Assembly (NCBI GenBank): GCA_035710515.1
Contig: DASTDE010000003.1
Span: 62,001-126,000 of the forward strand
Reading direction: 5' to 3'
Source: Candidatus Rubrimentiphilum sp.
Lineage (GTDB): Bacteria; Vulcanimicrobiota; Vulcanimicrobiia; Vulcanimicrobiales; Vulcanimicrobiaceae
DNA: 64,000 nucleotides
The notes under the pieces are model-generated. The model was not told the origin of the DNA and did no database searches. It saw nothing but the letters and a program-made list of their open reading frames with translations. Each line of letters begins with the position of its first letter. Position 1 is the stretch's first letter. Below are positions 1 to 64,000 of this stretch, in pieces. Both the position numbers and the translations under genes were made by a program.

Positions 1-821
1 AGCACCCAATCGTCGCACGCCACTTCGCGTTCGAGATCGAGCTGCTGCGCCATGAAGAGAATCGCCGGGTTGAAGAAAAAGATCGCTTGGATGACGCGCT
101 GGAAACCGTTCGTCCAGTCGTCGGCCCGGCGCAAGTGCGCGAGCTCGTGCAGCGTGATCTGATCGATCTCTTTTTCGGAGAGCCGGTCCAACAGGTGCTT
201 TGGAATCAGGACCATCGAATCGAAGAGTCCAACCGCCACCGGCACCTCGATGTGTCCGGAGACACAGAGACGCACGTCGCGGCCGCCTTTTTCAGCCCGC
301 GTCCAACGCGCGAGGTGCTCGCGGTAGTCGAGGGAGAGCGGCAACGCGTCGCGCTTGAGCGCCTCGAGCCGGTACAGACTGACCGCCAACCGTATTAAAA
401 GGAAGAGCGCGATGGCTACCCAGGCCGAGAAGATCGTGACGGCCACCGGAGCCGGCAGCGCGAAATGCGCGCGCGAGGGCAAGCGCAGCGCCGGCGGCGC
501 GGCCGGTTGCGCAACGACACCGTTGGATTTTTGTGCGAGGGCGGTAACCTTATGCGCCGGCGTCTTTTGCAGATGCGGCGCAGTGACGGCCGAGCTTGCG
601 GACTGCTGTTGCGCCGGCGCCCTTTGAAGGCTTATCTGCGGAAACGCGGTCGCCAAGGGCACGAGCAGCGAGGCGGCCAGCGCGATGCACCACGCCGCAT
701 ACCGGGTGGTGGCATTGATGTTGGGGAGGTAATTCAAGAGCGCCCACGTTGCCAGCGCCAGCAGCGCACCCACCCACAGGCTGTTGAACAGCGTGGCGAC
801 GACAACCATTAACGCTTGCAT
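1..821 (-). CDS. BlaR1/M56 family sensor metallopeptidase, partial (3' end beyond window)
   Basis: This membrane-anchored zinc metallopeptidase of the BlaR1/MecR1 (M56) family normally senses an envelope signal and triggers cleavage of its BlaI partner. Translating the minus strand from 821 gives an open frame of about 273 residues with no stop before the window edge. An N-terminal hydrophobic region (residues about 5-45) is followed by a low-complexity Ala/Pro/Gln stretch, a second membrane segment, the zinc motif HELAH at residues 225-229, and then EREVACDD, the usual M56 downstream metal-ligand region. The ATG overlaps the blaI stop (TAATG), so the two genes are translationally coupled. 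The C-terminal sensor region lies outside the window, so the ligand is unknown. Confidence 0.9.
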   Translation of the reverse strand, partial: MQALMVVVATLFNSLWVGALLALATWALLNYLPNINATTRYAAWCIALAASLLVPLATAFPQISLQRAPAQQQSASSAVTAPHLQKTPAHKVTALAQKSNGVVAQPAAPPALRLPSRAHFALPAPVAVTIFSAWVAIALFLLIRLAVSLYRLEALKRDALPLSLDYREHLARWTRAEKGGRDVRLCVSGHIEVPVAVGLFDSMVLIPKHLLDRLSEKEIDQITLHELAHLRRADDWTNGFQRVIQAIFFFNPAILFMAQQLDLEREVACDDWV

Positions 822-1204
822 TACCCGCGATCCTCGTACTGTTCGATGAGTGACTTGAGCCGCTGCAATTCCACCTCGGTCGGACGCTCGCTTTCGATCA
901 GCCGCAGCGCCAGTTCCGCCGACTTATTTCCAAAGAAGCGGTTGAGCAGCAAGCCCACGGCAGACTGCGCGGCTTCTTCGCGGTCGACGAGCGGCGTATA
1001 CAGGTACGCCCGCCCCTCTTCTTTATGGCTGACATAGCCTTTTTGTTCCAGGATACGCATGGTCGTGAGAACAGTATTGTACGCAATTGGCGGCGGAGGG
1101 AGCGCCTCGGTGACTTCGGCGACCGTCGCGTGGCGCTTGTCCCACAGAACCTCCATTAAGCGAAGTTCGGCCTCTGTGAGAGTGGGGGATTTCTTGCGAG
1201 CCAC
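821..1204 (-). CDS. blaI: BlaI/MecI family transcriptional repressor
   Basis: This is a 127-residue winged-helix repressor of the BlaI/MecI family. The N-terminal DNA-binding domain (about residues 8-75, with LTEAELRLMEVLW and YNTVLTTMRILEQKGYV) matches the family. The C-terminal helices form the dimerisation part that is normally cut by the partner M56 protease. It starts at GTG 1204 behind a good GGAGGT ribosome site at 1209-1214. The M56 gene follows directly with a TAATG overlap, the usual two-gene arrangement. It should repress its own promoter. Whether it controls a beta-lactamase or another envelope response cannot be told here, because no beta-lactamase is in the window. Confidence 0.93.
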   Translation of the reverse strand: MARKKSPTLTEAELRLMEVLWDKRHATVAEVTEALPPPPIAYNTVLTTMRILEQKGYVSHKEEGRAYLYTPLVDREEAAQSAVGLLLNRFFGNKSAELALRLIESERPTEVELQRLKSLIEQYEDRG

Positions 1205-1218
1205 GTGTACCTCCGTAG

Positions 1219-1278
1219 TATTAATTCTTTAATAGACTATAAAGGGTCCGGAGCCGGTTGTCAACTATGGAATTAATA
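1219..1278 (-). promoter_or_regulatory. blaI promoter with palindromic operator
   Basis: Reading the minus strand, TTGACA (1264-1259) and TATAGT (1241-1236) are separated by exactly 17 bases, a near-ideal housekeeping promoter. A perfect palindrome ATAG-A-CTAT (1232-1240) sits on the -10 element, and a 9-base inverted repeat (TATTAATTC 1219-1227, GAATTAATA 1270-1278) brackets the promoter. These are good candidates for BlaI binding sites. The promoter elements are seen directly; the operator role is inference. Confidence 0.7.
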
Positions 1279-1354
1279 TACAACCAAGGGTGGCGGGCCT
1301 CATTCTGTGAGAGGACGAATAGCGCCGATTCGTTACCCCATCCAAGGAGAGTTC

Positions 1355-2377
1355 ATGCGGCGACCGTTCTTCCGTCCGGCCGGGGTAGTCCCGGCGGTCC
1401 TGACCCTGCTCGTTTTGAGCGCCTGCTCCAAAGGCGGCGTGATCGGCAGCGGTCCTTTGCCGACGTCCCCGCCGGTCGTGCCGCACGTCACGGGCGAGTT
1501 CACCGTTCCCACCGCGAACAGCCAGCCGAACGGCATCACGATCGGTTTTAACGGCTTCCTCTACTTCGCGGAAACCAACGGCAACAACATTACCAAGATG
1601 ACCACGGGCGGCGCGTTTACCGAATACAGCGTGCCGACACATGGTGCGGCCCCCTTCGATGTAGTAGCGACGGGCGACGGAAGCATCTGGTTCACCGAAA
1701 GAAATGCGAGCCAAATCGGCACGCTCTTAACCGACACGACATTCGCCGAATACCCGCTGCCGACGGCCAACGCCGGACCTACCTATATTGCGCGCGGCCC
1801 GGATGGCGCGCTCTGGTTTAGCGAAACGACTGCGAACAAACTCGGCCGCATCGACCTGAACGGCAACATCAGCGAGTTTGCCGTTCCGACTGCAAATGCG
1901 GGACTCGCCGGTCTGGTCGGCTATAGCGACGGCGGCGTGTGGATCGTTGAAACAAACGCCTCGGCGATCGTGCGCTTCGATACGACGGCTTTGACCTTTG
2001 GTACGCCGCGCGTCACGCCCACCGCCAACGCGGGCCCCGTGCAAATCGTCGTCTGCCCCGACGGCCAAACGCTGTGCTTCACGGAGAACAACGTCGGAAA
2101 GCTCGGACAGATCACCCCCGCCGGCGTCATCACCGAGCATTCGCTCTCGCCGGCCACGTCGGCATTCGGCCTGGCGAACGGCGCGGATTTCAACTTGTAC
2201 TTCACCGATCCGGCGCAGAACAAAGTCGGGCAGATCTCCGGCATCTCGTTCGGCACGTCTGAGTTCGCGATCCCGACCGCCAGCTCGCAGCCCACGTTCA
2301 TGTCGCTCGGCGCGGACTCGGAGATGTATTTTACAGAATCCGCGGCCAACAAAGTCGCGCGGTTCGTTTACTTCTAG
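1355..2377 (+). CDS. Vgb-like beta-propeller lipoprotein
   Basis: The product is a secreted lipoprotein of about 340 residues. An N-terminal signal ends in the lipobox LSAC. The body has roughly seven repeats of about 45 residues carrying PTANAGP, GPDGALWF and NKxGRI-like motifs, typical of the virginiamycin B lyase (Vgb) six/seven-bladed propeller superfamily. An upstream in-frame ATG exists at 1307, but ATG 1355 follows AAGGAGAG at 1344-1351 and begins the signal peptide, so it is preferred. Vgb-like folds in environmental bacteria are mostly uncharacterised, so lyase activity is not claimed. It ends convergently, overlapping the next gene by four bases. Confidence 0.75.
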   Translation: MRRPFFRPAGVVPAVLTLLVLSACSKGGVIGSGPLPTSPPVVPHVTGEFTVPTANSQPNGITIGFNGFLYFAETNGNNITKMTTGGAFTEYSVPTHGAAPFDVVATGDGSIWFTERNASQIGTLLTDTTFAEYPLPTANAGPTYIARGPDGALWFSETTANKLGRIDLNGNISEFAVPTANAGLAGLVGYSDGGVWIVETNASAIVRFDTTALTFGTPRVTPTANAGPVQIVVCPDGQTLCFTENNVGKLGQITPAGVITEHSLSPATSAFGLANGADFNLYFTDPAQNKVGQISGISFGTSEFAIPTASSQPTFMSLGADSEMYFTESAANKVARFVYF

Positions 2378-2634
2378 TCTTCAGGCTCCCGCAAAACCGC
2401 CAACAGCACTACGCCGTTCGGAGAGACTCCGATCAAAAAGCGGCGCGCTTCGACGTGAATGACGTGAAGCGCGGCTTGCTGCGTGAGCGGCGTCGATTCG
2501 ATGATGGTGACGATCCGGTTCGCGACACTACCGCGTGAGCGCCGTCGAACGTAGGCGCGCGCACTCGCCTGCAATCCTACGAGCATCAGCGCCACCGCCG
2601 CCAGCGCAAGAACGTAGTGCAGGATGAATCCCAT
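2374..2634 (-). CDS. FliO-like small membrane protein
   Basis: This is an 86-residue protein with one N-terminal membrane helix (LHYVLALAAVALMLVGL), a basic stop-transfer (RRRSRG), and a small soluble domain (IVTIIESTPLTQQAALHVIHVEARRFLIGV). That layout resembles FliO/MopB, the flagellar export component. FliO proteins are short and poorly conserved, so the assignment rests on pattern alone. It lies 47 bases downstream of aroF on the same strand, with no other flagellar gene adjacent. A FliJ-like gene and a FliA/WhiG-like sigma factor occur elsewhere in this window. The alternative is a generic single-pass membrane protein. Confidence 0.5.
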   Translation of the reverse strand: MGFILHYVLALAAVALMLVGLQASARAYVRRRSRGSVANRIVTIIESTPLTQQAALHVIHVEARRFLIGVSPNGVVLLAVLREPED

Positions 2635-2681
2635 CGGCCTCCCCCATCACTAGGGAGCCCGAAAGCGCGCGACCTAGGCCA

Positions 2682-3509
2682 TCACTTGCAGGCCGCGAGC
2701 CGCGGTTTCGCCACGAGGTTCCCGCGCATCGCCTGCAGATTGCGCATAAGTCGCGCGAACGTTTCAAAATCAAGCGCCTGTTCGGCATCCGACAGCGCCG
2801 TCGGCGGTTCGGGATGCACCTCGACGATCGCGCCGTCGAGCCCGGCGGCAGCCGCGGCCAAAACGAGCGGCTCGATGAGGCTGACGCGCCCCGTCGCGTG
2901 GCTCGGATCGGCGATCACCGGCAGGTGCGTGAGTTCTTTCAAGCGCAGCGCGCCGCCCAGATCGAAGAGATTGCGCGTCTGCGGATCGAAGCCGCGCACG
3001 CCGCGTTCGCAGAGGACGACGTTCGGATTACCCTCGAGCAAGATGTACTCAGCGGCATAAAGCACTTCATCGAGGGTCGCGAAAGGCGCGCGTTTGAGCA
3101 GAATCGGTTTGCCGGTGCGCGCCGCGGCTTGCAGCAGCGTAAAGTTCTGCATGTTCCGCGCGCCGATCTGAATCATGTCTACGTACCACTCCAGCACCAG
3201 CAGTTGCGCTTCCGCGAGCGCTTCCACCACGGCCGGCACGCCGGCCAGCTGGCACGCAGCGGAGATGAGCTTTACGCCTTCTTCGCCCAGACCCTGAAAC
3301 GCGTACGGCGACGTGCGCGGCTTATAGGCCCCGCCGCGAACCATGGCCGCGCCGTGAGCGGTGACGAATTTTGCCGTCAGTTCGATCTGCGCGCGGCTCT
3401 CGATGGCGCATGGTCCCGCGATCATCGTGAAGCCGCCGTCGCCGAAACTGGCGGCGCCGACTCGGACGACCGTCGCGCCCGCTCCCTCTTTTTTCGCTAG
3501 TTTGTACAC
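2682..3509 (-). CDS. aroF: 3-deoxy-7-phosphoheptulonate (DAHP) synthase
   Basis: This enzyme condenses phosphoenolpyruvate and erythrose 4-phosphate, the first step of the shikimate pathway. The 275-residue protein is a type I-beta (AroF/KDO8P-like) barrel. It shows AGPCAIES near residue 32, RGGAYKPRTSPYAFQG near 58, the metal/PEP region with CERGVRGFD, and DPSHATG followed by VEVHPEPPTALSDAEQ. The N-terminal ACT/ferredoxin-like regulatory domain found in some relatives is absent. Control by aromatic amino acids is therefore probably exerted on the transcript, in line with the leader peptide and attenuator immediately upstream (3537-3659). It follows trpE, trpG and a methyltransferase on the same strand. 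Confidence 0.93.
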   Translation of the reverse strand: MYKLAKKEGAGATVVRVGAASFGDGGFTMIAGPCAIESRAQIELTAKFVTAHGAAMVRGGAYKPRTSPYAFQGLGEEGVKLISAACQLAGVPAVVEALAEAQLLVLEWYVDMIQIGARNMQNFTLLQAAARTGKPILLKRAPFATLDEVLYAAEYILLEGNPNVVLCERGVRGFDPQTRNLFDLGGALRLKELTHLPVIADPSHATGRVSLIEPLVLAAAAAGLDGAIVEVHPEPPTALSDAEQALDFETFARLMRNLQAMRGNLVAKPRLAACK

Positions 3510-3536
3510 GTTCTTCCGCCTCTATAGAAAACAAAA

Positions 3537-3561
3537 AAGGCCGCCCGGTAAGGGCGGCCTT
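3537..3561 (-). terminator. Rho-independent attenuator in the aroF leader
   Basis: On the minus strand a perfect 10-bp stem (arms 3552-3561 and 3537-3546, five-base loop) is followed by TTTTTTGTTTT. It lies 33 bases after the stop of the leader peptide and 28 bases before aroF. This is the position expected for the terminator hairpin of a translation-controlled attenuator. Confidence 0.85.
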
Positions 3562-3593
3562 CGAAGTTTGATTCGATCTTCGTTACAGCGCGC

Positions 3594-3659
3594 TCAACTC
3601 ACCGGCACATTCGTGCGGCGATACCACCAGTAGGAATAGCGCGAAGACGAGACCTTCAT
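3594..3659 (-). CDS. Aromatic leader peptide of aroF (21 residues)
   Basis: A 21-codon reading frame (ATG 3659-3657, TGA 3596-3594) encodes a peptide with the run YSYWWY at residues 8-13: three Tyr and two Trp codons out of six. It precedes an intrinsic terminator and then DAHP synthase. This is the architecture of ribosome-mediated attenuation (as in the trp and phe leaders), where stalling at scarce Tyr/Trp codons prevents terminator folding. There is no Shine-Dalgarno; the promoter -10 ends ten bases before the ATG, so the transcript is probably leaderless. The regulatory role is inferred from layout. Confidence 0.8.
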   Translation of the reverse strand: MKVSSSRYSYWWYRRTNVPVS

Positions 3660-3668
3660 GTGAGGGGG

Positions 3669-3698
3669 AGTCTAGCATGGCTAGACCGCCGCTGTCAA
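3669..3698 (-). promoter_or_regulatory. aroF leader promoter with overlapping palindrome
   Basis: Minus strand: TTGACA (3698-3693), an 18-base spacer, and TAGACT (3674-3669). The -35 lies within the last codons of the upstream methyltransferase. The palindrome TCTAGC-ATG-GCTAGA (3671-3685, forward) overlaps the -10 and could be a repressor site in addition to the attenuator. The start of transcription would fall one to three bases before the leader ATG. Confidence 0.65.
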
Positions 3699-4490
3699 TT
3701 TTCGAGCAGTCCCCTTAAAGAACGTGTAGCAGAAGGCACCATCGGCTTCGGCAGTCCGGTTCAGATGGGCTATGCCCCGGTCGAAATCGGCCTCGGTGAT
3801 AAGCCCCGCTCGCAGCGCGGATTGCCGGGCGCCCGCGATCATCGTCTTTCTCGTGAACCCTTCGATCAGGCCGGGTTTGCTGCCGTCAACGTAGACCATC
3901 CGCGGAGAAACGCGCACGTCGTCAAAGCTGGCTTCCGTCAACAGAGGATAGAGCGCCCTGCCGATCAGCGCATTTCCGCCCGCACGGGATTGCAGCTCGA
4001 CAAGGCACCGGATTGCGTCGCGCGCGTACTCGCTATCCGGATGAAAGTATGCGGAACCATGATCGCCTTCGATCGCGGTGATCGTTCCTCCGGGCTTCAA
4101 GACGCGTTTCAGCCCCCTCAGCGCCTCCGCCGGCTTCGCCAAGTGTTCGAGAACGAAGCAAACGAAGACGTGATCGAACGACTCGGCAGAAAACGGCAAA
4201 TCAAGAATATCCGCCTGCCGAAAGGTTACGTTCCCGACGCCCGCCGCCGCAACGGCCTCCTTCGCTTCCGCGATCGATGTTTGCGACAAGTCAATGGAGG
4301 TTATCAACGCCTTCGGACTATGCTTTGCCAGCGGAATCGTTTGTGCGCCGACGCCGCAGCCGGCTTCCAAGACGCTGCTTCCTTCCGGATAAAACGTATC
4401 CGCGTGCAGCAGCTCGACGAGCGTTGCGGCTTGATCTTGCAGCCGGAGGTTTTCTCCCGGCTCGTAGCCGTGGACGTAGGCGCCGGCCAC
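3681..4490 (-). CDS. SAM-dependent class I methyltransferase
   Basis: The product, about 269 residues, is a Rossmann-fold methyltransferase. SAM motif I VLEAGCGVGAQT is near residue 44, the acidic motif TSIDLS follows, then RQADILDLPF and FVCFVLEHLAKP. The C-terminal half resembles ubiE/arsM-type small-molecule methyltransferases. The GTG at 4490 is taken as start, just after the trpG stop (4496); translation upstream of it is out-of-frame trpG sequence. The substrate is unknown. Its place between trpG and aroF could be coincidental or point to modification of an aromatic product. Its last codons contain the -35 of the aroF leader promoter. Confidence 0.8.
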   Translation of the reverse strand: MAGAYVHGYEPGENLRLQDQAATLVELLHADTFYPEGSSVLEAGCGVGAQTIPLAKHSPKALITSIDLSQTSIAEAKEAVAAAGVGNVTFRQADILDLPFSAESFDHVFVCFVLEHLAKPAEALRGLKRVLKPGGTITAIEGDHGSAYFHPDSEYARDAIRCLVELQSRAGGNALIGRALYPLLTEASFDDVRVSPRMVYVDGSKPGLIEGFTRKTMIAGARQSALRAGLITEADFDRGIAHLNRTAEADGAFCYTFFKGTARKLTAAV

Positions 4491-4495
4491 CGGCG

Positions 4496-5065
4496 TTACA
4501 GTCCCAGGGCGTTGCGAACGATGCGGGCGCCGTTCTCGCTGAGCACGGATTCGGGATGGAATTGCACGGCCGTGATGGGAAGCGTCCGGTGCGCGATCGC
4601 TTGGACGACGCCGTCGGAGCTGCGGGCGCAGACCTCCAGCTCGTCCGGCAGCGAACCCGGATCGAGGCAGAGCGAGTGATAACGCGTGGCGTGCAGCGGT
4701 GAGGCGAGACCCTCGAAAAGCGTGCCGCCGCGATGCGTAATAGCCGAGACTTTGCCGTGCATCGGTTCGGGTGCGTGGGTAACCTTCGCGCCAAAAGCTT
4801 CGCCGATGGCTTGCAGGCCGAGACACACGCCGAACACCGGCATCTTCCGTTTCGCCGCATCGCGCACGAGCTGCACGATCTGCGGCGTTTGGCTGGGATT
4901 TCCAGGTCCCGGCCCGATGACCAGCGCGTCGTAACCCTCCAGCAGTTTGGCGTTCAAGCGCGGATCGTCGTTGTGCACGACCTCGGGCATCGCGCCTTGC
5001 TCGGCCAACAGGTGCACGACGTTGTACGTGAACGAATCGAAGTTATCGATGAACAGTATTTTCAT
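4496..5065 (-). CDS. trpG: Anthranilate synthase component II (glutamine amidotransferase)
   Basis: This 189-residue class I amidotransferase supplies ammonia from glutamine to TrpE (and possibly PabB, if shared). It begins MKILFIDNFDSFTYN. The oxyanion/nucleophile motif GVCLGLQAIGE carries the catalytic Cys, GPGPGNPSQT is the TrpG signature, and HPESVLSE carries the His-Glu of the triad. An in-frame ATG at 5125 would add 20 residues derived from a dispersed repeat, so ATG 5065 is preferred. It lies 84 bases downstream of trpE, and that gap is repeat DNA. Confidence 0.95.
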   Translation of the reverse strand: MKILFIDNFDSFTYNVVHLLAEQGAMPEVVHNDDPRLNAKLLEGYDALVIGPGPGNPSQTPQIVQLVRDAAKRKMPVFGVCLGLQAIGEAFGAKVTHAPEPMHGKVSAITHRGGTLFEGLASPLHATRYHSLCLDPGSLPDELEVCARSSDGVVQAIAHRTLPITAVQFHPESVLSENGARIVRNALGL

Positions 5066-5069
5066 TACA

Positions 5070-5160
5070 CTTCGACTCCGCTCAGGGGCCCTTCGCCCTT
5101 CGACGAACTCAGGATGACAAGGCATTTCGCTGAAGGCGAAACGCTACGCTCAGGATGACA
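5070..5160. repeat. Dispersed repeat (CTTCGAC...CTCAGGATGACA family), copies between trpE and trpG
   Basis: Two copies of the CTCAGGATGACA core (ending 5119 and 5160) plus CTTCGACTCCGCTCAG at 5070-5085 fill the trpE-trpG gap. The last copy supplies the final Ser codons and TGA stop of trpE. Translated in the trpG direction, the unit gives the HPEFVEG peptide known from a widespread interspersed repeat family. Six further loci in this window share the core. Confidence 0.75.
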
Positions 5161-6520
5161 CATTGGCGACCTCCGCGTCGCGCTTTGACACGCTCAATAT
5201 GACGCGTGCGATCTCCGTTTTGCTCATGATCTCGTCGTATTCGGCTTCGGGATCGCTGTCGGCAACGATGCCGGCAGAGGCCTGCCAGTGCGCGTTTCCG
5301 CCCTGCACGTGCATGCTGCGCAGCGTAATACACGAATCAAAGTCGCCGCCGTGCGCCCAGCGGCCCACGCTGCCGGCATAAAAGCCGCGCGCGACCGGTT
5401 CGAGCTGGTCGATCAGCTGCATCGCGCGGATCTTCGGCGTTCCGGTGACGGTGCCGGCGGGAAAGCCCGCGGCGAAGAGATCGAGCGCGTCGCACTCCGG
5501 GCGCAAGGTGCCCGTGACGTCCGATACGATGTGCATCACGTGGCTGTAACGCTCCAGCTGCAGCAGTTCGACGACTTTGACCGATCCGAACTCGCAGACC
5601 GCGCCCAGATCGTTCCGTCCCAAATCGACGAGCATCACGTGCTCCGCCCGCTCCTTTTCATTTGAAAGCAATTCGGCGGCGATCGCAAGATCCGCGGACT
5701 CGTCCACGCCGCGGGGCCGCGTGCCCGCCAGCGGCCGGATGCGCGCTTTGCGTCCCTCGAGGCGCACGAGAAATTCCGGCGAGGCTCCGAGCAGTTGACC
5801 GAACGGAGCATCCACGTAAAACATGTACGGCGACGGGTTGCGCGACCGGATCGCGCGATAGAGATCGAATGCCGAACCCTGCAGCGGCGCCGTAAACCGG
5901 ATCCCGAGCTGCAGTTGATAGACCTCGCCGTCCGTGATATTTTCTTTGACTTCACGGGCGCGATCGAGGAACTGCGAACGATCCATCGAGCAGCGTACCG
6001 GTTCGGATCCGCGCACGCCGGCCGGCAGAGCGGGACGCGCGGTTAAGAGCCGTTCGATGTAAGAGTCGATCTTCGCGTCCAGTTCGCTCGCGTCGGATCC
6101 GCACGTCCAGATCGTCAGTTCGTCGCTGAAGTGATCGAAGATAAGCCACGTCGCCGGCAGCGCAACGTATGCCGCGGGCATGGGCGGATCGGCGTCGCCC
6201 CTCGCCGGCAGACGCGCGAACGAACGCGCCGCGTCGTAGGAAAATGCCACCAGTGCGCCGCCGCGGCCGTCGGGATCGTCGATATTCTTGCGATGCTCGT
6301 TTACGAACGACCGGATGTTCGCGAGCATGTTGCCGTCGTCCACAAAGCTGCGCGCGTCGAGATAATCCACGCCCAAGAACGAATAACGCGAGATTCGTCC
6401 GCCGCTTTCAACGCTCTCTAAGAGGCACGCCGCCCCGGGCGCGGCCAAAGCTGCGAGCGCGCCGATCGGCGTCAGGGTGTCGGCCGCGATCGTACGGCTG
6501 CGCGAGGCGAGGGTGGGCAT
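5150..6520 (-). CDS. trpE: Anthranilate synthase component I
   Basis: This 456-residue chorismate-utilising enzyme makes anthranilate from chorismate, the first committed step of tryptophan synthesis. The N-terminal LLESVESGGRISRYSFLG region is the Trp-binding feedback site of TrpE. The C-terminal catalytic domain has SPYMFYVD, GASPEFLVR, RPLAGTRPRG, EHVMLVDLGRNDLG, FPAGTVTGTPKIRAM, and GFYAGSVGRW. The N-terminal Trp-site motif favours TrpE over PabB. The start overlaps the upstream fliJ-like stop (TGATG). The 3' end, including the stop, lies in a dispersed repeat. trpG follows, separated by the same repeat. Confidence 0.93.
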   Translation of the reverse strand: MPTLASRSRTIAADTLTPIGALAALAAPGAACLLESVESGGRISRYSFLGVDYLDARSFVDDGNMLANIRSFVNEHRKNIDDPDGRGGALVAFSYDAARSFARLPARGDADPPMPAAYVALPATWLIFDHFSDELTIWTCGSDASELDAKIDSYIERLLTARPALPAGVRGSEPVRCSMDRSQFLDRAREVKENITDGEVYQLQLGIRFTAPLQGSAFDLYRAIRSRNPSPYMFYVDAPFGQLLGASPEFLVRLEGRKARIRPLAGTRPRGVDESADLAIAAELLSNEKERAEHVMLVDLGRNDLGAVCEFGSVKVVELLQLERYSHVMHIVSDVTGTLRPECDALDLFAAGFPAGTVTGTPKIRAMQLIDQLEPVARGFYAGSVGRWAHGGDFDSCITLRSMHVQGGNAHWQASAGIVADSDPEAEYDEIMSKTEIARVILSVSKRDAEVANVSS

Positions 6521-6906
6521 CAGGCTTGATTGGCTTCGTCGAGTTCGCGTTCTTCCTTGCGGGCCTGGCGGGCGGCAAATTCGGCGAGGCGCCGCTTCTT
6601 CAGCAGCTCAAGCGCCTTGCGATCGCGCATGGCGGGCAGAAGCGCGGCTCTCGCCGCATCTGCTTCATCGGAATATCGCCGCGCGACGGCTCGAAGTTCG
6701 GCGATGCTTCTTTCAAGCTCGGCGATGGTCGCGGCACTATCCGGATCCCAGGCGTTCACGCGCGCGGAAAAATCTGATTCGAGCCGGTTGAGCCGGACTT
6801 GAATTTCATCCAGGCGCCCCTGCGCTCGTGCGAGGATCTGCCGCTTTGCGTTCTCGACGGCGCGCCGCTGTGCGAGCAACGCTTCCAGCGGAAACGTAAA
6901 GCTCAA
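6520..6906 (-). CDS. FliJ-like coiled-coil protein
   Basis: This is a 128-residue, almost wholly helical protein with high charge and heptad-like periodicity. It starts FTFPLEALLAQRRAVENAKRQIL, close to the FliJ signature start (FxLxxLLxxRxxxExxA). FliJ is a flagellar export chaperone and ATPase-stalk protein of about 145 residues. The start is a TTG at 6906, overlapping the purA stop (TTGA); longer readings run into purA in another frame. trpE follows with a TGATG overlap. A generic coiled-coil protein is the alternative. Together with a FliO-like gene and a FliA/WhiG sigma factor it hints at scattered flagellar genes. Confidence 0.55.
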   Translation of the reverse strand: MSFTFPLEALLAQRRAVENAKRQILARAQGRLDEIQVRLNRLESDFSARVNAWDPDSAATIAELERSIAELRAVARRYSDEADAARAALLPAMRDRKALELLKKRRLAEFAARQARKEERELDEANQA

Positions 6907-8048
6907 ACTGCGAGTTGCGAACGTTCCGGGCCGACCGAGACACACTCGATCGGGGCGCCCAAAGCCTCCTCGATACGCTTTACGTAGGCGCCCGCGGCAG
7001 CCGGCAGATCCGCGATGCGGCGCACCTCGGAGAGATCGTCTTGCCAACCGTCCACGTACTCGAAGTCAACCTGCAGATTCGAATCCGTCGCCGACGCGAA
7101 CGTCGCCGGCTTGTTCCCCAGCCGATATGCGGTCGCGATCCCGATGCGCTCGAAACCGCTCAGCACGTCGAGCTTGGTAATGCACGCGCCGGTCAGTCCA
7201 TTCACGCGCGCGGCATATCGCGCTGCCACGGCGTCGAACCATCCGCAGCGCCGCGGGCGCCCGGTGACCGTGCCGAATTCCGCGCCGCCGCTGCGCAATC
7301 GCTCCGCACTTTCGTCGGGCAGTTCCGATGGAAACGGACCGCCGCCGACGCGCGTGGCGTAGGCTTTGACGACGCCGCGCACGCTCTCAATCGCGTTCGG
7401 CCCGACGCCCAAACCGATGCATGCTGCGCCCGCCAGGGTATGCGAGCTGGTGACGTAGGGATAGCTGCCGTAGCCCACGTCCAACAACGTGCCCTGCGCG
7501 CCTTCAGCCAGGACTCGCTGACCGCGCTCGAGCGCGCCGTGGATGTACTCGACGCCGTCAACAACGTGCGCGCGTAACGGCTGCGGAAGTTCGCCGGAGC
7601 GCATGAGAGCGCCGAACGTCACGCCGCTGCGGGCAACTTTGTCGACGTAAGCGGGACCGATTCCGCGCCCGGTGGTACCCAGCGCAGCGCTTCCCCGCGC
7701 TTCTTCCGCCAGCCGGTCGGCCTCGGCGTGACGCGGGAAAACGACGTGCGCGCGGTCGGAGATCTTGATCCGCGTAATGTCCACACCGATCGCTGCCAGC
7801 GCATCGAGCTCCGCGCGCAAACCATCGAGGCTCACGACGGTCCCGCCCCCGATGAAGAGCTCGCAGCGTTCGTTGAGGACGCCCGAAGGAACGATCCGCA
7901 GCGCTAGTTTGGTGTCGCCGACGCGGATCGTGTGCCCCGCGTTGTCGCCGCCGCCGAATCGCGCCACGACGTCGTAATCGCGCGCATAGTAATCGACGAT
8001 CCGGCCCTTTCCCTCATCGCCCCACTGGAGGCCGACGATTACGTCGAT
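6903..8048 (-). CDS. purA: Adenylosuccinate synthetase, compact form with non-canonical start
   Basis: PurA joins IMP and aspartate using GTP, the first AMP-specific step. The GTP loop VGLQWGDEGKGRIVD, then GGGDNAGHTI, GTTGRGIGPAYVDK, EGAQGTLLDV, TSSHTLAGA and RVGGGPFPSEL are all present. The essential GDEGKG loop lies upstream of the first ATG/GTG/TTG (GTG 7967). The frame runs back to a TGA just before 8048, and only ATC codons (8048 or 8039) could start it, so ATC 8048 is used here. At about 381 residues it is roughly 45-50 shorter than usual, missing the helical insert before EGAQGT. It overlaps the GH125 stop. Confidence 0.85.
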   Translation of the reverse strand: MDVIVGLQWGDEGKGRIVDYYARDYDVVARFGGGDNAGHTIRVGDTKLALRIVPSGVLNERCELFIGGGTVVSLDGLRAELDALAAIGVDITRIKISDRAHVVFPRHAEADRLAEEARGSAALGTTGRGIGPAYVDKVARSGVTFGALMRSGELPQPLRAHVVDGVEYIHGALERGQRVLAEGAQGTLLDVGYGSYPYVTSSHTLAGAACIGLGVGPNAIESVRGVVKAYATRVGGGPFPSELPDESAERLRSGGAEFGTVTGRPRRCGWFDAVAARYAARVNGLTGACITKLDVLSGFERIGIATAYRLGNKPATFASATDSNLQVDFEYVDGWQDDLSEVRRIADLPAAAGAYVKRIEEALGAPIECVSVGPERSQLAV

Positions 8049-9340
8049 GCGTCACCCATCGGAATGAGCGGCACGCCGCCGAACGACGTCATGACGTACT
8101 CGCTGAAAAGCGCGTTGGGCCAGCCGAAATCAGCGCGCGTATAGCGTTTCGGATCGTTCGGATCGAAGGACTCGTGCAAGAGGTGATCGCCGGGATCGCT
8201 CGCGAGCACTTGGTTGAGCACGTCCTGTTTTTCCGTTTGCCCGCTGGCCGTCAGCCCTTCCATCACCAAAGCCAGCGGCCACACCCAATGATCCGGGGTA
8301 TGATAGCTGCCGATGCCGCGCGCGATGTTGCCCGTGTAATACGACGGATTGTCTTGCGAGAGCAAGAATGCACGCGTATTCAAATAATTCGGATTGGTGA
8401 CGCTCGTGTATCCGATGTACGGGGCTGAAAGCAAGCTCGGAACGTTCGCGTCGTCGGTAAGAATCGCGTGCCCGAGCCCATCCACTTCATAGGCGTAGAT
8501 TTTTCCATATTTCTTGACCGGCACCAAGCCGTACGTTTGAATGCCGTGCTCGACCTGATCGCGCAACGTCTTGGCCTGGTCAGCCTTGGCTGCGTTGTGA
8601 TAGACTTGCCGCTCGATCTGCGCCATGTCGCCGAGCGCCACGACCGCGAACATCTCGGATGGAATCAAGTAGTTGTAGTAGCTCGCGTCGTCCGATGGCC
8701 GGAACCCGGTCCAGATCATTCCCGTGTAACCGGTTGGGCGGCCCTTTCCGTCGTTCGGCAGCTCTCTATGGGTGTAATGCGAATTGCCGTGGTTTTGCTC
8801 GCGCTGCATCGTTGCGAGGATCGCATCGAACGCTTTGCTCTCGTCGTCGGTGAAGATCGAGGCGTCGCCGGTGACGTGCCAGTAGCTCCAGGCGAGCGTT
8901 ACCGGGTAGGCCAGCGAGTCGAGCTCGTACTTCTCTTCCCACACGCGATAATCGAGCGTGAACGCGTTCGCGTACGGATCGACCTGCACGTATTTTGCTT
9001 CGCGTGCGATGATGGCGCGCAGAAGCTCGCGCACCGCGGGGTCGCTCTTTGCATAATAAAGGTACGGACGCACTTGCGCGCTGGCATCTCGCAACCACTC
9101 GGCCGGAATGTCGCCGGTCTTCACGTAGGCCGTTCCGTCGGGCGCGAACTCGGCCAACTTGGTCGTATCGAGCAACGCGGTGCGGAACATCGTTTGCAAA
9201 TGGGCGTTGGAATTTTGGTATTGCGCGGCCGCCCGGACAATCGATTGGATCTCCAATCCTGAGGCCGGCGCGACCGCGACGAGCGCGATGGCCAAGAGGC
9301 CGCAAAATGTCGAAATCCGGCGATGTATGGAGCCCGTCAC
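8039..9340 (-). CDS. Secreted GH125-family glycosidase (exo-alpha-mannosidase type)
   Basis: This protein of about 433 residues belongs to glycoside hydrolase family 125 (former DUF1237). An N-terminal hydrophobic signal (STFCGLLAIALVAVAPASG) suggests export. The family signature TGDIPAEWLRDASAQVRPYL is near residue 90, followed by DSLAYPVTLAWSYWHVTGD, MIWTGFRPSDD, and the C-terminal HESFDPNDPKRYTRADFGWPNALFSEY. Characterised members are metal-independent exo-alpha-1,6-mannosidases. GTG 9340 is chosen because it opens the signal peptide and lies eight bases after hpt. Its stop overlaps the start of purA. A mannosyl substrate would fit the PMT-type mannosyltransferase fusion at 56-59 kb, but that link is inference. 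Confidence 0.85.
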   Translation of the reverse strand: MTGSIHRRISTFCGLLAIALVAVAPASGLEIQSIVRAAAQYQNSNAHLQTMFRTALLDTTKLAEFAPDGTAYVKTGDIPAEWLRDASAQVRPYLYYAKSDPAVRELLRAIIAREAKYVQVDPYANAFTLDYRVWEEKYELDSLAYPVTLAWSYWHVTGDASIFTDDESKAFDAILATMQREQNHGNSHYTHRELPNDGKGRPTGYTGMIWTGFRPSDDASYYNYLIPSEMFAVVALGDMAQIERQVYHNAAKADQAKTLRDQVEHGIQTYGLVPVKKYGKIYAYEVDGLGHAILTDDANVPSLLSAPYIGYTSVTNPNYLNTRAFLLSQDNPSYYTGNIARGIGSYHTPDHWVWPLALVMEGLTASGQTEKQDVLNQVLASDPGDHLLHESFDPNDPKRYTRADFGWPNALFSEYVMTSFGGVPLIPMGDAST

Positions 9341-9347
9341 GACAGCG

Positions 9348-9860
9348 CTAGCGCGGCCAGCTTCCGTGCGAGTACAACGCGGGCAGTTCCCGGTAGCGGC
9401 CTTGGTAGTCCAGGCCGTATCCGACGACAAAAACGTCCGGGATCTCGAAGCCGCGATACTTCACGTCGAGTCCGGCGATGCGGCGGTGCGGGCGGTCCAG
9501 CAGCGTGCAGATCTCCAGTGAAGCCGGCTGGCGCGCGCGCAGCGTACGCGACACATATTGCAAGGTTAGGCCGGTGTCGATCGTGTCCTCAACCAGAATT
9601 ACGTGCCGCCCCTCAACCGACGCCGAGGTATCTTTGACGAAACTCAAACCTTCCGCGTCCTGATAGCGTGTCAGCGCGATCACGTCAAATTCGCACGGGA
9701 TCTCTATCGCGCGCGTCAGATCGGCTAAGAAGACCGCTGAGGCGGTGAGAACGCCGACGATCATCGGATTGAGTCCGGCATAGTCTTTCGAGATGGCGGC
9801 GCCGAGTTCGCGCACCCGCGCCGCGATGGCGGCTTCGTCGAAGAGTTGGTCCGCGATCAC
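9348..9860 (-). CDS. hpt: Hypoxanthine phosphoribosyltransferase
   Basis: This 170-residue purine salvage enzyme converts hypoxanthine (and usually guanine) plus PRPP to IMP or GMP. The PRPP-binding motif VILVEDTIDTGLTL is near residue 90 and the family's IVGVLTASAVFLADLTRAI region lies near 35-50. The C-terminal VVGYGLDYQGRYRELP is typical of bacterial Hpt. It overlaps the upstream PD-(D/E)XK-like gene by four bases and is followed by GH125 and purA, so purine salvage and AMP synthesis genes share the strand. Confidence 0.95.
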   Translation of the reverse strand: MIADQLFDEAAIAARVRELGAAISKDYAGLNPMIVGVLTASAVFLADLTRAIEIPCEFDVIALTRYQDAEGLSFVKDTSASVEGRHVILVEDTIDTGLTLQYVSRTLRARQPASLEICTLLDRPHRRIAGLDVKYRGFEIPDVFVVGYGLDYQGRYRELPALYSHGSWPR

Positions 9861-10189
9861 GACGCGCGTGCCATCCGATTCGAAAACACGCGCTCGATGT
9901 CGCGGCGCGTGAACAATTTTATCTGAATGTCCGGAAAGGCTTGGCGTAACAATCTGACCTTACGATTCTTGCGTGTCAGCAAGCGCGGGCTGACGACCGT
10001 CATTTCGACGAACAGGTCGTACTCCGGGAGATAAAAATCGGGCGTGAACCACTCGCTCACGAAGCCACGCGAGTCCCAACTGATCGGAAATGCACATGGT
10101 TCGTATTTCCAATTGACCTGATAGAAGTCGAGGAGGCCGGCGAATTCTTCTTCGCTGCGATGCGCGAACCGGGCGACAGACGTTGCCAC
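9857..10189 (-). CDS. Small PD-(D/E)XK-like protein of unknown function
   Basis: From GTG 10189 this frame gives 110 residues. FTPDFYLPEYDLFVEMTV, followed by RKNRKVRLLRQAFPDIQIKLFTRRD, matches the PD-(D/E)XK nuclease-like fold (PD, then E-x-T with a following basic helix), but the usual Lys of E-x-K is replaced by Thr. That could mean loss or change of catalysis. The start is upstream-bounded by the histidine kinase stop at 10200. It overlaps hpt by four bases. Similar short proteins occur next to hpt or as stand-alone genes in GC-rich bacteria. No function is assigned. Confidence 0.6.
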   Translation of the reverse strand: MATSVARFAHRSEEEFAGLLDFYQVNWKYEPCAFPISWDSRGFVSEWFTPDFYLPEYDLFVEMTVVSPRLLTRKNRKVRLLRQAFPDIQIKLFTRRDIERVFSNRMARAS

Positions 10190-10199
10190 GGACTTACAT

Positions 10200-11303
10200 C
10201 TACGACGGCCCTGTGAAAAACTCCGCCTTGGCAGGCAGGAGCACTTCGAACCGAGCTCCGCCCAGCGGCGAGTCGCTGACGGCGGCGCTCCCACCAGCCC
10301 GCTCGGCGATGAGCTTGACGATTGCAAGGCCGATCCCCGCGCCATGCCGGGCGCCACTCGCTTTGCCGCGCACGCGCAGCGCAAAGACGGCTCCGCGCTC
10401 AGGCGCACTCACCCCGGGCCCGTCGTCGTCCACCGTAATTCTGACGTATTCCTTATCGGAGCGCAGTGTAATGCCGATCGTGCCGTCATCGTTTCCGTAC
10501 TTCGTAGCATTTTCGAGCAAGTTGATCACCAGTTGCAAACAGGCGTCGGAATCGATGGACGCGGGCGCCGGTCCGGGCGCGTCGAGCCTGACGGTCATGC
10601 CGCGAGACCCGGCGAGCGGAGCGACGATCTCGGCCGCCAGCGCGATCTGTTCGGCGGCGTCGCAGCCGCGCGTTCCAAAGTCGGCGGCCGAAAGATCGAG
10701 CAGCGAGAATTCAAACATTCCGTCGATCATGCGGCCCATGCGCACGGCTTCGCGTTGAGCCGTCTGCAAGAAACGCGCCGAAGTCGGCGAGTCCAGCTCG
10801 CCGTCGATGAGGGTTTCGAGGTACCCGCGGATCGACGCGAGCGGCGTTCGCAGCTCGTGCCCGATTGCGGCGAAGAATTCGTACCGCTCACGCTCGCGCG
10901 CACCTCGCGCGAGCGCGCTCTGTATCTCCTGCCGAAACGGCACCTTGGCCGAAGGCGCGATCAGCGCCCAGCCGGTTTCAACCTCCAAGCCCGTCTGCTC
11001 CGCCATTTCGGATGCGATGCGTCCGAGGATCGCGCGGCAGTTTGCCGCTGCCGGACGGGTCGCGCCGCGAGACGGCGCGGCGACCACAATCGCAAAGACG
11101 TCGCGGCCGGATTCGTGCAAACACCGGTCGCCCGCCCGCAAAACGCGTGACGCTGCCGCGCGAAACGCGAGCGCGGCGCGCCGCTCGATGCGGCGGGCGG
11201 CGCGTTTGCCCTCGCGCCATGCGACCTGCTCCAATTCGGGCAGACGCAAGACCAGCAGCGGCAGCTGCGTGTTATCGGAGAGCGAATTTATAGCCGAAAC
11301 CAT
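10200..11303 (-). CDS. Sensor histidine kinase without transmembrane segments
   Basis: This 367-residue kinase has no clear membrane helix. The N-terminal about 135 residues (LRLPELEQVAWREGKRAARR, GRDVFAIVVAAP) look like a degenerate GGDEF-type or other alpha/beta sensor. The HisKA motif EFFAAIGHELRTPLASIRGYLE is near residue 145, then NLLENATKYGND (N box), DDDGPGV (G1) and GAGIGLAIVKLI (G2). It overlaps the response-regulator gene by 32 bases, so the pair is co-translated. The signal is unknown; a cytosolic sensor is likely. Confidence 0.88.
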   Translation of the reverse strand: MVSAINSLSDNTQLPLLVLRLPELEQVAWREGKRAARRIERRAALAFRAAASRVLRAGDRCLHESGRDVFAIVVAAPSRGATRPAAANCRAILGRIASEMAEQTGLEVETGWALIAPSAKVPFRQEIQSALARGARERERYEFFAAIGHELRTPLASIRGYLETLIDGELDSPTSARFLQTAQREAVRMGRMIDGMFEFSLLDLSAADFGTRGCDAAEQIALAAEIVAPLAGSRGMTVRLDAPGPAPASIDSDACLQLVINLLENATKYGNDDGTIGITLRSDKEYVRITVDDDGPGVSAPERGAVFALRVRGKASGARHGAGIGLAIVKLIAERAGGSAAVSDSPLGGARFEVLLPAKAEFFTGPS

Positions 11304-11961
11304 GCACGGTTTGCAACACGCCGGACAACTTGCGTTCGTCCTCGAGCCTGCGTCGCACGCGGCGGACGTGCACGTCTACCGTCCGCTCGTCGCCCTCATA
11401 GTCGAAGCCCCACACTTTTTCGACCAGCATCTGGCGCGAAAGCGCTACGCCGGCATTGGCCGCGAGTTCCAGCAAGAGCGAGAACTCGCGCGGCTTGAGC
11501 CCCGCGTCCGCGCCGTCGACGCGCACTTCGCGTGCCGCTTCGTCGATTTCAAGCCGGCCGAACTTCAAGACCGGCGGATGTTCCTCGTACGCCTTGCCGA
11601 TGCGGCGGGCGATAGCTTTTACGCGCGCGATAACTTCTCGCGGCGAAAACGGTTTGGTTACATAATCATCCGCGCCCAATTCCAAGCCTACGATGCGATC
11701 GATTTCATCCGCTCGCGCGGTCAGCATGATGATCGGCAGCTCGCGCTTCTCGCGGCGGAGCGTTCGGGCCACTTCGAAGCCGTCGATTGCCGGCAGGCCG
11801 ACATCCAGGATCAGCAGGTCGGCCCAGTTCCGCGCCACGCGCAACGCCATGTTTCCGTCGGCGGCGACGTAGACATTGAGGCCCTCGCGCTGTAAATGAT
11901 GCGCCAGCAGGTCGCGAATGCTGGCGTCGTCTTCGGCGATAAGCACGCGCAACGCCGGCAT
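11272..11961 (-). CDS. OmpR/PhoB-family response regulator
   Basis: The 229-residue regulator has a receiver domain (residues 3-120) with acidic pocket EDD, phospho-acceptor Asp in LLILDVGLP, and TARADE and KPFSP positions. A C-terminal winged helix (about 130-225) contains LKPREFSLLLELAANAG and DERTVDVHVRRVRRRLE. It is the partner of the overlapping histidine kinase downstream. recX lies 20 bases upstream on the same strand, so recA-recX transcripts may read into it. The target genes cannot be inferred. Confidence 0.92.
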   Translation of the reverse strand: MPALRVLIAEDDASIRDLLAHHLQREGLNVYVAADGNMALRVARNWADLLILDVGLPAIDGFEVARTLRREKRELPIIMLTARADEIDRIVGLELGADDYVTKPFSPREVIARVKAIARRIGKAYEEHPPVLKFGRLEIDEAAREVRVDGADAGLKPREFSLLLELAANAGVALSRQMLVEKVWGFDYEGDERTVDVHVRRVRRRLEDERKLSGVLQTVHGFGYKFALR

Positions 11962-11981
11962 GCTCCGGAAAGTGCCCGGCG

Positions 11982-12443
11982 CTACGAAGCCTGTGCCACC
12001 TCGGCGAAGGGTCCGAATTCGGCCGCATGTTCGCGCAGCTTCCGATAGATCAGCGGCGCGGGAAAGCCCAAGCGCTCCAAGGCCCTGGCAGCTGACGGAT
12101 AACTGAGCTCCGCCTTCGCGCGAAAGAGTTTGGTGAGGGCCAGGCTCAACCGCCCGGCTTCATCTACGGAACTCAACTGCACGGCCGCGTAAGCCGCATC
12201 GCGATCGATGCCCTTGCGCACGAGCTCTCCGACCAGGCGCGCGTCGCCGACCGCCTTGTGTTTGCGCTCCACGTAGAGATGCGCGAAGAGTTTGTCGTCA
12301 ATGTAGCCGTCGCGCTTGCAGCGCTCAACAGCCTCGCGAATATCGTCGTCGGTATAGCTCTTGCGCTCCAGCTTCTGCCAGAGCTGCGCTTCGGTGAGCC
12401 GGCGCAGCGCCAGCATGCGCAACGCCGTCACGTACGCCTTCAT
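11982..12443 (-). CDS. recX: Regulatory protein RecX
   Basis: This 153-residue all-helical protein has RecX three-helix repeats ([57 protein letters not shown]). RecX binds and modulates RecA filaments. It directly follows recA with one-base overlap, the standard arrangement that couples expression. Length and motif order are normal. Confidence 0.9.
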
Positions 12444-13486
12444 TAATCTTCGGCGATAACTGCCGTTGCGGTGCCGTTGCGCGAGACCGTCCCGCTGAGT
12501 TCTTCGCGGATCTTGCCGGCGATGGCGTCGGCGAGATCCGTGTGCTCTTCCAGATACGTCTTGGCATTCTCGCGGCCTTGGCCGATGCGCTCCTCACCGT
12601 ACGTGTACCACGAGCCGCTCTTGCCGACGATGTTGCGCTCCAGCGCGATGTCCAAAATCGAGCCCATCTTGCTGATGCCGCGGCCGTAGGTGATGTCGAA
12701 CTCGGCCTGACGGAACGGCGGCGCGACTTTGTTCTTGACGACTTTGACGCGCGTGCGCGTGCCGACGACTTCCTGCCCGACTTTGATCTGCTCCAGTTTG
12801 CGCACGTCCAGGCGAATCGAAGCGTAGAACTTGAGCGCGCGTCCGCCCGACGTGGTTTCAGGGCTGCCGAACATTACGCCGATCTTTTCGCGCAGCTGAT
12901 TGATGAAGATCATCACGGATTTGCTGCGTGAAATGGCAGCGGTAAGTTTCCGCAGGGCCTGCGACATGAGCCGCGCCTGCAGGCCGACGTGCGTGTCGCC
13001 CATGTCGCCTTCGAGCTCGGCTTTGGTGACGAGCGCTGCCACCGAGTCCACCACGATGACGTCGACTGCGTTGCTTCGCACGAGCATCTCGGCGATGTCG
13101 AGCGCCTGCTCTCCCGTGTCCGGCTGTGAGACGAGCAGGTTGTCCAGATCGACTCCCAGCGCCGCCGCGTACGTCGGGTCCAGCGCGTGTTCCACATCGA
13201 TAAAGGCCGCCGTGCCGCCGCCTTTTTGCGCTTCGGCAATGGCGTGCAGCGCGAGCGTCGTCTTTCCGCTGCCTTCCGGCCCGTAGATTTCCACGATACG
13301 TCCGCGCGGAAATCCGCCGACGCCGAGCGCGAGATCGATCGCGATCGAGCCCGTAGGAACCACTTCGAAGGCCATCCGTTCGCTGAACTCGCCCATCCGC
13401 ATGATCGAGCCTTTGCCGAACTGCCGCTCGATCTGCGCCAGGGCGTTGTTCAGGGCGGTCTGCCGTTCGTCCGATTGCGCTGCCAT
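12443..13486 (-). CDS. recA: Recombinase RecA
   Basis: RecA is the 347-residue DNA strand-exchange ATPase and SOS co-protease. Walker [10 protein letters not shown] is at residues 69-77, VDSVAALV (Walker B region) near 140, and loop L1/L2 residues are in [19 protein letters not shown] and [15 protein letters not shown]. The acidic C-terminus is short. recX overlaps its 3' end. ftsY lies 75 bases upstream on the same strand, and a LexA-like palindrome stands upstream of ftsY rather than in front of recA. Confidence 0.97.
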
Positions 13487-13561
13487 GTTCTCTCCTAACC
13501 TTTAGCGTCTATTACGTTTATATAATCACGATATAGGGTGCAAGTGCCAAGGGGGTGGCAC

Positions 13562-14479
13562 TCAAAAAGTCGCTTCCTCAAAAAGTGCACCAATAAATTC
13601 CGAAGGAACGAAGGGCCGCAGGTCCTCGACACTCTCGCCCAGGCCAACGAGCTTGATCGGTACCTCTAGCGTGTCGACGATGGCCACCAGCACGCCACCC
13701 TTCGAGGTCGAGTCGAGTTTCGTCACGACGACGCCGGTTAGCGCCGTTGCTTCGTGAAACAGCTTCGCTTGCGAGATAGCGTTCTGGCCGGTCGTCCCGT
13801 CAAGGACCAATAGCGTCTCCGAGGGCGCATGGCCCAGCTCGCGTTCGATCACGCGGCGCATCTTCTTTAACTCTTCCATAAGATTGGTCTTGGTCTGCAG
13901 ACGGCCGGCCGTGTCCACGATCACGACGTCCGCACCGCGCGCGCCCGCAGCCTGCAGTCCGTCGAAAAGCACCGAGGACGGATCCGCGCCTTCTTTGCCG
14001 CGCACGAACGATGCGCCCGAGAGCTGCGCCCAAATCTCCAGCTGCTCCGCCGCCGCGGCGCGAAACGTGTCGGCCGCAATAAGCAACACGTTCTTGCCTT
14101 CACCGCGCAGCCGCGCCGCGAGCTTGCCGGTCGTCGTCGTCTTGCCGCTGCCGTTGACCCCCACAACCAAAATCACCGACGGCTTCTCGCGCAGGTCGAG
14201 TTCGGCGTTGGGAAGCGTCAGAAAGCGCTCGACGTCCTTTCGAAAACGCGCCACGATCTGGTCGCTGGTGCTCCACAGTTCTTGTTTGGCGACGGTCTTT
14301 AAGCCGCCGACGATCTTTTCGGTCGTGGGCACGCCGAAATCGGCCAGAAGCAAAAGCTCCTCGAGCTCGTCCCAGAGTTCGGGGGTAATCGGCTTGCGGG
14401 CCCGGCCGAGTTCCTCGACCCCCGCTAGTGCCTCCCTCGCCATCCCGAACGAGGCCCGGAGCTTGGTTAGCCAACTCAC
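13562..14479 (-). CDS. ftsY: Signal recognition particle receptor FtsY
   Basis: This 305-residue SRP-receptor GTPase docks ribosome-nascent chain complexes at the membrane. The N domain (residues 1-95) precedes the G domain with GVNGSGKTT at 107-115, AADTFRAAAAEQL, VDTAGRLQ, TKLDSTSKGG and the C-terminal GLGESVEDLRPF. The acidic A domain of E. coli FtsY is lacking, as in many Terrabacteria. The start is GTG 14479. It lies upstream of recA on the same strand and behind a LexA-like palindrome at 14503-14522. Confidence 0.95.
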   Translation of the reverse strand: MSWLTKLRASFGMAREALAGVEELGRARKPITPELWDELEELLLLADFGVPTTEKIVGGLKTVAKQELWSTSDQIVARFRKDVERFLTLPNAELDLREKPSVILVVGVNGSGKTTTTGKLAARLRGEGKNVLLIAADTFRAAAAEQLEIWAQLSGASFVRGKEGADPSSVLFDGLQAAGARGADVVIVDTAGRLQTKTNLMEELKKMRRVIERELGHAPSETLLVLDGTTGQNAISQAKLFHEATALTGVVVTKLDSTSKGGVLVAIVDTLEVPIKLVGLGESVEDLRPFVPSEFIGALFEEATF

Positions 14480-14502
14480 GGAATCAAGGCTTCCACGCCC
14501 CT

Positions 14503-14522
14503 AATCGAACTCCTGTTCGATT
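14503..14522 (-). promoter_or_regulatory. LexA (Cheo box)-like palindrome upstream of ftsY-recA-recX
   Basis: A perfect inverted repeat AATCGAAC (14503-14510), four-base spacer TCCT, GTTCGATT (14515-14522) lies 24 bases before the ftsY start. The CGAAC-N4-GTTCG core is the half-site geometry of Gram-positive LexA boxes. The spacer does not follow the usual RNRY pattern, and no lexA gene is in the window. Control of ftsY-recA-recX by SOS is inference. Confidence 0.5.
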
Positions 14523-14565
14523 GAACATCCCCTCGTCGCGGGCGCACAGCGCCCTACTCGGGGGT

Positions 14566-14588
14566 CCTTCGACAGTCTCAGGATGACA
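14566..14588. repeat. Dispersed repeat, single copy between ftsY and sigma factor gene
   Basis: CCTTCGACAGTCTCAGGATGACA matches the repeat core seen at 5070-5160, 18345-18411 and 63139-63161. It lies in the 138-base gap between ftsY and the FliA/WhiG-like gene, which otherwise holds only the LexA-like palindrome. Confidence 0.7.
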
Positions 14589-14617
14589 CCGGGGAACGAA
14601 CTCTCCATTGCCAGGGA

Positions 14618-15433
14618 TCAGGCCGGGGGGTCTTTGCGGACGTATTTCTGCTTCATCGTCGGGTCGCCGGCCCGGTAGCCCAAGTCCGCTTGGAGCTCGC
14701 GCAGCAGCGCTCGCAGATGAATCACCGCCTGCGCGTGGATCTGGGAAACCCGTGACTCGGAGACGTCGAGACGCTCCTTGATGTCCTTGAGCGCTTTGCC
14801 TTCGAAATAGTAGAGCGCGATAACGGTGCGTTCTTGCGGCGGAAGTTCTTCTACCGCTTCGATCAACGCGCGGCGGAGCTCGCGCTGCTCCACGGGCGCG
14901 GTGATATCCACTTCCGCGTCGCGCAACGTGTCGGCCAGCGGAATGCGGTAGCCTTTGTCGCTCGGCAGCGGATCCTCGAGCGACAGCAGCGACGTGCCGC
15001 GCACGCGCTGCAGCAGCGCATTGTACTCGTCCATCGGCATGCCGAGCCGCTGCGCTACCTCGAGGTCGGTTGGAATGCGCCCGAGCTTCGTCTCGAGCTC
15101 CTGATGGACTCGTTCCAACTCGCGGGCGCGCTGACGCACGGCACGCGGCACCCAGTCAAGGGCACGCAGCGCATCGATGATCGCGCCGTTGATCCGCGTT
15201 ATCGCGTACGTCTCGAATTTCACGCCGCGCGAATCATCGTATTTCTCTATCGCGTCGATGAGTCCGACGATCCCGTCGTTGATGAGGTCGTTCAGGTCGA
15301 CGTTGGGCGGCAGGCCGACCGAAATCTTTCCGGCCACGTATTTGACGATGTGCAAATACTTGTGGATGACTTCTTCACGCGTACATTCGACGCCGTTGAT
15401 GACGTAGCGGCGCGAGGTGCCGCGCGGATTCAC
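14618..15433 (-). CDS. FliA/WhiG-type RNA polymerase sigma factor
   Basis: The 271-residue group 3 sigma factor has region 2 (YLHIVKYVAGKI, DLNDLINDGIVGLIDAIEKYDDSRGVKFETYAITRINGAIIDALRALDWVPRAVR), region 3 (ELETKLGRIPTDLEVAQRLGM) and region 4 (LPPQERTVIALYYFEGKALKDIKERLDVSESRVSQIHAQAV). The DWVPRAVR motif and domain order are those of FliA, SigD and WhiG. These control flagellar or developmental genes. No anti-sigma gene adjoins it. An N-terminal extension (residues 1-25) is unusual. It overlaps the upstream permease gene by four bases. Confidence 0.9.
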   Translation of the reverse strand: MNPRGTSRRYVINGVECTREEVIHKYLHIVKYVAGKISVGLPPNVDLNDLINDGIVGLIDAIEKYDDSRGVKFETYAITRINGAIIDALRALDWVPRAVRQRARELERVHQELETKLGRIPTDLEVAQRLGMPMDEYNALLQRVRGTSLLSLEDPLPSDKGYRIPLADTLRDAEVDITAPVEQRELRRALIEAVEELPPQERTVIALYYFEGKALKDIKERLDVSESRVSQIHAQAVIHLRALLRELQADLGYRAGDPTMKQKYVRKDPPA

Positions 15434-16449
15434 GTGTACCTGATTCGCGGATTAACCGCTGCGTAGAGCAGATCGACGATCGTGTTGACGACCACGAACA
15501 CGGTCGCGAAAAGCAAGATGACGCCGTTGACCAGCGGCATGTCGCGATTGCTGATGGCGTCGAACGCCAGCCGCCCGACGCCGGGCCACGCAAAGATGTG
15601 TTCGGTCAGCACCGCGCCGCCGAGCAGCAGCCCGGTCTGCAGACCGATGACGGTCAGAATCGGCACGAGCGCGTTCCGCAGCGCGTGATGCAAGAGCACG
15701 GTGCGTTCGCTCAGGCCTTTTGCGCGCGCCGTGCGGATGTAATCGCTGCGCAAGACGTCGAGCATGCCGCTGCGCGTGATCTTCGCGACAATCGCCAGCG
15801 GTATCGTTCCGAGCGTCAGCGCGGGCAGCACCAAGTGCCAGAGCGCATCGCCGGCAGCTTGCCAGTTGCCTTCCAGAAGCGCGTCCAGAACGATCAGATG
15901 CGTGATCGGCGTAACGGTATACTGCAACGAAATGCGCCCCGATATCGGAAAGAGATTGAGCCCGTAATACGATGGTACCACCGAGAGCAGGTACACAAGC
16001 ATCCAGCCCAGCCAAAAGACGGGAATCGAAACGCCCAGCAGCGCCAGGCTCATCGTGAAGGCGTCCGTCAATGACCGGAATTTTACAGCCGCGATGATCC
16101 CCAGCGGCACGCCGAAGGCGATCGCCACGATCATGGCAGCCAGCGCCAGCTCGACTGTGGCCGGAAAATACTGCGCCAGTTTGCCGGAAACGCTGTCGTT
16201 ATCGACTATCGAACGGCCGAGATCGCCGTGCGCCGCGTGATCCAGGTACAGTCCGAGCTGCACGTACCACGGTTTGTCCAAGCCGAGCGACGCGCGTAGC
16301 GCAGCGGCTTGCGCGGCGGACGCATGCTCGCCTAGCCGAATCGCAACCGGGTCGCCCGGAATCAATTTCATGAATCCGAAGCTGACGATCGTAATCGCGA
16401 CCAGCACGAGCACCAAGCGGATAAGCCGCAGTGCGACGAATCTAGCCAA
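15430..16449 (-). CDS. DppB/OppB-type ABC transporter permease
   Basis: This 339-residue inner-membrane permease of peptide/nickel ABC importers starts with a membrane helix and the family motif FGFMKLIPGDPV. It has six predicted membrane segments and the EAA loop GMLDVLRSDYIRTARAKGLSERTVLLHHALRNALVP. No partner permease, ATPase or binding protein adjoins it here, so it is an orphan in this stretch. It overlaps the sigma factor gene by four bases and the upstream flavoprotein by eight. The substrate is unknown. Confidence 0.9.
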   Translation of the reverse strand: MARFVALRLIRLVLVLVAITIVSFGFMKLIPGDPVAIRLGEHASAAQAAALRASLGLDKPWYVQLGLYLDHAAHGDLGRSIVDNDSVSGKLAQYFPATVELALAAMIVAIAFGVPLGIIAAVKFRSLTDAFTMSLALLGVSIPVFWLGWMLVYLLSVVPSYYGLNLFPISGRISLQYTVTPITHLIVLDALLEGNWQAAGDALWHLVLPALTLGTIPLAIVAKITRSGMLDVLRSDYIRTARAKGLSERTVLLHHALRNALVPILTVIGLQTGLLLGGAVLTEHIFAWPGVGRLAFDAISNRDMPLVNGVILLFATVFVVVNTIVDLLYAAVNPRIRYT

Positions 16450-17629
16450 TGGAACGGGCCGCGAAACGCAGCGCTTGGCCGTAGAGAAAGAGCCGTTCGA
16501 AAGGCGTCCGCTCGCGATCCTCGCGCTGCAGAATGTCCACGAACCGCGACGATTTTGCGAGTTGATCGAACAGCACGGCGTAGCGCGAAGGCTTGCGTTC
16601 CAAGAAACGCATGAGCTCCGCGCGATGCTGCAACCGCTTGTAGAACCGTTTCTTCAGCGCCGAGCCGTACCGCGCATACGCTCGTTCCGGACGGGCGCGC
16701 GACTCTGTCACGGCCTGAGCCGCATACCGGCCGCTCATTGCCGCTTCGTAAATGCCTTCGCCGTTGGTTGCGTCCACCAGCCCGGCTGCCGTGCCACCGA
16801 CCATCGCACCGGGCGCCGCAATCGCGGGCCGCGGCAGCGCGCCGTACAACAGATGCCCTTCGAGCTTGGTCGCGAATTGCGCCGCCGGATAGAGTCGCGA
16901 GCGAACGCGTTCGGTAAAGATGTCCAGCTCTTCGCGCAGCTGCGCGCCGGGCATCTTCCCCATTATGCCCAGTCCGATCGCGAGATGATCGCGTTTGGGA
17001 AACATCCACGCCACCGTCATGCGTCCGTCGCGCGTCGCAAAGTAATGCATCTCGAGCGTTTGATACGCGATCGCGGCCGCTGGCCGGTCCAGATAGACGC
17101 GGTACTGCAGCGTGGTGACGAGCCCGTCTTGCCAGCCCTCGTACGCAAATTCGCTCGTCTCGAGCTTGGCCGTCGACCCTTGCGCGAGAAAGACGTTGCG
17201 CGCGGCGATCGTCTTATGCGCGCCGGCTCGCAGATCGGCATACTCGACGAGCGTGCGATCGTTTTCGCGGCGCAATCCGCGAAAGAGCGCGGACGTTCGA
17301 ACGTCGGCCCCTTCTTGCGCGGCTAGCTGGCCGATCGTTCCATCGAGTTCCTCGCGTGTTGTGGTGTGCCCAGGGCGAATTGCGAGACCGTACTCCCGGC
17401 CGGCCGTATCGAAAAGCGCGAGGCGCGGTGTATCGCAATGCACGATCGCCCGCGGCAGATCGAACTCCTCGCAAAAACCCGGGCGCAATCCGGCGGCGCA
17501 AACGCGCTTGGCGCCGACGGTGCTGTCCTTTTCCAGAACGACAGTGCGGATGCCGGCCCGCGCCGCTTCGCGTGCCGCCACGCCGCCCGCCGGCCCACAG
17601 CCGACAACGACGAACTCGGCTTGCTCCAT
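16442..17629 (-). CDS. Geranylgeranyl reductase-family FAD-dependent oxidoreductase
   Basis: The product has 395 residues from ATG 17629. It starts with the FAD-binding motif EFVVVGCGPAGGVAAREAARAG, then VVLEKDSTVGAKRVCAAGLRP, and carries the C-terminal family motif VGGTAAGLVDATNGEGIYEAAMSGRYAA. Members reduce double bonds of polyprenyl chains (geranylgeranyl-chlorophyll, archaeal lipids, menaquinone tails). The presence of ispD, ispF, ispH and a polyprenyl synthase elsewhere in the window fits a polyprenyl substrate. An in-frame start at 17767 would add 46 basic low-complexity residues and is not favoured. Confidence 0.85.
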   Translation of the reverse strand: MEQAEFVVVGCGPAGGVAAREAARAGIRTVVLEKDSTVGAKRVCAAGLRPGFCEEFDLPRAIVHCDTPRLALFDTAGREYGLAIRPGHTTTREELDGTIGQLAAQEGADVRTSALFRGLRRENDRTLVEYADLRAGAHKTIAARNVFLAQGSTAKLETSEFAYEGWQDGLVTTLQYRVYLDRPAAAIAYQTLEMHYFATRDGRMTVAWMFPKRDHLAIGLGIMGKMPGAQLREELDIFTERVRSRLYPAAQFATKLEGHLLYGALPRPAIAAPGAMVGGTAAGLVDATNGEGIYEAAMSGRYAAQAVTESRARPERAYARYGSALKKRFYKRLQHRAELMRFLERKPSRYAVLFDQLAKSSRFVDILQREDRERTPFERLFLYGQALRFAARSIG

Positions 17630-17675
17630 GATCGTAGTCGTTTCGGCACGCCTGGCCGCGCGCCCGTTCCCCCGC

Positions 17676-18071
17676 TTAAGTCCGTGCGTCGAAGGTGAGG
17701 ATCGGATAGTCGAGCAGGCGTGGATCGGCGGTGACGAGCGACCGGCTCTCCGAGAGCGCCTGCGCAACGAGAATACGATCGAACGGATCGCGGTGACGTT
17801 CGTCGAGCGAGGCCAAGGCCAGGACGTGATCGAGCGCTATCGCGAGCATAGTGGCGCCCGACCGCCTCAAGCGCGTCCGAATATATTCAGGAGCCTCCAT
17901 CGGCAGATCGAGCTTGCCGCGTCGATTTTTTAAGACGATCTCCCACGCGCTCGCGACCGAAAGCGCGAGATCGTTCTCCGCGTCCTCGAGCAACGTGCGC
18001 GTCTTGCGCCCAAGGCGTTCGGGCGCGAGCCCCATCCATAGCCAGACGTGGGTGTCGAGCAGCAACTTCAT
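17676..18071 (-). CDS. PIN-domain toxin (VapC-like RNase)
   Basis: This 131-residue PIN-domain protein starts KLLLDTHVWLW with the first acidic residue. SVASAWEIVLKNRRGKLDL (second acidic), DPFDRILVAQAL (third acidic pair) and VTADPRLLDYP (fourth) follow. The subfamily (PilT/YkuL-like 'DTHVWLW') is usually paired with Phd/YefM antitoxins, as here. Toxins of this type are site-specific ribonucleases. Its ATG overlaps the antitoxin stop by four bases. Confidence 0.92.
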   Translation of the reverse strand: MKLLLDTHVWLWMGLAPERLGRKTRTLLEDAENDLALSVASAWEIVLKNRRGKLDLPMEAPEYIRTRLRRSGATMLAIALDHVLALASLDERHRDPFDRILVAQALSESRSLVTADPRLLDYPILTFDART

Positions 18072-18301
18072 TCGACGTATTCGCTGAACTCGTCGGGCAC
18101 AAACGTATCGAAGTCAGCCGCGAGGCGAAACGGCAGCCCCTTGTCGTAGCCAAGTTCGCGTTTCTTCCCAGTCCGCTCGATTGGAACCAGCCGCGCGACC
18201 GGCACGCCGGCTTTTGCGATGACCACTTCTTCGCCGCGTTCGACATCATGAATCAACGCCGAAAAACGCGTCTTCGCATCGTGAATGTTCGCCCGTTTCA
18301 T
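18068..18301 (-). CDS. Phd/YefM-family antitoxin
   Basis: This 77-residue antitoxin has an N-terminal Phd fold (ANIHDAKTRFSALIHDVERGEEVVIAKAGVPVARLVPIE), normally the DNA-binding dimer. Its acidic C-terminal tail (FDTFVPDEFSEYVE) would wrap the toxin. It precedes the toxin with a four-base overlap, the standard order. A perfect inverted repeat lies three bases before its ATG, consistent with autoregulation. Confidence 0.92.
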   Translation of the reverse strand: MKRANIHDAKTRFSALIHDVERGEEVVIAKAGVPVARLVPIERTGKKRELGYDKGLPFRLAADFDTFVPDEFSEYVE

Positions 18302-18303
18302 GG

Positions 18304-18324
18304 CCTTAGTTTAGTGGACTAAGG
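18304..18324 (-). promoter_or_regulatory. Toxin-antitoxin operator palindrome
   Basis: CCTTAGT (18304-18310) and ACTAAGG (18318-18324) form a perfect 7-base inverted repeat with a 7-base spacer directly upstream of the antitoxin start. The related sequence TTAGTTAGTC follows at 18325-18334. This is a likely Phd-type binding site; function is inferred from position. Confidence 0.6.
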
Positions 18325-18344
18325 TTAGTTAGTCAATGCTTAAG

Positions 18345-18411
18345 TCCTCGACTTCGCTCGGGCGCCCTTCGACTGCGCGCTCGCTTTGCGAGCGCCGCTC
18401 AGGATGACAAG
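18345..18411. repeat. Dispersed repeat between toxin-antitoxin genes and hppA
   Basis: CCTCGACTTCGCTCGGGCGCCC and CCCTTCGACTGCG, a GCTCGCTTTGCGAGC hairpin, and CGCTCAGGATGACA form a long copy of the repeat family. It fills most of the space between the divergent antitoxin and pyrophosphatase genes. Confidence 0.75.
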
Positions 18412-18440
18412 AGGGACGCTGTGGCTAATTCGCGGCCCCT

Positions 18441-20576
18441 ATGCATTCAGTAAGCGGGATCAGCTCTTCAATGGCAATCTACCTGGGACTGGGCGCGGGT
18501 GTGCTCGCCATCCTCTACGGGATCATCCTTATAAGCTGGGTCCTGGGGCGTTCGCCGGGCAACGCCCGCATGCAAGAGATCGCCGGCGCCATCCAGGAAG
18601 GCGCCATGGCCTTCCTGCGCCGCCAATATATAACGATAGGCGGCGTCGCGGTTGTGCTCTTCATCGTCATCTTTATCGGACTGAAATGGCAGCCGGCCGT
18701 CGGGTTTTTGATCGGCGCGGTTCTGTCGGGAGCTGCCGGCTTCATCGGCATGATGGTCTCGGTGCGCGCGAACGTCCGCACCGCCGAAGCTGCGCGCGGC
18801 GGAATAGCGCCGGCGCTGGCGGTTGCGTTTCGCGGCGGCGCCGTAACCGGGCTGCTCGTCGTCGGTCTAGGCATCCTCGCCGTCGCAGGCTATTACTGGA
18901 TATTACTTACGGTCAACCATGGCGACGAAGCGCAATCGCTCGCCGCGATGGTCGGCTTGGCGTTCGGCTGTTCGCTGATCTCCGTCTTTGCGCGTCTGGG
19001 CGGCGGTATCTACACCAAGGCCGCCGACGTCGGCGCCGATTTGGTCGGCAAAGTTGAAGCCGGCATCCCTGAAGACGATCCGCGCAACCCGGCGGTGATT
19101 GCGGACAACGTGGGCGACAACGTCGGTGACTGCGCCGGCATGGCTGCGGACCTTTTTGAAACGTATGTCGTTACGACGGTCGCCGCAATGCTGCTCGGCA
19201 ATCTGCTGCTCGGCAACGTCCCCGGCGCAACGACGTTCCCGATCGTCATCGGCGCGATCTCGATCGTTGCCTCAATCGTCGGCACGTTCTTCGTGGGGAT
19301 CGGCAAAGTCGATCGCGCGCGGATCATGAATGCGCTCTACGCCGGACTGGGCGTCGCAGGCATATTGTCGGCGATCGTCTTTTACTTCATTACGAATCGT
19401 GAATTCGGCCCCGCCGGCATTACGGTCGGCACCGGCGCGTTAGCGCGCCACGTTGCGCCGATAAACATTTGGGCGTGCGCGATCATCGGTTTGGCCGTGA
19501 CCGGACTCATCACGTGGATTACCGAGTACTACACCGGCACGCAGTTTGGACCGGTGCGCCGCATCGCCAACGCTTCGGTGACGGGACACGCCACCAACAT
19601 CATCGCCGGGCTCGCCGTTTCGATGCAGGCGACCGCGCTGCCGGGGTTAGTGATCGTCATCGGTATTTTGTCCTCGTACGCGCTCGTCGGACTGTACGGC
19701 GTCGGCATCGCGGTCATGGCGATGCTTTCGATGGCCGGCATCATCGTCGCGATCGATTCGTTCGGACCGATTACGGACAACGCGGGCGGCATCGCCGAGA
19801 TGGCGGACTTGCCGGCCGAAGTGCGCGGCGTGACGGATCCGCTCGACGCCGTCGGCAACACGACCAAAGCGGTTACAAAAGGGTATGCGATCGGATCGGC
19901 CGGTTTGGCGGCGATCGTTCTCTTTGCGTCGTTTTCGCAAGAGCTCAGCGCCAAGTGCGCGGCGCACGCCGGCTGCGTGGCCGGCGCCGGTTTGTTCAGC
20001 ATCGAGTCGCCGTACGTGCTTGCGGGGCTGCTGATCGGCGGATTGCTGCCGTTCTATTTCTCTTCGCTTTCAATGGAAGCGGTCGGCCGCGCCGCGGGTT
20101 CCGTCGTCGAAGACGTACGCCGCCAGTTCCGCGAGAATCCGGGCATCATGGCCGGCACGTCGCGGCCCGACTACGCCAAGACTGTCGACATCGTCACGCG
20201 CGCGGCGCTCAAAGAGATGGTCGTGCCGTCGCTCATTCCCGTGGGCGTTCCGGTGGTGATCGTGATCCTCGGCGTACTCGGCGTCTTCCGCGGAATCAGC
20301 GCGGCCCAAGTAATGGGCGGCGTGCTCGTCGGTGCGATCGTCACCGGGCTGTACCTGGCGATTGCCATGACCAGCGGCGGCGGCGCGTGGGACAACGCCA
20401 AGAAATACATCGAGGACGGGCACCTCGGCGGCAAAGGCTCCGAGGCGCACAAAGCTGCCGTGACGGGCGACACCGTGGGCGACCCCTATAAAGACACGGC
20501 CGGCCCCGCGATCAACCCGATGATCAAGGTGCTCAACATCGTCGCTCTGCTATTGGTAGCATTTCTCATTCACTAG
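18441..20576 (+). CDS. hppA: Membrane-bound proton-translocating pyrophosphatase, K+-independent type
   Basis: This integral membrane enzyme of 711 residues couples pyrophosphate hydrolysis to ion pumping. It has about 16 hydrophobic segments. The PPi-binding motif [20 protein letters not shown] is near residue 190, followed by [29 protein letters not shown]. The C-terminal [21 protein letters not shown] is present. [16 protein letters not shown] carries Lys where K+-dependent enzymes have Ala, indicating the K+-independent H+-pumping class. An internal ATG at 18471 is an alternative start (MAIYLGLG). It ends four bases from the convergent nucleotidyltransferase gene. Confidence 0.96.
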
Positions 20577-20579
20577 CCG

Positions 20580-21323
20580 TTAAGCGAGCTGCCTTAGGGC
20601 AGCTCGTATATCCTCATCGGCATAGTCATCCGCGCGAAGCCGCTCGACGGCCCTGCGCCGCAGCTGGGCCGGATCCGCACTGTAGATGCGCTTAGAAAGA
20701 CTTTCCGTCAAGCTGAACCCCGTCTTGTAGCTTGCCATCAGCGCTCGCGCGAACTCGTCGTACATCAACTCTTTTATGCGAACGCGCGAGTCGATCTCAA
20801 TCATTCGGCCGGATAGCGCTTCGCGGCATTTGCCGTTAAAGAATTCGCCCGTATGCAGCTCGAGAGCGACGCGGTCGATGTTCAAGTCGACGCCGTCCAA
20901 GAACGATTCGATCGTCACGGGAAGCCGTAGCTCTTTGATCCATACGGTGTCGTGCAACTGCCAAATATCCAGCCAAAAAGTCGTCCCTCTCGGCTTCCAG
21001 CGATACCCGCCCAGGGGAGTTCCGGAAAGATAGCCGGGAGAAGCTTTGAGAATCGCTTCCAGGTCTTTTGTATCGATAATGAGATCGATATCTTTCGGGC
21101 GCGTCGCAACGCCGGTGGTCTCCGCTCGCAGCAGATCGCGCAAAAAGCCGCCGACTAAATAAGCCTTGGTGGCATGCGGAAAACGCTGCAGAAACTCGGA
21201 AAGCGGCTTTTCGACTTTGTACTCACGGAGCCGCTCCCACGCCCGATCGAGGAGGCGTTCGTCTTTCGCAGCGCTCACGATCAATCCATCGGCCCTCTTA
21301 AGCACCACGCTTAGTAGCCGCAA
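20580..21323 (-). CDS. Nucleotidyltransferase-fold protein (poly(A) polymerase head-like)
   Basis: The 247-residue protein has the nucleotidyltransferase signature: AYLVGGFLRDLL (GG and basic residue), DIDLII (catalytic Asp pair), and a later VDLNIDRVAL acidic strand. This resembles the head domain of the CCA-adding/poly(A) polymerase superfamily, but it lacks the usual full C-terminal helical body. The C-terminal region (LSKRIYSADPAQLRRRAVERLRADDYADEDIRAALRQLA) is helical. The substrate is unknown; it is probably not the main CCA enzyme. A GTG a few codons in may be the true start. Confidence 0.65.
   Translation of the reverse strand: MRLLSVVLKRADGLIVSAAKDERLLDRAWERLREYKVEKPLSEFLQRFPHATKAYLVGGFLRDLLRAETTGVATRPKDIDLIIDTKDLEAILKASPGYLSGTPLGGYRWKPRGTTFWLDIWQLHDTVWIKELRLPVTIESFLDGVDLNIDRVALELHTGEFFNGKCREALSGRMIEIDSRVRIKELMYDEFARALMASYKTGFSLTESLSKRIYSADPAQLRRRAVERLRADDYADEDIRAALRQLA
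20585..20606. terminator. Hairpin at convergent hppA / nucleotidyltransferase ends
   Basis: CGAGCTGCC (20585-20593) and GGCAGCTCG (20598-20606) form a perfect 9-bp stem with a four-base loop. It lies in the last codons of the nucleotidyltransferase gene and just past the hppA stop. There is no T-run on either side, so termination efficiency is uncertain. Confidence 0.4.
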
Positions 21324-21378
21324 GCAAGCGCCGGCTAGCTGGGACGAACGGCTCTAAGGGTACGTACGTTTTATCGAC

Positions 21379-22320
21379 ATGAGGATGAGAATGATGAAGC
21401 GATTCTTCGGAGCGGTCACGGCGGCGGCTCTGGCATTGGCCTGTTTCGCACCCGCCGTAGCGGACACGGCGCAAGACCAGCAGACCGAACTCCAAATCGG
21501 CCAGCAAGTCTACCAGCAGCTCCAACAGAAGGGCGAGATCGTCACGAACTCGCCGTATTACGCCGTCCTCACGCCAATCGCCAACCGTATCAAGCGCGTT
21601 GCCGACCAGCAGTACTTCACGCCATTTCATTTTATTATCGTCAACGAAACCTCGCCGAACGCGTTCGCAGTCCCGGGCGGCAACGTCTACGTCACCACCG
21701 CGATGATGCGGTTCGTCAAGAACAAGGAAGAGCTGGCGGGCGTTCTGTGCCACGAAACGTCGCACGACATCCATCATGACGTCTTGAATCTCTATCAAAA
21801 AGATCAGCGCCTGAGCCTCTATGGCACCATCGCCGAACTGCTCTTGGGCCGCGGCGCCAACGGAATCGCAAACACCGTCATTAATTTAGCCGCTAACCTC
21901 GAAGCGACGCATTTCTCGCGCCAAGTCGAGGAGGCAGCCGATCAGAAAGGCGCAATCACGTGCGCCCAAGCCGGGCTGACGCCCTATGGCTTGATTTGGC
22001 TCATGCAGGCGTTTCAGAACATGAATGTGTCGAACCCGCCTGAGATCATCTCCGATCATCCCAGCGATGCGCACCGCATTGGGGCGCTGCAGGACGAATT
22101 CGCCAGAGACCCTGGGACGTTCTCAAAGTTTAACCCGCAGATCGCGTGCGGCACGCCGCTGAGCTACAGCGGTCTATACGATCAATACAAGGGCGGTTGC
22201 GGAATCCCGCGCAGGCAGACCGGCTCATCCGTTACGGCTACGCGCTCGGGCATAACGCACATCACTCCGGTGAGCGCGACGAAGAAATCTAAGTGCCCGG
22301 CCGGCTGGAAATTCTGCTAG
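21379..22320 (+). CDS. Secreted M48-family metalloprotease
   Basis: The product is a 313-residue exported protease. A signal peptide (RFFGAVTAAALALACFAPAVADT) ends about residue 30. The domain shows TSPNAFAVPGGNVYVTTAMM, the zinc motif HETSH near 133, and EEAADQKGAITCAQAGL (third ligand Glu) near 196, then SDHPSDAHRIGALQ. This is the BepA/YcaL type of periplasmic M48 protein that handles envelope proteins. Four in-frame ATGs lie close together (21379-21394); the later ones follow GAGGATGAG and may be the true start. The Cys-containing C-terminal tail (KSKCPAGWKFC) is unusual. Confidence 0.88.
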   Translation: MRMRMMKRFFGAVTAAALALACFAPAVADTAQDQQTELQIGQQVYQQLQQKGEIVTNSPYYAVLTPIANRIKRVADQQYFTPFHFIIVNETSPNAFAVPGGNVYVTTAMMRFVKNKEELAGVLCHETSHDIHHDVLNLYQKDQRLSLYGTIAELLLGRGANGIANTVINLAANLEATHFSRQVEEAADQKGAITCAQAGLTPYGLIWLMQAFQNMNVSNPPEIISDHPSDAHRIGALQDEFARDPGTFSKFNPQIACGTPLSYSGLYDQYKGGCGIPRRQTGSSVTATRSGITHITPVSATKKSKCPAGWKFC

Positions 22321-22322
22321 CG

Positions 22323-23051
22323 CTACCAGCCGCCGGAAGCGCCGCCCCCGCCAAAGCCTCCGCCGAATCCGCCGCCGCCTAGACCGCCACCGAAACCGCC
22401 GCCCCCGCTGCTCCCACTGCCGATGCCGGTTCCCAGGAACCACAGGCCCGAGCTGCCGCGCGGGCGTTTACCCGCTCGTACTCGCGCCAGAAAGATCAAT
22501 AACCCGAAGATAAAGAGAAAGATGATCAGCGAGCCGACGATGCTGCGCGTCTCATCGCTGCTCGTAGCCGGCGTCGCCACCGGATGACCGATTTGATCTT
22601 TGAACGACGGCGTAATCGTGAGGAGCATGCGGTCGACGCCGGCCTGCACCGCAGCGTCCGGATTGCCGGCGCGCATCGCCGGACGGATCGTTTCGTTGAT
22701 GATGCGGCTGGAGTCGGCGTCGGTTAACGAGCCTTCCAAGCCGTAGCCGACTTCAATTCTGATCTTGCGATCCTGCATGAACAGGAACAGGACAGCGCCG
22801 TCGTCCTTGCCCTTGCGGCCGATCTTCCACGTTTGGGAAGCGTTTACGGTCCAGTTTTCAAGCGGAACATCACCGGTCGTCTGACCGATCCACACGATCA
22901 CGCGATGGCCGGTAACGTCCTCGTAATGATTGAGTTCAGTGTCGAGTTTCTGGACTGTCGACGACGAGAGCGCGCCGGCGTTATCGGTGACATACTCGGT
23001 GGGGCGCGGCGGAGCGGTGAGCGCGGCGGCCAGCACGACGGCGGCAATCAT
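22323..23051 (-). CDS. TPM-domain membrane protein with Gly-rich tail
   Basis: This 242-residue protein has an N-terminal signal, then a TPM (Psb32/YgcG) domain: YVTDNAGALSSSTVQKLDTELNHYE, HRVIVWIGQTTGD, GKDDGAVLFLFMQDRKIRIEVGYGLEGSLTDADSSRII. A membrane helix (IIFLFIFGLLIFLARV) near 190 is followed by a C-terminal GGGGFGGG-type tail, usual for this family. It is co-directional with a second TPM gene and lemA, a recurrent envelope-associated trio whose biochemical role is not settled. Confidence 0.88.
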   Translation of the reverse strand: MIAAVVLAAALTAPPRPTEYVTDNAGALSSSTVQKLDTELNHYEDVTGHRVIVWIGQTTGDVPLENWTVNASQTWKIGRKGKDDGAVLFLFMQDRKIRIEVGYGLEGSLTDADSSRIINETIRPAMRAGNPDAAVQAGVDRMLLTITPSFKDQIGHPVATPATSSDETRSIVGSLIIFLFIFGLLIFLARVRAGKRPRGSSGLWFLGTGIGSGSSGGGGFGGGLGGGGFGGGFGGGGASGGW

Positions 23052-23431
23052 CGCGCGTTCTCCTTCGGAAAATGTGCCTGGAATTGGTCGCCGACACGTT
23101 TGATGCCGTGCACCAGTGCGGCGGTCATGTCGCCTTGCTTAAAATGGGGCGTCATGCCGGCGACGAGCTCTTCCCAGAACGCGTCCCCGACACGCTTGTG
23201 GATAGCATCGTCGCCATATACGGCAAAGCGTCGCGACTTCGGCGCCACCAGGAAGATCACGGCGTTGCGGTGCGTGTGACGGTGCAGGTCGGCTTGGTGT
23301 AAATGCTCGCGCGCGGATTCCAGCGCGTCGGGAGTGTCGTGCGGAACTATCCGGACCGCGACGCGTCCCGTCGTACCTTGCTCCGCCGCGTCAATCGCCG
23401 CCCGGATGCGATCGCCGTCGATCTCTTTCAT
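23048..23431 (-). CDS. Second TPM-domain protein (soluble)
   Basis: This 127-residue TPM-domain protein has no signal or membrane segment. AIDAAEQGTTGRVAVRIVPHD and HRNAVIFLVAPKSRRFAVYGDDAIHKRVGDAFWEELVAGMTPHFKQGDMTAALVHGI cover the domain. It sits between lemA and the membrane TPM gene with a four-base overlap to the latter. Paired long and short TPM proteins next to lemA are common, suggesting that they act together. Confidence 0.85.
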   Translation of the reverse strand: MKEIDGDRIRAAIDAAEQGTTGRVAVRIVPHDTPDALESAREHLHQADLHRHTHRNAVIFLVAPKSRRFAVYGDDAIHKRVGDAFWEELVAGMTPHFKQGDMTAALVHGIKRVGDQFQAHFPKENAR

Positions 23432-24052
23432 TTAGAACGTGACTTTGGGCGCAGTCTGGGATCCCGGCTGGGCTTGGAAGTATGCCTTGCTGGCGAAGCG
23501 CGATCCAAAGATGCCCGCGATCATGGCGGTCGGGAATGTGTTGCGCTTGGTGTTAAACTCCTGCGCCAATTCGTTGTAGCGGCGCCGCTCGACTGAGATT
23601 CGGTTTTCGGTTCCTTCGAGCTGCGACTGCAAGGTCAGGAAATTCTCGTTCGCTTTCAGATCGGGGTAATTCTCCACCGTCACCAGCAGCCGCGAAAGCG
23701 CCGAACCAAGATTATTCTGCGCCTTTTGGAACTGCGCCATCGCATTGGGATCGTTGGCCGCGTTCTGAATCACTTGCGGCGAGAGCTGCCCGACGCTCGC
23801 GCGAGCTTGCGTAACGGCGATGTAGGTGCTTTTCTCGAAGTTCGCAACGCCCTTGACCGTAGCCACCAAGTTGGGCACGAGGTCGGCGCGGCGCTGATAC
23901 TGGTTTTCAACTTGCGCCCACTGCGCCTGAACCGCCTGGTCGAGTGTCACCAAACTGTTATAGGTCGCGCCGATGGCGATGGCGATGATAACGACGATCG
24001 CCAGCACGATCCAGATGCCGTAGGAACGGGGGCGTTCCTGAACTTGTCCCAT
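23432..24052 (-). CDS. lemA: LemA family protein
   Basis: The product is a 206-residue membrane-anchored helical-bundle protein. One N-terminal membrane helix (IWIVLAIVVIIAIAIGATYNSLVTLDQAVQAQWAQVENQYQRRADLVPNLV contains the helix and the LemA signature) is followed by ENYPDLKANENFLTLQSQLEGTENRISVERRRYNE and FPTAMIAGIFG. LemA proteins bind or organise membranes. It lies one base upstream of the soluble TPM gene in a co-directional trio. Confidence 0.93.
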   Translation of the reverse strand: MGQVQERPRSYGIWIVLAIVVIIAIAIGATYNSLVTLDQAVQAQWAQVENQYQRRADLVPNLVATVKGVANFEKSTYIAVTQARASVGQLSPQVIQNAANDPNAMAQFQKAQNNLGSALSRLLVTVENYPDLKANENFLTLQSQLEGTENRISVERRRYNELAQEFNTKRNTFPTAMIAGIFGSRFASKAYFQAQPGSQTAPKVTF

Positions 24053-24060
24053 GTTTTCTC

Positions 24061-24570
24061 CTATGCGGGCTGCGGCGCTTCATCGAGCGCGCGGAACTTA
24101 CGGTAGAGCACAAAGTACGACGTAACTACTGCGGAAATACCAAAGAGTAGCAAGCCATCGCCGACCATCGTGCCGAGCGCGCTCAGCGGCAGCATCATGC
24201 GGATGCCTGCCCGCAGGACCAGCGCGCCCACCCAGATTGCGGCGGTGAGCCAAGACGGATCGACGTACATGACGTGTGGTTTTTCGGTTCGCCGCACGAC
24301 CCGGTGAGCCGACATAACGAGCCCTAGCGGCACGCCGAAAGCGATGCCGATGACGACCGCCGCCGTCACCGATAAAGCAGATGCGGGGTGGGTCTGCTGA
24401 CCGCCCCAGATCGCGAATGCGGTTATGGCCACAAACACGAAGGGAGCAACGAATAAGCGCGTGAGGCTCATCTTCATCGGCCGCGAGTAGCGAAAGAGAA
24501 CGAACGCCGCGATAAGGACGTACGCGATGAGCATTGGATAAACCGGAGGCTGTTGCGCGGCGGTATGCAT
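24061..24570 (-). CDS. CcdC-like (DUF1453-type) membrane protein
   Basis: This is a 169-residue protein with five predicted membrane helices. RYSRPMKMSLTRLFVAPFVFVAITAFAIW, GVPLGLVMSAHRVVRRTEKP and VDPSWLTAAIWVGALVLRAGIR resemble the CcdC/DUF1453 family. No catalytic motif is visible and the function is unknown. It lies one base from the cupin gene upstream and eight bases from lemA downstream, so it probably belongs to that transcript. Confidence 0.6.
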   Translation of the reverse strand: MHTAAQQPPVYPMLIAYVLIAAFVLFRYSRPMKMSLTRLFVAPFVFVAITAFAIWGGQQTHPASALSVTAAVVIGIAFGVPLGLVMSAHRVVRRTEKPHVMYVDPSWLTAAIWVGALVLRAGIRMMLPLSALGTMVGDGLLLFGISAVVTSYFVLYRKFRALDEAPQPA

Positions 24571-25407
24571 CTAAGGTTTGACCTCAATAACTGAGAGCGG
24601 ACCCATTGCGGTAAGTTCGATGACCGTGGGCCCTTTGGCCATCACATAATGGTGAAGCATTGCCGGGATCGACATGAACGAACCTGCCGGAAGCGCCGTC
24701 ATGTTCGCTGCGTTCACTCTGTCGCCGAGGCCGGACCACAGCGTCCCCGAAACGACCGTCAGATCTTCGGTCTGGATGTGATAATGCGGACGGAACACGG
24801 TTCCGGCCGGCAACTTCACACGCACGATGAAGAGCCCTGGTTTGGCGGGATTACCCGCGAGCACAGCGACTTGGTTGCCTTTCATCACGCCTGTCCCGGC
24901 TGTCCAATGCTCGTGGCCGGACATGACGATCTTCGGAGCCGCCGAGGCCGACACTGACCCTCCAGGTTTCCCGACTAAGATCATTTTCTGCGGACCAACG
25001 GCGGTGACGTCAATAACCGTCATCGCATTTGTCGTCACATAATGATGAAGTCCGGCGGGAACTTGTACGAATGAGCCGGCCGGAAGCGCGGTCATCGTTG
25101 ACTTGTCAATGTTGTTGCCGACGCCGACCCACAACGTTCCGGAAATGACGGTCAGGTTCTCGGTATCGTAGTGGTAGTGCGGGCCGTATTTTGTTCCCGC
25201 CGGCATCTTCATACGGAGGATGAAGAGGCCGGGCTGTGTGAGGTTACCTGCCAGCGCGGCTACTTGCGTCCCTTTCATGAGGCCCGTTCCGGCAATCCAG
25301 CGCTCCTGGCCGGAAATGACGATCGCCGGACCGTTGGACGCCAAAGCGAAGCCGGTTGCTGCAGCGGCAAAGACGATAGCGAACAGTTGTGCCGCAGCAG
25401 CGCGCAT
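24571..25407 (-). CDS. Secreted tandem cupin protein (two cupin domains)
   Basis: The product is a 278-residue exported protein. A signal peptide (RAAAAQLFAIVFAAAATGFALA) precedes two homologous cupin units (about residues 28-145 and 160-278). Each starts with SGxExWxAGTGxMKGxQVAxLAGN, has the metal-type PHYHxxTExLTVxSGTLWxGxG, and ends PAGSFxxxPAxLHHYV. The two units are much alike and also resemble the single-cupin product of the next gene upstream, so the locus arose by duplication. A metal-binding dioxygenase or isomerase role is possible; no substrate is evident. Confidence 0.85.
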   Translation of the reverse strand: MRAAAAQLFAIVFAAAATGFALASNGPAIVISGQERWIAGTGLMKGTQVAALAGNLTQPGLFILRMKMPAGTKYGPHYHYDTENLTVISGTLWVGVGNNIDKSTMTALPAGSFVQVPAGLHHYVTTNAMTVIDVTAVGPQKMILVGKPGGSVSASAAPKIVMSGHEHWTAGTGVMKGNQVAVLAGNPAKPGLFIVRVKLPAGTVFRPHYHIQTEDLTVVSGTLWSGLGDRVNAANMTALPAGSFMSIPAMLHHYVMAKGPTVIELTAMGPLSVIEVKP

Positions 25408-25410
25408 AGG

Positions 25411-25857
25411 TTAAGTTTTGACCGCGATCATCGAGGCTGGGCCCATGCCGATGCGGTCGATCACGGTTACCGTTTTCGTTATCGCGTAATGATGCAGTTT
25501 GGCGGGAATTTGCACAAACGATCCCGCCGTCAACGGTCTCGTTGCAGCTGCATTCACCTTATCGCCAACTCCGACCCAAAGCGTTCCGGATACGACGCTG
25601 ACATCTTCGGTCTCGTTATGGTAATGCACCGGGAAGACGGTGCCCGCGGGCAGCTTGAGGCGAACGATGTACAGCCCGCTCTTGCTCGGATTGCCCGCCA
25701 ACACGGCGACTTGCACGCCTTTCAGCATACCGCTTCCGGCGGTCCAATGCTCCTGACCGGACACAACGACCGTCGGCGTCATGGATGCCGCTAAAGCAAA
25801 GCCCGCCAGCACTGCGGTGAATAGAGCGGCGAGCGCGACGGGGAAGTATTTACGCAT
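25411..25857 (-). CDS. Secreted single-cupin protein
   Basis: The 148-residue exported cupin has a signal peptide (ALAALFTAVLAGFALA). It has the same unit as the downstream tandem protein: SGQEHWTAGSGMLKGVQVAVLAGNPSKSGLYIVRLKLPAGTVF contains the shared lead, then PVHYHNETEDVSVVSGTLW with two His and a Glu (likely metal ligands) and PAKLHHYAI. It lies three bases upstream of its paralogue and downstream of the rplL terminator. Confidence 0.85.
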   Translation of the reverse strand: MRKYFPVALAALFTAVLAGFALAASMTPTVVVSGQEHWTAGSGMLKGVQVAVLAGNPSKSGLYIVRLKLPAGTVFPVHYHNETEDVSVVSGTLWVGVGDKVNAAATRPLTAGSFVQIPAKLHHYAITKTVTVIDRIGMGPASMIAVKT

Positions 25858-25883
25858 AAAACGACCCTTTCAGAAATAAAGAA

Positions 25884-25904
25884 GGGGAGCGCTTAACGCT
25901 CCCC
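25884..25904. terminator. Terminator after rplL
   Basis: GGGGAGCG (25884-25891) and CGCTCCCC (25897-25904) form a perfect stem with a CTTAA loop. On the minus strand, downstream of rplL, it is followed by TTCTTTATTTC; on the plus strand by TTTTCT. It probably ends the rplK-rplL transcript. Confidence 0.85.
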
Positions 25905-25927
25905 TTTTCTCTTGGCTTTGCAGGCCC

Positions 25928-26302
25928 CTACTTGATTTCGACTTTGGCGCCGGCCTCTTCGAGCTTCTTCTTGACGGCCTCGGCTTCGTCTTTGGTCACG
26001 CCTTCCTTCACCGGTTTGGGCGCGCTTTCGACAAACGTTTTGGCTTCCGTCAGCCCGAGGCTCGTGAGCTCGCGCACGGCTTTGATGACTTTGATCTTTT
26101 CCGGTCCGGCCTCGGAAAGAATGACGTCGAATTCCGTCTTCTCCGCAGCAGGAGCAGCCGCGGCGCCCGCGCCGCCTGCCGCAACCATTGCGACCGGAGC
26201 TGCAGCCGACACGCCATACTTCTCTTCGAGCTGTTTTACAAGATCCGCGAGCTCGAGCACGGTGAGTTTATCGATAGTTTCGATGATTTCGGCAACTGCC
26301 AT
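25928..26302 (-). CDS. rplL: 50S ribosomal protein L7/L12
   Basis: The 124-residue stalk protein recruits translation GTPases. The N-terminal dimerisation region ([26 protein letters not shown]) is followed by an Ala/Gly hinge and the C-terminal domain with [48 protein letters not shown]. Length is standard. It follows rplJ after 18 bases and is followed by an intrinsic terminator. Confidence 0.98.
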
Positions 26303-26320
26303 GATACCTGTGAGTCTCCT

Positions 26321-26851
26321 TTAAGCGTTCGAACCCGCGGCGGCTTTTTGCTCGCGGATAGCATTGAGCACGCGGACGAGTCCGCTCTGATTTCCTGAAA
26401 GTACGGTTACCAAACCGCGCAGAGGCGAGGCGAGAGAACCGACGAGTCTCGCAACCAGTTCCTGTTTCGAAGGCAGCGAGGCGAGCACCATGACCTCTTT
26501 GGCATCGACGATGCGGCCTTCGATGTAAGCGGCCTTGATGCTGACGGTCTTGACGTCGTCTGAAAAATGTTTGAGCGCTTTCGCCGGCGCGACTGGGTCG
26601 CTACCCGCAAACACGACGCCGGTCGGTCCGGCCAGAAACTGCTCGAGTTGCTTGGCGAGATCGGCGGCGGCGATCGAGAACAGCGAGTTCTTCACGACGG
26701 CGTACGTGCTGCCGTCCTTGCGCAGCTCGCCGCGCAGACGCGTGATCTGCTCGACGGTCAGGCCCGTGTAGTCGGTGAGGAACAAGTTGGTCGAACCGGA
26801 GAGCTTCCTCTGCAGTTCGGCAATCTTCGCTTCTTTTTTCGCTGTCGGCAT
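26321..26851 (-). CDS. rplJ: 50S ribosomal protein L10
   Basis: The 176-residue protein anchors L7/L12 dimers to the ribosome. It has the typical start AKKEAKIAELQRKLSGSTNLFLTDYTGLTVEQITRLRGELRKDGSTYAVVKNSL and the C-terminal helix binding L12. Its 183-base leader carries hairpins expected of L10-mediated autoregulation. rplL follows. Confidence 0.97.
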   Translation of the reverse strand: MPTAKKEAKIAELQRKLSGSTNLFLTDYTGLTVEQITRLRGELRKDGSTYAVVKNSLFSIAAADLAKQLEQFLAGPTGVVFAGSDPVAPAKALKHFSDDVKTVSIKAAYIEGRIVDAKEVMVLASLPSKQELVARLVGSLASPLRGLVTVLSGNQSGLVRVLNAIREQKAAAGSNA

Positions 26852-26872
26852 CGGTCCTCAAAAAACAGAAAT

Positions 26873-26898
26873 GGCGCTCCATCCGTCCGGAGGGCGCC
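26873..26898 (-). terminator. Attenuator-like hairpin before rplJ
   Basis: GGCGCTCC (26873-26880) pairs with GGAGGGCGCC (26889-26898), with a two-base bulge. On the minus strand it is followed by ATTTCTGTTTTTTG and then, 22 bases after the stem, the rplJ ATG. It looks like a leader terminator that would limit rplJL relative to rplKA. Confidence 0.6.
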
Positions 26899-26982
26899 AC
26901 CTAAAATCCATCACGCGCCGCGCGATGCGAGTCTCGAGTGCGTCCTACACAGCGAATTAAGGGCGGACCCAGCTGCGGTCTT

Positions 26983-27018
26983 CGGAGCCGTCGGCCATCA
27001 TACCAGACGACGGCTCCG
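26983..27018 (-). ncRNA. L10 leader RNA element (rplJ 5' UTR)
   Basis: A perfect 10-bp helix (26983-26992 with 27009-27018) lies just after rplA in the 183-base rplJ leader, followed by further G-rich and paired segments. Such leaders bind the L10-L12 complex to repress rplJL. The consensus kink-turn was not verified base by base. Confidence 0.55.
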
Positions 27019-27034
27019 GACGCAAGGGTTCCCT

Positions 27035-27736
27035 CTAGGCGTGCGTCGTGCGGACCTTATTCGGGTCGACTTTGACGCCGGGCCCCATCGTGCTGGTCAG
27101 CGTGATGCTGCGCAGATAGGTGCCCTTCGAGGCAGCCGGCTTGGCGCGAATAATCGCGTCGAGCAGCGTCGCGACGTTCTCGGCCAGTTGCTCCTCACCG
27201 AAGCTCGCTTTGCCCACGATCGTGTGAACGATCGACGTTTTGTCCAACCGGTACTCGACCTTACCCGCCTTGATGTCGCGCACGGCCGCGCCGATGTTCG
27301 GCGACACCGTACCGGCTTTTGGATTGGGCATCTTCTGCGCCAGGATACGGCCGAGTTGCGAACCGACCGGACCCATCATGTCCGGCGTGGCCACGGCCAC
27401 GTCGAAGTCCGCAAATCCGCCTTTTATTTTATCGATCAGATCCTGTTCGCCGACGAAATCCGCGCCGGCGGCTTCGGCCTCCTTGGCTTTGTCGCCCTTG
27501 GCGAACGCGACGACGCGCACGTTGCGTCCCGTGCCGTGCGGAAGCAAAACCGTGCCGCGCACGTTCTGTTCGCTCTTCTTGGGGTCGACGCCAAGGCGGA
27601 TGTGCGCCTCGATCGTCTCGTCGAACTTTGCGTTCGCGTTCTTCTTCACGAGCGCGACCGCCGCAGCCGGATCGAAGGATTCCTCGGGATTAAACGCCTG
27701 AACGAGGTTGCGGAAACGTTTACCGTGCGTACGCAT
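27035..27736 (-). CDS. rplA: 50S ribosomal protein L1
   Basis: The 233-residue L1-stalk protein has normal length and motifs: [48 protein letters not shown] region, then [38 protein letters not shown] and the C-terminal [10 protein letters not shown]. It overlaps the rplK stop by one base. rplJ follows after the leader. Confidence 0.98.
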
Positions 27737-28161
27737 TAGCTCTCCACCTCCACGCCCATCGAACGCGCCGTTCCGGCGATGATCCGCTTGGCCATCTCGA
27801 TGTCGTTGGCGTTGAGATCCGGCATCTTCACCTTGGCGATCTCTTCGACTTGCGATTGCGTCAGCTTGCCGACTTTATCGCGATTCGGTTCTTTCGATCC
27901 CGACTCGATCTTGGCGGCTTGCTTGATGAGGAATGACGCGGGCGGCGTCTTCGTGATGAACGTGAACGTTCGATCTTCGTAGACGGTGATCTCGACTGGA
28001 ATGATCATGCCCGACTGCGAGGCGGTACGTTCGTTGTACTGCTTGCAGAAGTCCATGATGTTCAAACTGTACGGACCGAGCGCGGGCCCGATGGGCGGCG
28101 CCGGGGTGGCCTTGCCGGCCGGAATTTGCAGGCCGATTTTGCCTACAACTTTTTTTGCCAT
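27736..28161 (-). CDS. rplK: 50S ribosomal protein L11
   Basis: The 141-residue L11 has the usual N-terminal [22 protein letters not shown] and the C-terminal rRNA-binding domain ([44 protein letters not shown]). It is unusual only in that a VOC-family gene separates it from nusG. Confidence 0.98.
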
Positions 28162-28232
28162 GTTCTCCTCGACTTTTTAGTAGTCTGCCCCTCAATGACT
28201 CTCGCGCCGGGGTCGCTCGCGAGAGAAAGCTT

Positions 28233-28592
28233 CTACTTGGCGGCGTGGTGCAGCCGGAACTCGTTGCCCTCAGAATCCTTGAACGCAGCCGCACCGCCCC
28301 AAGCTTCCACGATCGGCGCTTGCGTAATCTCCGCGCCTTTGGCTTTGAGCGTTTCGGCCGTTTTCACGACGTCGTCGCATTCGATCATCACGTTGGTCGA
28401 TTCGCCGGCACCGTCATCTTTCGACAGATGGATGCTCGTTTGGCCGCTTTCACTGGGAGCGACGCTTACCCAGCGGTAATCGCCGTTCGTTACGTCGGCG
28501 GTGCAAACCCAGCCGAAGTTGTCTATAAAAAACGCCTTGGCGCGGTCCAGATCTTTGACCTTGATCGAAACCGTTCCAACGTAAGGCTTCAT
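28233..28592 (-). CDS. VOC-family (glyoxalase-like) protein inserted between nusG and rplK
   Basis: The product is a 119-residue single VOC domain: VGTVSIKVKDLDRAKAFFIDNFGW, then NVMIECDDVVKTAETLKAKGAEITQAPIVEAWGGAAAFKDSEGNEFRLHH. The C-terminal Glu-x-Asn-x-Phe and His pattern suits a metal-binding VOC fold. Its ATG overlaps the nusG stop (TGATG), so it is translated with nusG. The substrate is unknown. Its place inside the conserved nusG-rplK junction is atypical. Confidence 0.85.
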   Translation of the reverse strand: MKPYVGTVSIKVKDLDRAKAFFIDNFGWVCTADVTNGDYRWVSVAPSESGQTSIHLSKDDGAGESTNVMIECDDVVKTAETLKAKGAEITQAPIVEAWGGAAAFKDSEGNEFRLHHAAK

Positions 28593-29320
28593 CAGACTTT
28601 CTCGATCTGATAGAACTCGAGTTCGACCGGCGTTTCGCGGCCGAAGATCGAGATGAGCGCGCGCACTTTTTCCTTCTCCGGCTGAATCTCGTCGATAAGG
28701 CCGGTGAAGTCGAAGAACGGTCCCGACGTCACCTTGACGCGATCGCCCTTCTTGAAATCGATCTTCAGTTTGGGCGTTTCGATGCCCATCTGCTTGAGGA
28801 TCGTTTTGACTTCTTTATCTTGCAGCGGCACAGGTTTTTCGCCCGCGCCGGGACTGCCGACGAAGCCCGTTACGCCTGAGGTGTTGCGGACGACGTACCA
28901 TGACTGGTCATCCATGTCCATTTCAACCAGCACATAACCGGGAAAAACTTTTTTTGGCGTGATCTTGCGCTTGCCGTCTTTGAACTCGACTTCGTCTTCC
29001 ATCGGAACCAGCACGCGGAAAATTTTGTCCTGCATCGCCATCGAGTGGATGCGGCGTTCGAGATTGGCCTTGACCTTGTTCTCGTAACCCGAATACGTGT
29101 GAATCACAAACCAGCGGCGTTTCCCGTCCTTGGCTTTCGGCTGGCCGTCCGGCGCTTCGCTGCTTGGTGCTTCCTCAACGGGCGCGTCGAGCGCGACGTT
29201 TTCGCCGCCCTCACCTTGCGCGTCTTCGTATGCTTCGGCTGCCTGTTCGGGCGTGTCGAGAACGCCTGCAGCTTCTGAAAGTGCTTCGGCTTCTGATTCG
29301 TGCGTAGGAAACTCCATCAT
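28592..29320 (-). CDS. nusG: Transcription termination/antitermination protein NusG with acidic N-terminal extension
   Basis: NusG joins RNA polymerase to Rho or ribosomes. The 242-residue protein has a long acidic Glu/Ala-rich leader (residues about 1-65), then the NGN domain (RRWFVIHTYSGYENKVKANLERRI, FPGYVLVEM, VRNTSGVTGFVGS) and the KOW domain (KGDRVKVTSGPFFDFTGLIDEI). Typical NusG is about 180 residues. The ATG overlaps the secE stop. An in-frame ATG seven codons further upstream lies inside secE and is not preferred. Confidence 0.95.
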   Translation of the reverse strand: MMEFPTHESEAEALSEAAGVLDTPEQAAEAYEDAQGEGGENVALDAPVEEAPSSEAPDGQPKAKDGKRRWFVIHTYSGYENKVKANLERRIHSMAMQDKIFRVLVPMEDEVEFKDGKRKITPKKVFPGYVLVEMDMDDQSWYVVRNTSGVTGFVGSPGAGEKPVPLQDKEVKTILKQMGIETPKLKIDFKKGDRVKVTSGPFFDFTGLIDEIQPEKEKVRALISIFGRETPVELEFYQIEKV

Positions 29321-29541
29321 GACGCCACCGGGTGGACCCAACTAAAGATGAGGGCAAAAATCCAATCGCAAGAGTACGTGTACAATCCGACGGCAATGAC
29401 CAGCACGACCGTCAGCACGGTGGCGGAGATCCACTCTTCCCGCGTCGGCCACGTCACCCGGCGCAGCTCGAGCCAAACGCCGCGAACGAATTCGCGCGGA
29501 TTCGGCCGATTGCCGGAAGTGGGTGCCGGTACTTTACTCAT
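29317..29541 (-). CDS. secE: Preprotein translocase subunit SecE
   Basis: The 74-residue single-span SecE is the short form found outside Proteobacteria. The conserved amphipathic segment EFVRGVWLELRRVTWPTREEW precedes the membrane helix ATVLTVVLVIAVGLYTYSC. It lies between tRNA-Trp and nusG and overlaps nusG by an ATGA junction. Confidence 0.95.
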   Translation of the reverse strand: MSKVPAPTSGNRPNPREFVRGVWLELRRVTWPTREEWISATVLTVVLVIAVGLYTYSCDWIFALIFSWVHPVAS

Positions 29542-29565
29542 CTGCTAGGTCTTTCAAGAAAGCAT

Positions 29566-29641
29566 TGGCAGGGCGGACAGGACTCGAACCTGCAACCGAC
29601 GGTTTTGGAGACCGCAACTCTACCAATTGAGCTACCGCCCT
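29566..29641 (-). tRNA. trnW: tRNA-Trp (CCA)
   Basis: A complete 76-base cloverleaf including encoded CCA. The acceptor stem AGGGCGG pairs with CCGCCCT, and the anticodon loop CTCCAAA carries CCA. It sits 24 bases before secE and 5 bases after rpmG, the classic rpmG-trnW-secE-nusG order. Confidence 0.97.
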
Positions 29642-29646
29642 ATGGG

Positions 29647-29811
29647 CTACTTCGTCTCTTTGTGCGCCCGGTGGCAGCGGCAAAAACGGCAGTATTTGCT
29701 CAACTCAAGCCGTTCAGTAGTTTTCTGTTTGTTTTTGAACGTGTTGTAGTTGCGGCGTTTGCACTCCGTGCACGCCATCACAACCATCACACGATTCTCT
29801 TTTTTTGCCAC
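29647..29811 (-). CDS. rpmG: 50S ribosomal protein L33
   Basis: This is a 54-residue protein that short-gene filters miss. From GTG 29811 it reads [20 protein letters not shown], then [21 protein letters not shown] and [13 protein letters not shown]. It has the four zinc-ligand Cys of the C+ form (CTEC and CRFC). tRNA-Trp follows within five bases. An ATG seven codons further in is a less likely start because it would drop conserved N-terminal residues. Confidence 0.96.
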
Positions 29812-29849
29812 GTTTTAAGCCTCGAGCGCCAAGGAGCCGACACTAAATA

Positions 29850-29869
29850 AACGGACCCGCAGGTCCGTT
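29850..29869. terminator. Hairpin between tRNA-Arg and rpmG
   Basis: AACGGACC (29850-29857) and GGTCCGTT (29862-29869) form an 8-bp stem with a CGCA loop. On the minus strand it is followed by TATTTAG. It probably ends the tRNA-Arg transcript ahead of rpmG. Confidence 0.6.
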
Positions 29870-29912
29870 CAGGGCCTGATTATAGCACCCGTGGGGGGCC
29901 CGTGCAAATCCG

Positions 29913-29986
29913 TGCGCCCGGACGGAATTGAACCGCCAACCTCGGCCTTAGGAGTGCCTTGCTCTATCCAATTGAGCTACGGGCGC
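29913..29986 (-). tRNA. tRNA-Arg (CCU), weak anticodon stem
   Basis: The 74-base cloverleaf has a perfect acceptor stem GCGCCCG/CGGGCGC, a normal D arm, and a T arm with TTCAATT loop. The anticodon loop CTCCTAA gives CCU (Arg AGG). The anticodon stem (AGGCA against GGCCG) has only three central pairs and two purine-purine mismatches at its ends. CCA is not encoded. It is functional if the mismatches are tolerated; decay is the alternative. Confidence 0.8.
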
Positions 29987-30066
29987 GCAGGCCGCTTCCT
30001 TACCCCCGGCCTCCACGCGGCCCTGTGGGCCGAGGGCTTGGCCCGGCGCCGCCAAAAGAGGCGCTC

Positions 30067-30525
30067 GTGCAAACCATCGATTACGACCTGCTCGAGCGGC
30101 AAGTCCGCGGACTACTCGAAGACGAGCGCGACTTTATCGCAAATGCCTCCAATTTCTCGGCCTTCGTGTACACGGAGCTGCCGGGCATCAACTGGGCGGG
30201 CTTCTACTTGCCGGCAAGCGACGGTTTGGTGCTGGGACCCTTCGGGGGCAAACCGGCGTGCACGCGGCTTCCGAAAGGGCAGGGCGTCTGCAATCGCGCC
30301 TTCAGCGAGCTGCGAACGGTCGTCGTGGATGACGTAAGCGCCATCGCGGATCACATTTACTGCGATTCGGCCTCGCGCTCGGAGATGGTCGTGCCACTAA
30401 TCGTCAACGGCGTCGCGCGCGGCGTCTTCGATCTCGACAGCCCGGAGCTAGCGCGGTTTCAACCGGCGGATCAAGCGGGAATCGAACGGCTCGTCGCGTG
30501 CTTCTTGGACACTACCTCGATATAA
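30067..30525 (+). CDS. msrC: Free methionine-(R)-sulfoxide reductase (GAF domain)
   Basis: This 152-residue single GAF-domain enzyme reduces free Met-R-sulfoxide. GINWAGFYLPASDGLVLGPFGGKPACTRLPKGQGVC and HIYCDSASRSEMVVPL carry the three conserved catalytic Cys residues of the family. The GTG 30067 is the likely start, since in-frame sequence further upstream lies in the GC-rich flank of the tRNA-Arg. The last 55 bases overlap the convergent GNAT-fusion gene on the other strand. Confidence 0.93.
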   Translation: MQTIDYDLLERQVRGLLEDERDFIANASNFSAFVYTELPGINWAGFYLPASDGLVLGPFGGKPACTRLPKGQGVCNRAFSELRTVVVDDVSAIADHIYCDSASRSEMVVPLIVNGVARGVFDLDSPELARFQPADQAGIERLVACFLDTTSI

Positions 30526-31910
30526 GCGAGCAGTTCCTTTCCGAAGTCGCCGACGACGGTTAACGCCGAGAGATCGATCTTCGTGAGCGGCAGCTGCAGA
30601 ATCAGCGCGTCTCTGCCGTCCAGCATCCAGGGTCCGGCGCCGGAGAAAAACAGTCCGCATGATTCGGCGACGTTGCAGAGCTCCGGCATCGCGGGATCGT
30701 CGAGCGGCAGGCGCAGATAGATCGCGCCGAGGTGCGCGAGTTTGCGCAAGTCCTCGATCGCTTGCCGTAAGGCCGCGGCGCTATCCGCGCCGACCTTCAG
30801 TACGTCTATTGTCGCAATTGCGTCGGCCCGATTTACGGTCGTGCGCATGGTCCCGCTGCCCATGGCCTTCTCGCCGTCGCGAAAGTCCGCGGGAATCTCG
30901 AGACTTGCGTAGATCCGCTTTAGGATTGCGGCGTGTTCCTCCGGTGCATACACGCTGCGCGGCTCCGCGGGTTTTAGCAGCTTAAAGTACAGCATCGTGC
31001 TTTGCCGCTGCGCGGTCGCGGAGAGCTCCATGTGCTTGGCGAGAAAACTTTGCGGCGCGCAGCCCAGTGTAATAGCTGTTGCCTTTGCGCCGAAACTCTC
31101 GCTGGCATGTTGGGTGCGCCCGTGATCCGTCACGGGTTCCGAGAAATACGCCGACAATCCGAGCTGCCGCGCTTCGTTTTCCATGCCTGCGCGCAACAGG
31201 TTGAGCAAGTCGCGCCCGCGGTGGGCTGGGAGTACGATGGCGCCGCAGCCGTCGCCGATCGGTTGGCCTTCCTCGCGCGAGAGCGCGTAGTGTCCGGCGA
31301 TCGCGCCGTCCTCGCCGACGGCAACGACGGAGACATAGCGATCCGCCGCGTTTAGTGCAGTCAGCCGGCGGGGTTCGTACACTGCCGGAAAATCGTAGTG
31401 GTAGCCGTAGGTTAAATAAAACGCGCGCGCGATTTCGGCGGCGTCACCCGGTTCGAATCGGCGCACGGTGTATTTTTGCGGGGGCGCGAGCGGGACGTCT
31501 TCATTCGCCGGCGGCGCTTCATCCGACGCGCAAGGACCATGTCTTATGGTAAGTTCGAGCTCGCTTCCCGATGCGCCGCGAGCATGCCAATGCGCCGAGT
31601 CAACCTTGGCGGCGATGCGCTCCCAGATCGGGTCGCGCTGCGCGGTAGTTTTATCAAGGGGCAGTCCGCGTTCGCGAATCTGCACGCGTAACTCGCTCGC
31701 CGAATTGCGCGCGATGACGCGCATAGGCTCGCGCGATTCGACCATCGCTTGCCGGACGATCGCGGTAAAACCGTCGGACACGGCGGTTGTTAGGTTTCTC
31801 TTCCGCGTATCGTCGAGCTCGGCGCGCTCACAGGCGTCGGCGGTCACTTTCTGTACGAGCGGCGCAAAAGCGGCATCCGGCGGAACAATAAGCTCGACCG
31901 TGAATTCCAC
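30471..31910 (-). CDS. HATPase (RsbW-like) - GNAT acetyltransferase fusion
   Basis: The product has 479 residues. The N-terminal about 125 residues resemble an anti-sigma/RsbW-type GHKL ATPase: TVELIVPPDAAFAPLVQKVTADACERAELD, LTTAVSDGFTAIVRQA (N-box position, Asn replaced by Asp-Gly), LRVQIRERGLPLDK (G1-like). The middle part (about 150-300) is a GNAT fold, with YTVRRFEPGDAAEIARAFYLTYGYHYDF and LPAHRGRDLLNLLRAGMENEARQLGL. The C-terminal region (about 330-465) looks like a second, degenerate GNAT-like domain. It may couple sensing to acetylation; no partner gene adjoins it. Its 3' end overlaps msrC by 55 bases. Confidence 0.7.
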   Translation of the reverse strand: MEFTVELIVPPDAAFAPLVQKVTADACERAELDDTRKRNLTTAVSDGFTAIVRQAMVESREPMRVIARNSASELRVQIRERGLPLDKTTAQRDPIWERIAAKVDSAHWHARGASGSELELTIRHGPCASDEAPPANEDVPLAPPQKYTVRRFEPGDAAEIARAFYLTYGYHYDFPAVYEPRRLTALNAADRYVSVVAVGEDGAIAGHYALSREEGQPIGDGCGAIVLPAHRGRDLLNLLRAGMENEARQLGLSAYFSEPVTDHGRTQHASESFGAKATAITLGCAPQSFLAKHMELSATAQRQSTMLYFKLLKPAEPRSVYAPEEHAAILKRIYASLEIPADFRDGEKAMGSGTMRTTVNRADAIATIDVLKVGADSAAALRQAIEDLRKLAHLGAIYLRLPLDDPAMPELCNVAESCGLFFSGAGPWMLDGRDALILQLPLTKIDLSALTVVGDFGKELLAYIEVVSKKHATSRSIPA

Positions 31911-31986
31911 CCTTCGTTTTTTCGCGCGGCCGGCAGAAATACCTTAGCCATGCCGAATAAGTAGAACCGCTCTGATTGGAGGCCCC

Positions 31987-32865
31987 ATGCACAAAAGAGT
32001 TGCTCTCGTACTTATTGCTCTTTGCTTGCCCGCCGCTCTCGCCGCCGCCTCGCCCACCTTGGACACAGCCGCCATTAGCGGCGCCCTAGGGCGTTCGGGA
32101 CAGACGATGGACGGCGGCGTCTACCGGGTTTCGTTTCCGCGAAGCGACCTGCACGTCAAAATCGGTTCGACGACGCTCTTGCCGGGCTTTGCGCTCGGCG
32201 GATATGCCGCGTTCATCGGGCGAGACCAGGGTGTGCTCGCGGTCGGCGATTTGGTGCTTGTCGAGAGCGAAATTCAGCCGGTGATGCAAGCCCTGGAGCA
32301 GTCGGGGTTTCAGATTACCGCGCTGCACAACCATCTGCGCGGCGAAAGCCCGCACGTGATGTACATGCATTTCATGGTCAGCGGCGATGCAGGTACCATC
32401 GCGAAAGCACTGCGAGCGGCGCTGGCACTTTCGAAGACGCCGCTCGGCCCTGTTGCTGCGTCCGTACCGAAGGTGCTCGCATTTCAAGACGCGATCGAAT
32501 CCGGACTTGGCCGGAAAGGCAAGATCTCGGGCAGCGTTCTTTCTTTTAGCATTCCGCGAATGGAAACGATTAGCATGAACGGGACCACGGTGCCGCCGGC
32601 TGCAGGTGTCGCGACCGCAATAAACTTTGAGGACGCGGGCGGCGGAAATGTGGCAACCACCGGTGATTTCGTTCTACTCGGCAGCGAGGTACCCGCTGTC
32701 GAAAACGCCTTGCTCGCGAATGGTATACAGATAACGGCGCTGCATCACCACATGCTCGAAGACGCGCCTCACCTGTATTACATGCACTTCTGGGCAGTAG
32801 GTCCGCCCTCGCGCCTCGCCACCGCGCTCGCACAAGCGCTATCGCACGCCAACGTAAAGACATGA
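31987..32865 (+). CDS. Secreted DUF1259 (LppY/LpqO-like) protein, two repeats
   Basis: The product is a 292-residue exported protein: signal HKRVALVLIALCLPAALAAA, then two homologous DUF1259 units (about 25-150 and 155-285). Each contains VYRVSFPRSDL or VLSFSIPRME, a Gly-rich strand, and ITALHNHLRGESPHVMYMHF or ITALHHHMLEDAPHLYYMHF. The His-rich signature suggests metal binding. TTGGAGG precedes the ATG. It begins a three-gene run with a ChrB-like protein and an MFS transporter. Confidence 0.88.
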   Translation: MHKRVALVLIALCLPAALAAASPTLDTAAISGALGRSGQTMDGGVYRVSFPRSDLHVKIGSTTLLPGFALGGYAAFIGRDQGVLAVGDLVLVESEIQPVMQALEQSGFQITALHNHLRGESPHVMYMHFMVSGDAGTIAKALRAALALSKTPLGPVAASVPKVLAFQDAIESGLGRKGKISGSVLSFSIPRMETISMNGTTVPPAAGVATAINFEDAGGGNVATTGDFVLLGSEVPAVENALLANGIQITALHHHMLEDAPHLYYMHFWAVGPPSRLATALAQALSHANVKT

Positions 32866-32872
32866 GGTCCCT

Positions 32873-33310
32873 ATGAAGTTTGTTACTCGCGAGCGCGCCA
32901 AGGTCGATCGAATTGCGTGTCCTTGGCTCATTCGGCGGTTCGTGGATCCACATGCTGAATTTTTGTTCGTGCCGCCCAACGAAGTTCAGGACGTGGCGAG
33001 CCGCGAAGGCGCCATGCCGTTCGACGTGGAGGACGTGGAACTCGGACATTCCGGCCCATACTGCTCTTTCGATGCAGTCATCAGGAAGTACGACCTTCGC
33101 GATCCCGCGTTAGCACAGATGGCGCCGATCGTTCGCGGAGCCGATACGTCCGATCGACAGCTGACGCCCGAATCGGCCGGCTTGTATGCAATCGCCTCCG
33201 GCTTTCAGGCGCTCGTTCCGCAGGTTCTGGCCGACGATCACGCGTCGTTAGAGGCACAGTTCCCGATGTACGATGCACTTTACGAGTACTGCCGCTCAAC
33301 GGTGAATTGA
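32873..33310 (+). CDS. ChrB-like chromate resistance domain protein
   Basis: The 145-residue protein corresponds to the C-terminal domain of ChrB: KFVTRERAKVDRIACPWLIRRFVDPHAEFLFVP, FDVEDVELGHSGPYCSFDAVIRKYDL, and RQLTPESAGLYAIASGF. ChrB is tied to chromate response. Here it stands alone, between DUF1259 and MFS genes, with seven bases and one-base-type overlaps respectively. Chromate as substrate is not proven. Confidence 0.87.
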   Translation: MKFVTRERAKVDRIACPWLIRRFVDPHAEFLFVPPNEVQDVASREGAMPFDVEDVELGHSGPYCSFDAVIRKYDLRDPALAQMAPIVRGADTSDRQLTPESAGLYAIASGFQALVPQVLADDHASLEAQFPMYDALYEYCRSTVN

Positions 33311-34485
33311 AACTCCGCCTTCATCGCGACCTCACGATACTGCTGCTGGCGGTCTTTCTTATCGCCACAGCGGAGGAGTCGTGGTGGCGTTTCGTGCCGG
33401 TCTATTTGCGATCGCTGGGGGCGCCTATAGCGGGAATCGCCGCATATGGCGCCCTCTCGGATTTCTTGGATGCCGTCTACCAACTGCCCGGTGGCGTCTT
33501 CGCTGCGACCGCGGGGTACCGCCGTGCGCTCACGGCCTTCAACCTACTGGCGGTTGCGGGCTATGTCGTTTTCGCGGTTGCCACGCGATGGTGGGTGCTT
33601 CTTCTTGCCTTGCCGCTGATAATGTCGTGGCGCAGCTTCTCGCTGCCGGCGACGTTCTCAATGATTGCCGATGCAATGCCCTCCGGCGAGCGCAGTCTCG
33701 GCTTTGCCTATCAATCCATCGTGCGCCGGATTCCGCTCGCCGTCGCTCCGGTAATAGGCGGAATCGTGCTGACCGCGATCGGGCTCGCGCACGGGATGCG
33801 CATTCTACTTTTCGCCGGAGCAGCCGTGGGAATTTGCGCAGTGCTACTGCAGATGCGCTATCGCCTCATGCCGCCTCAACCGCCGGCCTTGGCTAGGCTA
33901 TTTCAAGAACTCACACATCTCGATCGAAGGCTCAAACAACTGCTCTTCGCGGACATCCTTGTACGTTTCGGTCAAGGCATCGGCGAGGTGTTCATCGTTA
34001 TCTACGTCATCGGCGTTGTTCGCGAACCTCCATCAATGTTCGGTTGGCTCGTGGCAATCGCCATGCTCACCTCACTCTTCCTCTACATTCCGGTCGCACG
34101 AATTGCCGACCGGTACGGGCGGGGAATCTGGATCGCACTGACCTATGCATTTTTTGCGCTTTTCCCCTTAGTGCTCGGACTCGCCGCTTCGCCGTGGCTG
34201 CTTATCGTCGCGTTCTTCTTGATGGGATTACGCGAAATCGGAGAACCGGCCCGTAAGTCGCTGATCGTAGATCTTGCTCGCACTGACCGGCAAAGCGTCG
34301 ATGTCGGAGCCTACTATCTCGCACGCGGGCTTGCTGTCTTCCCGGCGTCCTTTGCCGGCGGTGCGCTCTGGCGCATTTCCCCGCAAGCAACGTTTTTTGG
34401 CGCTGCGGTCTTGGCGGCGGCGGGAACGGTCTACTTCAGCGCGTCGCTGTTGCGCAACGCGCGGATCCGATCAAGGCCGGTGTAA
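33307..34485 (+). CDS. MFS transporter
   Basis: This is a 392-residue major facilitator protein with about 11-12 membrane segments, including the loop motif VARIADRYGRGIWIAL (motif A-like) near 270. It begins at TTG 33307 overlapping the chrB-like stop (TTGA). It is probably the exporter of the DUF1259-ChrB-MFS unit. The family is not the dedicated ChrA chromate pump. Its end overlaps the convergent methyltransferase gene by 15 bases. Confidence 0.85.
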   Translation: MKLRLHRDLTILLLAVFLIATAEESWWRFVPVYLRSLGAPIAGIAAYGALSDFLDAVYQLPGGVFAATAGYRRALTAFNLLAVAGYVVFAVATRWWVLLLALPLIMSWRSFSLPATFSMIADAMPSGERSLGFAYQSIVRRIPLAVAPVIGGIVLTAIGLAHGMRILLFAGAAVGICAVLLQMRYRLMPPQPPALARLFQELTHLDRRLKQLLFADILVRFGQGIGEVFIVIYVIGVVREPPSMFGWLVAIAMLTSLFLYIPVARIADRYGRGIWIALTYAFFALFPLVLGLAASPWLLIVAFFLMGLREIGEPARKSLIVDLARTDRQSVDVGAYYLARGLAVFPASFAGGALWRISPQATFFGAAVLAAAGTVYFSASLLRNARIRSRPV

Positions 34486-35235
34486 CAGAATATCTTCGCG
34501 CCGCATATGAAACGGCAGGCCGGCGGGTTGCGGCAGCAGGTAGCTGTCGATCCCCTGATTTCGTGCGCGCATGAGCAGCGAGAAGATCACCGAGTCGTCG
34601 AACTGCGTGGGGAATAGGCGATCTCGCAGGCGCCGCTGCGTGTCGGGCTGCTTGGACGCGCGCATGCGCATCGACCGGTTCGGGATGTCGCCGATTAGGG
34701 CGTAGCCGCCGTCGCGAAGCAGGTCGCAGATGCTGTCGAACATTCCCCACAGGTCGCCGTCCAGCAGCTCGTGCTGCACGACGCTGTACACCAAGACGGC
34801 GTCGGCCGTTTGACGGAACTCTGAAAGAAACGAGCGGTCGCGCGGAAAACGCTGCGGCCGCTTTTCGACGTTGGAGGACGGCGGCAAGAGCGCCAGCATT
34901 TCGGCGGAGTCGACCATGACTAAGTGGTGATCGTTTTTCTCGGACTGCGCGATCATCTTTTCGGCCAGCGGCCCGCAGCCGGAGCCAATGTCTATAATGG
35001 TGCGTTCGCTCTGCGCTAAGGGCGGCAGTTTTTTTACGATGTCCGCAAAAATTGCGGCTTCCGCTTCCGCCCGGCTATTGTTGAGGAAGCCGATCTTTTC
35101 ATTGGGCGCAAGCTCGTCGTCTTTCGCGCGAACGCGAAAATCTTCGTAGGTAAGACCGCGATGGTCGTACTTTATCGCATCGTCTAAATCCGCACTGCGG
35201 ACTAGCGGGACAAATGAAATCTCGGCGGTCTTCAT
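34471..35235 (-). CDS. SAM-dependent methyltransferase
   Basis: The 254-residue Rossmann-fold enzyme has SAM motif IIDIGSGCGPLAEKMI near residue 80, VMVDSAEMLALL and DAVLVYSVVQHELLDGDLWGMFDSICDLLRDGGYALIGDIPN, typical of class I methyltransferases. The N-terminal section (DLDDAIKYDHRGLTYEDFRVRAKDDELAPNEKIGF) resembles enzymes acting on sugar or nucleotide-linked substrates. The substrate is unknown. It ends convergently with the MFS gene. Confidence 0.82.
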   Translation of the reverse strand: MKTAEISFVPLVRSADLDDAIKYDHRGLTYEDFRVRAKDDELAPNEKIGFLNNSRAEAEAAIFADIVKKLPPLAQSERTIIDIGSGCGPLAEKMIAQSEKNDHHLVMVDSAEMLALLPPSSNVEKRPQRFPRDRSFLSEFRQTADAVLVYSVVQHELLDGDLWGMFDSICDLLRDGGYALIGDIPNRSMRMRASKQPDTQRRLRDRLFPTQFDDSVIFSLLMRARNQGIDSYLLPQPAGLPFHMRREDILLHRP

Positions 35236-35317
35236 ACGGCCGGCTCCAATATCCGGACAGCGTACCTCAGCCAGCCGGGGCTTGCTATCCTGCGTGATCG
35301 GAGAAACTAAGAGATGG

Positions 35318-35389
35318 AGCCGTCGGTGGGGATTGAACCCACGCTCTCGTCATTACCAATGACGTGCTTTACCACTAAGCTACGACGGC
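35318..35389 (-). tRNA. tRNA-Thr (GGU)
   Basis: The 72-base class I cloverleaf has acceptor GCCGTCG/CGACGGC with discriminator U, anticodon stem CGTCA/TGACG, and loop TTGGTAA with GGU. CCA is not encoded. It follows tRNA-Tyr and tRNA-Gly on the same strand, the order seen upstream of tufB in other bacteria. The 114 bases between it and the next gene hold nothing further that I recognise. Confidence 0.96.
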
Positions 35390-35503
35390 ATTTCCAGCTG
35401 CACCGGGCCGATACTCCGCAGCCCGCCGGAGCCCCTACCTGGCTCTAAGAGATATCGCGACGTTCTGCATAGGGAAGGCACTCGGACCCTCGAAGCGCCA
35501 CAA

Positions 35504-36016
35504 ATGCGAAACACAATTACGACAATACTTACCGCCGCGGTGTTTCTGCTCGTCGCGCAGGGCCGTGGCCTTGCCTCACCGTTCGATTACTTCGCCGGGT
35601 CCTGGGAGTGCACGACCGACGCCGGTTCAAAAACGTTCCTGCTGTACCACCCTGTGCTCAACAACGCGTGGCTCGTCCTGGAGAACACGTGGGTGAATCC
35701 GCCGGCGCAAGCCGTGGGCGAATTCATCGAATACTATCGCTACGACCAAGTCAATGGAAAATGGTGGGCGACGAGCATGGGCTCGAGCGGCCTGCTTGAG
35801 GTGACAAGCTCGCCCGACTGGAAAAACGATCAGCTCGTCTTTGAAGGTTCCGCGAATTTCCCGGGCGGGTCATTTGGGACGCGTGAACGCTACACGCGCT
35901 GGAAAGATGGTGTGACGCTCGAACGCCAGCACGAGCAGCTCACCGGATTCGGTTGGACCAAGACTTCTCACTCGCTGTGTCATCGCGCAAAGCAACTAGG
36001 TCACGCCAGCCCTTAG
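35504..36016 (+). CDS. Secreted DUF1579-like protein
   Basis: The product is a 170-residue exported protein: signal RNTITTILTAAVFLLVAQGRGLA, then a small beta-rich domain with FDYFAGSWECTTDAGSKTFLLYHPVLNNAWLVLENTW and RYDQVNGKWWATSM. This is close to lipocalin-like DUF1579 proteins. No function is known. Its last 77 bases overlap the convergent DUF6582 gene, so one of the two C-termini may be mis-set. Confidence 0.65.
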   Translation: MRNTITTILTAAVFLLVAQGRGLASPFDYFAGSWECTTDAGSKTFLLYHPVLNNAWLVLENTWVNPPAQAVGEFIEYYRYDQVNGKWWATSMGSSGLLEVTSSPDWKNDQLVFEGSANFPGGSFGTRERYTRWKDGVTLERQHEQLTGFGWTKTSHSLCHRAKQLGHASP

Positions 36017-36248
36017 CCTGCAGCGCAATTCCATAGTACTGCGCCGCTGCCTTGATATTTCCAAAGGCCTGGGTGCGCTCGTCGTCGGTCACGCCATCCA
36101 CTTGTGAAAAACGCGCGATTGCGCTGCAGACGTGTTTCGCGTCGGTTAGCGGCTCTTTGCGCTCCTCCGGAAAAGCAAAGGCGCTCGCTGGCAATTCTGC
36201 ACGCGTCTCGTTCGGACGAGGGCAGCTCGGCTTCCAGGTGATATCCAT
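35940..36248 (-). CDS. DUF6582-like small protein
   Basis: From ATG 36248 this gives 102 residues with LPASAFAFPEERKEPLTDAKHVCSAIARFSQVDGVTDDERTQAFGNIKAAAQYYGI. This matches a family of about 100-residue proteins found in phages and bacteria, typified by the FAFP-RKEPLTDA-HVR-AIARF pattern. Its function is unclear. It lies between tRNA-Gly and tRNA-Thr, on the same strand as both, and seems inserted into the tRNA cluster. Its C-terminus overlaps the convergent DUF1579 gene. Confidence 0.7.
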   Translation of the reverse strand: MDITWKPSCPRPNETRAELPASAFAFPEERKEPLTDAKHVCSAIARFSQVDGVTDDERTQAFGNIKAAAQYYGIALQAKGWRDLVALRDDTASEKSWSNRIR

Positions 36249-36307
36249 GGCCGGGTTTATGCCACAGAAGTGTGGCCGTCTAATTTCCGGATTGTGACCG
36301 GTTTTGG

Positions 36308-36378
36308 AGCGGGCGGCGGGAATCGAACCCGCGCTGTCTGCTTGGAAGGCAGACGCACTACCACTATGCAACGCCCGC
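36308..36378 (-). tRNA. tRNA-Gly (UCC)
   Basis: A 71-base cloverleaf: acceptor GCGGGCG/CGCCCGC, anticodon stem TCTGC/GCAGA, loop CTTCCAA with UCC. CCA is not encoded. It lies five bases downstream of tRNA-Tyr on the same strand. Confidence 0.97.
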
Positions 36379-36383
36379 GAAAC

Positions 36384-36471
36384 TGGTGGGCAGGGCTGGA
36401 TTCGAACCAGCGTACAGCGTTAGCTGGACAGATTTACAGTCTGTTGCCTTTAACCACTCGGCCACCTACCC
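36384..36471 (-). tRNA. tRNA-Tyr (GUA)
   Basis: An 88-base class II cloverleaf with encoded CCA: acceptor GGGTAGG/CCTGCCC, anticodon loop CTGTAAA with GUA, and a long variable arm as expected for bacterial tRNA-Tyr. It begins the Tyr-Gly tRNA pair. Confidence 0.97.
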
Positions 36472-36635
36472 ATATACAGGCGCACCAGGGTACGCTGCGG
36501 TCCGCAGCGAGTCCTGTGCCCGCCTCCTCAACATTCTAATCCATTTCCATGGTTTCGCTAAAGCGCGCCTAATGATGAAGGGAACCTCCGCGGGCTATAA
36601 CGGGATAAAGCACGCTATCTCTCTGGAGTACCGCA

Positions 36636-37811
36636 ATGAAAACACGCAATCTCCTCATCCTCGCGGCATTTCTTACATCAACCCTCACCGCATGCGGCGG
36701 CGGAGGCGGCGGCGGCGGAACCGGCGCCATGACCCCGCCCGGGAGCGGCGGGAACAGCACGCTGTCTTCGGCTTCGACTGAAGACGCGATCGCGACGGCC
36801 GACGCGGCCGGCAGCCCCGTCCAAGACTTTGCAAACTTTAACGACGCAACCGGCTCGCCGCTGCAGTCGGTCGGCATCGGAACGGAAAGCGCGTCTCCCG
36901 ACACGGGTTCGGGAACGTGCAATAGCGGCGTCGAGTTCTACGCGCCGGATCGCAACGGCGATCCGAATTCGACCGAGACGCAGTTCTTCTACGATAACGC
37001 CTGCACCGGATTGGCGCGCGACGTGGTTCGCATCTGGACCTCGACCGGCGCGAACTCGGAAACCGTGCAGCGCACATCCAAGATGTATGCGTTGAATTCG
37101 ACGACCGCGTACGCAACTCGGAACGAAGCCGTCAGTTTCACGAACGCCACGTTCGATCAATACGGCTATCCCATCGTGAGCGGCGGCTTCGTCCGCTCGC
37201 AAACGGGTGAACTCGATATCGCCGGCGCGCGAACCATCGATCAGGATGGCGAGTTCATCCTGGCGCCCGCTTCGGGCAATACGACGACGTTCTGCTCCGA
37301 CGAAGCCGGTTACAACGAGACAGGCTACGCCGCGCTGGGCGAAACCGTCGGCTGGACGGGTTTGCTTCCCAACGGAAACCGCACCGTCAACAGCAACGGC
37401 TCGGTAACATGGCAAGCGACGCACGCAGGAAGCGTCTCTACCGGCGCGATCGGCGCGCTCTCGATTCACATTGGAACTTCGAACACCGCGTGCCCGATCT
37501 CAACGCCGAAGTTTACGCTCGCGGGTGGCACGCTCAAAGGTTCGTTTAACATTCCCGTGACCGCGACGTTCACGCGGGGTGTTCTCACCAATCTCACGAT
37601 CACGAACGCTACGCTTCTGAACGGCGACACGCTCAACGTCACGACGAGCAGCACGCTGCTGCCGCCGGATCCGCACTTCATCTCCGGAACGCTCACGAAG
37701 AACGGCTCGACGGTTGCGACGTTCAACGTCAACGCCTTCGGCGACGGCGTGCTGACCATAACAGCGACCGGCACACAGTACGTCATCAACGACTGGCACG
37801 TCGTAAGGTAA
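36636..37811 (+). CDS. Lipoprotein of unknown function
   Basis: The product has 391 residues. The signal peptide ends in a lipobox (TSTLTAC), followed by a run of eight Gly and a low-complexity linker. The rest is Thr/Asn/Ser-rich and probably beta-structured (GGTLKGSFNIPVTATFTRGVLTNLTITNATLLNG, SGTLTKNGSTVATFNVNAFGDGVLTITATGTQYVI). No conserved family is recognised. CTGGAG precedes the ATG and a strong terminator follows, so it is probably a single-gene transcript. The 164 bases upstream, after tRNA-Tyr, hold its promoter region but no clear -35/-10 pair. Confidence 0.7.
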   Translation: MKTRNLLILAAFLTSTLTACGGGGGGGGTGAMTPPGSGGNSTLSSASTEDAIATADAAGSPVQDFANFNDATGSPLQSVGIGTESASPDTGSGTCNSGVEFYAPDRNGDPNSTETQFFYDNACTGLARDVVRIWTSTGANSETVQRTSKMYALNSTTAYATRNEAVSFTNATFDQYGYPIVSGGFVRSQTGELDIAGARTIDQDGEFILAPASGNTTTFCSDEAGYNETGYAALGETVGWTGLLPNGNRTVNSNGSVTWQATHAGSVSTGAIGALSIHIGTSNTACPISTPKFTLAGGTLKGSFNIPVTATFTRGVLTNLTITNATLLNGDTLNVTTSSTLLPPDPHFISGTLTKNGSTVATFNVNAFGDGVLTITATGTQYVINDWHVVR

Positions 37812-37835
37812 TCGGGACGTCTCCTCCCGAGACAA

Positions 37836-37860
37836 GAAGGCCCGCCCCATGCGGGCCTTC
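37836..37860 (+). terminator. Terminator after the lipoprotein gene
   Basis: GAAGGCCCGC (37836-37845) and GCGGGCCTTC (37851-37860) form a perfect 10-bp stem with a CCCAT loop, followed by TTCTTTTATT. It lies 25 bases after the stop codon. Confidence 0.88.
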
Positions 37861-37918
37861 TTCTTTTATTGCGGCGGTGGTACCATCGTTTGAGGACGTT
37901 CTGCAAGGAGAGGCCGTT

Positions 37919-38551
37919 ATGTCAAAAAGCGACGCACAATCGCGGGCCGCTGAAGAACTCTCACGTCGAGAATGGATGGGAAAAGCGACCATCACTATCG
38001 GTAGCGTGATCGGCCTAACCCTGGCGATTCCGACAACTGCCGCATTAATGCCGGATGTTAATCCAGGGCACCCAACTTGGACCGGCATGGATGACGCCGG
38101 GTGGAAACAGCTTCAGGCTGCAACCGACACGCCGGTGCAAATCGACATTCGGATGCACAGCAAGGACGCCTATTTGACGGCCGCAGCTCCACAATCCGTT
38201 TGGGGCATCAAGGTCAAGGATCCCCAAAAGTTTATTCGCGATCGCGCCGACCTTTTTGACGGCGATGGAAAGGAACTGCTGCCGTACTCAGCTTTCAACA
38301 TCGGTTTTGCGCTCTTTAGTCCAATCTGTCCGCATCTAGGCTGTTACTACGAGTGGAAGCCATTCCTAAATCGGTTTGCCTGCCCTTGTCATGGGTCACA
38401 GTTCGATCATAGCGGTGCGCGAGTCGCCGGCCCCGCAACGCGTGGGCTCGATCCTCTTCCCGTGCGGGAACGCGATGGAATAGCTGAGTGTCAATGGATT
38501 CGCTACGAACCGACGATTCCGAATCGCATCGTGGTCTCGTACATAGCCTAA
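37919..38551 (+). CDS. Rieske [2Fe-2S] protein
   Basis: This 210-residue protein has a twin-arginine-like N-terminus (SRREWMGKATITIG) and a single hydrophobic segment (VIGLTLAIPTTAAL). The Rieske cluster motifs CPHLGC and CPCHGS are near residues 138-162, with the two Cys and two His ligands. It resembles QcrA/PetC of cytochrome bc complexes, but no cytochrome b or c gene adjoins it. ATG 37919 follows AAGGAGAGG and is preferred over an upstream ATG. Its stop overlaps the convergent GNAT gene by four bases. Confidence 0.88.
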   Translation: MSKSDAQSRAAEELSRREWMGKATITIGSVIGLTLAIPTTAALMPDVNPGHPTWTGMDDAGWKQLQAATDTPVQIDIRMHSKDAYLTAAAPQSVWGIKVKDPQKFIRDRADLFDGDGKELLPYSAFNIGFALFSPICPHLGCYYEWKPFLNRFACPCHGSQFDHSGARVAGPATRGLDPLPVRERDGIAECQWIRYEPTIPNRIVVSYIA

Positions 38552-39078
38552 GAACTGGAGCCCGGTTCTCCTCTAAACGCCATTAGCTCGGATGGGCCGT
38601 CGCCGATATCAATGACCTCGCCTGTCTTTTCGAAGCCGGCCTTCTGCCACATGCGAATGGCGGGTTCATTGCCGATCGCCGGATCGGCGGTTATTCTCGG
38701 CCAGCCGGCGTCGCGCAAGTGCGACGCCAGCATATGTGCCGCGCGTGCTCCAAGCCCGCGACTGCGAAACTCCGGGGTGAGGAACATGTCTAATCCGGCA
38801 TCGCCGCCTGCTTCGCGCCAAACTTGGATGAAACCGATTGGGTGGTCGTCTTGCAGAATAATGAACGGCCAGAGTGTGCTGCCGTCGTCGTCGTGTGATA
38901 CGTGCAACAGCCCCGTGACGATTTCGCGCGATTTTGGTTTACCGCCCCACCAACGGTGGATCTCCGGATCGTACAACCATTGCAATAATAACGCTTCGTC
39001 ATCGGCGCTGGTCGGCCGAATGATCATGTCGCCATCGGTTAAAATGAGATCGAATAATTCCGTCTTTTCACTTGACAT
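38548..39078 (-). CDS. GNAT acetyltransferase (AAC(6')-like)
   Basis: The product has about 176 residues with MIIRPTSADDEALLLQWLYDPEIHRWWGGKP, IILQDDHPIGFIQVW, GLDMFLTPEFRSRGLGARAAHMLASHL (acetyl-CoA loop) and IGNEPAIRMWQKAGFEKTGEV. The pattern resembles aminoglycoside 6'-N-acetyltransferases, but general N-acetylation is equally possible. Upstream in-frame starts reach into the promoter region shared with the HNH gene. ATG 39078 is preferred. Confidence 0.82.
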   Translation of the reverse strand: MSSEKTELFDLILTDGDMIIRPTSADDEALLLQWLYDPEIHRWWGGKPKSREIVTGLLHVSHDDDGSTLWPFIILQDDHPIGFIQVWREAGGDAGLDMFLTPEFRSRGLGARAAHMLASHLRDAGWPRITADPAIGNEPAIRMWQKAGFEKTGEVIDIGDGPSELMAFRGEPGSSS

Positions 39079-39125
39079 AATCAGTGCGCCATGCATATGG
39101 CACACTAGTATTCTAACATGTTTAC

Positions 39126-39776
39126 ATGAGCAGATTATACCCAAAGATATATCGCGGCATCTGCGCGAATGGATGCGGAACATCAATCTTTTCTAAGTCT
39201 GCAAAGGCGAAGTACTGCTCGGTTTCGTGCGCCACGGCGCGCTATAAGCGCTACCATCCGCCTTGCCTGAACGGTTGTGGAAAAACGGTGGGACCCGGGC
39301 GCAAGACATATTGCTCCATTAAGTGTCAGCACGATTACCAGTTTAGACTGCGCTCCATTGAGATTGAGAGCGGGACATATAACGCGATTTCATCCAACAA
39401 GGTGATCCGCAGATATCTCGTTTCGAAGTTCGGGGAACAATGCTCGCAATGCGGCTGGAACCGCCGTCATTCGCGCACTGGCCGCGTGCCGATAGAAGTT
39501 GAGCACATTGACGGCGATTGGCGCAATAACCATCTGTCGAACCTGACTTTGCTGTGCCCAAACTGCCATTCCTTAACCAATACGTTCCGCGGATTGAATC
39601 GCGGGAAAGGCCGCGCACATCGTTTGGGAGGTCGGGCTAACCCATTCCCTGGAGGGCCGCTCCCCAAAGGGCAGAAGTCGAAGCCAGCGAGACAGCCGCA
39701 TACCCGTCCGCCGGAACCCGGCGGATGCTCCCGGCAGTTACCGCTAATGTTGCCGACGTGGCCGAGTCCGGTTTAA
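39126..39776 (+). CDS. HNH endonuclease
   Basis: The 216-residue nuclease has two N-terminal Cys-rich zinc-finger-like segments (CANGCG, KYCSVSC, CLNGCG, TYCSIKC), then the HNH core CSQCGW, VEVEHIDGDWRNNHLSNLTLLCPNCHSLTNTF. It is a phage or mobile-element-type enzyme. Its 5' end is AT-rich relative to neighbours, suggesting acquisition. The last 25 bases, including the stop, lie inside the tRNA-Thr(UGU) gene, so the C-terminal Pro-rich tail may be an insertion-junction product. Confidence 0.85.
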   Translation: MSRLYPKIYRGICANGCGTSIFSKSAKAKYCSVSCATARYKRYHPPCLNGCGKTVGPGRKTYCSIKCQHDYQFRLRSIEIESGTYNAISSNKVIRRYLVSKFGEQCSQCGWNRRHSRTGRVPIEVEHIDGDWRNNHLSNLTLLCPNCHSLTNTFRGLNRGKGRAHRLGGRANPFPGGPLPKGQKSKPARQPHTRPPEPGGCSRQLPLMLPTWPSPV

Positions 39777-39840
39777 GGTACCTGATTTGTAATCAGGCGT
39801 GTCAGAAATGGCACCGTGGGTTCGAATCCCACCGTCGGCT
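39752..39840 (+). tRNA. tRNA-Thr (UGU) with long variable arm
   Basis: An 89-base cloverleaf: acceptor GCCGACG/CGTCGGC with discriminator U, three-pair D stem with a large loop, anticodon stem CCTGA/TCAGG, loop TTTGTAA with UGU (Thr ACA), and T arm GTGGG-TTCGAAT-CCCAC. Its variable arm is 18 bases with a five-pair stem (GTGTC/GGCAC), the class II form normally confined to Ser, Leu, Tyr and Sec tRNAs. The acceptor stem and U73 match tRNA-Thr(GGU) of this genome. CCA is not encoded. Confidence 0.9.
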
Positions 39841-39853
39841 AAACTTTTTGTAT

Positions 39854-40186
39854 ATGCAACCAATCAAACCAAAATGGTCCGACTCCGGACTCGTGCTCGT
39901 CTGCGAACGCTGTACGAAAGAACGCATTCCAGAGGAAGATCCGGACAAAGCGGCCGAGATCGGCGACTTCCATCTGCGCGATTGGCTCAAAGACCGGCTC
40001 AAAGCTGACGGGCTCTGGGGCAAGATTCGCGCGATCAACACCAGCTGCATGGACGTCTGCGCGCGGCGGCATGTTACCGTCGTGATCGATCCAAAGATCG
40101 AGGGCAAAGAGGCGCAAGCCTTCATAGTGGATCCCATCGCAGGCCGAGAGGCGGTCTACTCGGAGATCGTGAAGCGCCTCGGATGA
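39854..40186 (+). CDS. Thioredoxin-like [2Fe-2S] ferredoxin-type protein
   Basis: From ATG 39854 the product has 110 residues. A CERCTK near residue 16 and SCMDVC near residue 67 provide four Cys in the spacing of thioredoxin-like ferredoxins, with RRHVTVVIDP following. A redox role is likely; the partner is unknown. It lies just after tRNA-Thr(UGU) and overlaps the VOC gene by four bases. Confidence 0.65.
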   Translation: MQPIKPKWSDSGLVLVCERCTKERIPEEDPDKAAEIGDFHLRDWLKDRLKADGLWGKIRAINTSCMDVCARRHVTVVIDPKIEGKEAQAFIVDPIAGREAVYSEIVKRLG

Positions 40187-40545
40187 GCGAACAGAAAATT
40201 CCGCTGCGCGGGTTCGACGTGGTATTCTACACCGTCAAAGACATGAAGCGCGCTCGCGCGTTTTACGAAGGCCTCTTCGACTGGAAAACCGGAGTCGAAT
40301 CCGACTACTGGGTCGAGTACGAATTGCCCGATGGCTCGACGTTCGCGCTAGCCAACGATCCGTCGGCCGGGTGGAAAGAGGGCCACGGCATCATGTTCGG
40401 CGTTCCCAACATGAACCAAGCAGCGGAGCGAGCCGAGCAACTCGGTGGCAAGATTACAGACCGCAAATTTGAAGGCCCCAGTTGTGGCGCGGCAGAGTGC
40501 ATCGATCCCGAAGGAAACTACCTCTACTTACACCAGCGTAAGTAA
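40183..40545 (+). CDS. VOC-family protein
   Basis: The product is a 120-residue single VOC domain: LRGFDVVFYTVKDMKRARAFYEGLFDWKTG, WVEYELPDGSTFALAND, and SCGAAECIDPEGNYLYLHQRK. It is a glyoxalase/bleomycin-resistance-type fold; the substrate is unknown. It overlaps the ferredoxin-like gene upstream, suggesting co-expression. Confidence 0.88.
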   Translation: MSEQKIPLRGFDVVFYTVKDMKRARAFYEGLFDWKTGVESDYWVEYELPDGSTFALANDPSAGWKEGHGIMFGVPNMNQAAERAEQLGGKITDRKFEGPSCGAAECIDPEGNYLYLHQRK

Positions 40546-40549
40546 ACCG

Positions 40550-41212
40550 CTAGCAACTGTCGATCAGCGCGATGTAGATCAGCCGGTCGTTTTTGAATAT
40601 AAAATTCTGGCTCTGACCGCAATCCTTGTCAAAGTTGTGCAAATACGTTAGTCTCTGAATCGCCGGATGGTGCCTTGCGGTAGCCACCGGAGCCTTACCG
40701 TACAAGCGAAGCACATCTTCGATGGATTGCCCCAGCGCAACACCTCGCAGTGTGTGCAGAGCGGTCAGGTTCCGGGAAACCACGCGCTTAGGAGGCGGCG
40801 GCACTCCGGCGGCGGCCACAACCTCTCTCCAAGCGCAACATCCTTGGTCGTAAAACGCCGTTTCATGAGCATAGTCATAAACGAGCTCGCCTTTCGGCGG
40901 ACCCGCGCTCCCATAAACAAAGAACGTGCCGTCTCGCGGCCGGACGAGCTCCCAGCCTGCGAAAAGTCCGGATCGCCACTTGGGTTTGTAGCCTTCATAA
41001 ATGAATGCATCGGTGAAATTGACGCGCTTCGCCTTCAAATCAAAAAACTCGAAGCCGTACCAATCGTCCATTTCCGGAAGCCACTTGCCTATTGCTTCGC
41101 TGCACGCATGTTTGTAAAACTCCAAACAGGAAGGGACCTCGGTCGGAGCCGGCTTCGGAGTCGTGGCCGCAAAAAGGGTTGTGGCGATTGCAAGGATCAG
41201 CGCGGCAGTCAT
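40550..41212 (-). CDS. Secreted protein of unknown function
   Basis: The product, from ATG 41212, is a 220-residue exported protein: signal TAALILAIATTLFAATT, then a globular region with six Cys (PSCLEFYKHAC, GCCAWREV, DKDCGQSQ, IDSC) and RGVALGQSIEDVLRLYGKAP, a SmpA/OmlA-like GQSIEDV-LYG turn. No function is assigned. It ends just after the convergent VOC gene. The intrinsic terminator at 41275-41297 lies upstream and separates it from sigH. Confidence 0.65.
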   Translation of the reverse strand: MTAALILAIATTLFAATTPKPAPTEVPSCLEFYKHACSEAIGKWLPEMDDWYGFEFFDLKAKRVNFTDAFIYEGYKPKWRSGLFAGWELVRPRDGTFFVYGSAGPPKGELVYDYAHETAFYDQGCCAWREVVAAAGVPPPPKRVVSRNLTALHTLRGVALGQSIEDVLRLYGKAPVATARHHPAIQRLTYLHNFDKDCGQSQNFIFKNDRLIYIALIDSC

Positions 41213-41274
41213 GCTTCTCGCGGCTTTAACGATGCGTGCCCCACACCCTTCGGTTCCTAAGGGTGACAAATCAA

Positions 41275-41297
41275 AAGGGCGCCGGTTAGGCGCCCTT
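41275..41297. terminator. Terminator after sigH
   Basis: AAGGGCGCC (41275-41283) and GGCGCCCTT (41289-41297) form a perfect 9-bp stem with a GGTTA loop. On the minus strand the tail is TTGATTTG; on the plus strand CGTGTTTT. It lies 21 bases beyond the sigH stop. Confidence 0.8.
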
Positions 41298-41317
41298 CGT
41301 GTTTTACGCGAGTCGGC

Positions 41318-41965
41318 TTACGGTAGTTCGATCTCCGAAAGGTTCTTCTCGATCTTGCGTTTGACGCGCTGCAGTGCGTTGTCGATCGACTTTACGTGCC
41401 GGCCAAGGTCACGAGCCATCTCCTGATAGCTTTTGCCTTCGAGATACGACAGCAAGACCTGCGACTCGAGCTCGGAGAGATTCTCCTGAATCCGCTCCTT
41501 GATATCCTGAGAGACCTCTTGGTTGATAACCAGCTCTTCAGGATCCGACGTTTTGTTCGACGCCATGACGTCGAGCAGCGTACGTTCGCTGTCCTCATCG
41601 TAAATCGGCTTGTTCAGCGAGATGTACTGATTCAGCGGAATATGCTTCTGCCGCGTCGCGGTTTTGATCGCCGTAATGATCTGCCGCGTGATGCAGAGTT
41701 CGGCGAACGCGCGGAAACTTGAAAGTTTGTCGGCTTTAAAGTCACGGACGGCTTTATACAGACCGATCATTCCTTCTTGAATGATGTCTTCGCGATCTGC
41801 GCCGATGAGAAAATAGCTTTTCGCTTTGATGCGAACGAAGTTCTTATATTTGTTGAGAAGGAACTCCATCGCGAGGTTGTCGCCTGATTTCGCCGTAGCG
41901 ACCAGGTCCTCGTCTACCCGCTCGTGGTAATCCAGGCCCTCCGAGACGGGTTGGGTCATCGCCAT
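41318..41965 (-). CDS. sigH: SigH (Spo0H)-type RNA polymerase sigma factor
   Basis: The 215-residue protein is very close to Firmicutes Spo0H: LLNKYKNFVRIKAKSYFLIGADREDIIQEGMIGLYKAVRDFKADKLSSFRAFAELCITRQIITAIKTATRQKHIPLNQYISLNKPIYDEDSERTLLDV spans regions 2 and 3, and LSELESQVLLSYLEGKSYQEMARDLGRHVKSIDNALQRVKRKI is region 4. ATG 41965 is preferred over an upstream start inside the promoter. It lies next to rlmB as in Firmicutes, but has its own promoter. Confidence 0.93.
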   Translation of the reverse strand: MAMTQPVSEGLDYHERVDEDLVATAKSGDNLAMEFLLNKYKNFVRIKAKSYFLIGADREDIIQEGMIGLYKAVRDFKADKLSSFRAFAELCITRQIITAIKTATRQKHIPLNQYISLNKPIYDEDSERTLLDVMASNKTSDPEELVINQEVSQDIKERIQENLSELESQVLLSYLEGKSYQEMARDLGRHVKSIDNALQRVKRKIEKNLSEIELP

Positions 41966-42040
41966 AAGTGCCTCTACCCCTTGGAACCGATGTGGGCAAA
42001 TCGCGGGCCGGAGCCCGTCGAGCGCCGCACATCTCGACCC

Positions 42041-42070
42041 AGTATAAAAGGGTACTCCTTGCGCCGTCAA
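42041..42070 (-). promoter_or_regulatory. sigH promoter
   Basis: Minus strand: TTGACG (42070-42065), 18-base spacer, TATACT (42046-42041), in the gap between rlmB and sigH. The predicted start is about 70 bases before the sigH ATG. Confidence 0.65.
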
Positions 42071-42091
42071 GGACAAGCGCGGCAATCGCCC

Positions 42092-42853
42092 TTAAGGATT
42101 GTCCGGTTGAGAGCGCCTTTGGCGGACTGCCTCGTACAGCAAGACGGCCGCCGCCACTGAGGCATTGAGCGAGGCGACCTTCCCCAGCATCGGGATGCGC
42201 ACCAGAAAATCACATTCTTTACGAACGACCTGCGAGAGGCCCTGACCCTCCGCCCCAATGACCAGCGCCAAGTCCCCGCTCAGGTCGGCTTGCGAATACT
42301 CCAGACTTCCCTCTCCCGGATCCGCCCCGGCCACCCAGATCGCGGCTTTCTTGAGCTTGCGTACCGTCTCGGCAATATTGCTGACGCGTGCAACCGGAAT
42401 ATGCGCCGTCGCACCGGCGGCCGCTTTTCGGACGGTCGCATTAATGCCGGCCGAGCGCCGTTCCGGCAGAATGATCGCATCGGCTCCTGCGGACTCAGCC
42501 GTGCGAACGATCGCGCCCGCATTGTGCGGATCGGTGATGTGATCGAGCACGACAAACAGCGCAGGCCGGCTTCGCTTGGCAAGCGCTTCTTCCAAACTCA
42601 CATACGGAAACGGCGGACCGACCGCGACGACGCCCTGATGCGCTTTGTAGGGAAACTGCGCGAAGAACCGCCGGTCTTCGAAACGCAGCTGCGCGCCGCG
42701 TTCGGCGGCAAGATCGAGAATTTTTCGAACAGCCGGATCGCGGCGGCGCTCGCCCGCAACGTGCAGCCGGCGTAACGGTTCGCCCGCGATAAGCGCTTCC
42801 TCGATCGCGTGCACGCCATAGATGACGTCGTCGAGATCTAGACGGCTTGCCAT
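42092..42853 (-). CDS. rlmB: 23S rRNA (guanosine-2'-O-)-methyltransferase RlmB/TrmH-type
   Basis: This 253-residue SpoU/TrmH family methyltransferase has a small N-terminal L30e-like domain (IYGVHAIEEALIAGEPLRRLHVAGERR). The knotted SAM domain contains LFVVLDHITDPHNAGAIVRTAESAGADAIIL (motif 1), LALVIGAEGQGLSQVVRKECDFLVRIPMLGKVASLNASVAAAVLLYEAVRQ (motifs 2 and 3). Its ATG lies 16 bases inside cysS. It is in the conserved cysS-rlmB-sigH order. Confidence 0.95.
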   Translation of the reverse strand: MASRLDLDDVIYGVHAIEEALIAGEPLRRLHVAGERRRDPAVRKILDLAAERGAQLRFEDRRFFAQFPYKAHQGVVAVGPPFPYVSLEEALAKRSRPALFVVLDHITDPHNAGAIVRTAESAGADAIILPERRSAGINATVRKAAAGATAHIPVARVSNIAETVRKLKKAAIWVAGADPGEGSLEYSQADLSGDLALVIGAEGQGLSQVVRKECDFLVRIPMLGKVASLNASVAAAVLLYEAVRQRRSQPDNP

Positions 42854-44250
42854 GTCGTATCGCCGCCTTGTTCGTCACGCAGCTCGACGCCGCAACGCAG
42901 CAGCGCGTCGCGCAAGCGGTCCGACTCGGCAAAATTCTTCTCGCTGCGCGCTCGCGCGCGAAGCCGGATCACTTGCGCGATGGCGCCTTCAGGCGACTGG
43001 CCGTTGAGCGAGACTTCCGATCCAAGTTCGTCGTGCAAGCGGTCCAAGAAATCGGCGCGCAGCGCCCGCGGCACGTCCGCCAGCCACGAGTCGTCGGGTT
43101 TTATGCCGAGCAGCGCCAGAACGTAGCTCAACTCGGCGCGGTTGACCGTTTCCGGATGCCCGATGTAGGCGAATATCTCCGAGAGCGCCTGCGACGTGTT
43201 GAAATCATCATCCAAAGCGCTCTCGATGCGCGGCATCAGGCTGCCGTCGCGCCCTTCGCCCCGGTCGGCCGCGCGCCACGACTCCTTGATGCGGCCGAGC
43301 GCAACGTTCGCAGCGCCGATCGACTCATCCGTGAAATTCATGACCTTGCCGTAGCCGGTTTGTAAGAACGCCAACCGAATGGCCTGCGGATCGTAGCGGT
43401 TGAGGAGATCCGCGAGCGGCTCGAAATTGCCGAGCGATTTGCTCATCTTGCGGCTGTCGAATTGCACCAAGCCGCCGTGCACCCAGAAATTCGCCATCGG
43501 CGGATGTCCCATCAGCGGTTCGCTTTGCGCGATCTCGTTCTCGTGATGCGGGAAGATCAAATCCGCGCCGCCGCCGTGAATATCGAAACCCTCGCCCTGC
43601 GGATCGAGCAATGCGCGGGACATGGCGGAACACTCGATGTGCCAGCCTGGCCGGCCATCGCCCCACGGGGACGGCCACGTGGGCTCGCCGGGTTTGGCGA
43701 ACTTCCACAACGCGAAATCGAGCGGGTCTTCTTTGTCCTCGTCCACCTCGACGCGCGCACCGGCTTCCAAGTCCTTGATATTCCGTCCGCTGAGCGCGCC
43801 GTAGCGCGGAAACTTCGCAACGCGGTAATACACGCCGCCTTTGGAAACATAGGCGTAGCCTTTGTCCACGAGTTCGCCGATCATCGTGACGATTTGCGGA
43901 ACGAATCCGGTCGCGTACGGTTCGTGATCCGGTTGACGCACACCGAGCCTGCGCATCGACTCTTTGAACGACGCATAATACCCGCCGACGATGTCGTACC
44001 AATGCTCGCCGCTGGTCTTGGCGCGCTCGATGCTGCGATCGTCGATGTCGGTAACGTTTTGCACGTACGTCACGTCGTAACGCAGGTGTTCCAAATACCG
44101 CCGCAAGACGTCGAAAAACAGAAACGAACGCGCGTGTCCGACGTGCGCTTCGGCCGACGGCGTCAGGCCACAGACGTAAATCCGCACGTGCGGAGGTTTC
44201 AGCGGCTTGAACTCTTCGAGCCGGCGCGTGCGCGTGTTGTACAGCTTCAC
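42838..44250 (-). CDS. cysS: Cysteinyl-tRNA synthetase
   Basis: This 470-residue class I synthetase has a zinc-binding Cys in VCGLTP, the HIGH-type motif HVGHAR near residue 38, PGWHIECSAMS, HHENEIAQSE and KMSKSLGN near 266. The C-terminal helical domain and anticodon-binding tail are present. Length is normal. cysE lies one base upstream and rlmB overlaps its end. Confidence 0.96.
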   Translation of the reverse strand: MKLYNTRTRRLEEFKPLKPPHVRIYVCGLTPSAEAHVGHARSFLFFDVLRRYLEHLRYDVTYVQNVTDIDDRSIERAKTSGEHWYDIVGGYYASFKESMRRLGVRQPDHEPYATGFVPQIVTMIGELVDKGYAYVSKGGVYYRVAKFPRYGALSGRNIKDLEAGARVEVDEDKEDPLDFALWKFAKPGEPTWPSPWGDGRPGWHIECSAMSRALLDPQGEGFDIHGGGADLIFPHHENEIAQSEPLMGHPPMANFWVHGGLVQFDSRKMSKSLGNFEPLADLLNRYDPQAIRLAFLQTGYGKVMNFTDESIGAANVALGRIKESWRAADRGEGRDGSLMPRIESALDDDFNTSQALSEIFAYIGHPETVNRAELSYVLALLGIKPDDSWLADVPRALRADFLDRLHDELGSEVSLNGQSPEGAIAQVIRLRARARSEKNFAESDRLRDALLRCGVELRDEQGGDTTWQAV

Positions 44251-44251
44251 G

Positions 44252-44830
44252 CTAAATCATCCACGACCACGTGCTGTCGTCTTCGGGCACCGCGCGTACT
44301 GGAACGCCGTCTTTCATCACGACGCGCGCCGGTACGCCCACCGCGGTTGCGTTAGGCGGCACGTCCCTGATGACGACCGAACCGCCGCCGATTCTTGCGT
44401 TGTCGCCGATTGTAATCGCTCCCAAAAGCACGGCGCTGGCGCCGACGGTCACGTTGTTTCCCAAGGTCGGGTGACGTTTGCCGTGCGAGAGGCTCGTTCC
44501 GCCGAGCGAGACGCCCTGGTAGATCGTGCAGCCGTCGCCGACTTCGGCCGTCTCGCCGATGACGACGCCCATCCCGTGATCGATAAAGAACCCGCGGCCG
44601 ATCCGGGCGCCCGGATGGATCTCGATGCCGGTGAAAAACCGGTTGACATTCGACAGCCAGCGCGGCAGCAGCGGCAGCCCGGTACGGTGCAGAGCGTGAA
44701 TGAACCGGTGCGCGGCGATTGCGTGAAATCCGGGATACGAGAGAATGACGTCCAAGGGGCCGCGCGCCGCGGGATCGCGATCGAGCGCGGCGCGGAGATC
44801 CGAGGCGATAAGCGAAAACGGATCAGCCAT
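44252..44830 (-). CDS. cysE: Serine O-acetyltransferase
   Basis: This 192-residue hexapeptide-repeat enzyme makes O-acetylserine for cysteine synthesis. [29 protein letters not shown] is followed by the left-handed helix region with [41 protein letters not shown] and [18 protein letters not shown]. It is the shorter form lacking the long N-terminal helical domain. ATG 44830 is used; an upstream ATG lies within the GluRS-like gene. It neighbours cysS, so Cys synthesis and charging are linked. Confidence 0.95.
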
Positions 44831-45371
44831 CGCCCGGGCGCCTTCCATGGATCGGCTCGAAGGGTTTGCCGTCCGGTCCATACGCGATCGGCTGCAAACC
44901 GCGGCCGTGCAGCAGCATGGAGTTCACCGCCCCGAAACGGATCAAAATCCGATCGTGTCCGAGCAGCGGAAAGAGCAGCTCCAGCGGCGGTCCGTCCTTC
45001 TGCCCCGTCAAGGCCATGCGCACGGACTGCAACGCGTCACTCACGGTTAGGCCGAACTCTTCGGCAATCTCGGGCAAGTCGCGATCGAGCGGTAAATCCC
45101 GAAGTTCGGGCTGCTGGTCGACGTATTGTCCGACGGAGTCCAAGAAAAACAGCACTTCACGCGAACGCAGCCGCTCCAACTCGAGTGCCGGTATCATGCA
45201 GGCTTCCGCGCGCAGCGAAGCCACAATCGGGCGCGCCTCCTCGATCGCCTTCACATCGTCGCCGTAAGCGGCAATAAACGTATCGATCCAGCGGGTTGCC
45301 GCCGGTGGCACGGGATCTTCCAAAAATCCCCAGCGCTGCATCGCCGCGGCGAGCGTTTCGCGATCCAACAT
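44823..45371 (-). CDS. Stand-alone GluRS anticodon-binding (C-terminal) domain
   Basis: The 182-residue protein matches the C-terminal anticodon-binding half of glutamyl-tRNA synthetase. [27 protein letters not shown] is the usual post-KMSKS helical region. [51 protein letters not shown] is the diagnostic GluRS end (RxALTGxxxxPPL-x3-LLGxxRxLxR). The Rossmann catalytic domain, HIGH and KMSKS are absent, and the sequence upstream is ispF. It stands exactly where gltX stands in the ispF-gltX-cysE-cysS order. It cannot charge tRNA by itself; a full GluRS must be encoded elsewhere. Confidence 0.8.
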
Positions 45372-45842
45372 CTATTCTTCCAGGAGTGCGACCGCCGAAG
45401 CTGCGATACCGGTGCCGTCCCCGGTGTACCCCAATCCCTCGCTGCTCTTCGCTTTTACGCTGACCCGCGCAACTGGAAGTTCCAGCCGCTGTGAAAGATT
45501 TTCGCGCATGCGCGCGACATGCGGCGCAAGCTTCGGACTCTCGACTACGATCGTCGCGTCGACGTTGGCAATGCGAAAGCCGGCGCGTTGTACCTCGGCC
45601 GCGCACTGCGCGAGCAGCTCCATAGAATCGGCGTCCTTCCAGCGCGCATCGGAGGCCGGGTAGCGTTCGCCGAGATCGCCCAACGCGGCTGCGCCCAGCA
45701 GCGCATCGCTGACCGCATGCGCCAGCACGTCGGCATCCGAGTGGCCGAGCGCACCGAAATCGCTTTCAATCTGCACGCCGCCGAGAATCAGTTTGCGTCC
45801 CTTCGCCAGCCTGTGTGCGTCGAAGCCGTAGCCGACTCGCAT
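45372..45842 (-). CDS. ispF: 2-C-methyl-D-erythritol 2,4-cyclodiphosphate synthase
   Basis: This 156-residue MEP-pathway enzyme has GYGFDAHRL (metal Asp/His), ALGHSDADVLAHAVSDALLGAAALGDLGERYPASD, and the C-terminal VSVKAKSSEGLGYTGDGTGIAASAVALL. Length is normal. It overlaps ispD by one base and the GluRS-like gene begins one base after its stop. Confidence 0.97.
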   Translation of the reverse strand: MRVGYGFDAHRLAKGRKLILGGVQIESDFGALGHSDADVLAHAVSDALLGAAALGDLGERYPASDARWKDADSMELLAQCAAEVQRAGFRIANVDATIVVESPKLAPHVARMRENLSQRLELPVARVSVKAKSSEGLGYTGDGTGIAASAVALLEE

Positions 45843-46549
45843 CAGCGCGCGTCCGCGTAGCGGCGGCGCAGCACGTCTTCGGCGCGCGCGAGATCTTCGG
45901 GCAGCGTCACTTTAAAATTATCCGGCGCACCCGCAACGATCTGCACGGTAACGCCGATGCGTTCCAGCAGCATCGCGTCATCGGTCGCCGCAAAGTTATC
46001 GCGATGCGCGGTCTCATGCGCCAAGCGCATGTCGGGCAGCGTCGCGAACTGCGGCGTTTGCGCGGCCCAGAGCCGCTCGCGCGGCGACGTCTCTTTTACG
46101 ATGCGCGAATGCGGTTCGACAACTTTGACGGTGTCCACAACCGGAACGGCCAGCAATGCCGCGTGACCGTCGCCGATGACTTGCATGCCGTTGCGCACGG
46201 TCTCGGCGTCCACGAGCGGGCGCGCGCCGTCGTGCACGAGGACCGCATCGCATCCGGCGGGGACGGCGCGCAAGCCCTCATAGACGCTGGCTTGCCGCGT
46301 CGCGCCGCCGGGCACTACTGCAGCGCACTTCGCTCCGGCCGCCTGCGCGCAAACCGAACTAATTTCGGAGAGCCACTCGTTTTCGGTGACCACGACGATC
46401 GACTCGATCTCGGGCATCGCTGCAAACGTTCGAATCGACCACGCGAGCATGGGCGTGCCCGCGATTTCGAGCAACTGTTTCGGCCGCCCGAAGCGCGTCC
46501 CGCGTCCCGCCGCGACGACTATCGCCGTCCAGCGCGCCGGACGCCGCAT
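45842..46549 (-). CDS. ispD: 2-C-methyl-D-erythritol 4-phosphate cytidylyltransferase
   Basis: The 235-residue MEP-pathway cytidylyltransferase has AIVVAAGRGTRFGRPKQLLEIAGTPMLAWSI, VPGGATRQASVYEGLRAV, VLVHDGARPLV, KETSPRERLWAAQTPQ and APDNFKVTLPEDLARAE. All conserved CTP- and substrate-binding segments are present. It is coupled to the PIN-TRAM gene upstream and ispF downstream by one-base overlaps. Confidence 0.97.
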   Translation of the reverse strand: MRRPARWTAIVVAAGRGTRFGRPKQLLEIAGTPMLAWSIRTFAAMPEIESIVVVTENEWLSEISSVCAQAAGAKCAAVVPGGATRQASVYEGLRAVPAGCDAVLVHDGARPLVDAETVRNGMQVIGDGHAALLAVPVVDTVKVVEPHSRIVKETSPRERLWAAQTPQFATLPDMRLAHETAHRDNFAATDDAMLLERIGVTVQIVAGAPDNFKVTLPEDLARAEDVLRRRYADAR

Positions 46550-47649
46550 CAGTTTGCTTCCTTGCGGGCCTTAGCGAAGATCATACGCCCCGCTACGGTC
46601 TGCAGCACGCTCGTTACGACAACGTCGGTTGCTTCGCCGATCAAACGCCGGCCGTTTTCCACGACGATCATCGTTCCGTCGTCCAAGTATCCCACGCCTT
46701 GGTTGGGCTCCTTACCGTCGCGAATCACTTGAACGTGAAGTTCTTCTCCGGGAAGCACGATCGGCTTGACGGCGTTCGCCAATTCGTTGACGTTCAACAC
46801 GTCAACGCCCTCGACGTGCGCCACGCGATTGAGATTGTAGTCGTTGGTAACCAGCTTGCCGCCCAATTCGCGAGCCAAGCGCACGAGTTTTGCGTCAGCC
46901 TCCCGGACGCCGTCATAGTCGCGCTCGCTGATCTCGAGCGAGCCGAGCTCCTGCAGACGGTTGAGCACATCCAGCCCGCGGCGGCCGCGCGTGCGCTTGA
47001 GCGTATCGGCGGAATCCGCGACGGCCTGCAGCTCGCGCAAAATGAAACGCGGCAGAACGAAGGGTCCTTCCAGGAATCCGGCCTGCAATATCTCCACGAT
47101 GCGCCCGTCGACGATCACCGATGTGTCGATGATCTTCGGCACGTTGCCGGCAGCACTTGGAACGGCTAGCGAAAGCGGGACGATCTTGCGCGCTCCCACA
47201 CGCGCGCCGAGATAAGCAAAGAAAACGCTGATGACGATGTAGAGTAAGATCGCGACGTAGCTGCCGGCGCGGCCCGAAGTCGAAATGAACTCGAAGAGAA
47301 TGCTGCGGATCAGGAAAGCAATCACCAGACCCGCGATGAGTCCGATCGCGCCGCCTGCCAGTTCGTATGGCGCGAGGCGCTCGATCGACCGTTCGATCGA
47401 GTTGAGCTCTCCTTCGAAAAAACTCTGAGCGAGCGGCGCGAGCAAGACGCCGAGCAGCGCGCCGGCCACCGGGATGAGGATCGTAAAAACGAGCTGCAGC
47501 CTCTCGTCCGCAAAATGCGGTGCGACGAGATAGACGTACGCCTCACGTCCCAACAGGAAACCGGTGACGCCGAAAACGATCCCGAAGATCGCCCGCAGGA
47601 TCGCCGCCGCGAGATTCGGCCCTATGGAAGCGTTATAAAAGTTGCGCAT
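46549..47649 (-). CDS. PIN-TRAM domain membrane protein (YacL-like)
   Basis: This 366-residue protein has four N-terminal membrane helices (residues about 10-150), a PIN nuclease domain ([17 protein letters not shown], with acidic residues through [45 protein letters not shown]) and a C-terminal TRAM domain ([38 protein letters not shown]). This is the Firmicutes YacL layout and it precedes ispD, as there. Its RNA substrate is unknown. Its start overlaps the hemW 3' end by 28 bases. Confidence 0.94.
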
Positions 47650-48815
47650 ATGTCATTGGCTACAAACCGCCCGCGCCGCGTCAATCGCGCGCCGGCCGCG
47701 TCGATCTCAAGCAGTCCGGCCGTACGGTACGGTTCCACGATCTGAGCATAGTACTCCAAAAATTCAAACCCGTAACGCTCTTTGAAGGCTGCAAACGAGA
47801 GCCCCTGCGCCGTACGCAGCGCCAGCATGACGGCCTCGCCCGCGCGCCGCGCGCCTTCCAAACGCTCCGACTCCTGCGGAATCATGCGGCCCTCCAGTGC
47901 GGCCGACATATACGCTTCCAAATCGCGCGTGTGCGTCGAGCGTACGCCGTCGCGGTAGGACGCCGCGCCGACGCCCAGCCCAACGTACTCCCCGTTCGCC
48001 CAATAGTTCGCGTTATGCGCGCAGCGGTGGCTGGGACGCGCGAAGTTGCTGATCTCGTAATGTTCGAAACCGGCGCGCTCGAGTACGTCAATGGCAATCT
48101 CGTACAGATCGGCTTCGGCATCCTGATCCGGGAAGGCGCCCGGCTCGCGTTCTTGCCAGGCGGCATACGGAGTTCCGGTTTCGACCGTCAAGCCGTACGT
48201 TGAGATGTGATCCGGATGCAGTGCGAGCGCCGCCTCAAGCGATTCGCGCCAGCTTTGCGGCGTCTGGCCCGGAACGCCGAAGATCAAATCGAGGCTGACG
48301 CTCTGCACCCCGGCAGCTCGGGCGGCTTCGACCGCAGTTCGGACGTCGCGCGGTTCGTGGCGCCGGCCAAGCGTTCGTATCTCGGATGCGACAAAGGATT
48401 GCACGCCGATCGAAAGTCTCGTAACGCCCGCGGCGACATACGCGTTCAGTTCGGCAGCGCTCACCAACTCCGGGTTTACCTCGATCGTCGTTTCGCGCCC
48501 GGGTTCTCCCGGAAAAACGTCGCCGATTCGGGCGAGCAATTCGGCAATCTCGCCCGCCGCATACGTGTTCGGCGTTCCGCCACCAAGGAACACGGTATCA
48601 CTGTCATGCTGAGGTATCGCTTCGACATTGCTCAGCACAGGCTCCGCGCCCCGAGGAGCGCGCTCTGCGCGCTCTACGAGGGGCAAACCTTCAATCTCGC
48701 AATACAGCGCTTGCAGGTAGCGATCGGCAAGGCTTCGCTTGTGCGGCCACTTTGCAAAATCGCAGTACGGACAGATGTACGGACAGAACGGGAGATGGAC
48801 GTAAATGCCGGTCAC
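47622..48815 (-). CDS. hemW: HemW-like radical SAM protein with repeat-derived insert
   Basis: The 397-residue protein has the radical SAM motif C11-x3-C15-x2-C18 in [24 protein letters not shown], a HemW-type fourth Cys nearby, and [13 protein letters not shown]. HemW inserts haem into membrane proteins; older annotations call it oxygen-independent coproporphyrinogen oxidase. Residues about 46-71 are extra compared with the family and are encoded by a dispersed repeat (48602-48685), lying between the SAM motif and the GGGTPN strand. It overlaps degV by four bases. Confidence 0.9.
48602..48685. repeat. Dispersed repeat inserted in frame within hemW
   Basis: TGTCATGCTGAGGTATCGCTTCGACATTGCTCAGCACAGGCTC is the reverse-orientation repeat core, followed by GC-rich hairpin DNA (GAGCGCGCTCTGCGCGCTC). 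It is read through in frame by hemW. Confidence 0.7.
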
Positions 48816-49660
48816 TGTGCGGAAAATACCCCAACCGCGCCGGGCCCGCCGTGCGTCGCAATAACCGGTCCGGCCTCCAAGACCTCGAGCATCTTCGGAC
48901 GCACGCCGCCGAAGGCGCTCTCCAAGCGGGCGCGCACGGATTCGGCCAGCTCGCTGGCGTTCGTGTGCATCACCAGAAAGCGGGCGGCTGAAATATCAGT
49001 GACGTTACGCAACGCCAACTCGATCATCGCTGCTTGCGCGCGTGCAAACGTTCTCACCTGAGCTTCGGCAACTATTTCACCATCTTTTAAAGAGAGCACC
49101 GACACGATCTTCATCAGCGTACCGATCGCGGCTCGCGCCTTTCCGATCCGGCCGGTCCGAACGACGTGCGAGAGATCCGGAAGGCAGGCATACAGCCGCT
49201 GCACGCGTCTCTCGCGCTCGAGCCCCGCCACGATCTCTTCGAGGCTCGCGCCGGCCCGAGCCAGATCGTTCGCCACCCGGGCCTGCATTCCCAAACCGCC
49301 GGCAACGCTCTCCGAGTCGAAGACAACGATGCGCGCCTCCGGAAAATGGGCCGCCGCTGCGGTTGCGGCGTTGATCGTCCCTGACAGCTTCGAACTGATC
49401 ACCACGCAAACGATCTCGCGGCCCGCCGCGGCCAGAGGCGCAAAGGCTTCTTCAAACATGCGCGCGGTCGGCTGCGAAGTTTTGGGCAGCTCGGGCTCGC
49501 CGGCCAGCTTCGCGTAAAATTCGCGCCGGCTAAGATCGACGTAATCGCGATAGCTGCGATCGCCCCAGATCACAAAAAGAGGAACCACCGTAATGCCGAG
49601 TTCGCTTGCACGCCGCGGCTCGATATCCGACGTGCTGTCGGTTACAACGGCAACCGGCAT
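48812..49660 (-). CDS. DegV family fatty-acid-binding protein (FakB-like)
   Basis: The 282-residue DegV protein has VAVVTDSTSDIEPRRASELGITVVPLFVIWGD, TSQPTARMFEEAF, VVISSKLSGTINAATAAAAHFPEARIVVFDSESVAGGLGM and TGRIGKARAAIG. These are the fatty-acid-binding Ser/Thr-Arg and cap features. With FakA and PlsX next to it, it probably presents fatty acid for phosphorylation. It overlaps hemW by four bases and lies eight bases after plsX. Confidence 0.93.
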   Translation of the reverse strand: MPVAVVTDSTSDIEPRRASELGITVVPLFVIWGDRSYRDYVDLSRREFYAKLAGEPELPKTSQPTARMFEEAFAPLAAAGREIVCVVISSKLSGTINAATAAAAHFPEARIVVFDSESVAGGLGMQARVANDLARAGASLEEIVAGLERERRVQRLYACLPDLSHVVRTGRIGKARAAIGTLMKIVSVLSLKDGEIVAEAQVRTFARAQAAMIELALRNVTDISAARFLVMHTNASELAESVRARLESAFGGVRPKMLEVLEAGPVIATHGGPGAVGVFSAQ

Positions 49661-49668
49661 GCGAGGTG

Positions 49669-50682
49669 CTAGACCTCGGTTAGAGTCGGTGAAACGAGCT
49701 CGCTGATCCGGCCGACGACGTCGTTGCGGACTTCGTCCGCCGCCACGCGAATGGCGCCTTTGATCGCATTGCGCGAAGCGCGTCCGTGCGTGACGATGCA
49801 GTTTCCCCGGAGGCCGAGCAACGGCGCACCGCCATACTCTTCGTAATCAAATTTCCGGCGCAGACCGCGCAGCGCGGGTGCAACTAAAGCGGCGCCGATT
49901 TTTGTGACGAAGTTTCCGCCGAGAATTGTCTCACGAATGACCTTGCCCAGATCGCTGATGAGTCCCTCACCCATCTTCAGCACCACGTTGCCCACAAAAC
50001 CGTCTACGACGACCACGTCGGCCGCATTGTGGAAAAGATCCTTGCCCTCGACGTTGCCGATGAAATTGATCGGCGCTTTTTCAAGCAGTTTCGCAGCCTC
50101 GAGCACTTGCGCGTTGCCCTTGCTGCGTTCTTCGCCGATCGAGAGAATCGCCACGCGCGGGTTTGCGATCTGCAGCCCCGCTTTCGCATACGCCGATCCC
50201 ATGATGCCGAATTGTTCGAGCCATTCGGGCCGGCAGTCCACGTTAGCTCCGGAGTCGAGCAAAACCATCGGCCCGTTGAGCGCCGGCCACACCGTTGCAA
50301 TTGCCGGCCGCGCCACGCCGGCGATCGGACGGAGTTTGACCAGCGCGATCCCCAAAAACGCCGCGCTGTTGCCGGCAGAAACCACTGCATCGGCGCGCCC
50401 TTCTTTCACCGCTTCGACCGCGACGCCGAGCGACGTATCCGCGGAGATGCGAAGCGCCTGCGATGCGGGCATGTCCATCGGAATGTTTTGCGGCGCATGC
50501 ACGATGGCAATGTGTGCGCTTGCCGCGCCTCGCAGAAGCGGCCGTATCTGAGCCTCGTCTCCGGCAAGCGTTATGTCGGCGTAGTCCTGCTCCGCGGCCA
50601 ACAGCGCACCGGCCACGATCTCTCCCGGGGCGTGATCGCCGCCCATCGCGTCGACGATGATCCGCGGGCGCGCGTTATTCAT
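49669..50682 (-). CDS. plsX: Phosphate acyltransferase PlsX
   Basis: The 337-residue enzyme makes acyl-phosphate from acyl-ACP (reversible), the donor for PlsY. It starts RPRIIVDAMGGDHAPGEIVAGAL, and has VSAGNSAAFLGIALVKLRPI, VLLDSGANVDCRPEWLEQF, GEERSKGNAQVLEA, NVEGKDLFHNAADVVVVDGFVGNVVLKMGEG and the C-terminal GGAPLLGLRGNCIVTHGRAS. ATG 50682 overlaps the fakA stop by eight bases. Upstream in-frame sequence lies within fakA. Confidence 0.97.
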   Translation of the reverse strand: MNNARPRIIVDAMGGDHAPGEIVAGALLAAEQDYADITLAGDEAQIRPLLRGAASAHIAIVHAPQNIPMDMPASQALRISADTSLGVAVEAVKEGRADAVVSAGNSAAFLGIALVKLRPIAGVARPAIATVWPALNGPMVLLDSGANVDCRPEWLEQFGIMGSAYAKAGLQIANPRVAILSIGEERSKGNAQVLEAAKLLEKAPINFIGNVEGKDLFHNAADVVVVDGFVGNVVLKMGEGLISDLGKVIRETILGGNFVTKIGAALVAPALRGLRRKFDYEEYGGAPLLGLRGNCIVTHGRASRNAIKGAIRVAADEVRNDVVGRISELVSPTLTEV

Positions 50683-52261
50683 CTCGCGAGATCCAGAACT
50701 CGAGGTCGCGCTGACCGCCAAAATAATATTCGACGTCTGCCGCGGGGAAGGAAGCGCTTAACTCCTGCGCCAGCCGCTGCGCGTCGCGCTCCTTTTGCGC
50801 GCCGCCATAATACACGGTGATCAGTCCTCCATCTCGTGCGCCCATTGCCTCGAGCGCGTGCTCTGCCGCATCGGCCAGCGACGTGCCGCCGTATAGGTTC
50901 CCGCCGCTGGCTGCGGCGGGTTTCCCGCGTGCGACGGTCGTTCCACCGAGAGTCGCGTCCTTCCCGGCAAAGAACACTTGCGCGCTGCGCGAATGCGCGG
51001 CCGCGGCAAGGATCTCCGCGACGTCCGCCGGCCGGCCGTTCCCCGACCGGAGCGCAAAAAGGCCCGCGATTCCGGAGATGACATCCGGCGTCGGCACGAT
51101 GTGCACGACGCGCGAGCTCAGCTTGGCAGCTTCTTGAGCTGCCAGCACAACATTCTTGTCGTTCGTAAAAAGGTAGATCGTCGCGGAAATGGCGCTGTTG
51201 ACGGCGAGCAGTAAGTCGCGCACGCTCGGATTTTTCTGCGCCACGACCGGAACTTCTACGCCGAGCTCGCGCACGATTCGAGCAAAGCCGTCGCCGGGAA
51301 CGACCGCTACGATCGAGTACGGCGGCGCAGCCTCGACCACCAAAACGTTGTGCTGCTGTTCCATATTGTCGACTTTCGTGCGCGTCACGGTGCCGCGCGC
51401 GGCGGCGACTTCGGTAACGGCCTGGGGATCGGCGGTGTGCACGTGAACTTTGATCGTCTTCGCAGCACCGGCGACGATCAGTGAATCTCCCAGCGGCTCC
51501 AAGACTTCGCGCAGCTCCGCGAGCGAGCAGCGAGACTCCTCAAGGATGAACTCCGTACAAAACTTTCGCTCGCCCACAATCTGGTGCGGCGTAAAAACCG
51601 CCCCGGATTCCGGCCGGCGCGGAAAATTCGTCGCGTGGTCCTTGCTCCCGGGCACGAAGCGAAGCGCGCCTTCCAAGAAATACACCAGGCCCGCGCCGCC
51701 CGCATCCACAACTCCGGCTTCCTTTAATATGGGCAATTGTTCGGGCGTACGGTCGAGCGCGTCGTTTGCCGCGCGCACCACGCCTTCAAGCAGCCGGTTC
51801 AGATCGGGATCTTCTGCAGACAGCGTGTATGCCGCGCCGGCCGCCGCGCCGGCGACGCTTAGGATCGTGCCTTCGACCGGACGCACGAGCGCCTGACGCG
51901 CAGCGTGAACCGCTTCACGCATCGCCGCAGCCAGCACGACAGCATCGATCCCGGTGTCATGGCGCACGTGGTGCGCGAAGCCTCGAAGCATCTGCGACAT
52001 GATGACGCCGGAGTTGCCGCGCGCTCCCATCAGGCTTCCCTGTGCGGCGGCTTCCGCTACAGCGTGCAGCGGAGCGTTGCGAACTTTCGCCGCATCGATC
52101 GCCGCTTGCCGCAGCGTTAGGAACATGTTGGTCCCGGTATCGCCATCGGGGACTGGGAAGACGTTCAGATCGTTGAGAACCTGCCGGTACTTTCGAACGA
52201 AGAACGCCCCGGCGGCGAGGAATCTTGCATAAGTCCGGCCGTCGAGGGTGGTAACCGCCAT
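50675..52261 (-). CDS. fakA: Fatty acid kinase FakA-like (DAK2 domain)
   Basis: The 528-residue protein has the DAK2 domain ([86 protein letters not shown]), a middle domain ([46 protein letters not shown]), and a C-terminal DegV-binding region. It phosphorylates fatty acids held by FakB (DegV). fakA-plsX-degV is thus a complete fatty-acid incorporation unit, and plsC lies 10 kb further right. Confidence 0.95.
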
Positions 52262-52288
52262 CGGGCGCCGCTTCTCTCTCCGGACCCG

Positions 52289-52324
52289 GTCATCCTGAGC
52301 CCGGTCCTGAGCCTGATGAAGGGG
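52289..52324. repeat. Dispersed repeat between fakA and rpmB
   Basis: GTCATCCTGAGCCCGGTCCTGAGCCTGATGAAGGGG is a copy of the repeat family in the orientation giving TCATCCTGAGC. It fills the space between the divergent fakA and rpmB genes, just before the rpmB promoter. Confidence 0.7.
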
Positions 52325-52333
52325 CGATGGGGA

Positions 52334-52362
52334 TTGTCAATGCGGTGGGGGCATGGTACTAT
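52334..52362 (+). promoter_or_regulatory. rpmB promoter (near-leaderless transcript)
   Basis: TTGTCA (52334-52339), a 17-base spacer, and TACTAT (52357-52362) form a strong promoter. The start of transcription would be about 52369-52370, only three or four bases before the rpmB ATG at 52373. Confidence 0.75.
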
Positions 52363-52372
52363 GCGGAACGTT

Positions 52373-52564
52373 ATGGCAAAGCGCTGTGAAATCTGCGACA
52401 AGGGTCCGATGGCCGGCAACAACGTCAGCCACGCGATGAACAAAACGAGGCGCCGCTGGCTGCCCAACCTGCAGTCGGTCCGCATCAACGATCGAGGGAC
52501 CAACCGCACGGCCCGGGTTTGCACGGCCTGCCTGCGCGCGAAGAAGATTACCCGGAAGGCTTAA
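52373..52564 (+). CDS. rpmB: 50S ribosomal protein L28
   Basis: The 63-residue L28 starts [33 protein letters not shown] and ends [14 protein letters not shown]. It has the CxxC pairs of the zinc-binding form. ATG 52373 is chosen because it opens the conserved AKRCxIC start; upstream in-frame ATGs lie within or before the promoter. No clear ribosome site fits between promoter and ATG. It is a lone plus-strand gene among minus-strand neighbours. Confidence 0.97.
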
Positions 52565-52577
52565 CCCGCAAGGGCGC

Positions 52578-53081
52578 CTAGAACAGCAACTTCGCGTGCG
52601 TAATCTTATGGGTCATCGCCTGGATGTTGCCTTCCATTCCCGTCAGGCTCACGGTCATTCGCCCCAGGCTCGCGTTCGTCGCATGCAGGCTTGCGTTCGT
52701 CTTGCGGACCGACGCGCTCATCTTGTTGAGCAAACCAATCGAGGCGACCGCTTCCGTGTTCGTCAGGTCGAGTTTCGTGTTGGTCGCAAGCACTTTCATG
52801 TTCGTTGAGTGCAGCAATTCGTTCGTCAGCGTCAATTTCAGGCTCACCTGACGCAACGTCGAGTTGGTATGCGACAGCTTTGCGTGCAGCGTCCGCAGCC
52901 CATCGTTGACCGTCACCAGCGAGGCGGACATCTTATTGACAGCCACCGCCATGTCGATGAGGGCCGCGAAGGCGACCAGCACCATAATCAGCGCGACGGT
53001 TATGGCCGCGAGGCGTGCCGGCGCCCCGATCTTCACGCTCGGAAGCGAGGGCACGAATGCTTGCGATGACGCTCGGTTCAT
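52578..53081 (-). CDS. Membrane-anchored Thr-Asn heptad coiled-coil protein
   Basis: The product has 167 residues. One membrane helix (LAAITVALIMVLVAFAALIDMAVAV, about 28-52) is followed by about 115 residues of continuous helix. Thr-Asn pairs recur at seven-residue intervals (LTN-ELLHSTN-MKVLATN-TKLDLTN; KTN-ASLHATN), placing Asn at a coiled-coil core position. No family is recognised. A polar core suggests a fixed oligomer number or reversible assembly. It ends convergently 14 bases after rpmB. Confidence 0.7.
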   Translation of the reverse strand: MNRASSQAFVPSLPSVKIGAPARLAAITVALIMVLVAFAALIDMAVAVNKMSASLVTVNDGLRTLHAKLSHTNSTLRQVSLKLTLTNELLHSTNMKVLATNTKLDLTNTEAVASIGLLNKMSASVRKTNASLHATNASLGRMTVSLTGMEGNIQAMTHKITHAKLLF

Positions 53082-53114
53082 GACACTTGAACCTTGCCCG
53101 AGATCCTGAAGAAT

Positions 53115-54005
53115 CTATGAAAAGTGGTCCCAGCCGGTCGCCGTCAGCGGCTGTTCGCCGCGACCGGTTTTTCGAAAGACTCCGGCCCCTTCACGAAACG
53201 TCCCGAGACGTTCCAGCTCGCGGCCGAAGCGTCTCCGAAACCGCTTCGCTATATAGGTAAAGGCGCGAGCACTTATGGCCGCCAGCAATTCATAGTCTTC
53301 GCCGCCGCCTAACGCATCAGACTCGCCGGCGCCGGCTGCAATAGGGACGCGGTCCACCAGCGCGCCGCATTTCGATCGCGCGCACATTCGCGGCAGATCC
53401 GTGGAAAGGCCGTCGGAGAGATCCATCATGGCGTGAACGCTGCGGCTGGCCGCGAGCCAACGGCCTTCGGCGATGCGCGGCGTTGGAACGGCCGTATAAC
53501 CGGAGACGCGCGCGGCTCCCAGCGGACCCGTCACTGCGATCACATCCGCCGGCCGCGCGCCCGCGCGAGTCTTCAGGTTGGAAGGCCGCACTTCTCCCAC
53601 CATCGTTATCGCGATCGCAATCAGCGGAGCGCGTGAAAGATCGCCTCCCGCGATCGTACAGCCGTACGCGGCGCCCATTTCGGCGATTCCTTGGTAAAGC
53701 GCCAGAGCGTCGGCTTCCGCGGTTTCAACCGGAATGCCGAGTGCGACGGTCGCCAGGATCGGACGCGCGCCCATTGCAGCGATATCGCTTAGATTCACCG
53801 CCATCGCGCGGCGCCCGATCGCAGCAAGGCCGGAGTTCTCGCGCCGGAAGTGCACGTTTTCGATCAGCGCGTCGCTCGTGATAATGCTGCGGTGCGAACG
53901 GGACGGCTGCCACACCGCGGCGTCGTCGCCGATGCCGAGGAAAACCCGATCGTCAGGACGTTCGACGAGGCGCCGGATCGCCTCGACCAGTTCGTCCTCA
54001 GTCAG
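53115..54005 (-). CDS. thiL: Thiamine-monophosphate kinase, apparent CTG start
   Basis: ThiL phosphorylates thiamine monophosphate to the diphosphate. Starting at CTG 54005, which overlaps the rpe stop (CTGA), the frame gives 296 residues beginning TEDELVEAIRRLVERPDDRVFLGIGDDAAVWQPS. The GIGDDAA metal/ATP motif, VHFRRENSGLAAIGRRAMAVNLSDIAAMGARP, AGGDLSRA, MMDLSDGLSTDLPRMC and ALGGGEDYELL are all there. The first conventional start (GTG 53915) would cut off the GIGDDAA motif, so CTG is favoured. Genes for the rest of thiamine synthesis are not in the window. Confidence 0.88.
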   Translation of the reverse strand: MTEDELVEAIRRLVERPDDRVFLGIGDDAAVWQPSRSHRSIITSDALIENVHFRRENSGLAAIGRRAMAVNLSDIAAMGARPILATVALGIPVETAEADALALYQGIAEMGAAYGCTIAGGDLSRAPLIAIAITMVGEVRPSNLKTRAGARPADVIAVTGPLGAARVSGYTAVPTPRIAEGRWLAASRSVHAMMDLSDGLSTDLPRMCARSKCGALVDRVPIAAGAGESDALGGGEDYELLAAISARAFTYIAKRFRRRFGRELERLGTFREGAGVFRKTGRGEQPLTATGWDHFS

Positions 54006-54673
54006 TGAGGTGCGGCTCCGTCAAGGAGCTCGACAAACTGTTTCGTCGTGCGGCCGCAGTCCGGCGTGTCGAAGATCGCCGAACCGGCGACCAGCACGTC
54101 GGCGCCGGCGCCGGCAACGGCTCGCGCATTCTCCAGTGTAATACCGCCGTCAACTTCGATTTCGAATTTTGCGCCGGAGCGCTCGCGCAACTCGCGCGTC
54201 TGCCGAATTTTTTCGAGCGAGTGTGGAATGAAACGCTGACCTCCGAAACCGGGATTAACGCTCATGACGAGCGCCAGGTCGAAATCGCCTGCGAGATCCT
54301 CCAGCATTCCGACCGGCGTCTGGGGACAGATCGAAATGCCGGCTTTCGCGCCCATCGCGCGTACCGATGAGAGCAGCCGCTCGGCGTGCGTGGTCGCTTC
54401 GAGGTGAAACGTGATGATATCGGCGCCCGCTTCGCGGAACTGATCCACGTATCGCTCCGGTTCGACGATCATCAGGTGACAGTCGAAGACCAACTTCGTG
54501 CGTTTTCTCAAGTCCCCGATAATCTTCGGACCCCAGGTGATGTTGGGCACGAAGCGGCCGTCCATAACGTCCAGATGAATGTAGGCGGCGCCGTTGCGCT
54601 CGACTTCGCCGATCTGCTCGGCGATGCGGCCGAAATCGGCCGAGAGAATCGACGGCGCGAGCTTAATGGCCAT
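54002..54673 (-). CDS. rpe: Ribulose-phosphate 3-epimerase
   Basis: The 223-residue TIM-barrel epimerase of the pentose phosphate pathway has LAPSILSADFGRI, HLDVMDGRFVPNITWGP (metal His/Asp), FDCHLMIVEPERYVDQF, SVNPGFGGQRFI and EVDGGITLENARAV. It overlaps the PASTA gene upstream by 11 bases and thiL downstream by four. Erythrose 4-phosphate for aroF comes from the same pathway. Confidence 0.97.
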   Translation of the reverse strand: MAIKLAPSILSADFGRIAEQIGEVERNGAAYIHLDVMDGRFVPNITWGPKIIGDLRKRTKLVFDCHLMIVEPERYVDQFREAGADIITFHLEATTHAERLLSSVRAMGAKAGISICPQTPVGMLEDLAGDFDLALVMSVNPGFGGQRFIPHSLEKIRQTRELRERSGAKFEIEVDGGITLENARAVAGAGADVLVAGSAIFDTPDCGRTTKQFVELLDGAAPH

Positions 54674-55688
54674 ACGTGTTGGGCGGCTCTTGGCCGACCT
54701 TCGTCTCTCCGAGCAGCGTATCGTTCACGAAAAAATACACAGCCGACGTCCCGATCGTGGTTACGTTCAGATCAAACTTTTGGCCGGGCGTCGCGTATCC
54801 GTTGTAGAGATCGTACTGACCCGTCGCATCGCTCACCGAAAAGCGTACGCGCAAGGGCTGGTTCTGACCGGCTTCGGCCTGTGGAACCGCCGCCAAGACG
54901 TGCGTTTGATGAATGATGTAGCCGGATTGATAAGGACCCGCGCTCACGTCCAGCGACACCACGTCGTACGAACCGATTGTCGAACCGGCGCTGGGTTTTT
55001 GCGCTACCACCACGCCGTGCGGCGGCCCACCCGGGCCGAGCGGCGTCCAAACGACTTGTCCCAGTTTGACGTGCGCCGCAGCCGCGGCGCCGCGCGCATC
55101 GTCAATGTTCATGCCGCTGAAGTCCGGCACTTTGATCGAGGTCAATCCGCCTTTGCTGATCAGCAGCGAAACTTGCGACCCGTCAACGACAGCGACGGAC
55201 GGCGCCGGGTATTGCGAGACAACGTGATCTGCCGGAATGTCGTCGCTGCGAATGTACTGCACTTTCGCCAACGTGAGATGTGCCTGCGACAGATCTAAGC
55301 GGGCGTCGCGAAACGACTGATAGCGCAGATCGGGCATCAAGTTGCCTTTCACGCCGTCGCTGACGATCAGCGAAATCTGCCGGCCCGCGCGAACGTGCAT
55401 GCCCGCCTGCGGCTGCTGGTTCATCACCACGCCTTTAGGATATTGACTGCTGGCCGCGTGTCCGGCGACCGACGGCTTGAGACCCATGCGCACGATCGTG
55501 TTGGTCGCGTCGTTGGCGGTCAGCCCGACAAACGACGGCACCAGCACGGTGTTGGGTCCGGGCAGCAGAAACTCTTGGACCGAATGACCGAACCACACAA
55601 GTACGCCGACGAAAGCCGCAAAGACCAGCGGAAATACCCAATCGCGCGGCACGTACCGCTCGATCAGCGGCGGCGCATCCGTACTCAC
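54663..55688 (-). CDS. PASTA-domain membrane protein without kinase
   Basis: The product has 341 residues. One N-terminal membrane helix (WVFPLVFAAFVGVLVWFG, about 16-34) is followed by three PASTA domains (about 47-115, 116-185, 186-255; VPSFVGLTANDATNTIVRMGL; MPDLRYQSFRDARLDLSQAHL; VPDFSGMNIDDARGAAAAAHV) and a C-terminal beta domain. PASTA domains bind peptidoglycan fragments and are usually attached to a Ser/Thr kinase or a penicillin-binding protein. Neither is here. It lies between yebC and rpe with short overlaps at both ends. Confidence 0.88.
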   Translation of the reverse strand: MSTDAPPLIERYVPRDWVFPLVFAAFVGVLVWFGHSVQEFLLPGPNTVLVPSFVGLTANDATNTIVRMGLKPSVAGHAASSQYPKGVVMNQQPQAGMHVRAGRQISLIVSDGVKGNLMPDLRYQSFRDARLDLSQAHLTLAKVQYIRSDDIPADHVVSQYPAPSVAVVDGSQVSLLISKGGLTSIKVPDFSGMNIDDARGAAAAAHVKLGQVVWTPLGPGGPPHGVVVAQKPSAGSTIGSYDVVSLDVSAGPYQSGYIIHQTHVLAAVPQAEAGQNQPLRVRFSVSDATGQYDLYNGYATPGQKFDLNVTTIGTSAVYFFVNDTLLGETKVGQEPPNTYGH

Positions 55689-56431
55689 GTAGCCAGCGCC
55701 TCCAGCGCGGCTTCGCTTACGTCGAGATTTGAAAACACGCGCTGTACGTCTTCGTGCTCCTCGAGCGCTTCGAGAAAGTTGAGCGCATCGGCGAGTTCCT
55801 GATCTCGCAGTGCGGTCTTTTGCTTGGCGCGCATTCCCAGATAGGCGTCGGAAATCTTGACGCCGCCTCTCTGCAGTGCATCGCGCGCTTGCGCGAGTTT
55901 CGAAGGATCTGTATAGATTTCCGTAGGCTCGCCGTATTCCAGGTCGATGACACCGTCAACCAAGGCAGCTTCCGTTAGCGCATCTTCCGATCGCCCTTGC
56001 GGACTCGCCACGATGACGCCGGCCGGATCGAACATCCACGCAACGCTTCCCGTTTCGCCGAGCGTCCCGCCTTGTTTGCTGAAAAGAAACCGCAGTTCGC
56101 CGGCCGTGCGGTTGCGGTTGTCCGTCGCAACGTCCGCCACTACCGCTACGCCGTGCGGGCCATAGCCTTCGTAGCGAATTTCGTGGATGTCTTTTTCGCT
56201 CCCGGCTCCGCTTGCATGCGCGATCGCTCGCTTGATGTTATCTTGCGGCATGTTGTTCTCACGCGCTTTTTCTACCGCCATCTTCAGGCGGTAATTTGCC
56301 TCGGGATCCGGCGAGCCCGATTTGGCGGCTAGGATAATCTCCTTACTGAGTTTGGTAAAGAGCGCGCCGCGCTGCGCGTCGGCCTTGCCCTTGCGCAACT
56401 TGATATTGTGCCACTTGGAATGCCCAGACAT
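55685..56431 (-). CDS. yebC: YebC/PmpR family protein
   Basis: The 248-residue protein starts SGHSKWHNIKLRKGKADAQRGALFTKLSKEI and has NNMPQDNIKRAIAHASG, IRYEGYGPHGVAVVADVATDNRNRTAGELRFLFSKQGGTLGETGSVAWMFDPAG and LNFLEALEEHEDVQRVFSNLD. It is of normal length. The family acts as a transcription regulator or as a translation factor for polyproline stalls. It overlaps the PASTA gene by four bases and lies 20 bases after the GT/PMT fusion. Confidence 0.96.
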   Translation of the reverse strand: MSGHSKWHNIKLRKGKADAQRGALFTKLSKEIILAAKSGSPDPEANYRLKMAVEKARENNMPQDNIKRAIAHASGAGSEKDIHEIRYEGYGPHGVAVVADVATDNRNRTAGELRFLFSKQGGTLGETGSVAWMFDPAGVIVASPQGRSEDALTEAALVDGVIDLEYGEPTEIYTDPSKLAQARDALQRGGVKISDAYLGMRAKQKTALRDQELADALNFLEALEEHEDVQRVFSNLDVSEAALEALAT

Positions 56432-56450
56432 GAGGCTCCGGGGATTCTCC

Positions 56451-59400
56451 TTATATAATCCAGCGGCCTATCCACATACGCTGGTTCCACTGGTCCCACG
56501 GCACGGGCGAGGCTGCGAGCACCGGATAGAACCACACGAAGGCCAGCACGACGGCCGCCACATACGTGCCGACGGCTATCCGGCTGAACAGCTTTGCATC
56601 GTGGTTGAAATCCCCCCAGTGCCAAATGCGCTGCAGCACGATCACGTTGCACAGAATAATGATGGGGATATCGACGTAAAAATGATAGATGAAGGTGATC
56701 CGCGGCGAGCGCGCCCACGGGAGCCACTGCAACAGGTAGGCGATCACGAGCAGCGCGTAACCTTTGTTCCGCTCGCGCCAGGCCAAGAACGCAACAATCG
56801 GTACGCACACTAGTCCGAACCAGAGAATGAGCGGGTTGGGCAGCGACATGATCTCCGAGACGCAGCATGCCGTAGACTGCGCTGCGGCGGCCCCAATACG
56901 CGTGTCTTTCCAGTAATAGGCGATGGGACGCAGGTCGATCGGCCACGTCCAAAACGCCGATGCGTAGGGATGCGTCGCCTTGAGCGTGTCGTGATACATG
57001 AACATCGAGTACTGCCGGTAGATCAGATCGGTCAAACTCTTGAGTTCGATCTGGCGAATGAAGTCCGGCACCCACACGAGCAGGTAGACCGTCATGCTCA
57101 AGAAGACGATCGCCGCAATCGAAATGTCGAGACGAAAACCGAACGGATTGCCCCACAGCTTGAGCTTGCCGTTACGCCAATAGCGCTCCAGCCAAACGCC
57201 GGCGACCACGACGAAAGAAACGCCGAAAGTCATGACGCCGTACCACTTACTCGCAACCAGCGCTCCGAGCAGAATCGTGAATGCGATCAGCCAAGCCGTC
57301 GCGTGCCGCCCCTCTTGCTGTTCGCCCCGATCGTCCCGCACCAAACCCGGCGTATACGTAGCTTCACCTTCCGGTGTGATGTATCGCGCGCCGCCGTCGC
57401 GTGCGTAGGCGACTTCCACTCCATCGTCGTCGATCTGCAAACCTTTGCCGCGGACGATGCGCCCGTCCGGAATTTCTAACGTCGCGACGCCGCCCTGGCG
57501 CAATAGTCGCGAACCTTCCGCATACGACGCGAACTCGCCGTCGCGGCCAAACATGCGCGGCACGATCGCAAGTCTCAAAAGCAAGTACAGACCGAATGCA
57601 AAGTAGAGCCCGGCTACAACAAACGCCGCCGTCGATTGGTGGAACGGCACCGTAACGAGAGCGCCCAAAATGTAGCCGGCAATGAGAGCTGCGGCGATGG
57701 AGATACCGGCTCGCCGGAACGTTCGCGGCTCGTACGCGCGCACCGTTGACTGAGACGCGATCCAATACCGGTAGAACGCGTAGAGCGAGCCGAGCGCAAA
57801 GACGACGACGATCCCTTCGGGCGTCGCGATACGTGACTGCACGAAATGCATGCCGTCGGCGATAAAGAGCACGGCCGCAAACGACGCGAAGAGCGTCGAG
57901 CGCGTGAGGCGTTTTGCAAAGGCGTAGATCACGACGATGGCCAGCGCGCCGAACACCACGTCCAAAAAGCGCCAGCCGTGGGGGTTGTCGCCGCCGAACA
58001 GCATGGTCGACAGCGTTATGATGAGCTTTGTCAGCGGCGGGTGCGTGTTTTCGTAAATGTATTTATGCGAAAGATACTCTTCAGCCGCGCGTGCAAAGTA
58101 TATTTCGTCGAAGATCTTCTCTGCCGGGAGCCAGTAATTGACGTACGACAGAATGAACGAAATGACGCCGAAAGCGCCCGCCAAAATGTAGTCGAGCGGC
58201 CACAGCATCGTCGCCAGACCCTCGCGCGGATTGAACCATGCGTGAGGTCGCAGAACAGCCGGCATGCCCGGAGCCTGTCCTGAGCCGGGTCGAAGGGGTA
58301 CCTCAGGGTCGTTCGACACCTCACGATGACGATCGGTCTGCTCCGTAGATTGCCCCAAAAAGACGTAGCCGAGATAGAAAAACGTCAGCACGTTTAGCGC
58401 CGAAAGCGGGTGCGTAGCGAACGGCCACATGTCGGCGGCGTTGACCCCCGCCGTGCTTTGCGTAACGACCGTAAGATACGTCAGTGAGTAAAACAGATTG
58501 ACGAGCAGCGTTCCGGAGAAAATCACGGAAGCCCACAGGTAGCGTATTGCAAACGGCGCCGCTGCAATCGTAAAAAGCAGGCCGTTAAAGAGGTAGCGCT
58601 CGTGCATACGCGTGGAGAGCATAAAGAACGCGAGCGTCGAAAGCGCGGCGGCCTCGATGAAGGCCTCCGATGTACGCGCCTGAGCATAGCGCACTAGAAC
58701 CAGCACGACGGCTATCCCGGTCAAGACGACGCCCCACAAGTATTGCGGCCACATGGCAATCAGTTGTGAATCCGGCTGCCAGAACGGATGAACGATCGAC
58801 CACAGGTTAAACGCGTTGACGGAATTATCCGCATAGACGTCTTTGCCGACCTGATAGCGTTCGTACAGCCATGCCAGCGCGTTGATCGGGTTTGCCGTTG
58901 GGTGAAATGGAACGGTCAAGAGAAACGCAAGCGCGACGGCGCACACGATGCCGGCGGCGGTTGCAAGCGCGCGGCGCGCACGCTGCTCGGGCGACACAAA
59001 TGCAAAAACGACAAACAACGGAACGAGCACGGCCGCTTGCGGTTTGATGAGCAGCGAATACGCCAGCAGCAGCCAGCCGGCGGTGATCTGCCAGGCGAAG
59101 CCTTCCGCGAAATCATCGGAGCGCAGAAGTAAATAAGCCGCGCCTAATGCCAGACCCCCCGCGACCGAGTCCACCTGTCCCCATGACGCCGAGATGAAGA
59201 TCACGGCCGGGTTCAGCACGAACAACGCCGCCGCGCTCAGCGCCCAGCGTTCGTTTGCGTACCGCCGCACGAGCGCGTAGAGCAGCGCGCCGTCCACCAA
59301 ATCCATGAGAATTGCAGGCAGCTTGACCAGCACGCGCAGCACGTCGTAGTTATGTTGCGGCGAAATGACGGCGAACAGATGCCCGATAAACCACAGAATG

Positions 59401-59612
59401 TAGAAATAACCCGTCGGATAGTCAACAAACTTCGTTGTCGTATAAAACTGCGACAATGGATGTGACGCCAGCGTGATCGCCCACGCTTCGAACGAATCGA
59501 TGTCGTTTTTGAACCCTTGGTCGCCCAAAAAGAACAGGCGCACGACCAAGCCCGCCAAGAGCAACAGGCCGAGCCGCACCGGTGCCGAGACCGCCGGTCG
59601 TACGACGCTCAT
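56451..59612 (-). CDS. Giant GT-C glycosyltransferase fusion (mannosyltransferase-like plus PMT/GT39)
   Basis: The product has 1053 residues. The N-terminal half (about 1-420) is a multi-span GT-C enzyme with FKNDIDSFEAWAITLASHPLSQFYTTTKFVDYPTGYFYILW, SASWGQVDSVAGGLALGAAYLL and TRMHERYLFNGLLF. The C-terminal half (about 455-1053) is a protein O-mannosyltransferase (GT39): AEKIFDEIYFARAAEEYLSHKYIYENTHPPLTKLII has the DE motif, and LVASKWYGVMTF and FWTWPIDLRPIAYYW follow. Residues about 426-449 are encoded by a dispersed repeat. Polyprenyl-phosphate sugar donors fit the adjoining polyprenyl synthase. Confidence 0.85.
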   Translation of the reverse strand: MSVVRPAVSAPVRLGLLLLAGLVVRLFFLGDQGFKNDIDSFEAWAITLASHPLSQFYTTTKFVDYPTGYFYILWFIGHLFAVISPQHNYDVLRVLVKLPAILMDLVDGALLYALVRRYANERWALSAAALFVLNPAVIFISASWGQVDSVAGGLALGAAYLLLRSDDFAEGFAWQITAGWLLLAYSLLIKPQAAVLVPLFVVFAFVSPEQRARRALATAAGIVCAVALAFLLTVPFHPTANPINALAWLYERYQVGKDVYADNSVNAFNLWSIVHPFWQPDSQLIAMWPQYLWGVVLTGIAVVLVLVRYAQARTSEAFIEAAALSTLAFFMLSTRMHERYLFNGLLFTIAAAPFAIRYLWASVIFSGTLLVNLFYSLTYLTVVTQSTAGVNAADMWPFATHPLSALNVLTFFYLGYVFLGQSTEQTDRHREVSNDPEVPLRPGSGQAPGMPAVLRPHAWFNPREGLATMLWPLDYILAGAFGVISFILSYVNYWLPAEKIFDEIYFARAAEEYLSHKYIYENTHPPLTKLIITLSTMLFGGDNPHGWRFLDVVFGALAIVVIYAFAKRLTRSTLFASFAAVLFIADGMHFVQSRIATPEGIVVVFALGSLYAFYRYWIASQSTVRAYEPRTFRRAGISIAAALIAGYILGALVTVPFHQSTAAFVVAGLYFAFGLYLLLRLAIVPRMFGRDGEFASYAEGSRLLRQGGVATLEIPDGRIVRGKGLQIDDDGVEVAYARDGGARYITPEGEATYTPGLVRDDRGEQQEGRHATAWLIAFTILLGALVASKWYGVMTFGVSFVVVAGVWLERYWRNGKLKLWGNPFGFRLDISIAAIVFLSMTVYLLVWVPDFIRQIELKSLTDLIYRQYSMFMYHDTLKATHPYASAFWTWPIDLRPIAYYWKDTRIGAAAAQSTACCVSEIMSLPNPLILWFGLVCVPIVAFLAWRERNKGYALLVIAYLLQWLPWARSPRITFIYHFYVDIPIIILCNVIVLQRIWHWGDFNHDAKLFSRIAVGTYVAAVVLAFVWFYPVLAASPVPWDQWNQRMWIGRWII
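58270..58330. repeat. Dispersed repeat at the joint of the GT/PMT fusion
   Basis: GAGCCTGTCCTGAGCCGGGTCGAAGGGGTACCTCAGGGTCGTTCGACACC followed by TCACGATGAC is a diverged copy of the repeat, read in frame between the two enzyme halves. Confidence 0.7.
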
Positions 59613-60505
59613 GAGGAAGCCAGCTCCAGCGAGCTCAGCAAGAAGTCGCGCACCGCTGCGGCCGGATGGCGTTCGACGACGGAGAGGTGCTCCGCCGAGG
59701 CTTGATTTGCGGCTTCACGCGCACCGAGTTCGTTGAGCGCATCGATAACGGCGGAAACCGTAGCAGCGTCGAGCGTTTCACCGCGCGCATATGCTTGCGC
59801 GATCCGATCGCGCGCTGCGGATTCAGGCTGCGCCAGCGCCCACACGACCGGGAAGGTCCACTTGCGGCGCGCGATGTCGTTGCCGGACACCTTGCCGGTT
59901 GCGTCGAGCGTTCCCCAAATGCCCAACACGTCGTCGCGAATTTGAAATGCCATCCCGAACGCCCGGCCGAGTTCACGGTAACGCACCACCGCTTCGTCAT
60001 TGCACGGCGCGCACAGCGCCCCGAGCTGCGATGACGCGCCGAACAGTGCCGCGGTCTTCGCGCCGATCATGCGATTATACGCGGCTAAGTCCACCTGCGT
60101 AGCGCTTTCGTAGGCGAGGTCCATGGACTGCCCGTCGCACATGGTGGCGTGCGCTTCGTGCAGCGCACGAACCATGCGCAGGACGCGCTCGTCGGAGTGC
60201 CGCGACACACTGTTGGTGAGCGCGAGAAAGCTGATCGCGCAGAGCGCGTCGCCGGCGTTGAGCGCCTGCGGAATGCCGTACACAGCCCATACCGTGCGGC
60301 GGCCGCGGCGCAATTCGTCGTTGTCCTCGATATCGTCGTGCACGAGCGAGTAGTTGTGCAGGATCTCGACCGCGGCGGCGGCGTCCAGCGCGCTCTCTAC
60401 CGAACCGCCTTCCGATTCGGCAACGCGCAGCAACAGCCGGGGCCGGAGTCGCTTCCCGGCTTTGGCCGGCCCGTATTCGCCGTAACCGAAATGGTAGAAC
60501 AGCAT
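59609..60505 (-). CDS. Polyprenyl synthetase (trans-isoprenyl diphosphate synthase)
   Basis: This enzyme makes C15-C20+ prenyl diphosphates. It has AGKRLRPRLLLRVAE, the first Asp motif in SLVHDDIEDNDELRRGRRTVW, GDALCAISFLALTN and the second Asp motif in FGMAFQIRDDVLGIWG. From ATG 60505 it has 298 residues, but the frame is open further upstream with protein-like sequence (QPDLFEAHLEGLIRDYRGSPQ) and no ATG/GTG/TTG; a CTG at 60544 is possible. Typical relatives have such a region before the GKRLRP motif, so the true N-terminus may be longer. Confidence 0.88.
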   Translation of the reverse strand: MLFYHFGYGEYGPAKAGKRLRPRLLLRVAESEGGSVESALDAAAAVEILHNYSLVHDDIEDNDELRRGRRTVWAVYGIPQALNAGDALCAISFLALTNSVSRHSDERVLRMVRALHEAHATMCDGQSMDLAYESATQVDLAAYNRMIGAKTAALFGASSQLGALCAPCNDEAVVRYRELGRAFGMAFQIRDDVLGIWGTLDATGKVSGNDIARRKWTFPVVWALAQPESAARDRIAQAYARGETLDAATVSAVIDALNELGAREAANQASAEHLSVVERHPAAAVRDFLLSSLELASS

Positions 60506-60569
60506 ATCGGAGATCTGCGGCGATCCCCGATAGTCCCTGATCAGTCCCTCGAGATGTGCTTCAAAGAGA

Positions 60570-61412
60570 TCAGGCTGGTAGACGGGCGAGCTCCTCCATT
60601 CGCTGCGCCACCTGATCGACGAGCCATCCGGGCGTCGATGCGCCGGACATAAGTCCGGCCACGCGAACGCCGTCGAACCACTGCGGCTGCAGTTCGTCCG
60701 GGCCCTCGATGTGGTAGGCTTTGGCGCCGTTGAGTTCGGAGAGCTCCGCCAAATGCTTGGTATTCGCCGAAGTCTTGCCGCCCACGACGACCATCACTTC
60801 GACTTCCTTTGAAAGCTCGAGCGCTTCGCTTTGCCGGTTGTTCGTGTCGGTGCAGATCGTGTTGACCGCGCGCACTTCATAGTATTTCGCGATCAGCGCG
60901 CGCACGATGTCGGTGAACCGTTCGCGCGAATATGTGGACTGCACGACAACGCCGACGCGTGACCCGCGCGGCAGTTTCTCGACGTCCTCGATGGTCTCGA
61001 TGCACCATGCGCCGGGAACGTGGCTGAGCGTGCCTTTCACTTCGGGATGTTTCGGATCGCCGACGACGATGATCTTGTAACCATCGGCTTTCAGCTTCTC
61101 GGCCTGCACGTGGATCTTCGTCACCATCGGACAGGTGGCGTCGATGATCTCCAGGCCCTTCTCTTTGGCCTTCTCGTACACTTCGACCGGCAGTCCGTGC
61201 GCGCGAACGAAGAGCGCGCCGGTGTCGACTTCGTCGACCGACGTCGCATTGATCAGGCCGCGCTGTTCGAGCGACTCCACCATCTGCGGATTGTGCACGA
61301 CGTGCCCGAGCGTCGTCACCTGCTCGCGGGCGTCGATCGCTTCTTCGGCCTTTTTCAGCGTGATGGCCACGCCGAAGCAAAAGCCCTGAACCTTCGCCTT
61401 TTTAATCTCCAC
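60570..61412 (-). CDS. ispH: 4-hydroxy-3-methylbut-2-enyl diphosphate reductase
   Basis: The 280-residue last enzyme of the MEP pathway makes IPP and DMAPP. The three cluster-binding Cys residues are in GFCFGV, DATCP and NTICTDTNNRQ. HVVHNPQMVESLEQRG and GVVVQSTYSRERF are as usual. The MEP genes ispD and ispF lie 14 kb away, and the polyprenyl synthase follows directly, so IPP production and use are adjacent. It overlaps plsC by 11 bases. Confidence 0.97.
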   Translation of the reverse strand: MEIKKAKVQGFCFGVAITLKKAEEAIDAREQVTTLGHVVHNPQMVESLEQRGLINATSVDEVDTGALFVRAHGLPVEVYEKAKEKGLEIIDATCPMVTKIHVQAEKLKADGYKIIVVGDPKHPEVKGTLSHVPGAWCIETIEDVEKLPRGSRVGVVVQSTYSRERFTDIVRALIAKYYEVRAVNTICTDTNNRQSEALELSKEVEVMVVVGGKTSANTKHLAELSELNGAKAYHIEGPDELQPQWFDGVRVAGLMSGASTPGWLVDQVAQRMEELARLPA

Positions 61413-61998
61413 GAATCGTCTCCGGGAGTTTCCGAATAGCCTGCATCACCTGGTCGGTGAAGTTCGCCAACTCTTCCCGAGTCGCTTTTCTGTCGGCCGG
61501 CAGCCGCAGCGCCGGACCGAAAATGACCTCAAATCGCCTGAATCGGGCAGCCTGTCCGGTGCCCACCACCGCCGCCGGGACCACCGCCGCCTTACCCAGC
61601 GAGGCCAGCAGCGCGACGCCCTCGCGCGCCTCGACGGTCCCGTCGAGGTTTCGCGTGCCTTCGGGAAAGATGCCGATGACCTCCCCGCGGCGCAGCACTT
61701 CGACGGAGCGGCGAACCGCCGACATCGGCGTTCCGGTGCGATCCACCGGATACGCGCCGAAGGCCGTGATCATTGGACCGAGGACCGGGATTGAAAACAG
61801 CTCGCGCTTGGCCATATACCGGATGCGGCGCGGGCAGGCCGTGCCGAGCAGCGGCGGATCGAAATATGAGATGTGATTGCAGGCGACGATCACCGGACCC
61901 GACGGCGGCACGTTTTCGGCGCCGAACACGCGCATGCGCCACAGCCGGAAGATCACGTTCAGACTGACCTTCGCAGCGTCGTAGGTCCAGTCGATCAT
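61402..61998 (-). CDS. plsC: 1-acyl-sn-glycerol-3-phosphate acyltransferase
   Basis: The 198-residue acyltransferase has the HX4D motif in NHISYFDPPLLG near residue 42, FPEGTRNLDG near 113 and an N-terminal hydrophobic stretch. It places the second acyl chain in phosphatidic acid synthesis and fits with plsX/fakA at 50-52 kb. It sits between cmk and ispH, overlapping both slightly. The cmk-plsC-ispH order is common in Terrabacteria. Confidence 0.95.
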   Translation of the reverse strand: MIDWTYDAAKVSLNVIFRLWRMRVFGAENVPPSGPVIVACNHISYFDPPLLGTACPRRIRYMAKRELFSIPVLGPMITAFGAYPVDRTGTPMSAVRRSVEVLRRGEVIGIFPEGTRNLDGTVEAREGVALLASLGKAAVVPAAVVGTGQAARFRRFEVIFGPALRLPADRKATREELANFTDQVMQAIRKLPETIRGD

Positions 61999-62666
61999 CC
62001 GATTATCTTGCAGATTGCGTCGACGACTTGCTCGGCGGTCAGGTCGCTTGAGTCGACGACGTGTGCGTCAGGTGCTTGGCGCAGCGGCGAGATCTTTCGC
62101 GTTTGGTCCAAGCGGTCGCGTTCTTCAATCTCTTGCGCGAGTTCGTGGACGCTCACGTCCACGCCCGAGGCTTCTAACTGCGCGCGCCGCCGCGCGACAC
62201 GCGCTGCGACAGACGCGGTCAGAAATATCTTGCACGGAGCGTCCGGCAACACGACGGTGCCGATATCGCGGCCCGCCATGACGACCGAGCCTTGCGCCGC
62301 GATGCGCCGCTGCTCGCGCACCATCGCCTCGCGCACACGCGGATGCGCCGCGACGATCGAAACGACTGCCGTGACAACCGGCGAATCGAGCGCGTCCACA
62401 GAAAGCTCGCTGTCCTTCCAAAAAACGCGAAAGCCGAGCTGCGCTTCCCGGTCGAGGCTGACGCGGATCTGCTGATCGAAGAGACGGACCAGCGCGTTCT
62501 CGTTGTCGATATCGGTCTGGGTTTGCAGAGCGGCAAAAGCGAGCGCTCGATACATGGACCCCGTATCGACGTAGACAACGCCCAGCCGCAACGCGAGCAG
62601 ACGCGCAACCGTCGTCTTTCCCGAAGCCGCGGGGCCGTCTATGGCAATCTGCAAATCAGGCGGCAC
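61995..62666 (-). CDS. cmk: Cytidylate kinase
   Basis: The 223-residue CMP kinase starts LQIAIDGPAASGKTTVARLLALRLGVVYVDTGSMYRALAF with the P-loop, and has VVMAGRDIGTVVLPDAPCKIFLTASVAARVARR and ERDRLDQTRKISPLRQAPDAHVVDSSDLTAEQVV. Length is normal. It is divergent from radA, with 53 bases between the two starts, and overlaps plsC by four bases. Confidence 0.97.
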   Translation of the reverse strand: MPPDLQIAIDGPAASGKTTVARLLALRLGVVYVDTGSMYRALAFAALQTQTDIDNENALVRLFDQQIRVSLDREAQLGFRVFWKDSELSVDALDSPVVTAVVSIVAAHPRVREAMVREQRRIAAQGSVVMAGRDIGTVVLPDAPCKIFLTASVAARVARRRAQLEASGVDVSVHELAQEIEERDRLDQTRKISPLRQAPDAHVVDSSDLTAEQVVDAICKIIG

Positions 62667-62719
62667 GCCACCCTCTTTTGCGCGAGGCTGCGGCGCGCCT
62701 CGCGGCTAACTGCGCAAGC

Positions 62720-64000
62720 GTGGCAAAGGCGCGTTCGGTCTACTTCTGCTCGGGATGCGGTTTCGAATCGCCACGCTGGCTCGGGCGCTGCCCGCAATGC
62801 GATGCTTGGAACTCGTTCGACGAGCGGCCAATGCGTGTGACTGCAGTCAAAGCGCGGGCGAATTCGCGGACGAACGCGCGCGGCGGCCCGGTTCCGCTGA
62901 GCGAGGTCGATCGCAGCGGCACCGCGCGCGGCTCAACGGGCTTGCCTGAATTCGACGCAGTGCTCGGGGGCGGAATCGTTCCGGGAAGCGTCACGCTCAT
63001 CGGCGGCCCGCCGGGCGCGGGCAAGTCAACGCTGCTGCTGCAGATTGCAGCCAATCTCGCACGCGAGCGCGGACCGGTTATCTACGTTTGCGGCGAAGAG
63101 TCGGCCGCCCAGGTCAAGCTTCGCGCCGAACGCTTGGGCCCTTCGATACCTCAGGATGACAAGTCCGATATTTTGGTTTTTCCGGAGACGAATCTGCGCG
63201 AAGTCTTGGATCAAGCCGAGAGCCTCGGGCCGCGCACGTTGATCCTTGACTCGATCCAAACCGTGTGGCTGCCGGAATCGGAATCGTATGCGGGCAGCGT
63301 TACCCAGATTCGGGATTGCGCGCAGGCCGCGATGGAGTTCGCCAAACGTACGGACTGCGCGATCTTCATCGTCGGACACGTCACCAAAGACGGCGCAATT
63401 GCCGGACCGCGCCTGCTCGAGCACTTGGTCGACACGGTGCTCTACTTCGAAGGCGACCTCAGCGGCGACCACCGGATCGTCCGCGCGTATAAGAACCGTT
63501 TCGGCAGCATCGACGAGATCTGCGTCTTCACCATGCAAGCCGATGGATTGCATGAAGTCGGCAATCCGTCGGAACTCTTTCTTTCGGGGCGGCACGGGCG
63601 CCCGAGCGGGTCGTGTGTAGTCGCCGGCATCGTCGGCTCGCGCCCCGTGCTCATCGAAGTGCAGGCGCTCGTCGGAGAGACGAGTTACGGCACCCCGCGC
63701 CGCTTGGCGAACAACGTAGATCAGGCGCGCCTCGCGATGATCATCGCGGTGCTCGAGCGGCGCGTTGGCCTGCAGCTCGGCACGCACGACGTCTATGCAT
63801 CGGTCGCGGGCGGTTTACGCGTGAACGAACCTGCCGCAGATTTGGGGATCGCGCTGGCGATCGCATCATCGTTTCGCAATCGTCCGCTGCCGGCCGACGC
63901 GGTTGCGTTTGGCGAGCTCGGCCTGTCGGGCGAGATTCGCTCCGTCACCGCATCCGCGCGCCGTATAGCCGAGGCAAACAAACTCGGCTATCGCACCCTG
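62720..64000 (+). CDS. radA: DNA repair protein RadA, partial (3' end beyond window)
   Basis: From GTG 62720 the frame is open to the window edge (427 residues). The zinc finger has Cys 10, 13, 24 and 27 (CSGCG, CPQC). Walker A GGPPGAGKST is near residues 95-104. ILDSIQTVW, the RadA motif KNRFGS and the start of the Lon-like domain follow (VGLQLGTHDVYASVAGGLRVNEPAADLGIALAIAS). RadA is a branch-migrating helicase. Residues about 139-145 (PSIPQDD) are encoded by a copy of the dispersed repeat between two family strands. Confidence 0.95.
   Translation, partial: MAKARSVYFCSGCGFESPRWLGRCPQCDAWNSFDERPMRVTAVKARANSRTNARGGPVPLSEVDRSGTARGSTGLPEFDAVLGGGIVPGSVTLIGGPPGAGKSTLLLQIAANLARERGPVIYVCGEESAAQVKLRAERLGPSIPQDDKSDILVFPETNLREVLDQAESLGPRTLILDSIQTVWLPESESYAGSVTQIRDCAQAAMEFAKRTDCAIFIVGHVTKDGAIAGPRLLEHLVDTVLYFEGDLSGDHRIVRAYKNRFGSIDEICVFTMQADGLHEVGNPSELFLSGRHGRPSGSCVVAGIVGSRPVLIEVQALVGETSYGTPRRLANNVDQARLAMIIAVLERRVGLQLGTHDVYASVAGGLRVNEPAADLGIALAIASSFRNRPLPADAVAFGELGLSGEIRSVTASARRIAEANKLGYRTL
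63139..63161. repeat. Dispersed repeat inserted in frame within radA
   Basis: CCCTTCGATACCTCAGGATGACA is almost identical to the core at 14566-14588. It lies in the radA frame and adds about five residues to a loop. Confidence 0.65.

Follow-up and report, generated by a model that had tools for sequence, protein, structure and literature searches.

A putative ribosome-mediated attenuator with a Trp/Tyr-codon leader upstream of aroF in Candidatus Rubrimentiphilum, and similar leaders with other sensor codons

The aroF gene of Candidatus Rubrimentiphilum sp. is preceded by a short open reading frame (ORF) with clustered Tyr and Trp codons and by a terminator, which raises the question whether expression of this gene is controlled by ribosome stalling. 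The window analyzed here is a stretch of 64,000 nucleotides (contig DASTDE010000003.1) from a genome of 2.54 Mb (G000), the nearest relatives of which are labelled Candidatus Eremiobacterota. On its minus strand, trpE for anthranilate synthase component I (5150–6520) and trpG for the anthranilate synthase glutaminase (4496–5125, start codon uncertain) are followed by a methyltransferase-like ORF (3681–4490), the leader and aroF (2682–3509, GTG start at 3509). The trpE-trpG pair is found immediately upstream of the leader and aroF in most relatives, while a methyltransferase-like ORF separates trpG from the leader in the window genome and in L120 and is missing in most others. Small ORFs at 2374–2634 and 6520–7047 flank the trpEG-aroF cluster and resemble flagellar FliO (Pfam match) and FliJ (by eye).

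The aroF product is a type I-beta DAHP synthase that consists of the core domain alone (Pfam DAHP_synth_1). It aligned nearly end to end with 1vs1 and 1zco (262–276 aa, core-only), which we take to be archaeal enzymes, and with 1rzm, presumably the T. maritima enzyme, only from residue 69 of 1rzm on; the N-terminal domain of 1rzm is therefore missing in the aroF product. Both Pfam and the structure alignments thus bear out the earlier claim that this enzyme has no ACT domain, and no other regulatory domain was detected by them. A second DAHP synthase gene is located elsewhere in the same genome (G000:C2:47866-48642, 52%). In relatives without the window-type aroF (L096–L100, L102, L103, L105 and L110), DAHP synthase matches lie inside open frames of approximately 590–650 aa, in which an ACT-type-looking domain precedes the DAHP synthase match; these frames are perhaps prephenate dehydratase-DAHP synthase fusions.

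Promoter, 21-codon ORF, terminator and aroF were each found on the minus strand where the preliminary description had put them. The −35 element TTGACA (3693–3698) still lies within the methyltransferase ORF, at its 3' end, and is separated by 18 nt from an extended −10 element (TGC-TAGACT, hexamer at 3669–3674); a promoter scan returned this one site, compared to 0.1 expected in shuffled sequences. The gap between the −10 hexamer and the leader ATG is 9 nt and not ten, as had been written. The ORF (3594–3659) starts with the ATG at 3659, encodes MKVSSSRYSYWWYRRTNVPVS in 21 sense codons and ends with a TGA at 3596–3594. Codons 8–13 (3621–3638) specify Tyr-Ser-Tyr-Trp-Trp-Tyr, and among 503 ATG ORFs of 10–40 codons in the window, the leader ORF is the single one that contains at least four Trp or Tyr codons within six. 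In all 22 aroF leaders tested, a −35 element TTGAC(A/G) is present and the −10 hexamer ends 7–10 nt before the ATG, with a mode of 9 nt; the −10 element mostly carries a TGN extension, and a Shine-Dalgarno-like word ahead of the ATG was almost never seen. This spacing agrees with the earlier proposal that the leader cistron is leaderless, which we consider probable; the transcript would then be expected to start no more than about 3 nt from position 3659. The palindrome TCTAG-N5-CTAGA on the −10 element had been suggested as a second regulatory layer. It is present in the window and absent from all other leaders examined: the right half coincides in part with the conserved TGN-TAGACT element, the left half occurs in the window genome only, and the palindrome was consequently rejected as a conserved operator.

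Between the sensor codons and aroF, the RNA can form three mutually exclusive pairings, a three-way switch (1:2, 2:3 and 3:4) that was absent from the preliminary description. Segment 1 (CCGCAC, 3613–3618) pairs with GTG-C-CGG of segment 2 in a protector hairpin. Segment 2 (GTGCCGGTGAG, 3598–3608) overlaps the final leader codons, and its core CCGGTGAG (3605–3598) is complementary to segment 3 (CTTACCGG, 3552–3545), the antiterminator partner that lies within the terminator. The intrinsic terminator itself (GAAGGCCGCCC-TTACC-GGGCGGCCTTT plus T tract, 3530–3562) forms a hairpin from 3562 to 3536 with 11 pairs, of which 8 are G-C, and a 5-nt loop, followed by the T-run. A GCGCGC motif directly after the stop codon (3588–3593) was considered as a free-standing element and rejected; since it paired mostly with the 5' arm of the terminator in the stalled state of our folding model, it is counted as a predicted extension of the antiterminator.

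Comparison of the leaders supports the 2:3 antiterminator helix in several ways. RNAalifold chose it unprompted, and in the alignment three of its pairs have changed on both sides (GC/GU/AU; CG to UA; GC to AU). Among 500 shuffles, 1 reached the observed covariation score, and shifting the partners by 1–3 columns abolished the covariation. In L093, segment 1 (CCACA), segment 2 (CTGGTGAGG) and segment 3 (CCTCACCAG) are altered in concert. When segments 2 and 3 were swapped between leaders, the cognate pairings proved more stable than the non-cognate ones when all leader types were taken together (0 of 20,000 permutations), with a modest effect within the aroF leaders alone (615 of 20,000 permutations, about 3%); part of this complementarity comes cheaply, because segment 3 is rich in CCGG. 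Helix 1:2 showed few two-sided changes, such as CCA/TGG in L093 and AA/TT in L015, and carries little evidence because much of it is invariant. Segment 1 is read in differing frames among the leaders. Likewise, the leaders use several reading frames across CCGGTGAG, where the peptide ends (PVS or WCR before the stop codon, or an internal SAGEA), indicating that at this place the RNA and not the peptide is kept.

In the folding model, the ribosome was represented by an unpairable block, and the RNA was folded with the ribosome absent, stalled at the last sensor codon or positioned at the stop codon. The mean probability of 2:3 pairing in these three states was 0.18, 0.72 and 0.04 for 22 aroF leaders, and 0.02, 0.88 and 0.00 for the window leader. 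The resulting switch score of 0.54 compares to 0.02 (sd 0.10) for leaders shuffled between sensor codons and terminator, and L004, L005 and L013 switched weakly. At equilibrium, the full-length RNA preferred terminator formation also when the ribosome was stalled (mean 0.86), so that the switch would need co-transcriptional kinetics.

A first look at relatives yielded 23 distinct leader sequences, including that of the window. A search by tblastn and a covariance model in a set of 60 genomes detected the leader in 16 of 16 sampled genomes that carry the same aroF clade and no aroF-type leader in 21 other sampled genomes of the family. Overall, the covariance model found aroF-type leaders in 32 genomes from 13 genera of the family, and 31 of these 32 matches lie directly before aroF, the remaining one ending at a contig edge after trpEG. 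A phylum-wide search with Infernal's stricter filters did not find any leader outside the family. The 13 genera retain the Trp codons, the leaderless promoter spacing and also the terminator, and the leader peptide is constrained in the sensor run alone. This run reads YSYWWY in the window genus and SYSYWWQ, LWWWL, SWWWR/H, AWWWP/Q, RWWWH, AWWCW, NYWYWYY, GYWYWY or AYWYWF, among others, elsewhere. Where aroF adjoins trpEG, the run consists mostly of Trp codons; in the window genus, as in one other (L007, L010 and L011), it combines Tyr and Trp codons. Most leaders away from trpEG have alternating Tyr, Trp and Phe codons. The comparison across relatives that had been proposed as a check, for conserved sensor codons together with antiterminator pairing, is the strongest test of the observation and was positive. 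The earlier statement that the switch senses Tyr and Trp supply stands for Trp, of which every aroF leader examined contains at least two codons, but gives too much weight to Tyr, because Tyr and Phe come and go between lineages.

Based on promoter spacing, ORF, codon run, terminator, pairings and cross-genus conservation, all of which can be read computationally from the genomes, we consider it highly likely (probability of roughly 0.88) that the element is a classical trp-type ribosome-mediated transcription attenuator of aroF. Conserved codons, compensatory changes, swap tests and folding together support the ribosome stalling that had been postulated for this gene. For transcript start, stalling, read-through and the identity of the sensed tRNA, we infer the following sequence of events. 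Transcription would begin at the leader ATG or within about 3 nt of it, and the ribosome would start on the near-5'-terminal AUG without a Shine-Dalgarno site. Under a shortage of Trp-tRNA, and in the window genus perhaps also of Tyr-tRNA, the ribosome would stall at codons 8–13 and cover segment 1, leaving segment 2 free to pair with segment 3, which forms the terminator's 5' arm and loop, and RNA polymerase would read through into aroF. With plentiful charged tRNA, the ribosome would reach the stop codon in segment 2 and mask this segment, thereby permitting terminator formation. If the leader is not translated, segments 1 and 2 would pair and the terminator would form as well. As the aroF-encoded DAHP synthase has no feedback domain, this isoenzyme may be controlled mainly through the switch.

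Other explanations of the same region have to be weighed against this reading. The element might act as an attenuator within the 5'-UTR of a longer transcript that starts upstream, for example by read-through from trpEG, with the leader ORF translated by internal initiation. The direct upstream position of trpE-trpG in most relatives makes it probable that such read-through transcripts exist; yet the near-consensus promoter at a fixed distance from the ATG occurs in 22 of 22 aroF leaders, including those without adjoining trpEG, and the near absence of Shine-Dalgarno-like words speaks against internal initiation, so that we regard this arrangement as improbable. A very improbable explanation is that a constitutive terminator merely follows a small protein gene and that the YSYWWY peptide, for instance as a small membrane or trans-acting peptide, is itself the functional product. 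Conservation of the leader ORF within the genus would agree with this, and in Sinorhizobium meliloti both the terminated attenuator RNA of trpL and its peptide act in trans (PMC7298713). Nevertheless, the peptide is not conserved beyond its Trp/Tyr core, its C-terminus varies in frame while the RNA motif is kept, and the sensor codons become Pro codons where the downstream gene is proC.

A ligand-binding RNA or a protein sensor, such as a riboswitch or a TRAP-like system, with an incidental codon run is extremely improbable. Many aromatic operons in other phyla are under protein or T-box control, but here the codon run fits the downstream pathway every time, with Trp for aroF and trpE and Pro for proC. 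In addition, no conserved aptamer-like core is present, and sequence and length of the spacer vary freely. The Rfam search likewise returned no family at gathering score: the nearest relevant families were Phe_leader and Trp_leader, and the window reached 24.5 bits for Trp_leader (RF00513), below the gathering threshold of 41.

The preferred reading, a trp-type attenuator of aroF, has precedents in other bacteria. The preliminary description knew of no such arrangement for aroF in this kind of organism, but in Corynebacterium glutamicum the aroR leader peptide with Phe-Tyr-Phe is already described upstream of aroF (Neshat et al., 2014, as covered in PMC4046766 and PMC11802643). Compared by function and position, both systems are leader-peptide attenuators with aromatic codons before a DAHP synthase gene; they differ in that aroR shows Phe dependence, whereas the window leader is Trp-first and belongs to another phylum. 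With E. coli trpL, the window leader shares the exclusive pairings 1:2, 2:3 and 3:4 and the Trp codons just before segment 1, but it precedes aroF instead of trpE and is apparently leaderless. Leaderless leader ORFs are known from S. meliloti trpL (PMC7298713), from trpL, leuL, ilvL and thrL of Streptomyces lividans (PMC8079986) and from mycobacteria, where leaderless polycysteine ORFs act as cysteine-responsive attenuators (Canestrari, 2020, cited in PMC9031893). In all of them, the cistron is located at or near the 5' end of the transcript and has no Shine-Dalgarno site; the leaderless start was measured in those organisms, whereas in the window it is deduced from promoter spacing, and the target genes differ. 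A survey of Actinobacteria described elements for trp and cys genes and for the branched-chain genes leu and ilv, together with T-boxes for ileS (PMC1262725). These include leader peptides with cognate codons and classical attenuators for trp, as in the family studied here, but the survey has no element for a Phe or Tyr operon and does not mention proline, unlike the elements on aroF and proC found here.

In the family, a covariance model trained exclusively on aroF leaders returned 39 matches at E ≤ 0.01. Of these, 32 were aroF-type leaders and five preceded proC, with a single further match upstream of trpE and another upstream of an SsuA-like gene. The identity of proC was confirmed by NCBIfam TIGR00112. 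Pro-codon-rich, leaderless-looking leaders with antiterminator and terminator were found upstream of proC in several genera (L219, L221, L223, L228–L233 and L235–L241; for example MKTLFAFPCPPQPHQEMPVR, MTYRASRPLPPPPHHEMPVR and MMLHSLPPCPPTPPQRVPAG), and most have the promoter spacing of the aroF leaders. In the folding model, the probability of 2:3 pairing in 13 proC leaders was 0.07 without ribosome, 0.75 with a stalled ribosome and 0.00 with the ribosome at the stop codon, pointing to a possible attenuation of proline biosynthesis, which might depend on EF-P due to the polyproline runs. In the window genus, no proC above the TIGR00112 cut-off was detected. Trp-codon leaders with terminators are located directly before trpE in two other genera (L199:527-639, MQFFAASWWRPADRNNR; L146:2251-2370, reverse, MRLVLSWWWQVSVRSGR). 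A trpE leader in the window genome was rejected, as the upstream gene runs into trpE and no leader is visible. In L147 (2221–2336, reverse), a Cys-rich leader ending in SSCMSMCCTSRCR, with the CCGGTGAG motif and a terminator, precedes the gene for an ABC substrate-binding protein, which was labelled SsuA-like by eye only; the Cys version would perhaps control a sulfonate-type transporter. Using a model of the 3' module of the leader (R2), no second clear cassette member was found in the window genome. R2 matches weaker than about E = 1e-4 were inspected individually and, except for those at proC and trpE leaders, discarded, since most of them fell within genes or on simple terminators.

The 3' module that these leaders have in common points to one cassette in which the codons were exchanged, although convergence on a good design is possible. 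We lean slightly towards the view that the window element belongs to a family of mobile or duplicated attenuator cassettes that were re-coded between operons and now carry Trp/Tyr codons at aroF, Trp codons at trpE, Pro codons at proC and perhaps Cys codons at the gene of a sulfonate-type transporter. Besides its leaderless promoter and its terminator, such a cassette would have sensor codons that can be exchanged and an antiterminator half in which CCGGT stays constant, with GCGCGC where the peptide ends. If this is true, the proC version would represent leader-peptide attenuation of proline biosynthesis through Pro codons.

Attenuation of aroF and leaderless leader ORFs are both known already. 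The new aspects are the phylum, the sensing of Trp and Tyr on aroF and the unexpected occurrence of homologous-looking cassettes before proC, trpE and probably a sulfonate-type transporter; the cassette with swapped codons, above all the proC version, is a more novel lead than the window element itself. In open-access papers, we found no report of attenuation in Eremiobacterota and none of a Pro-codon attenuator of proline biosynthesis or proC. The putative aroF switch would extend classical leader-peptide attenuation to a phylum for which we found no earlier report and link it with a DAHP synthase from which the usual feedback domain is absent. Together, the leaders form a natural series, with one RNA switch combined with various sensor codons before various amino acid genes. 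This series suggests control of proC by Pro codons and makes the origin and re-targeting of attenuators directly testable.
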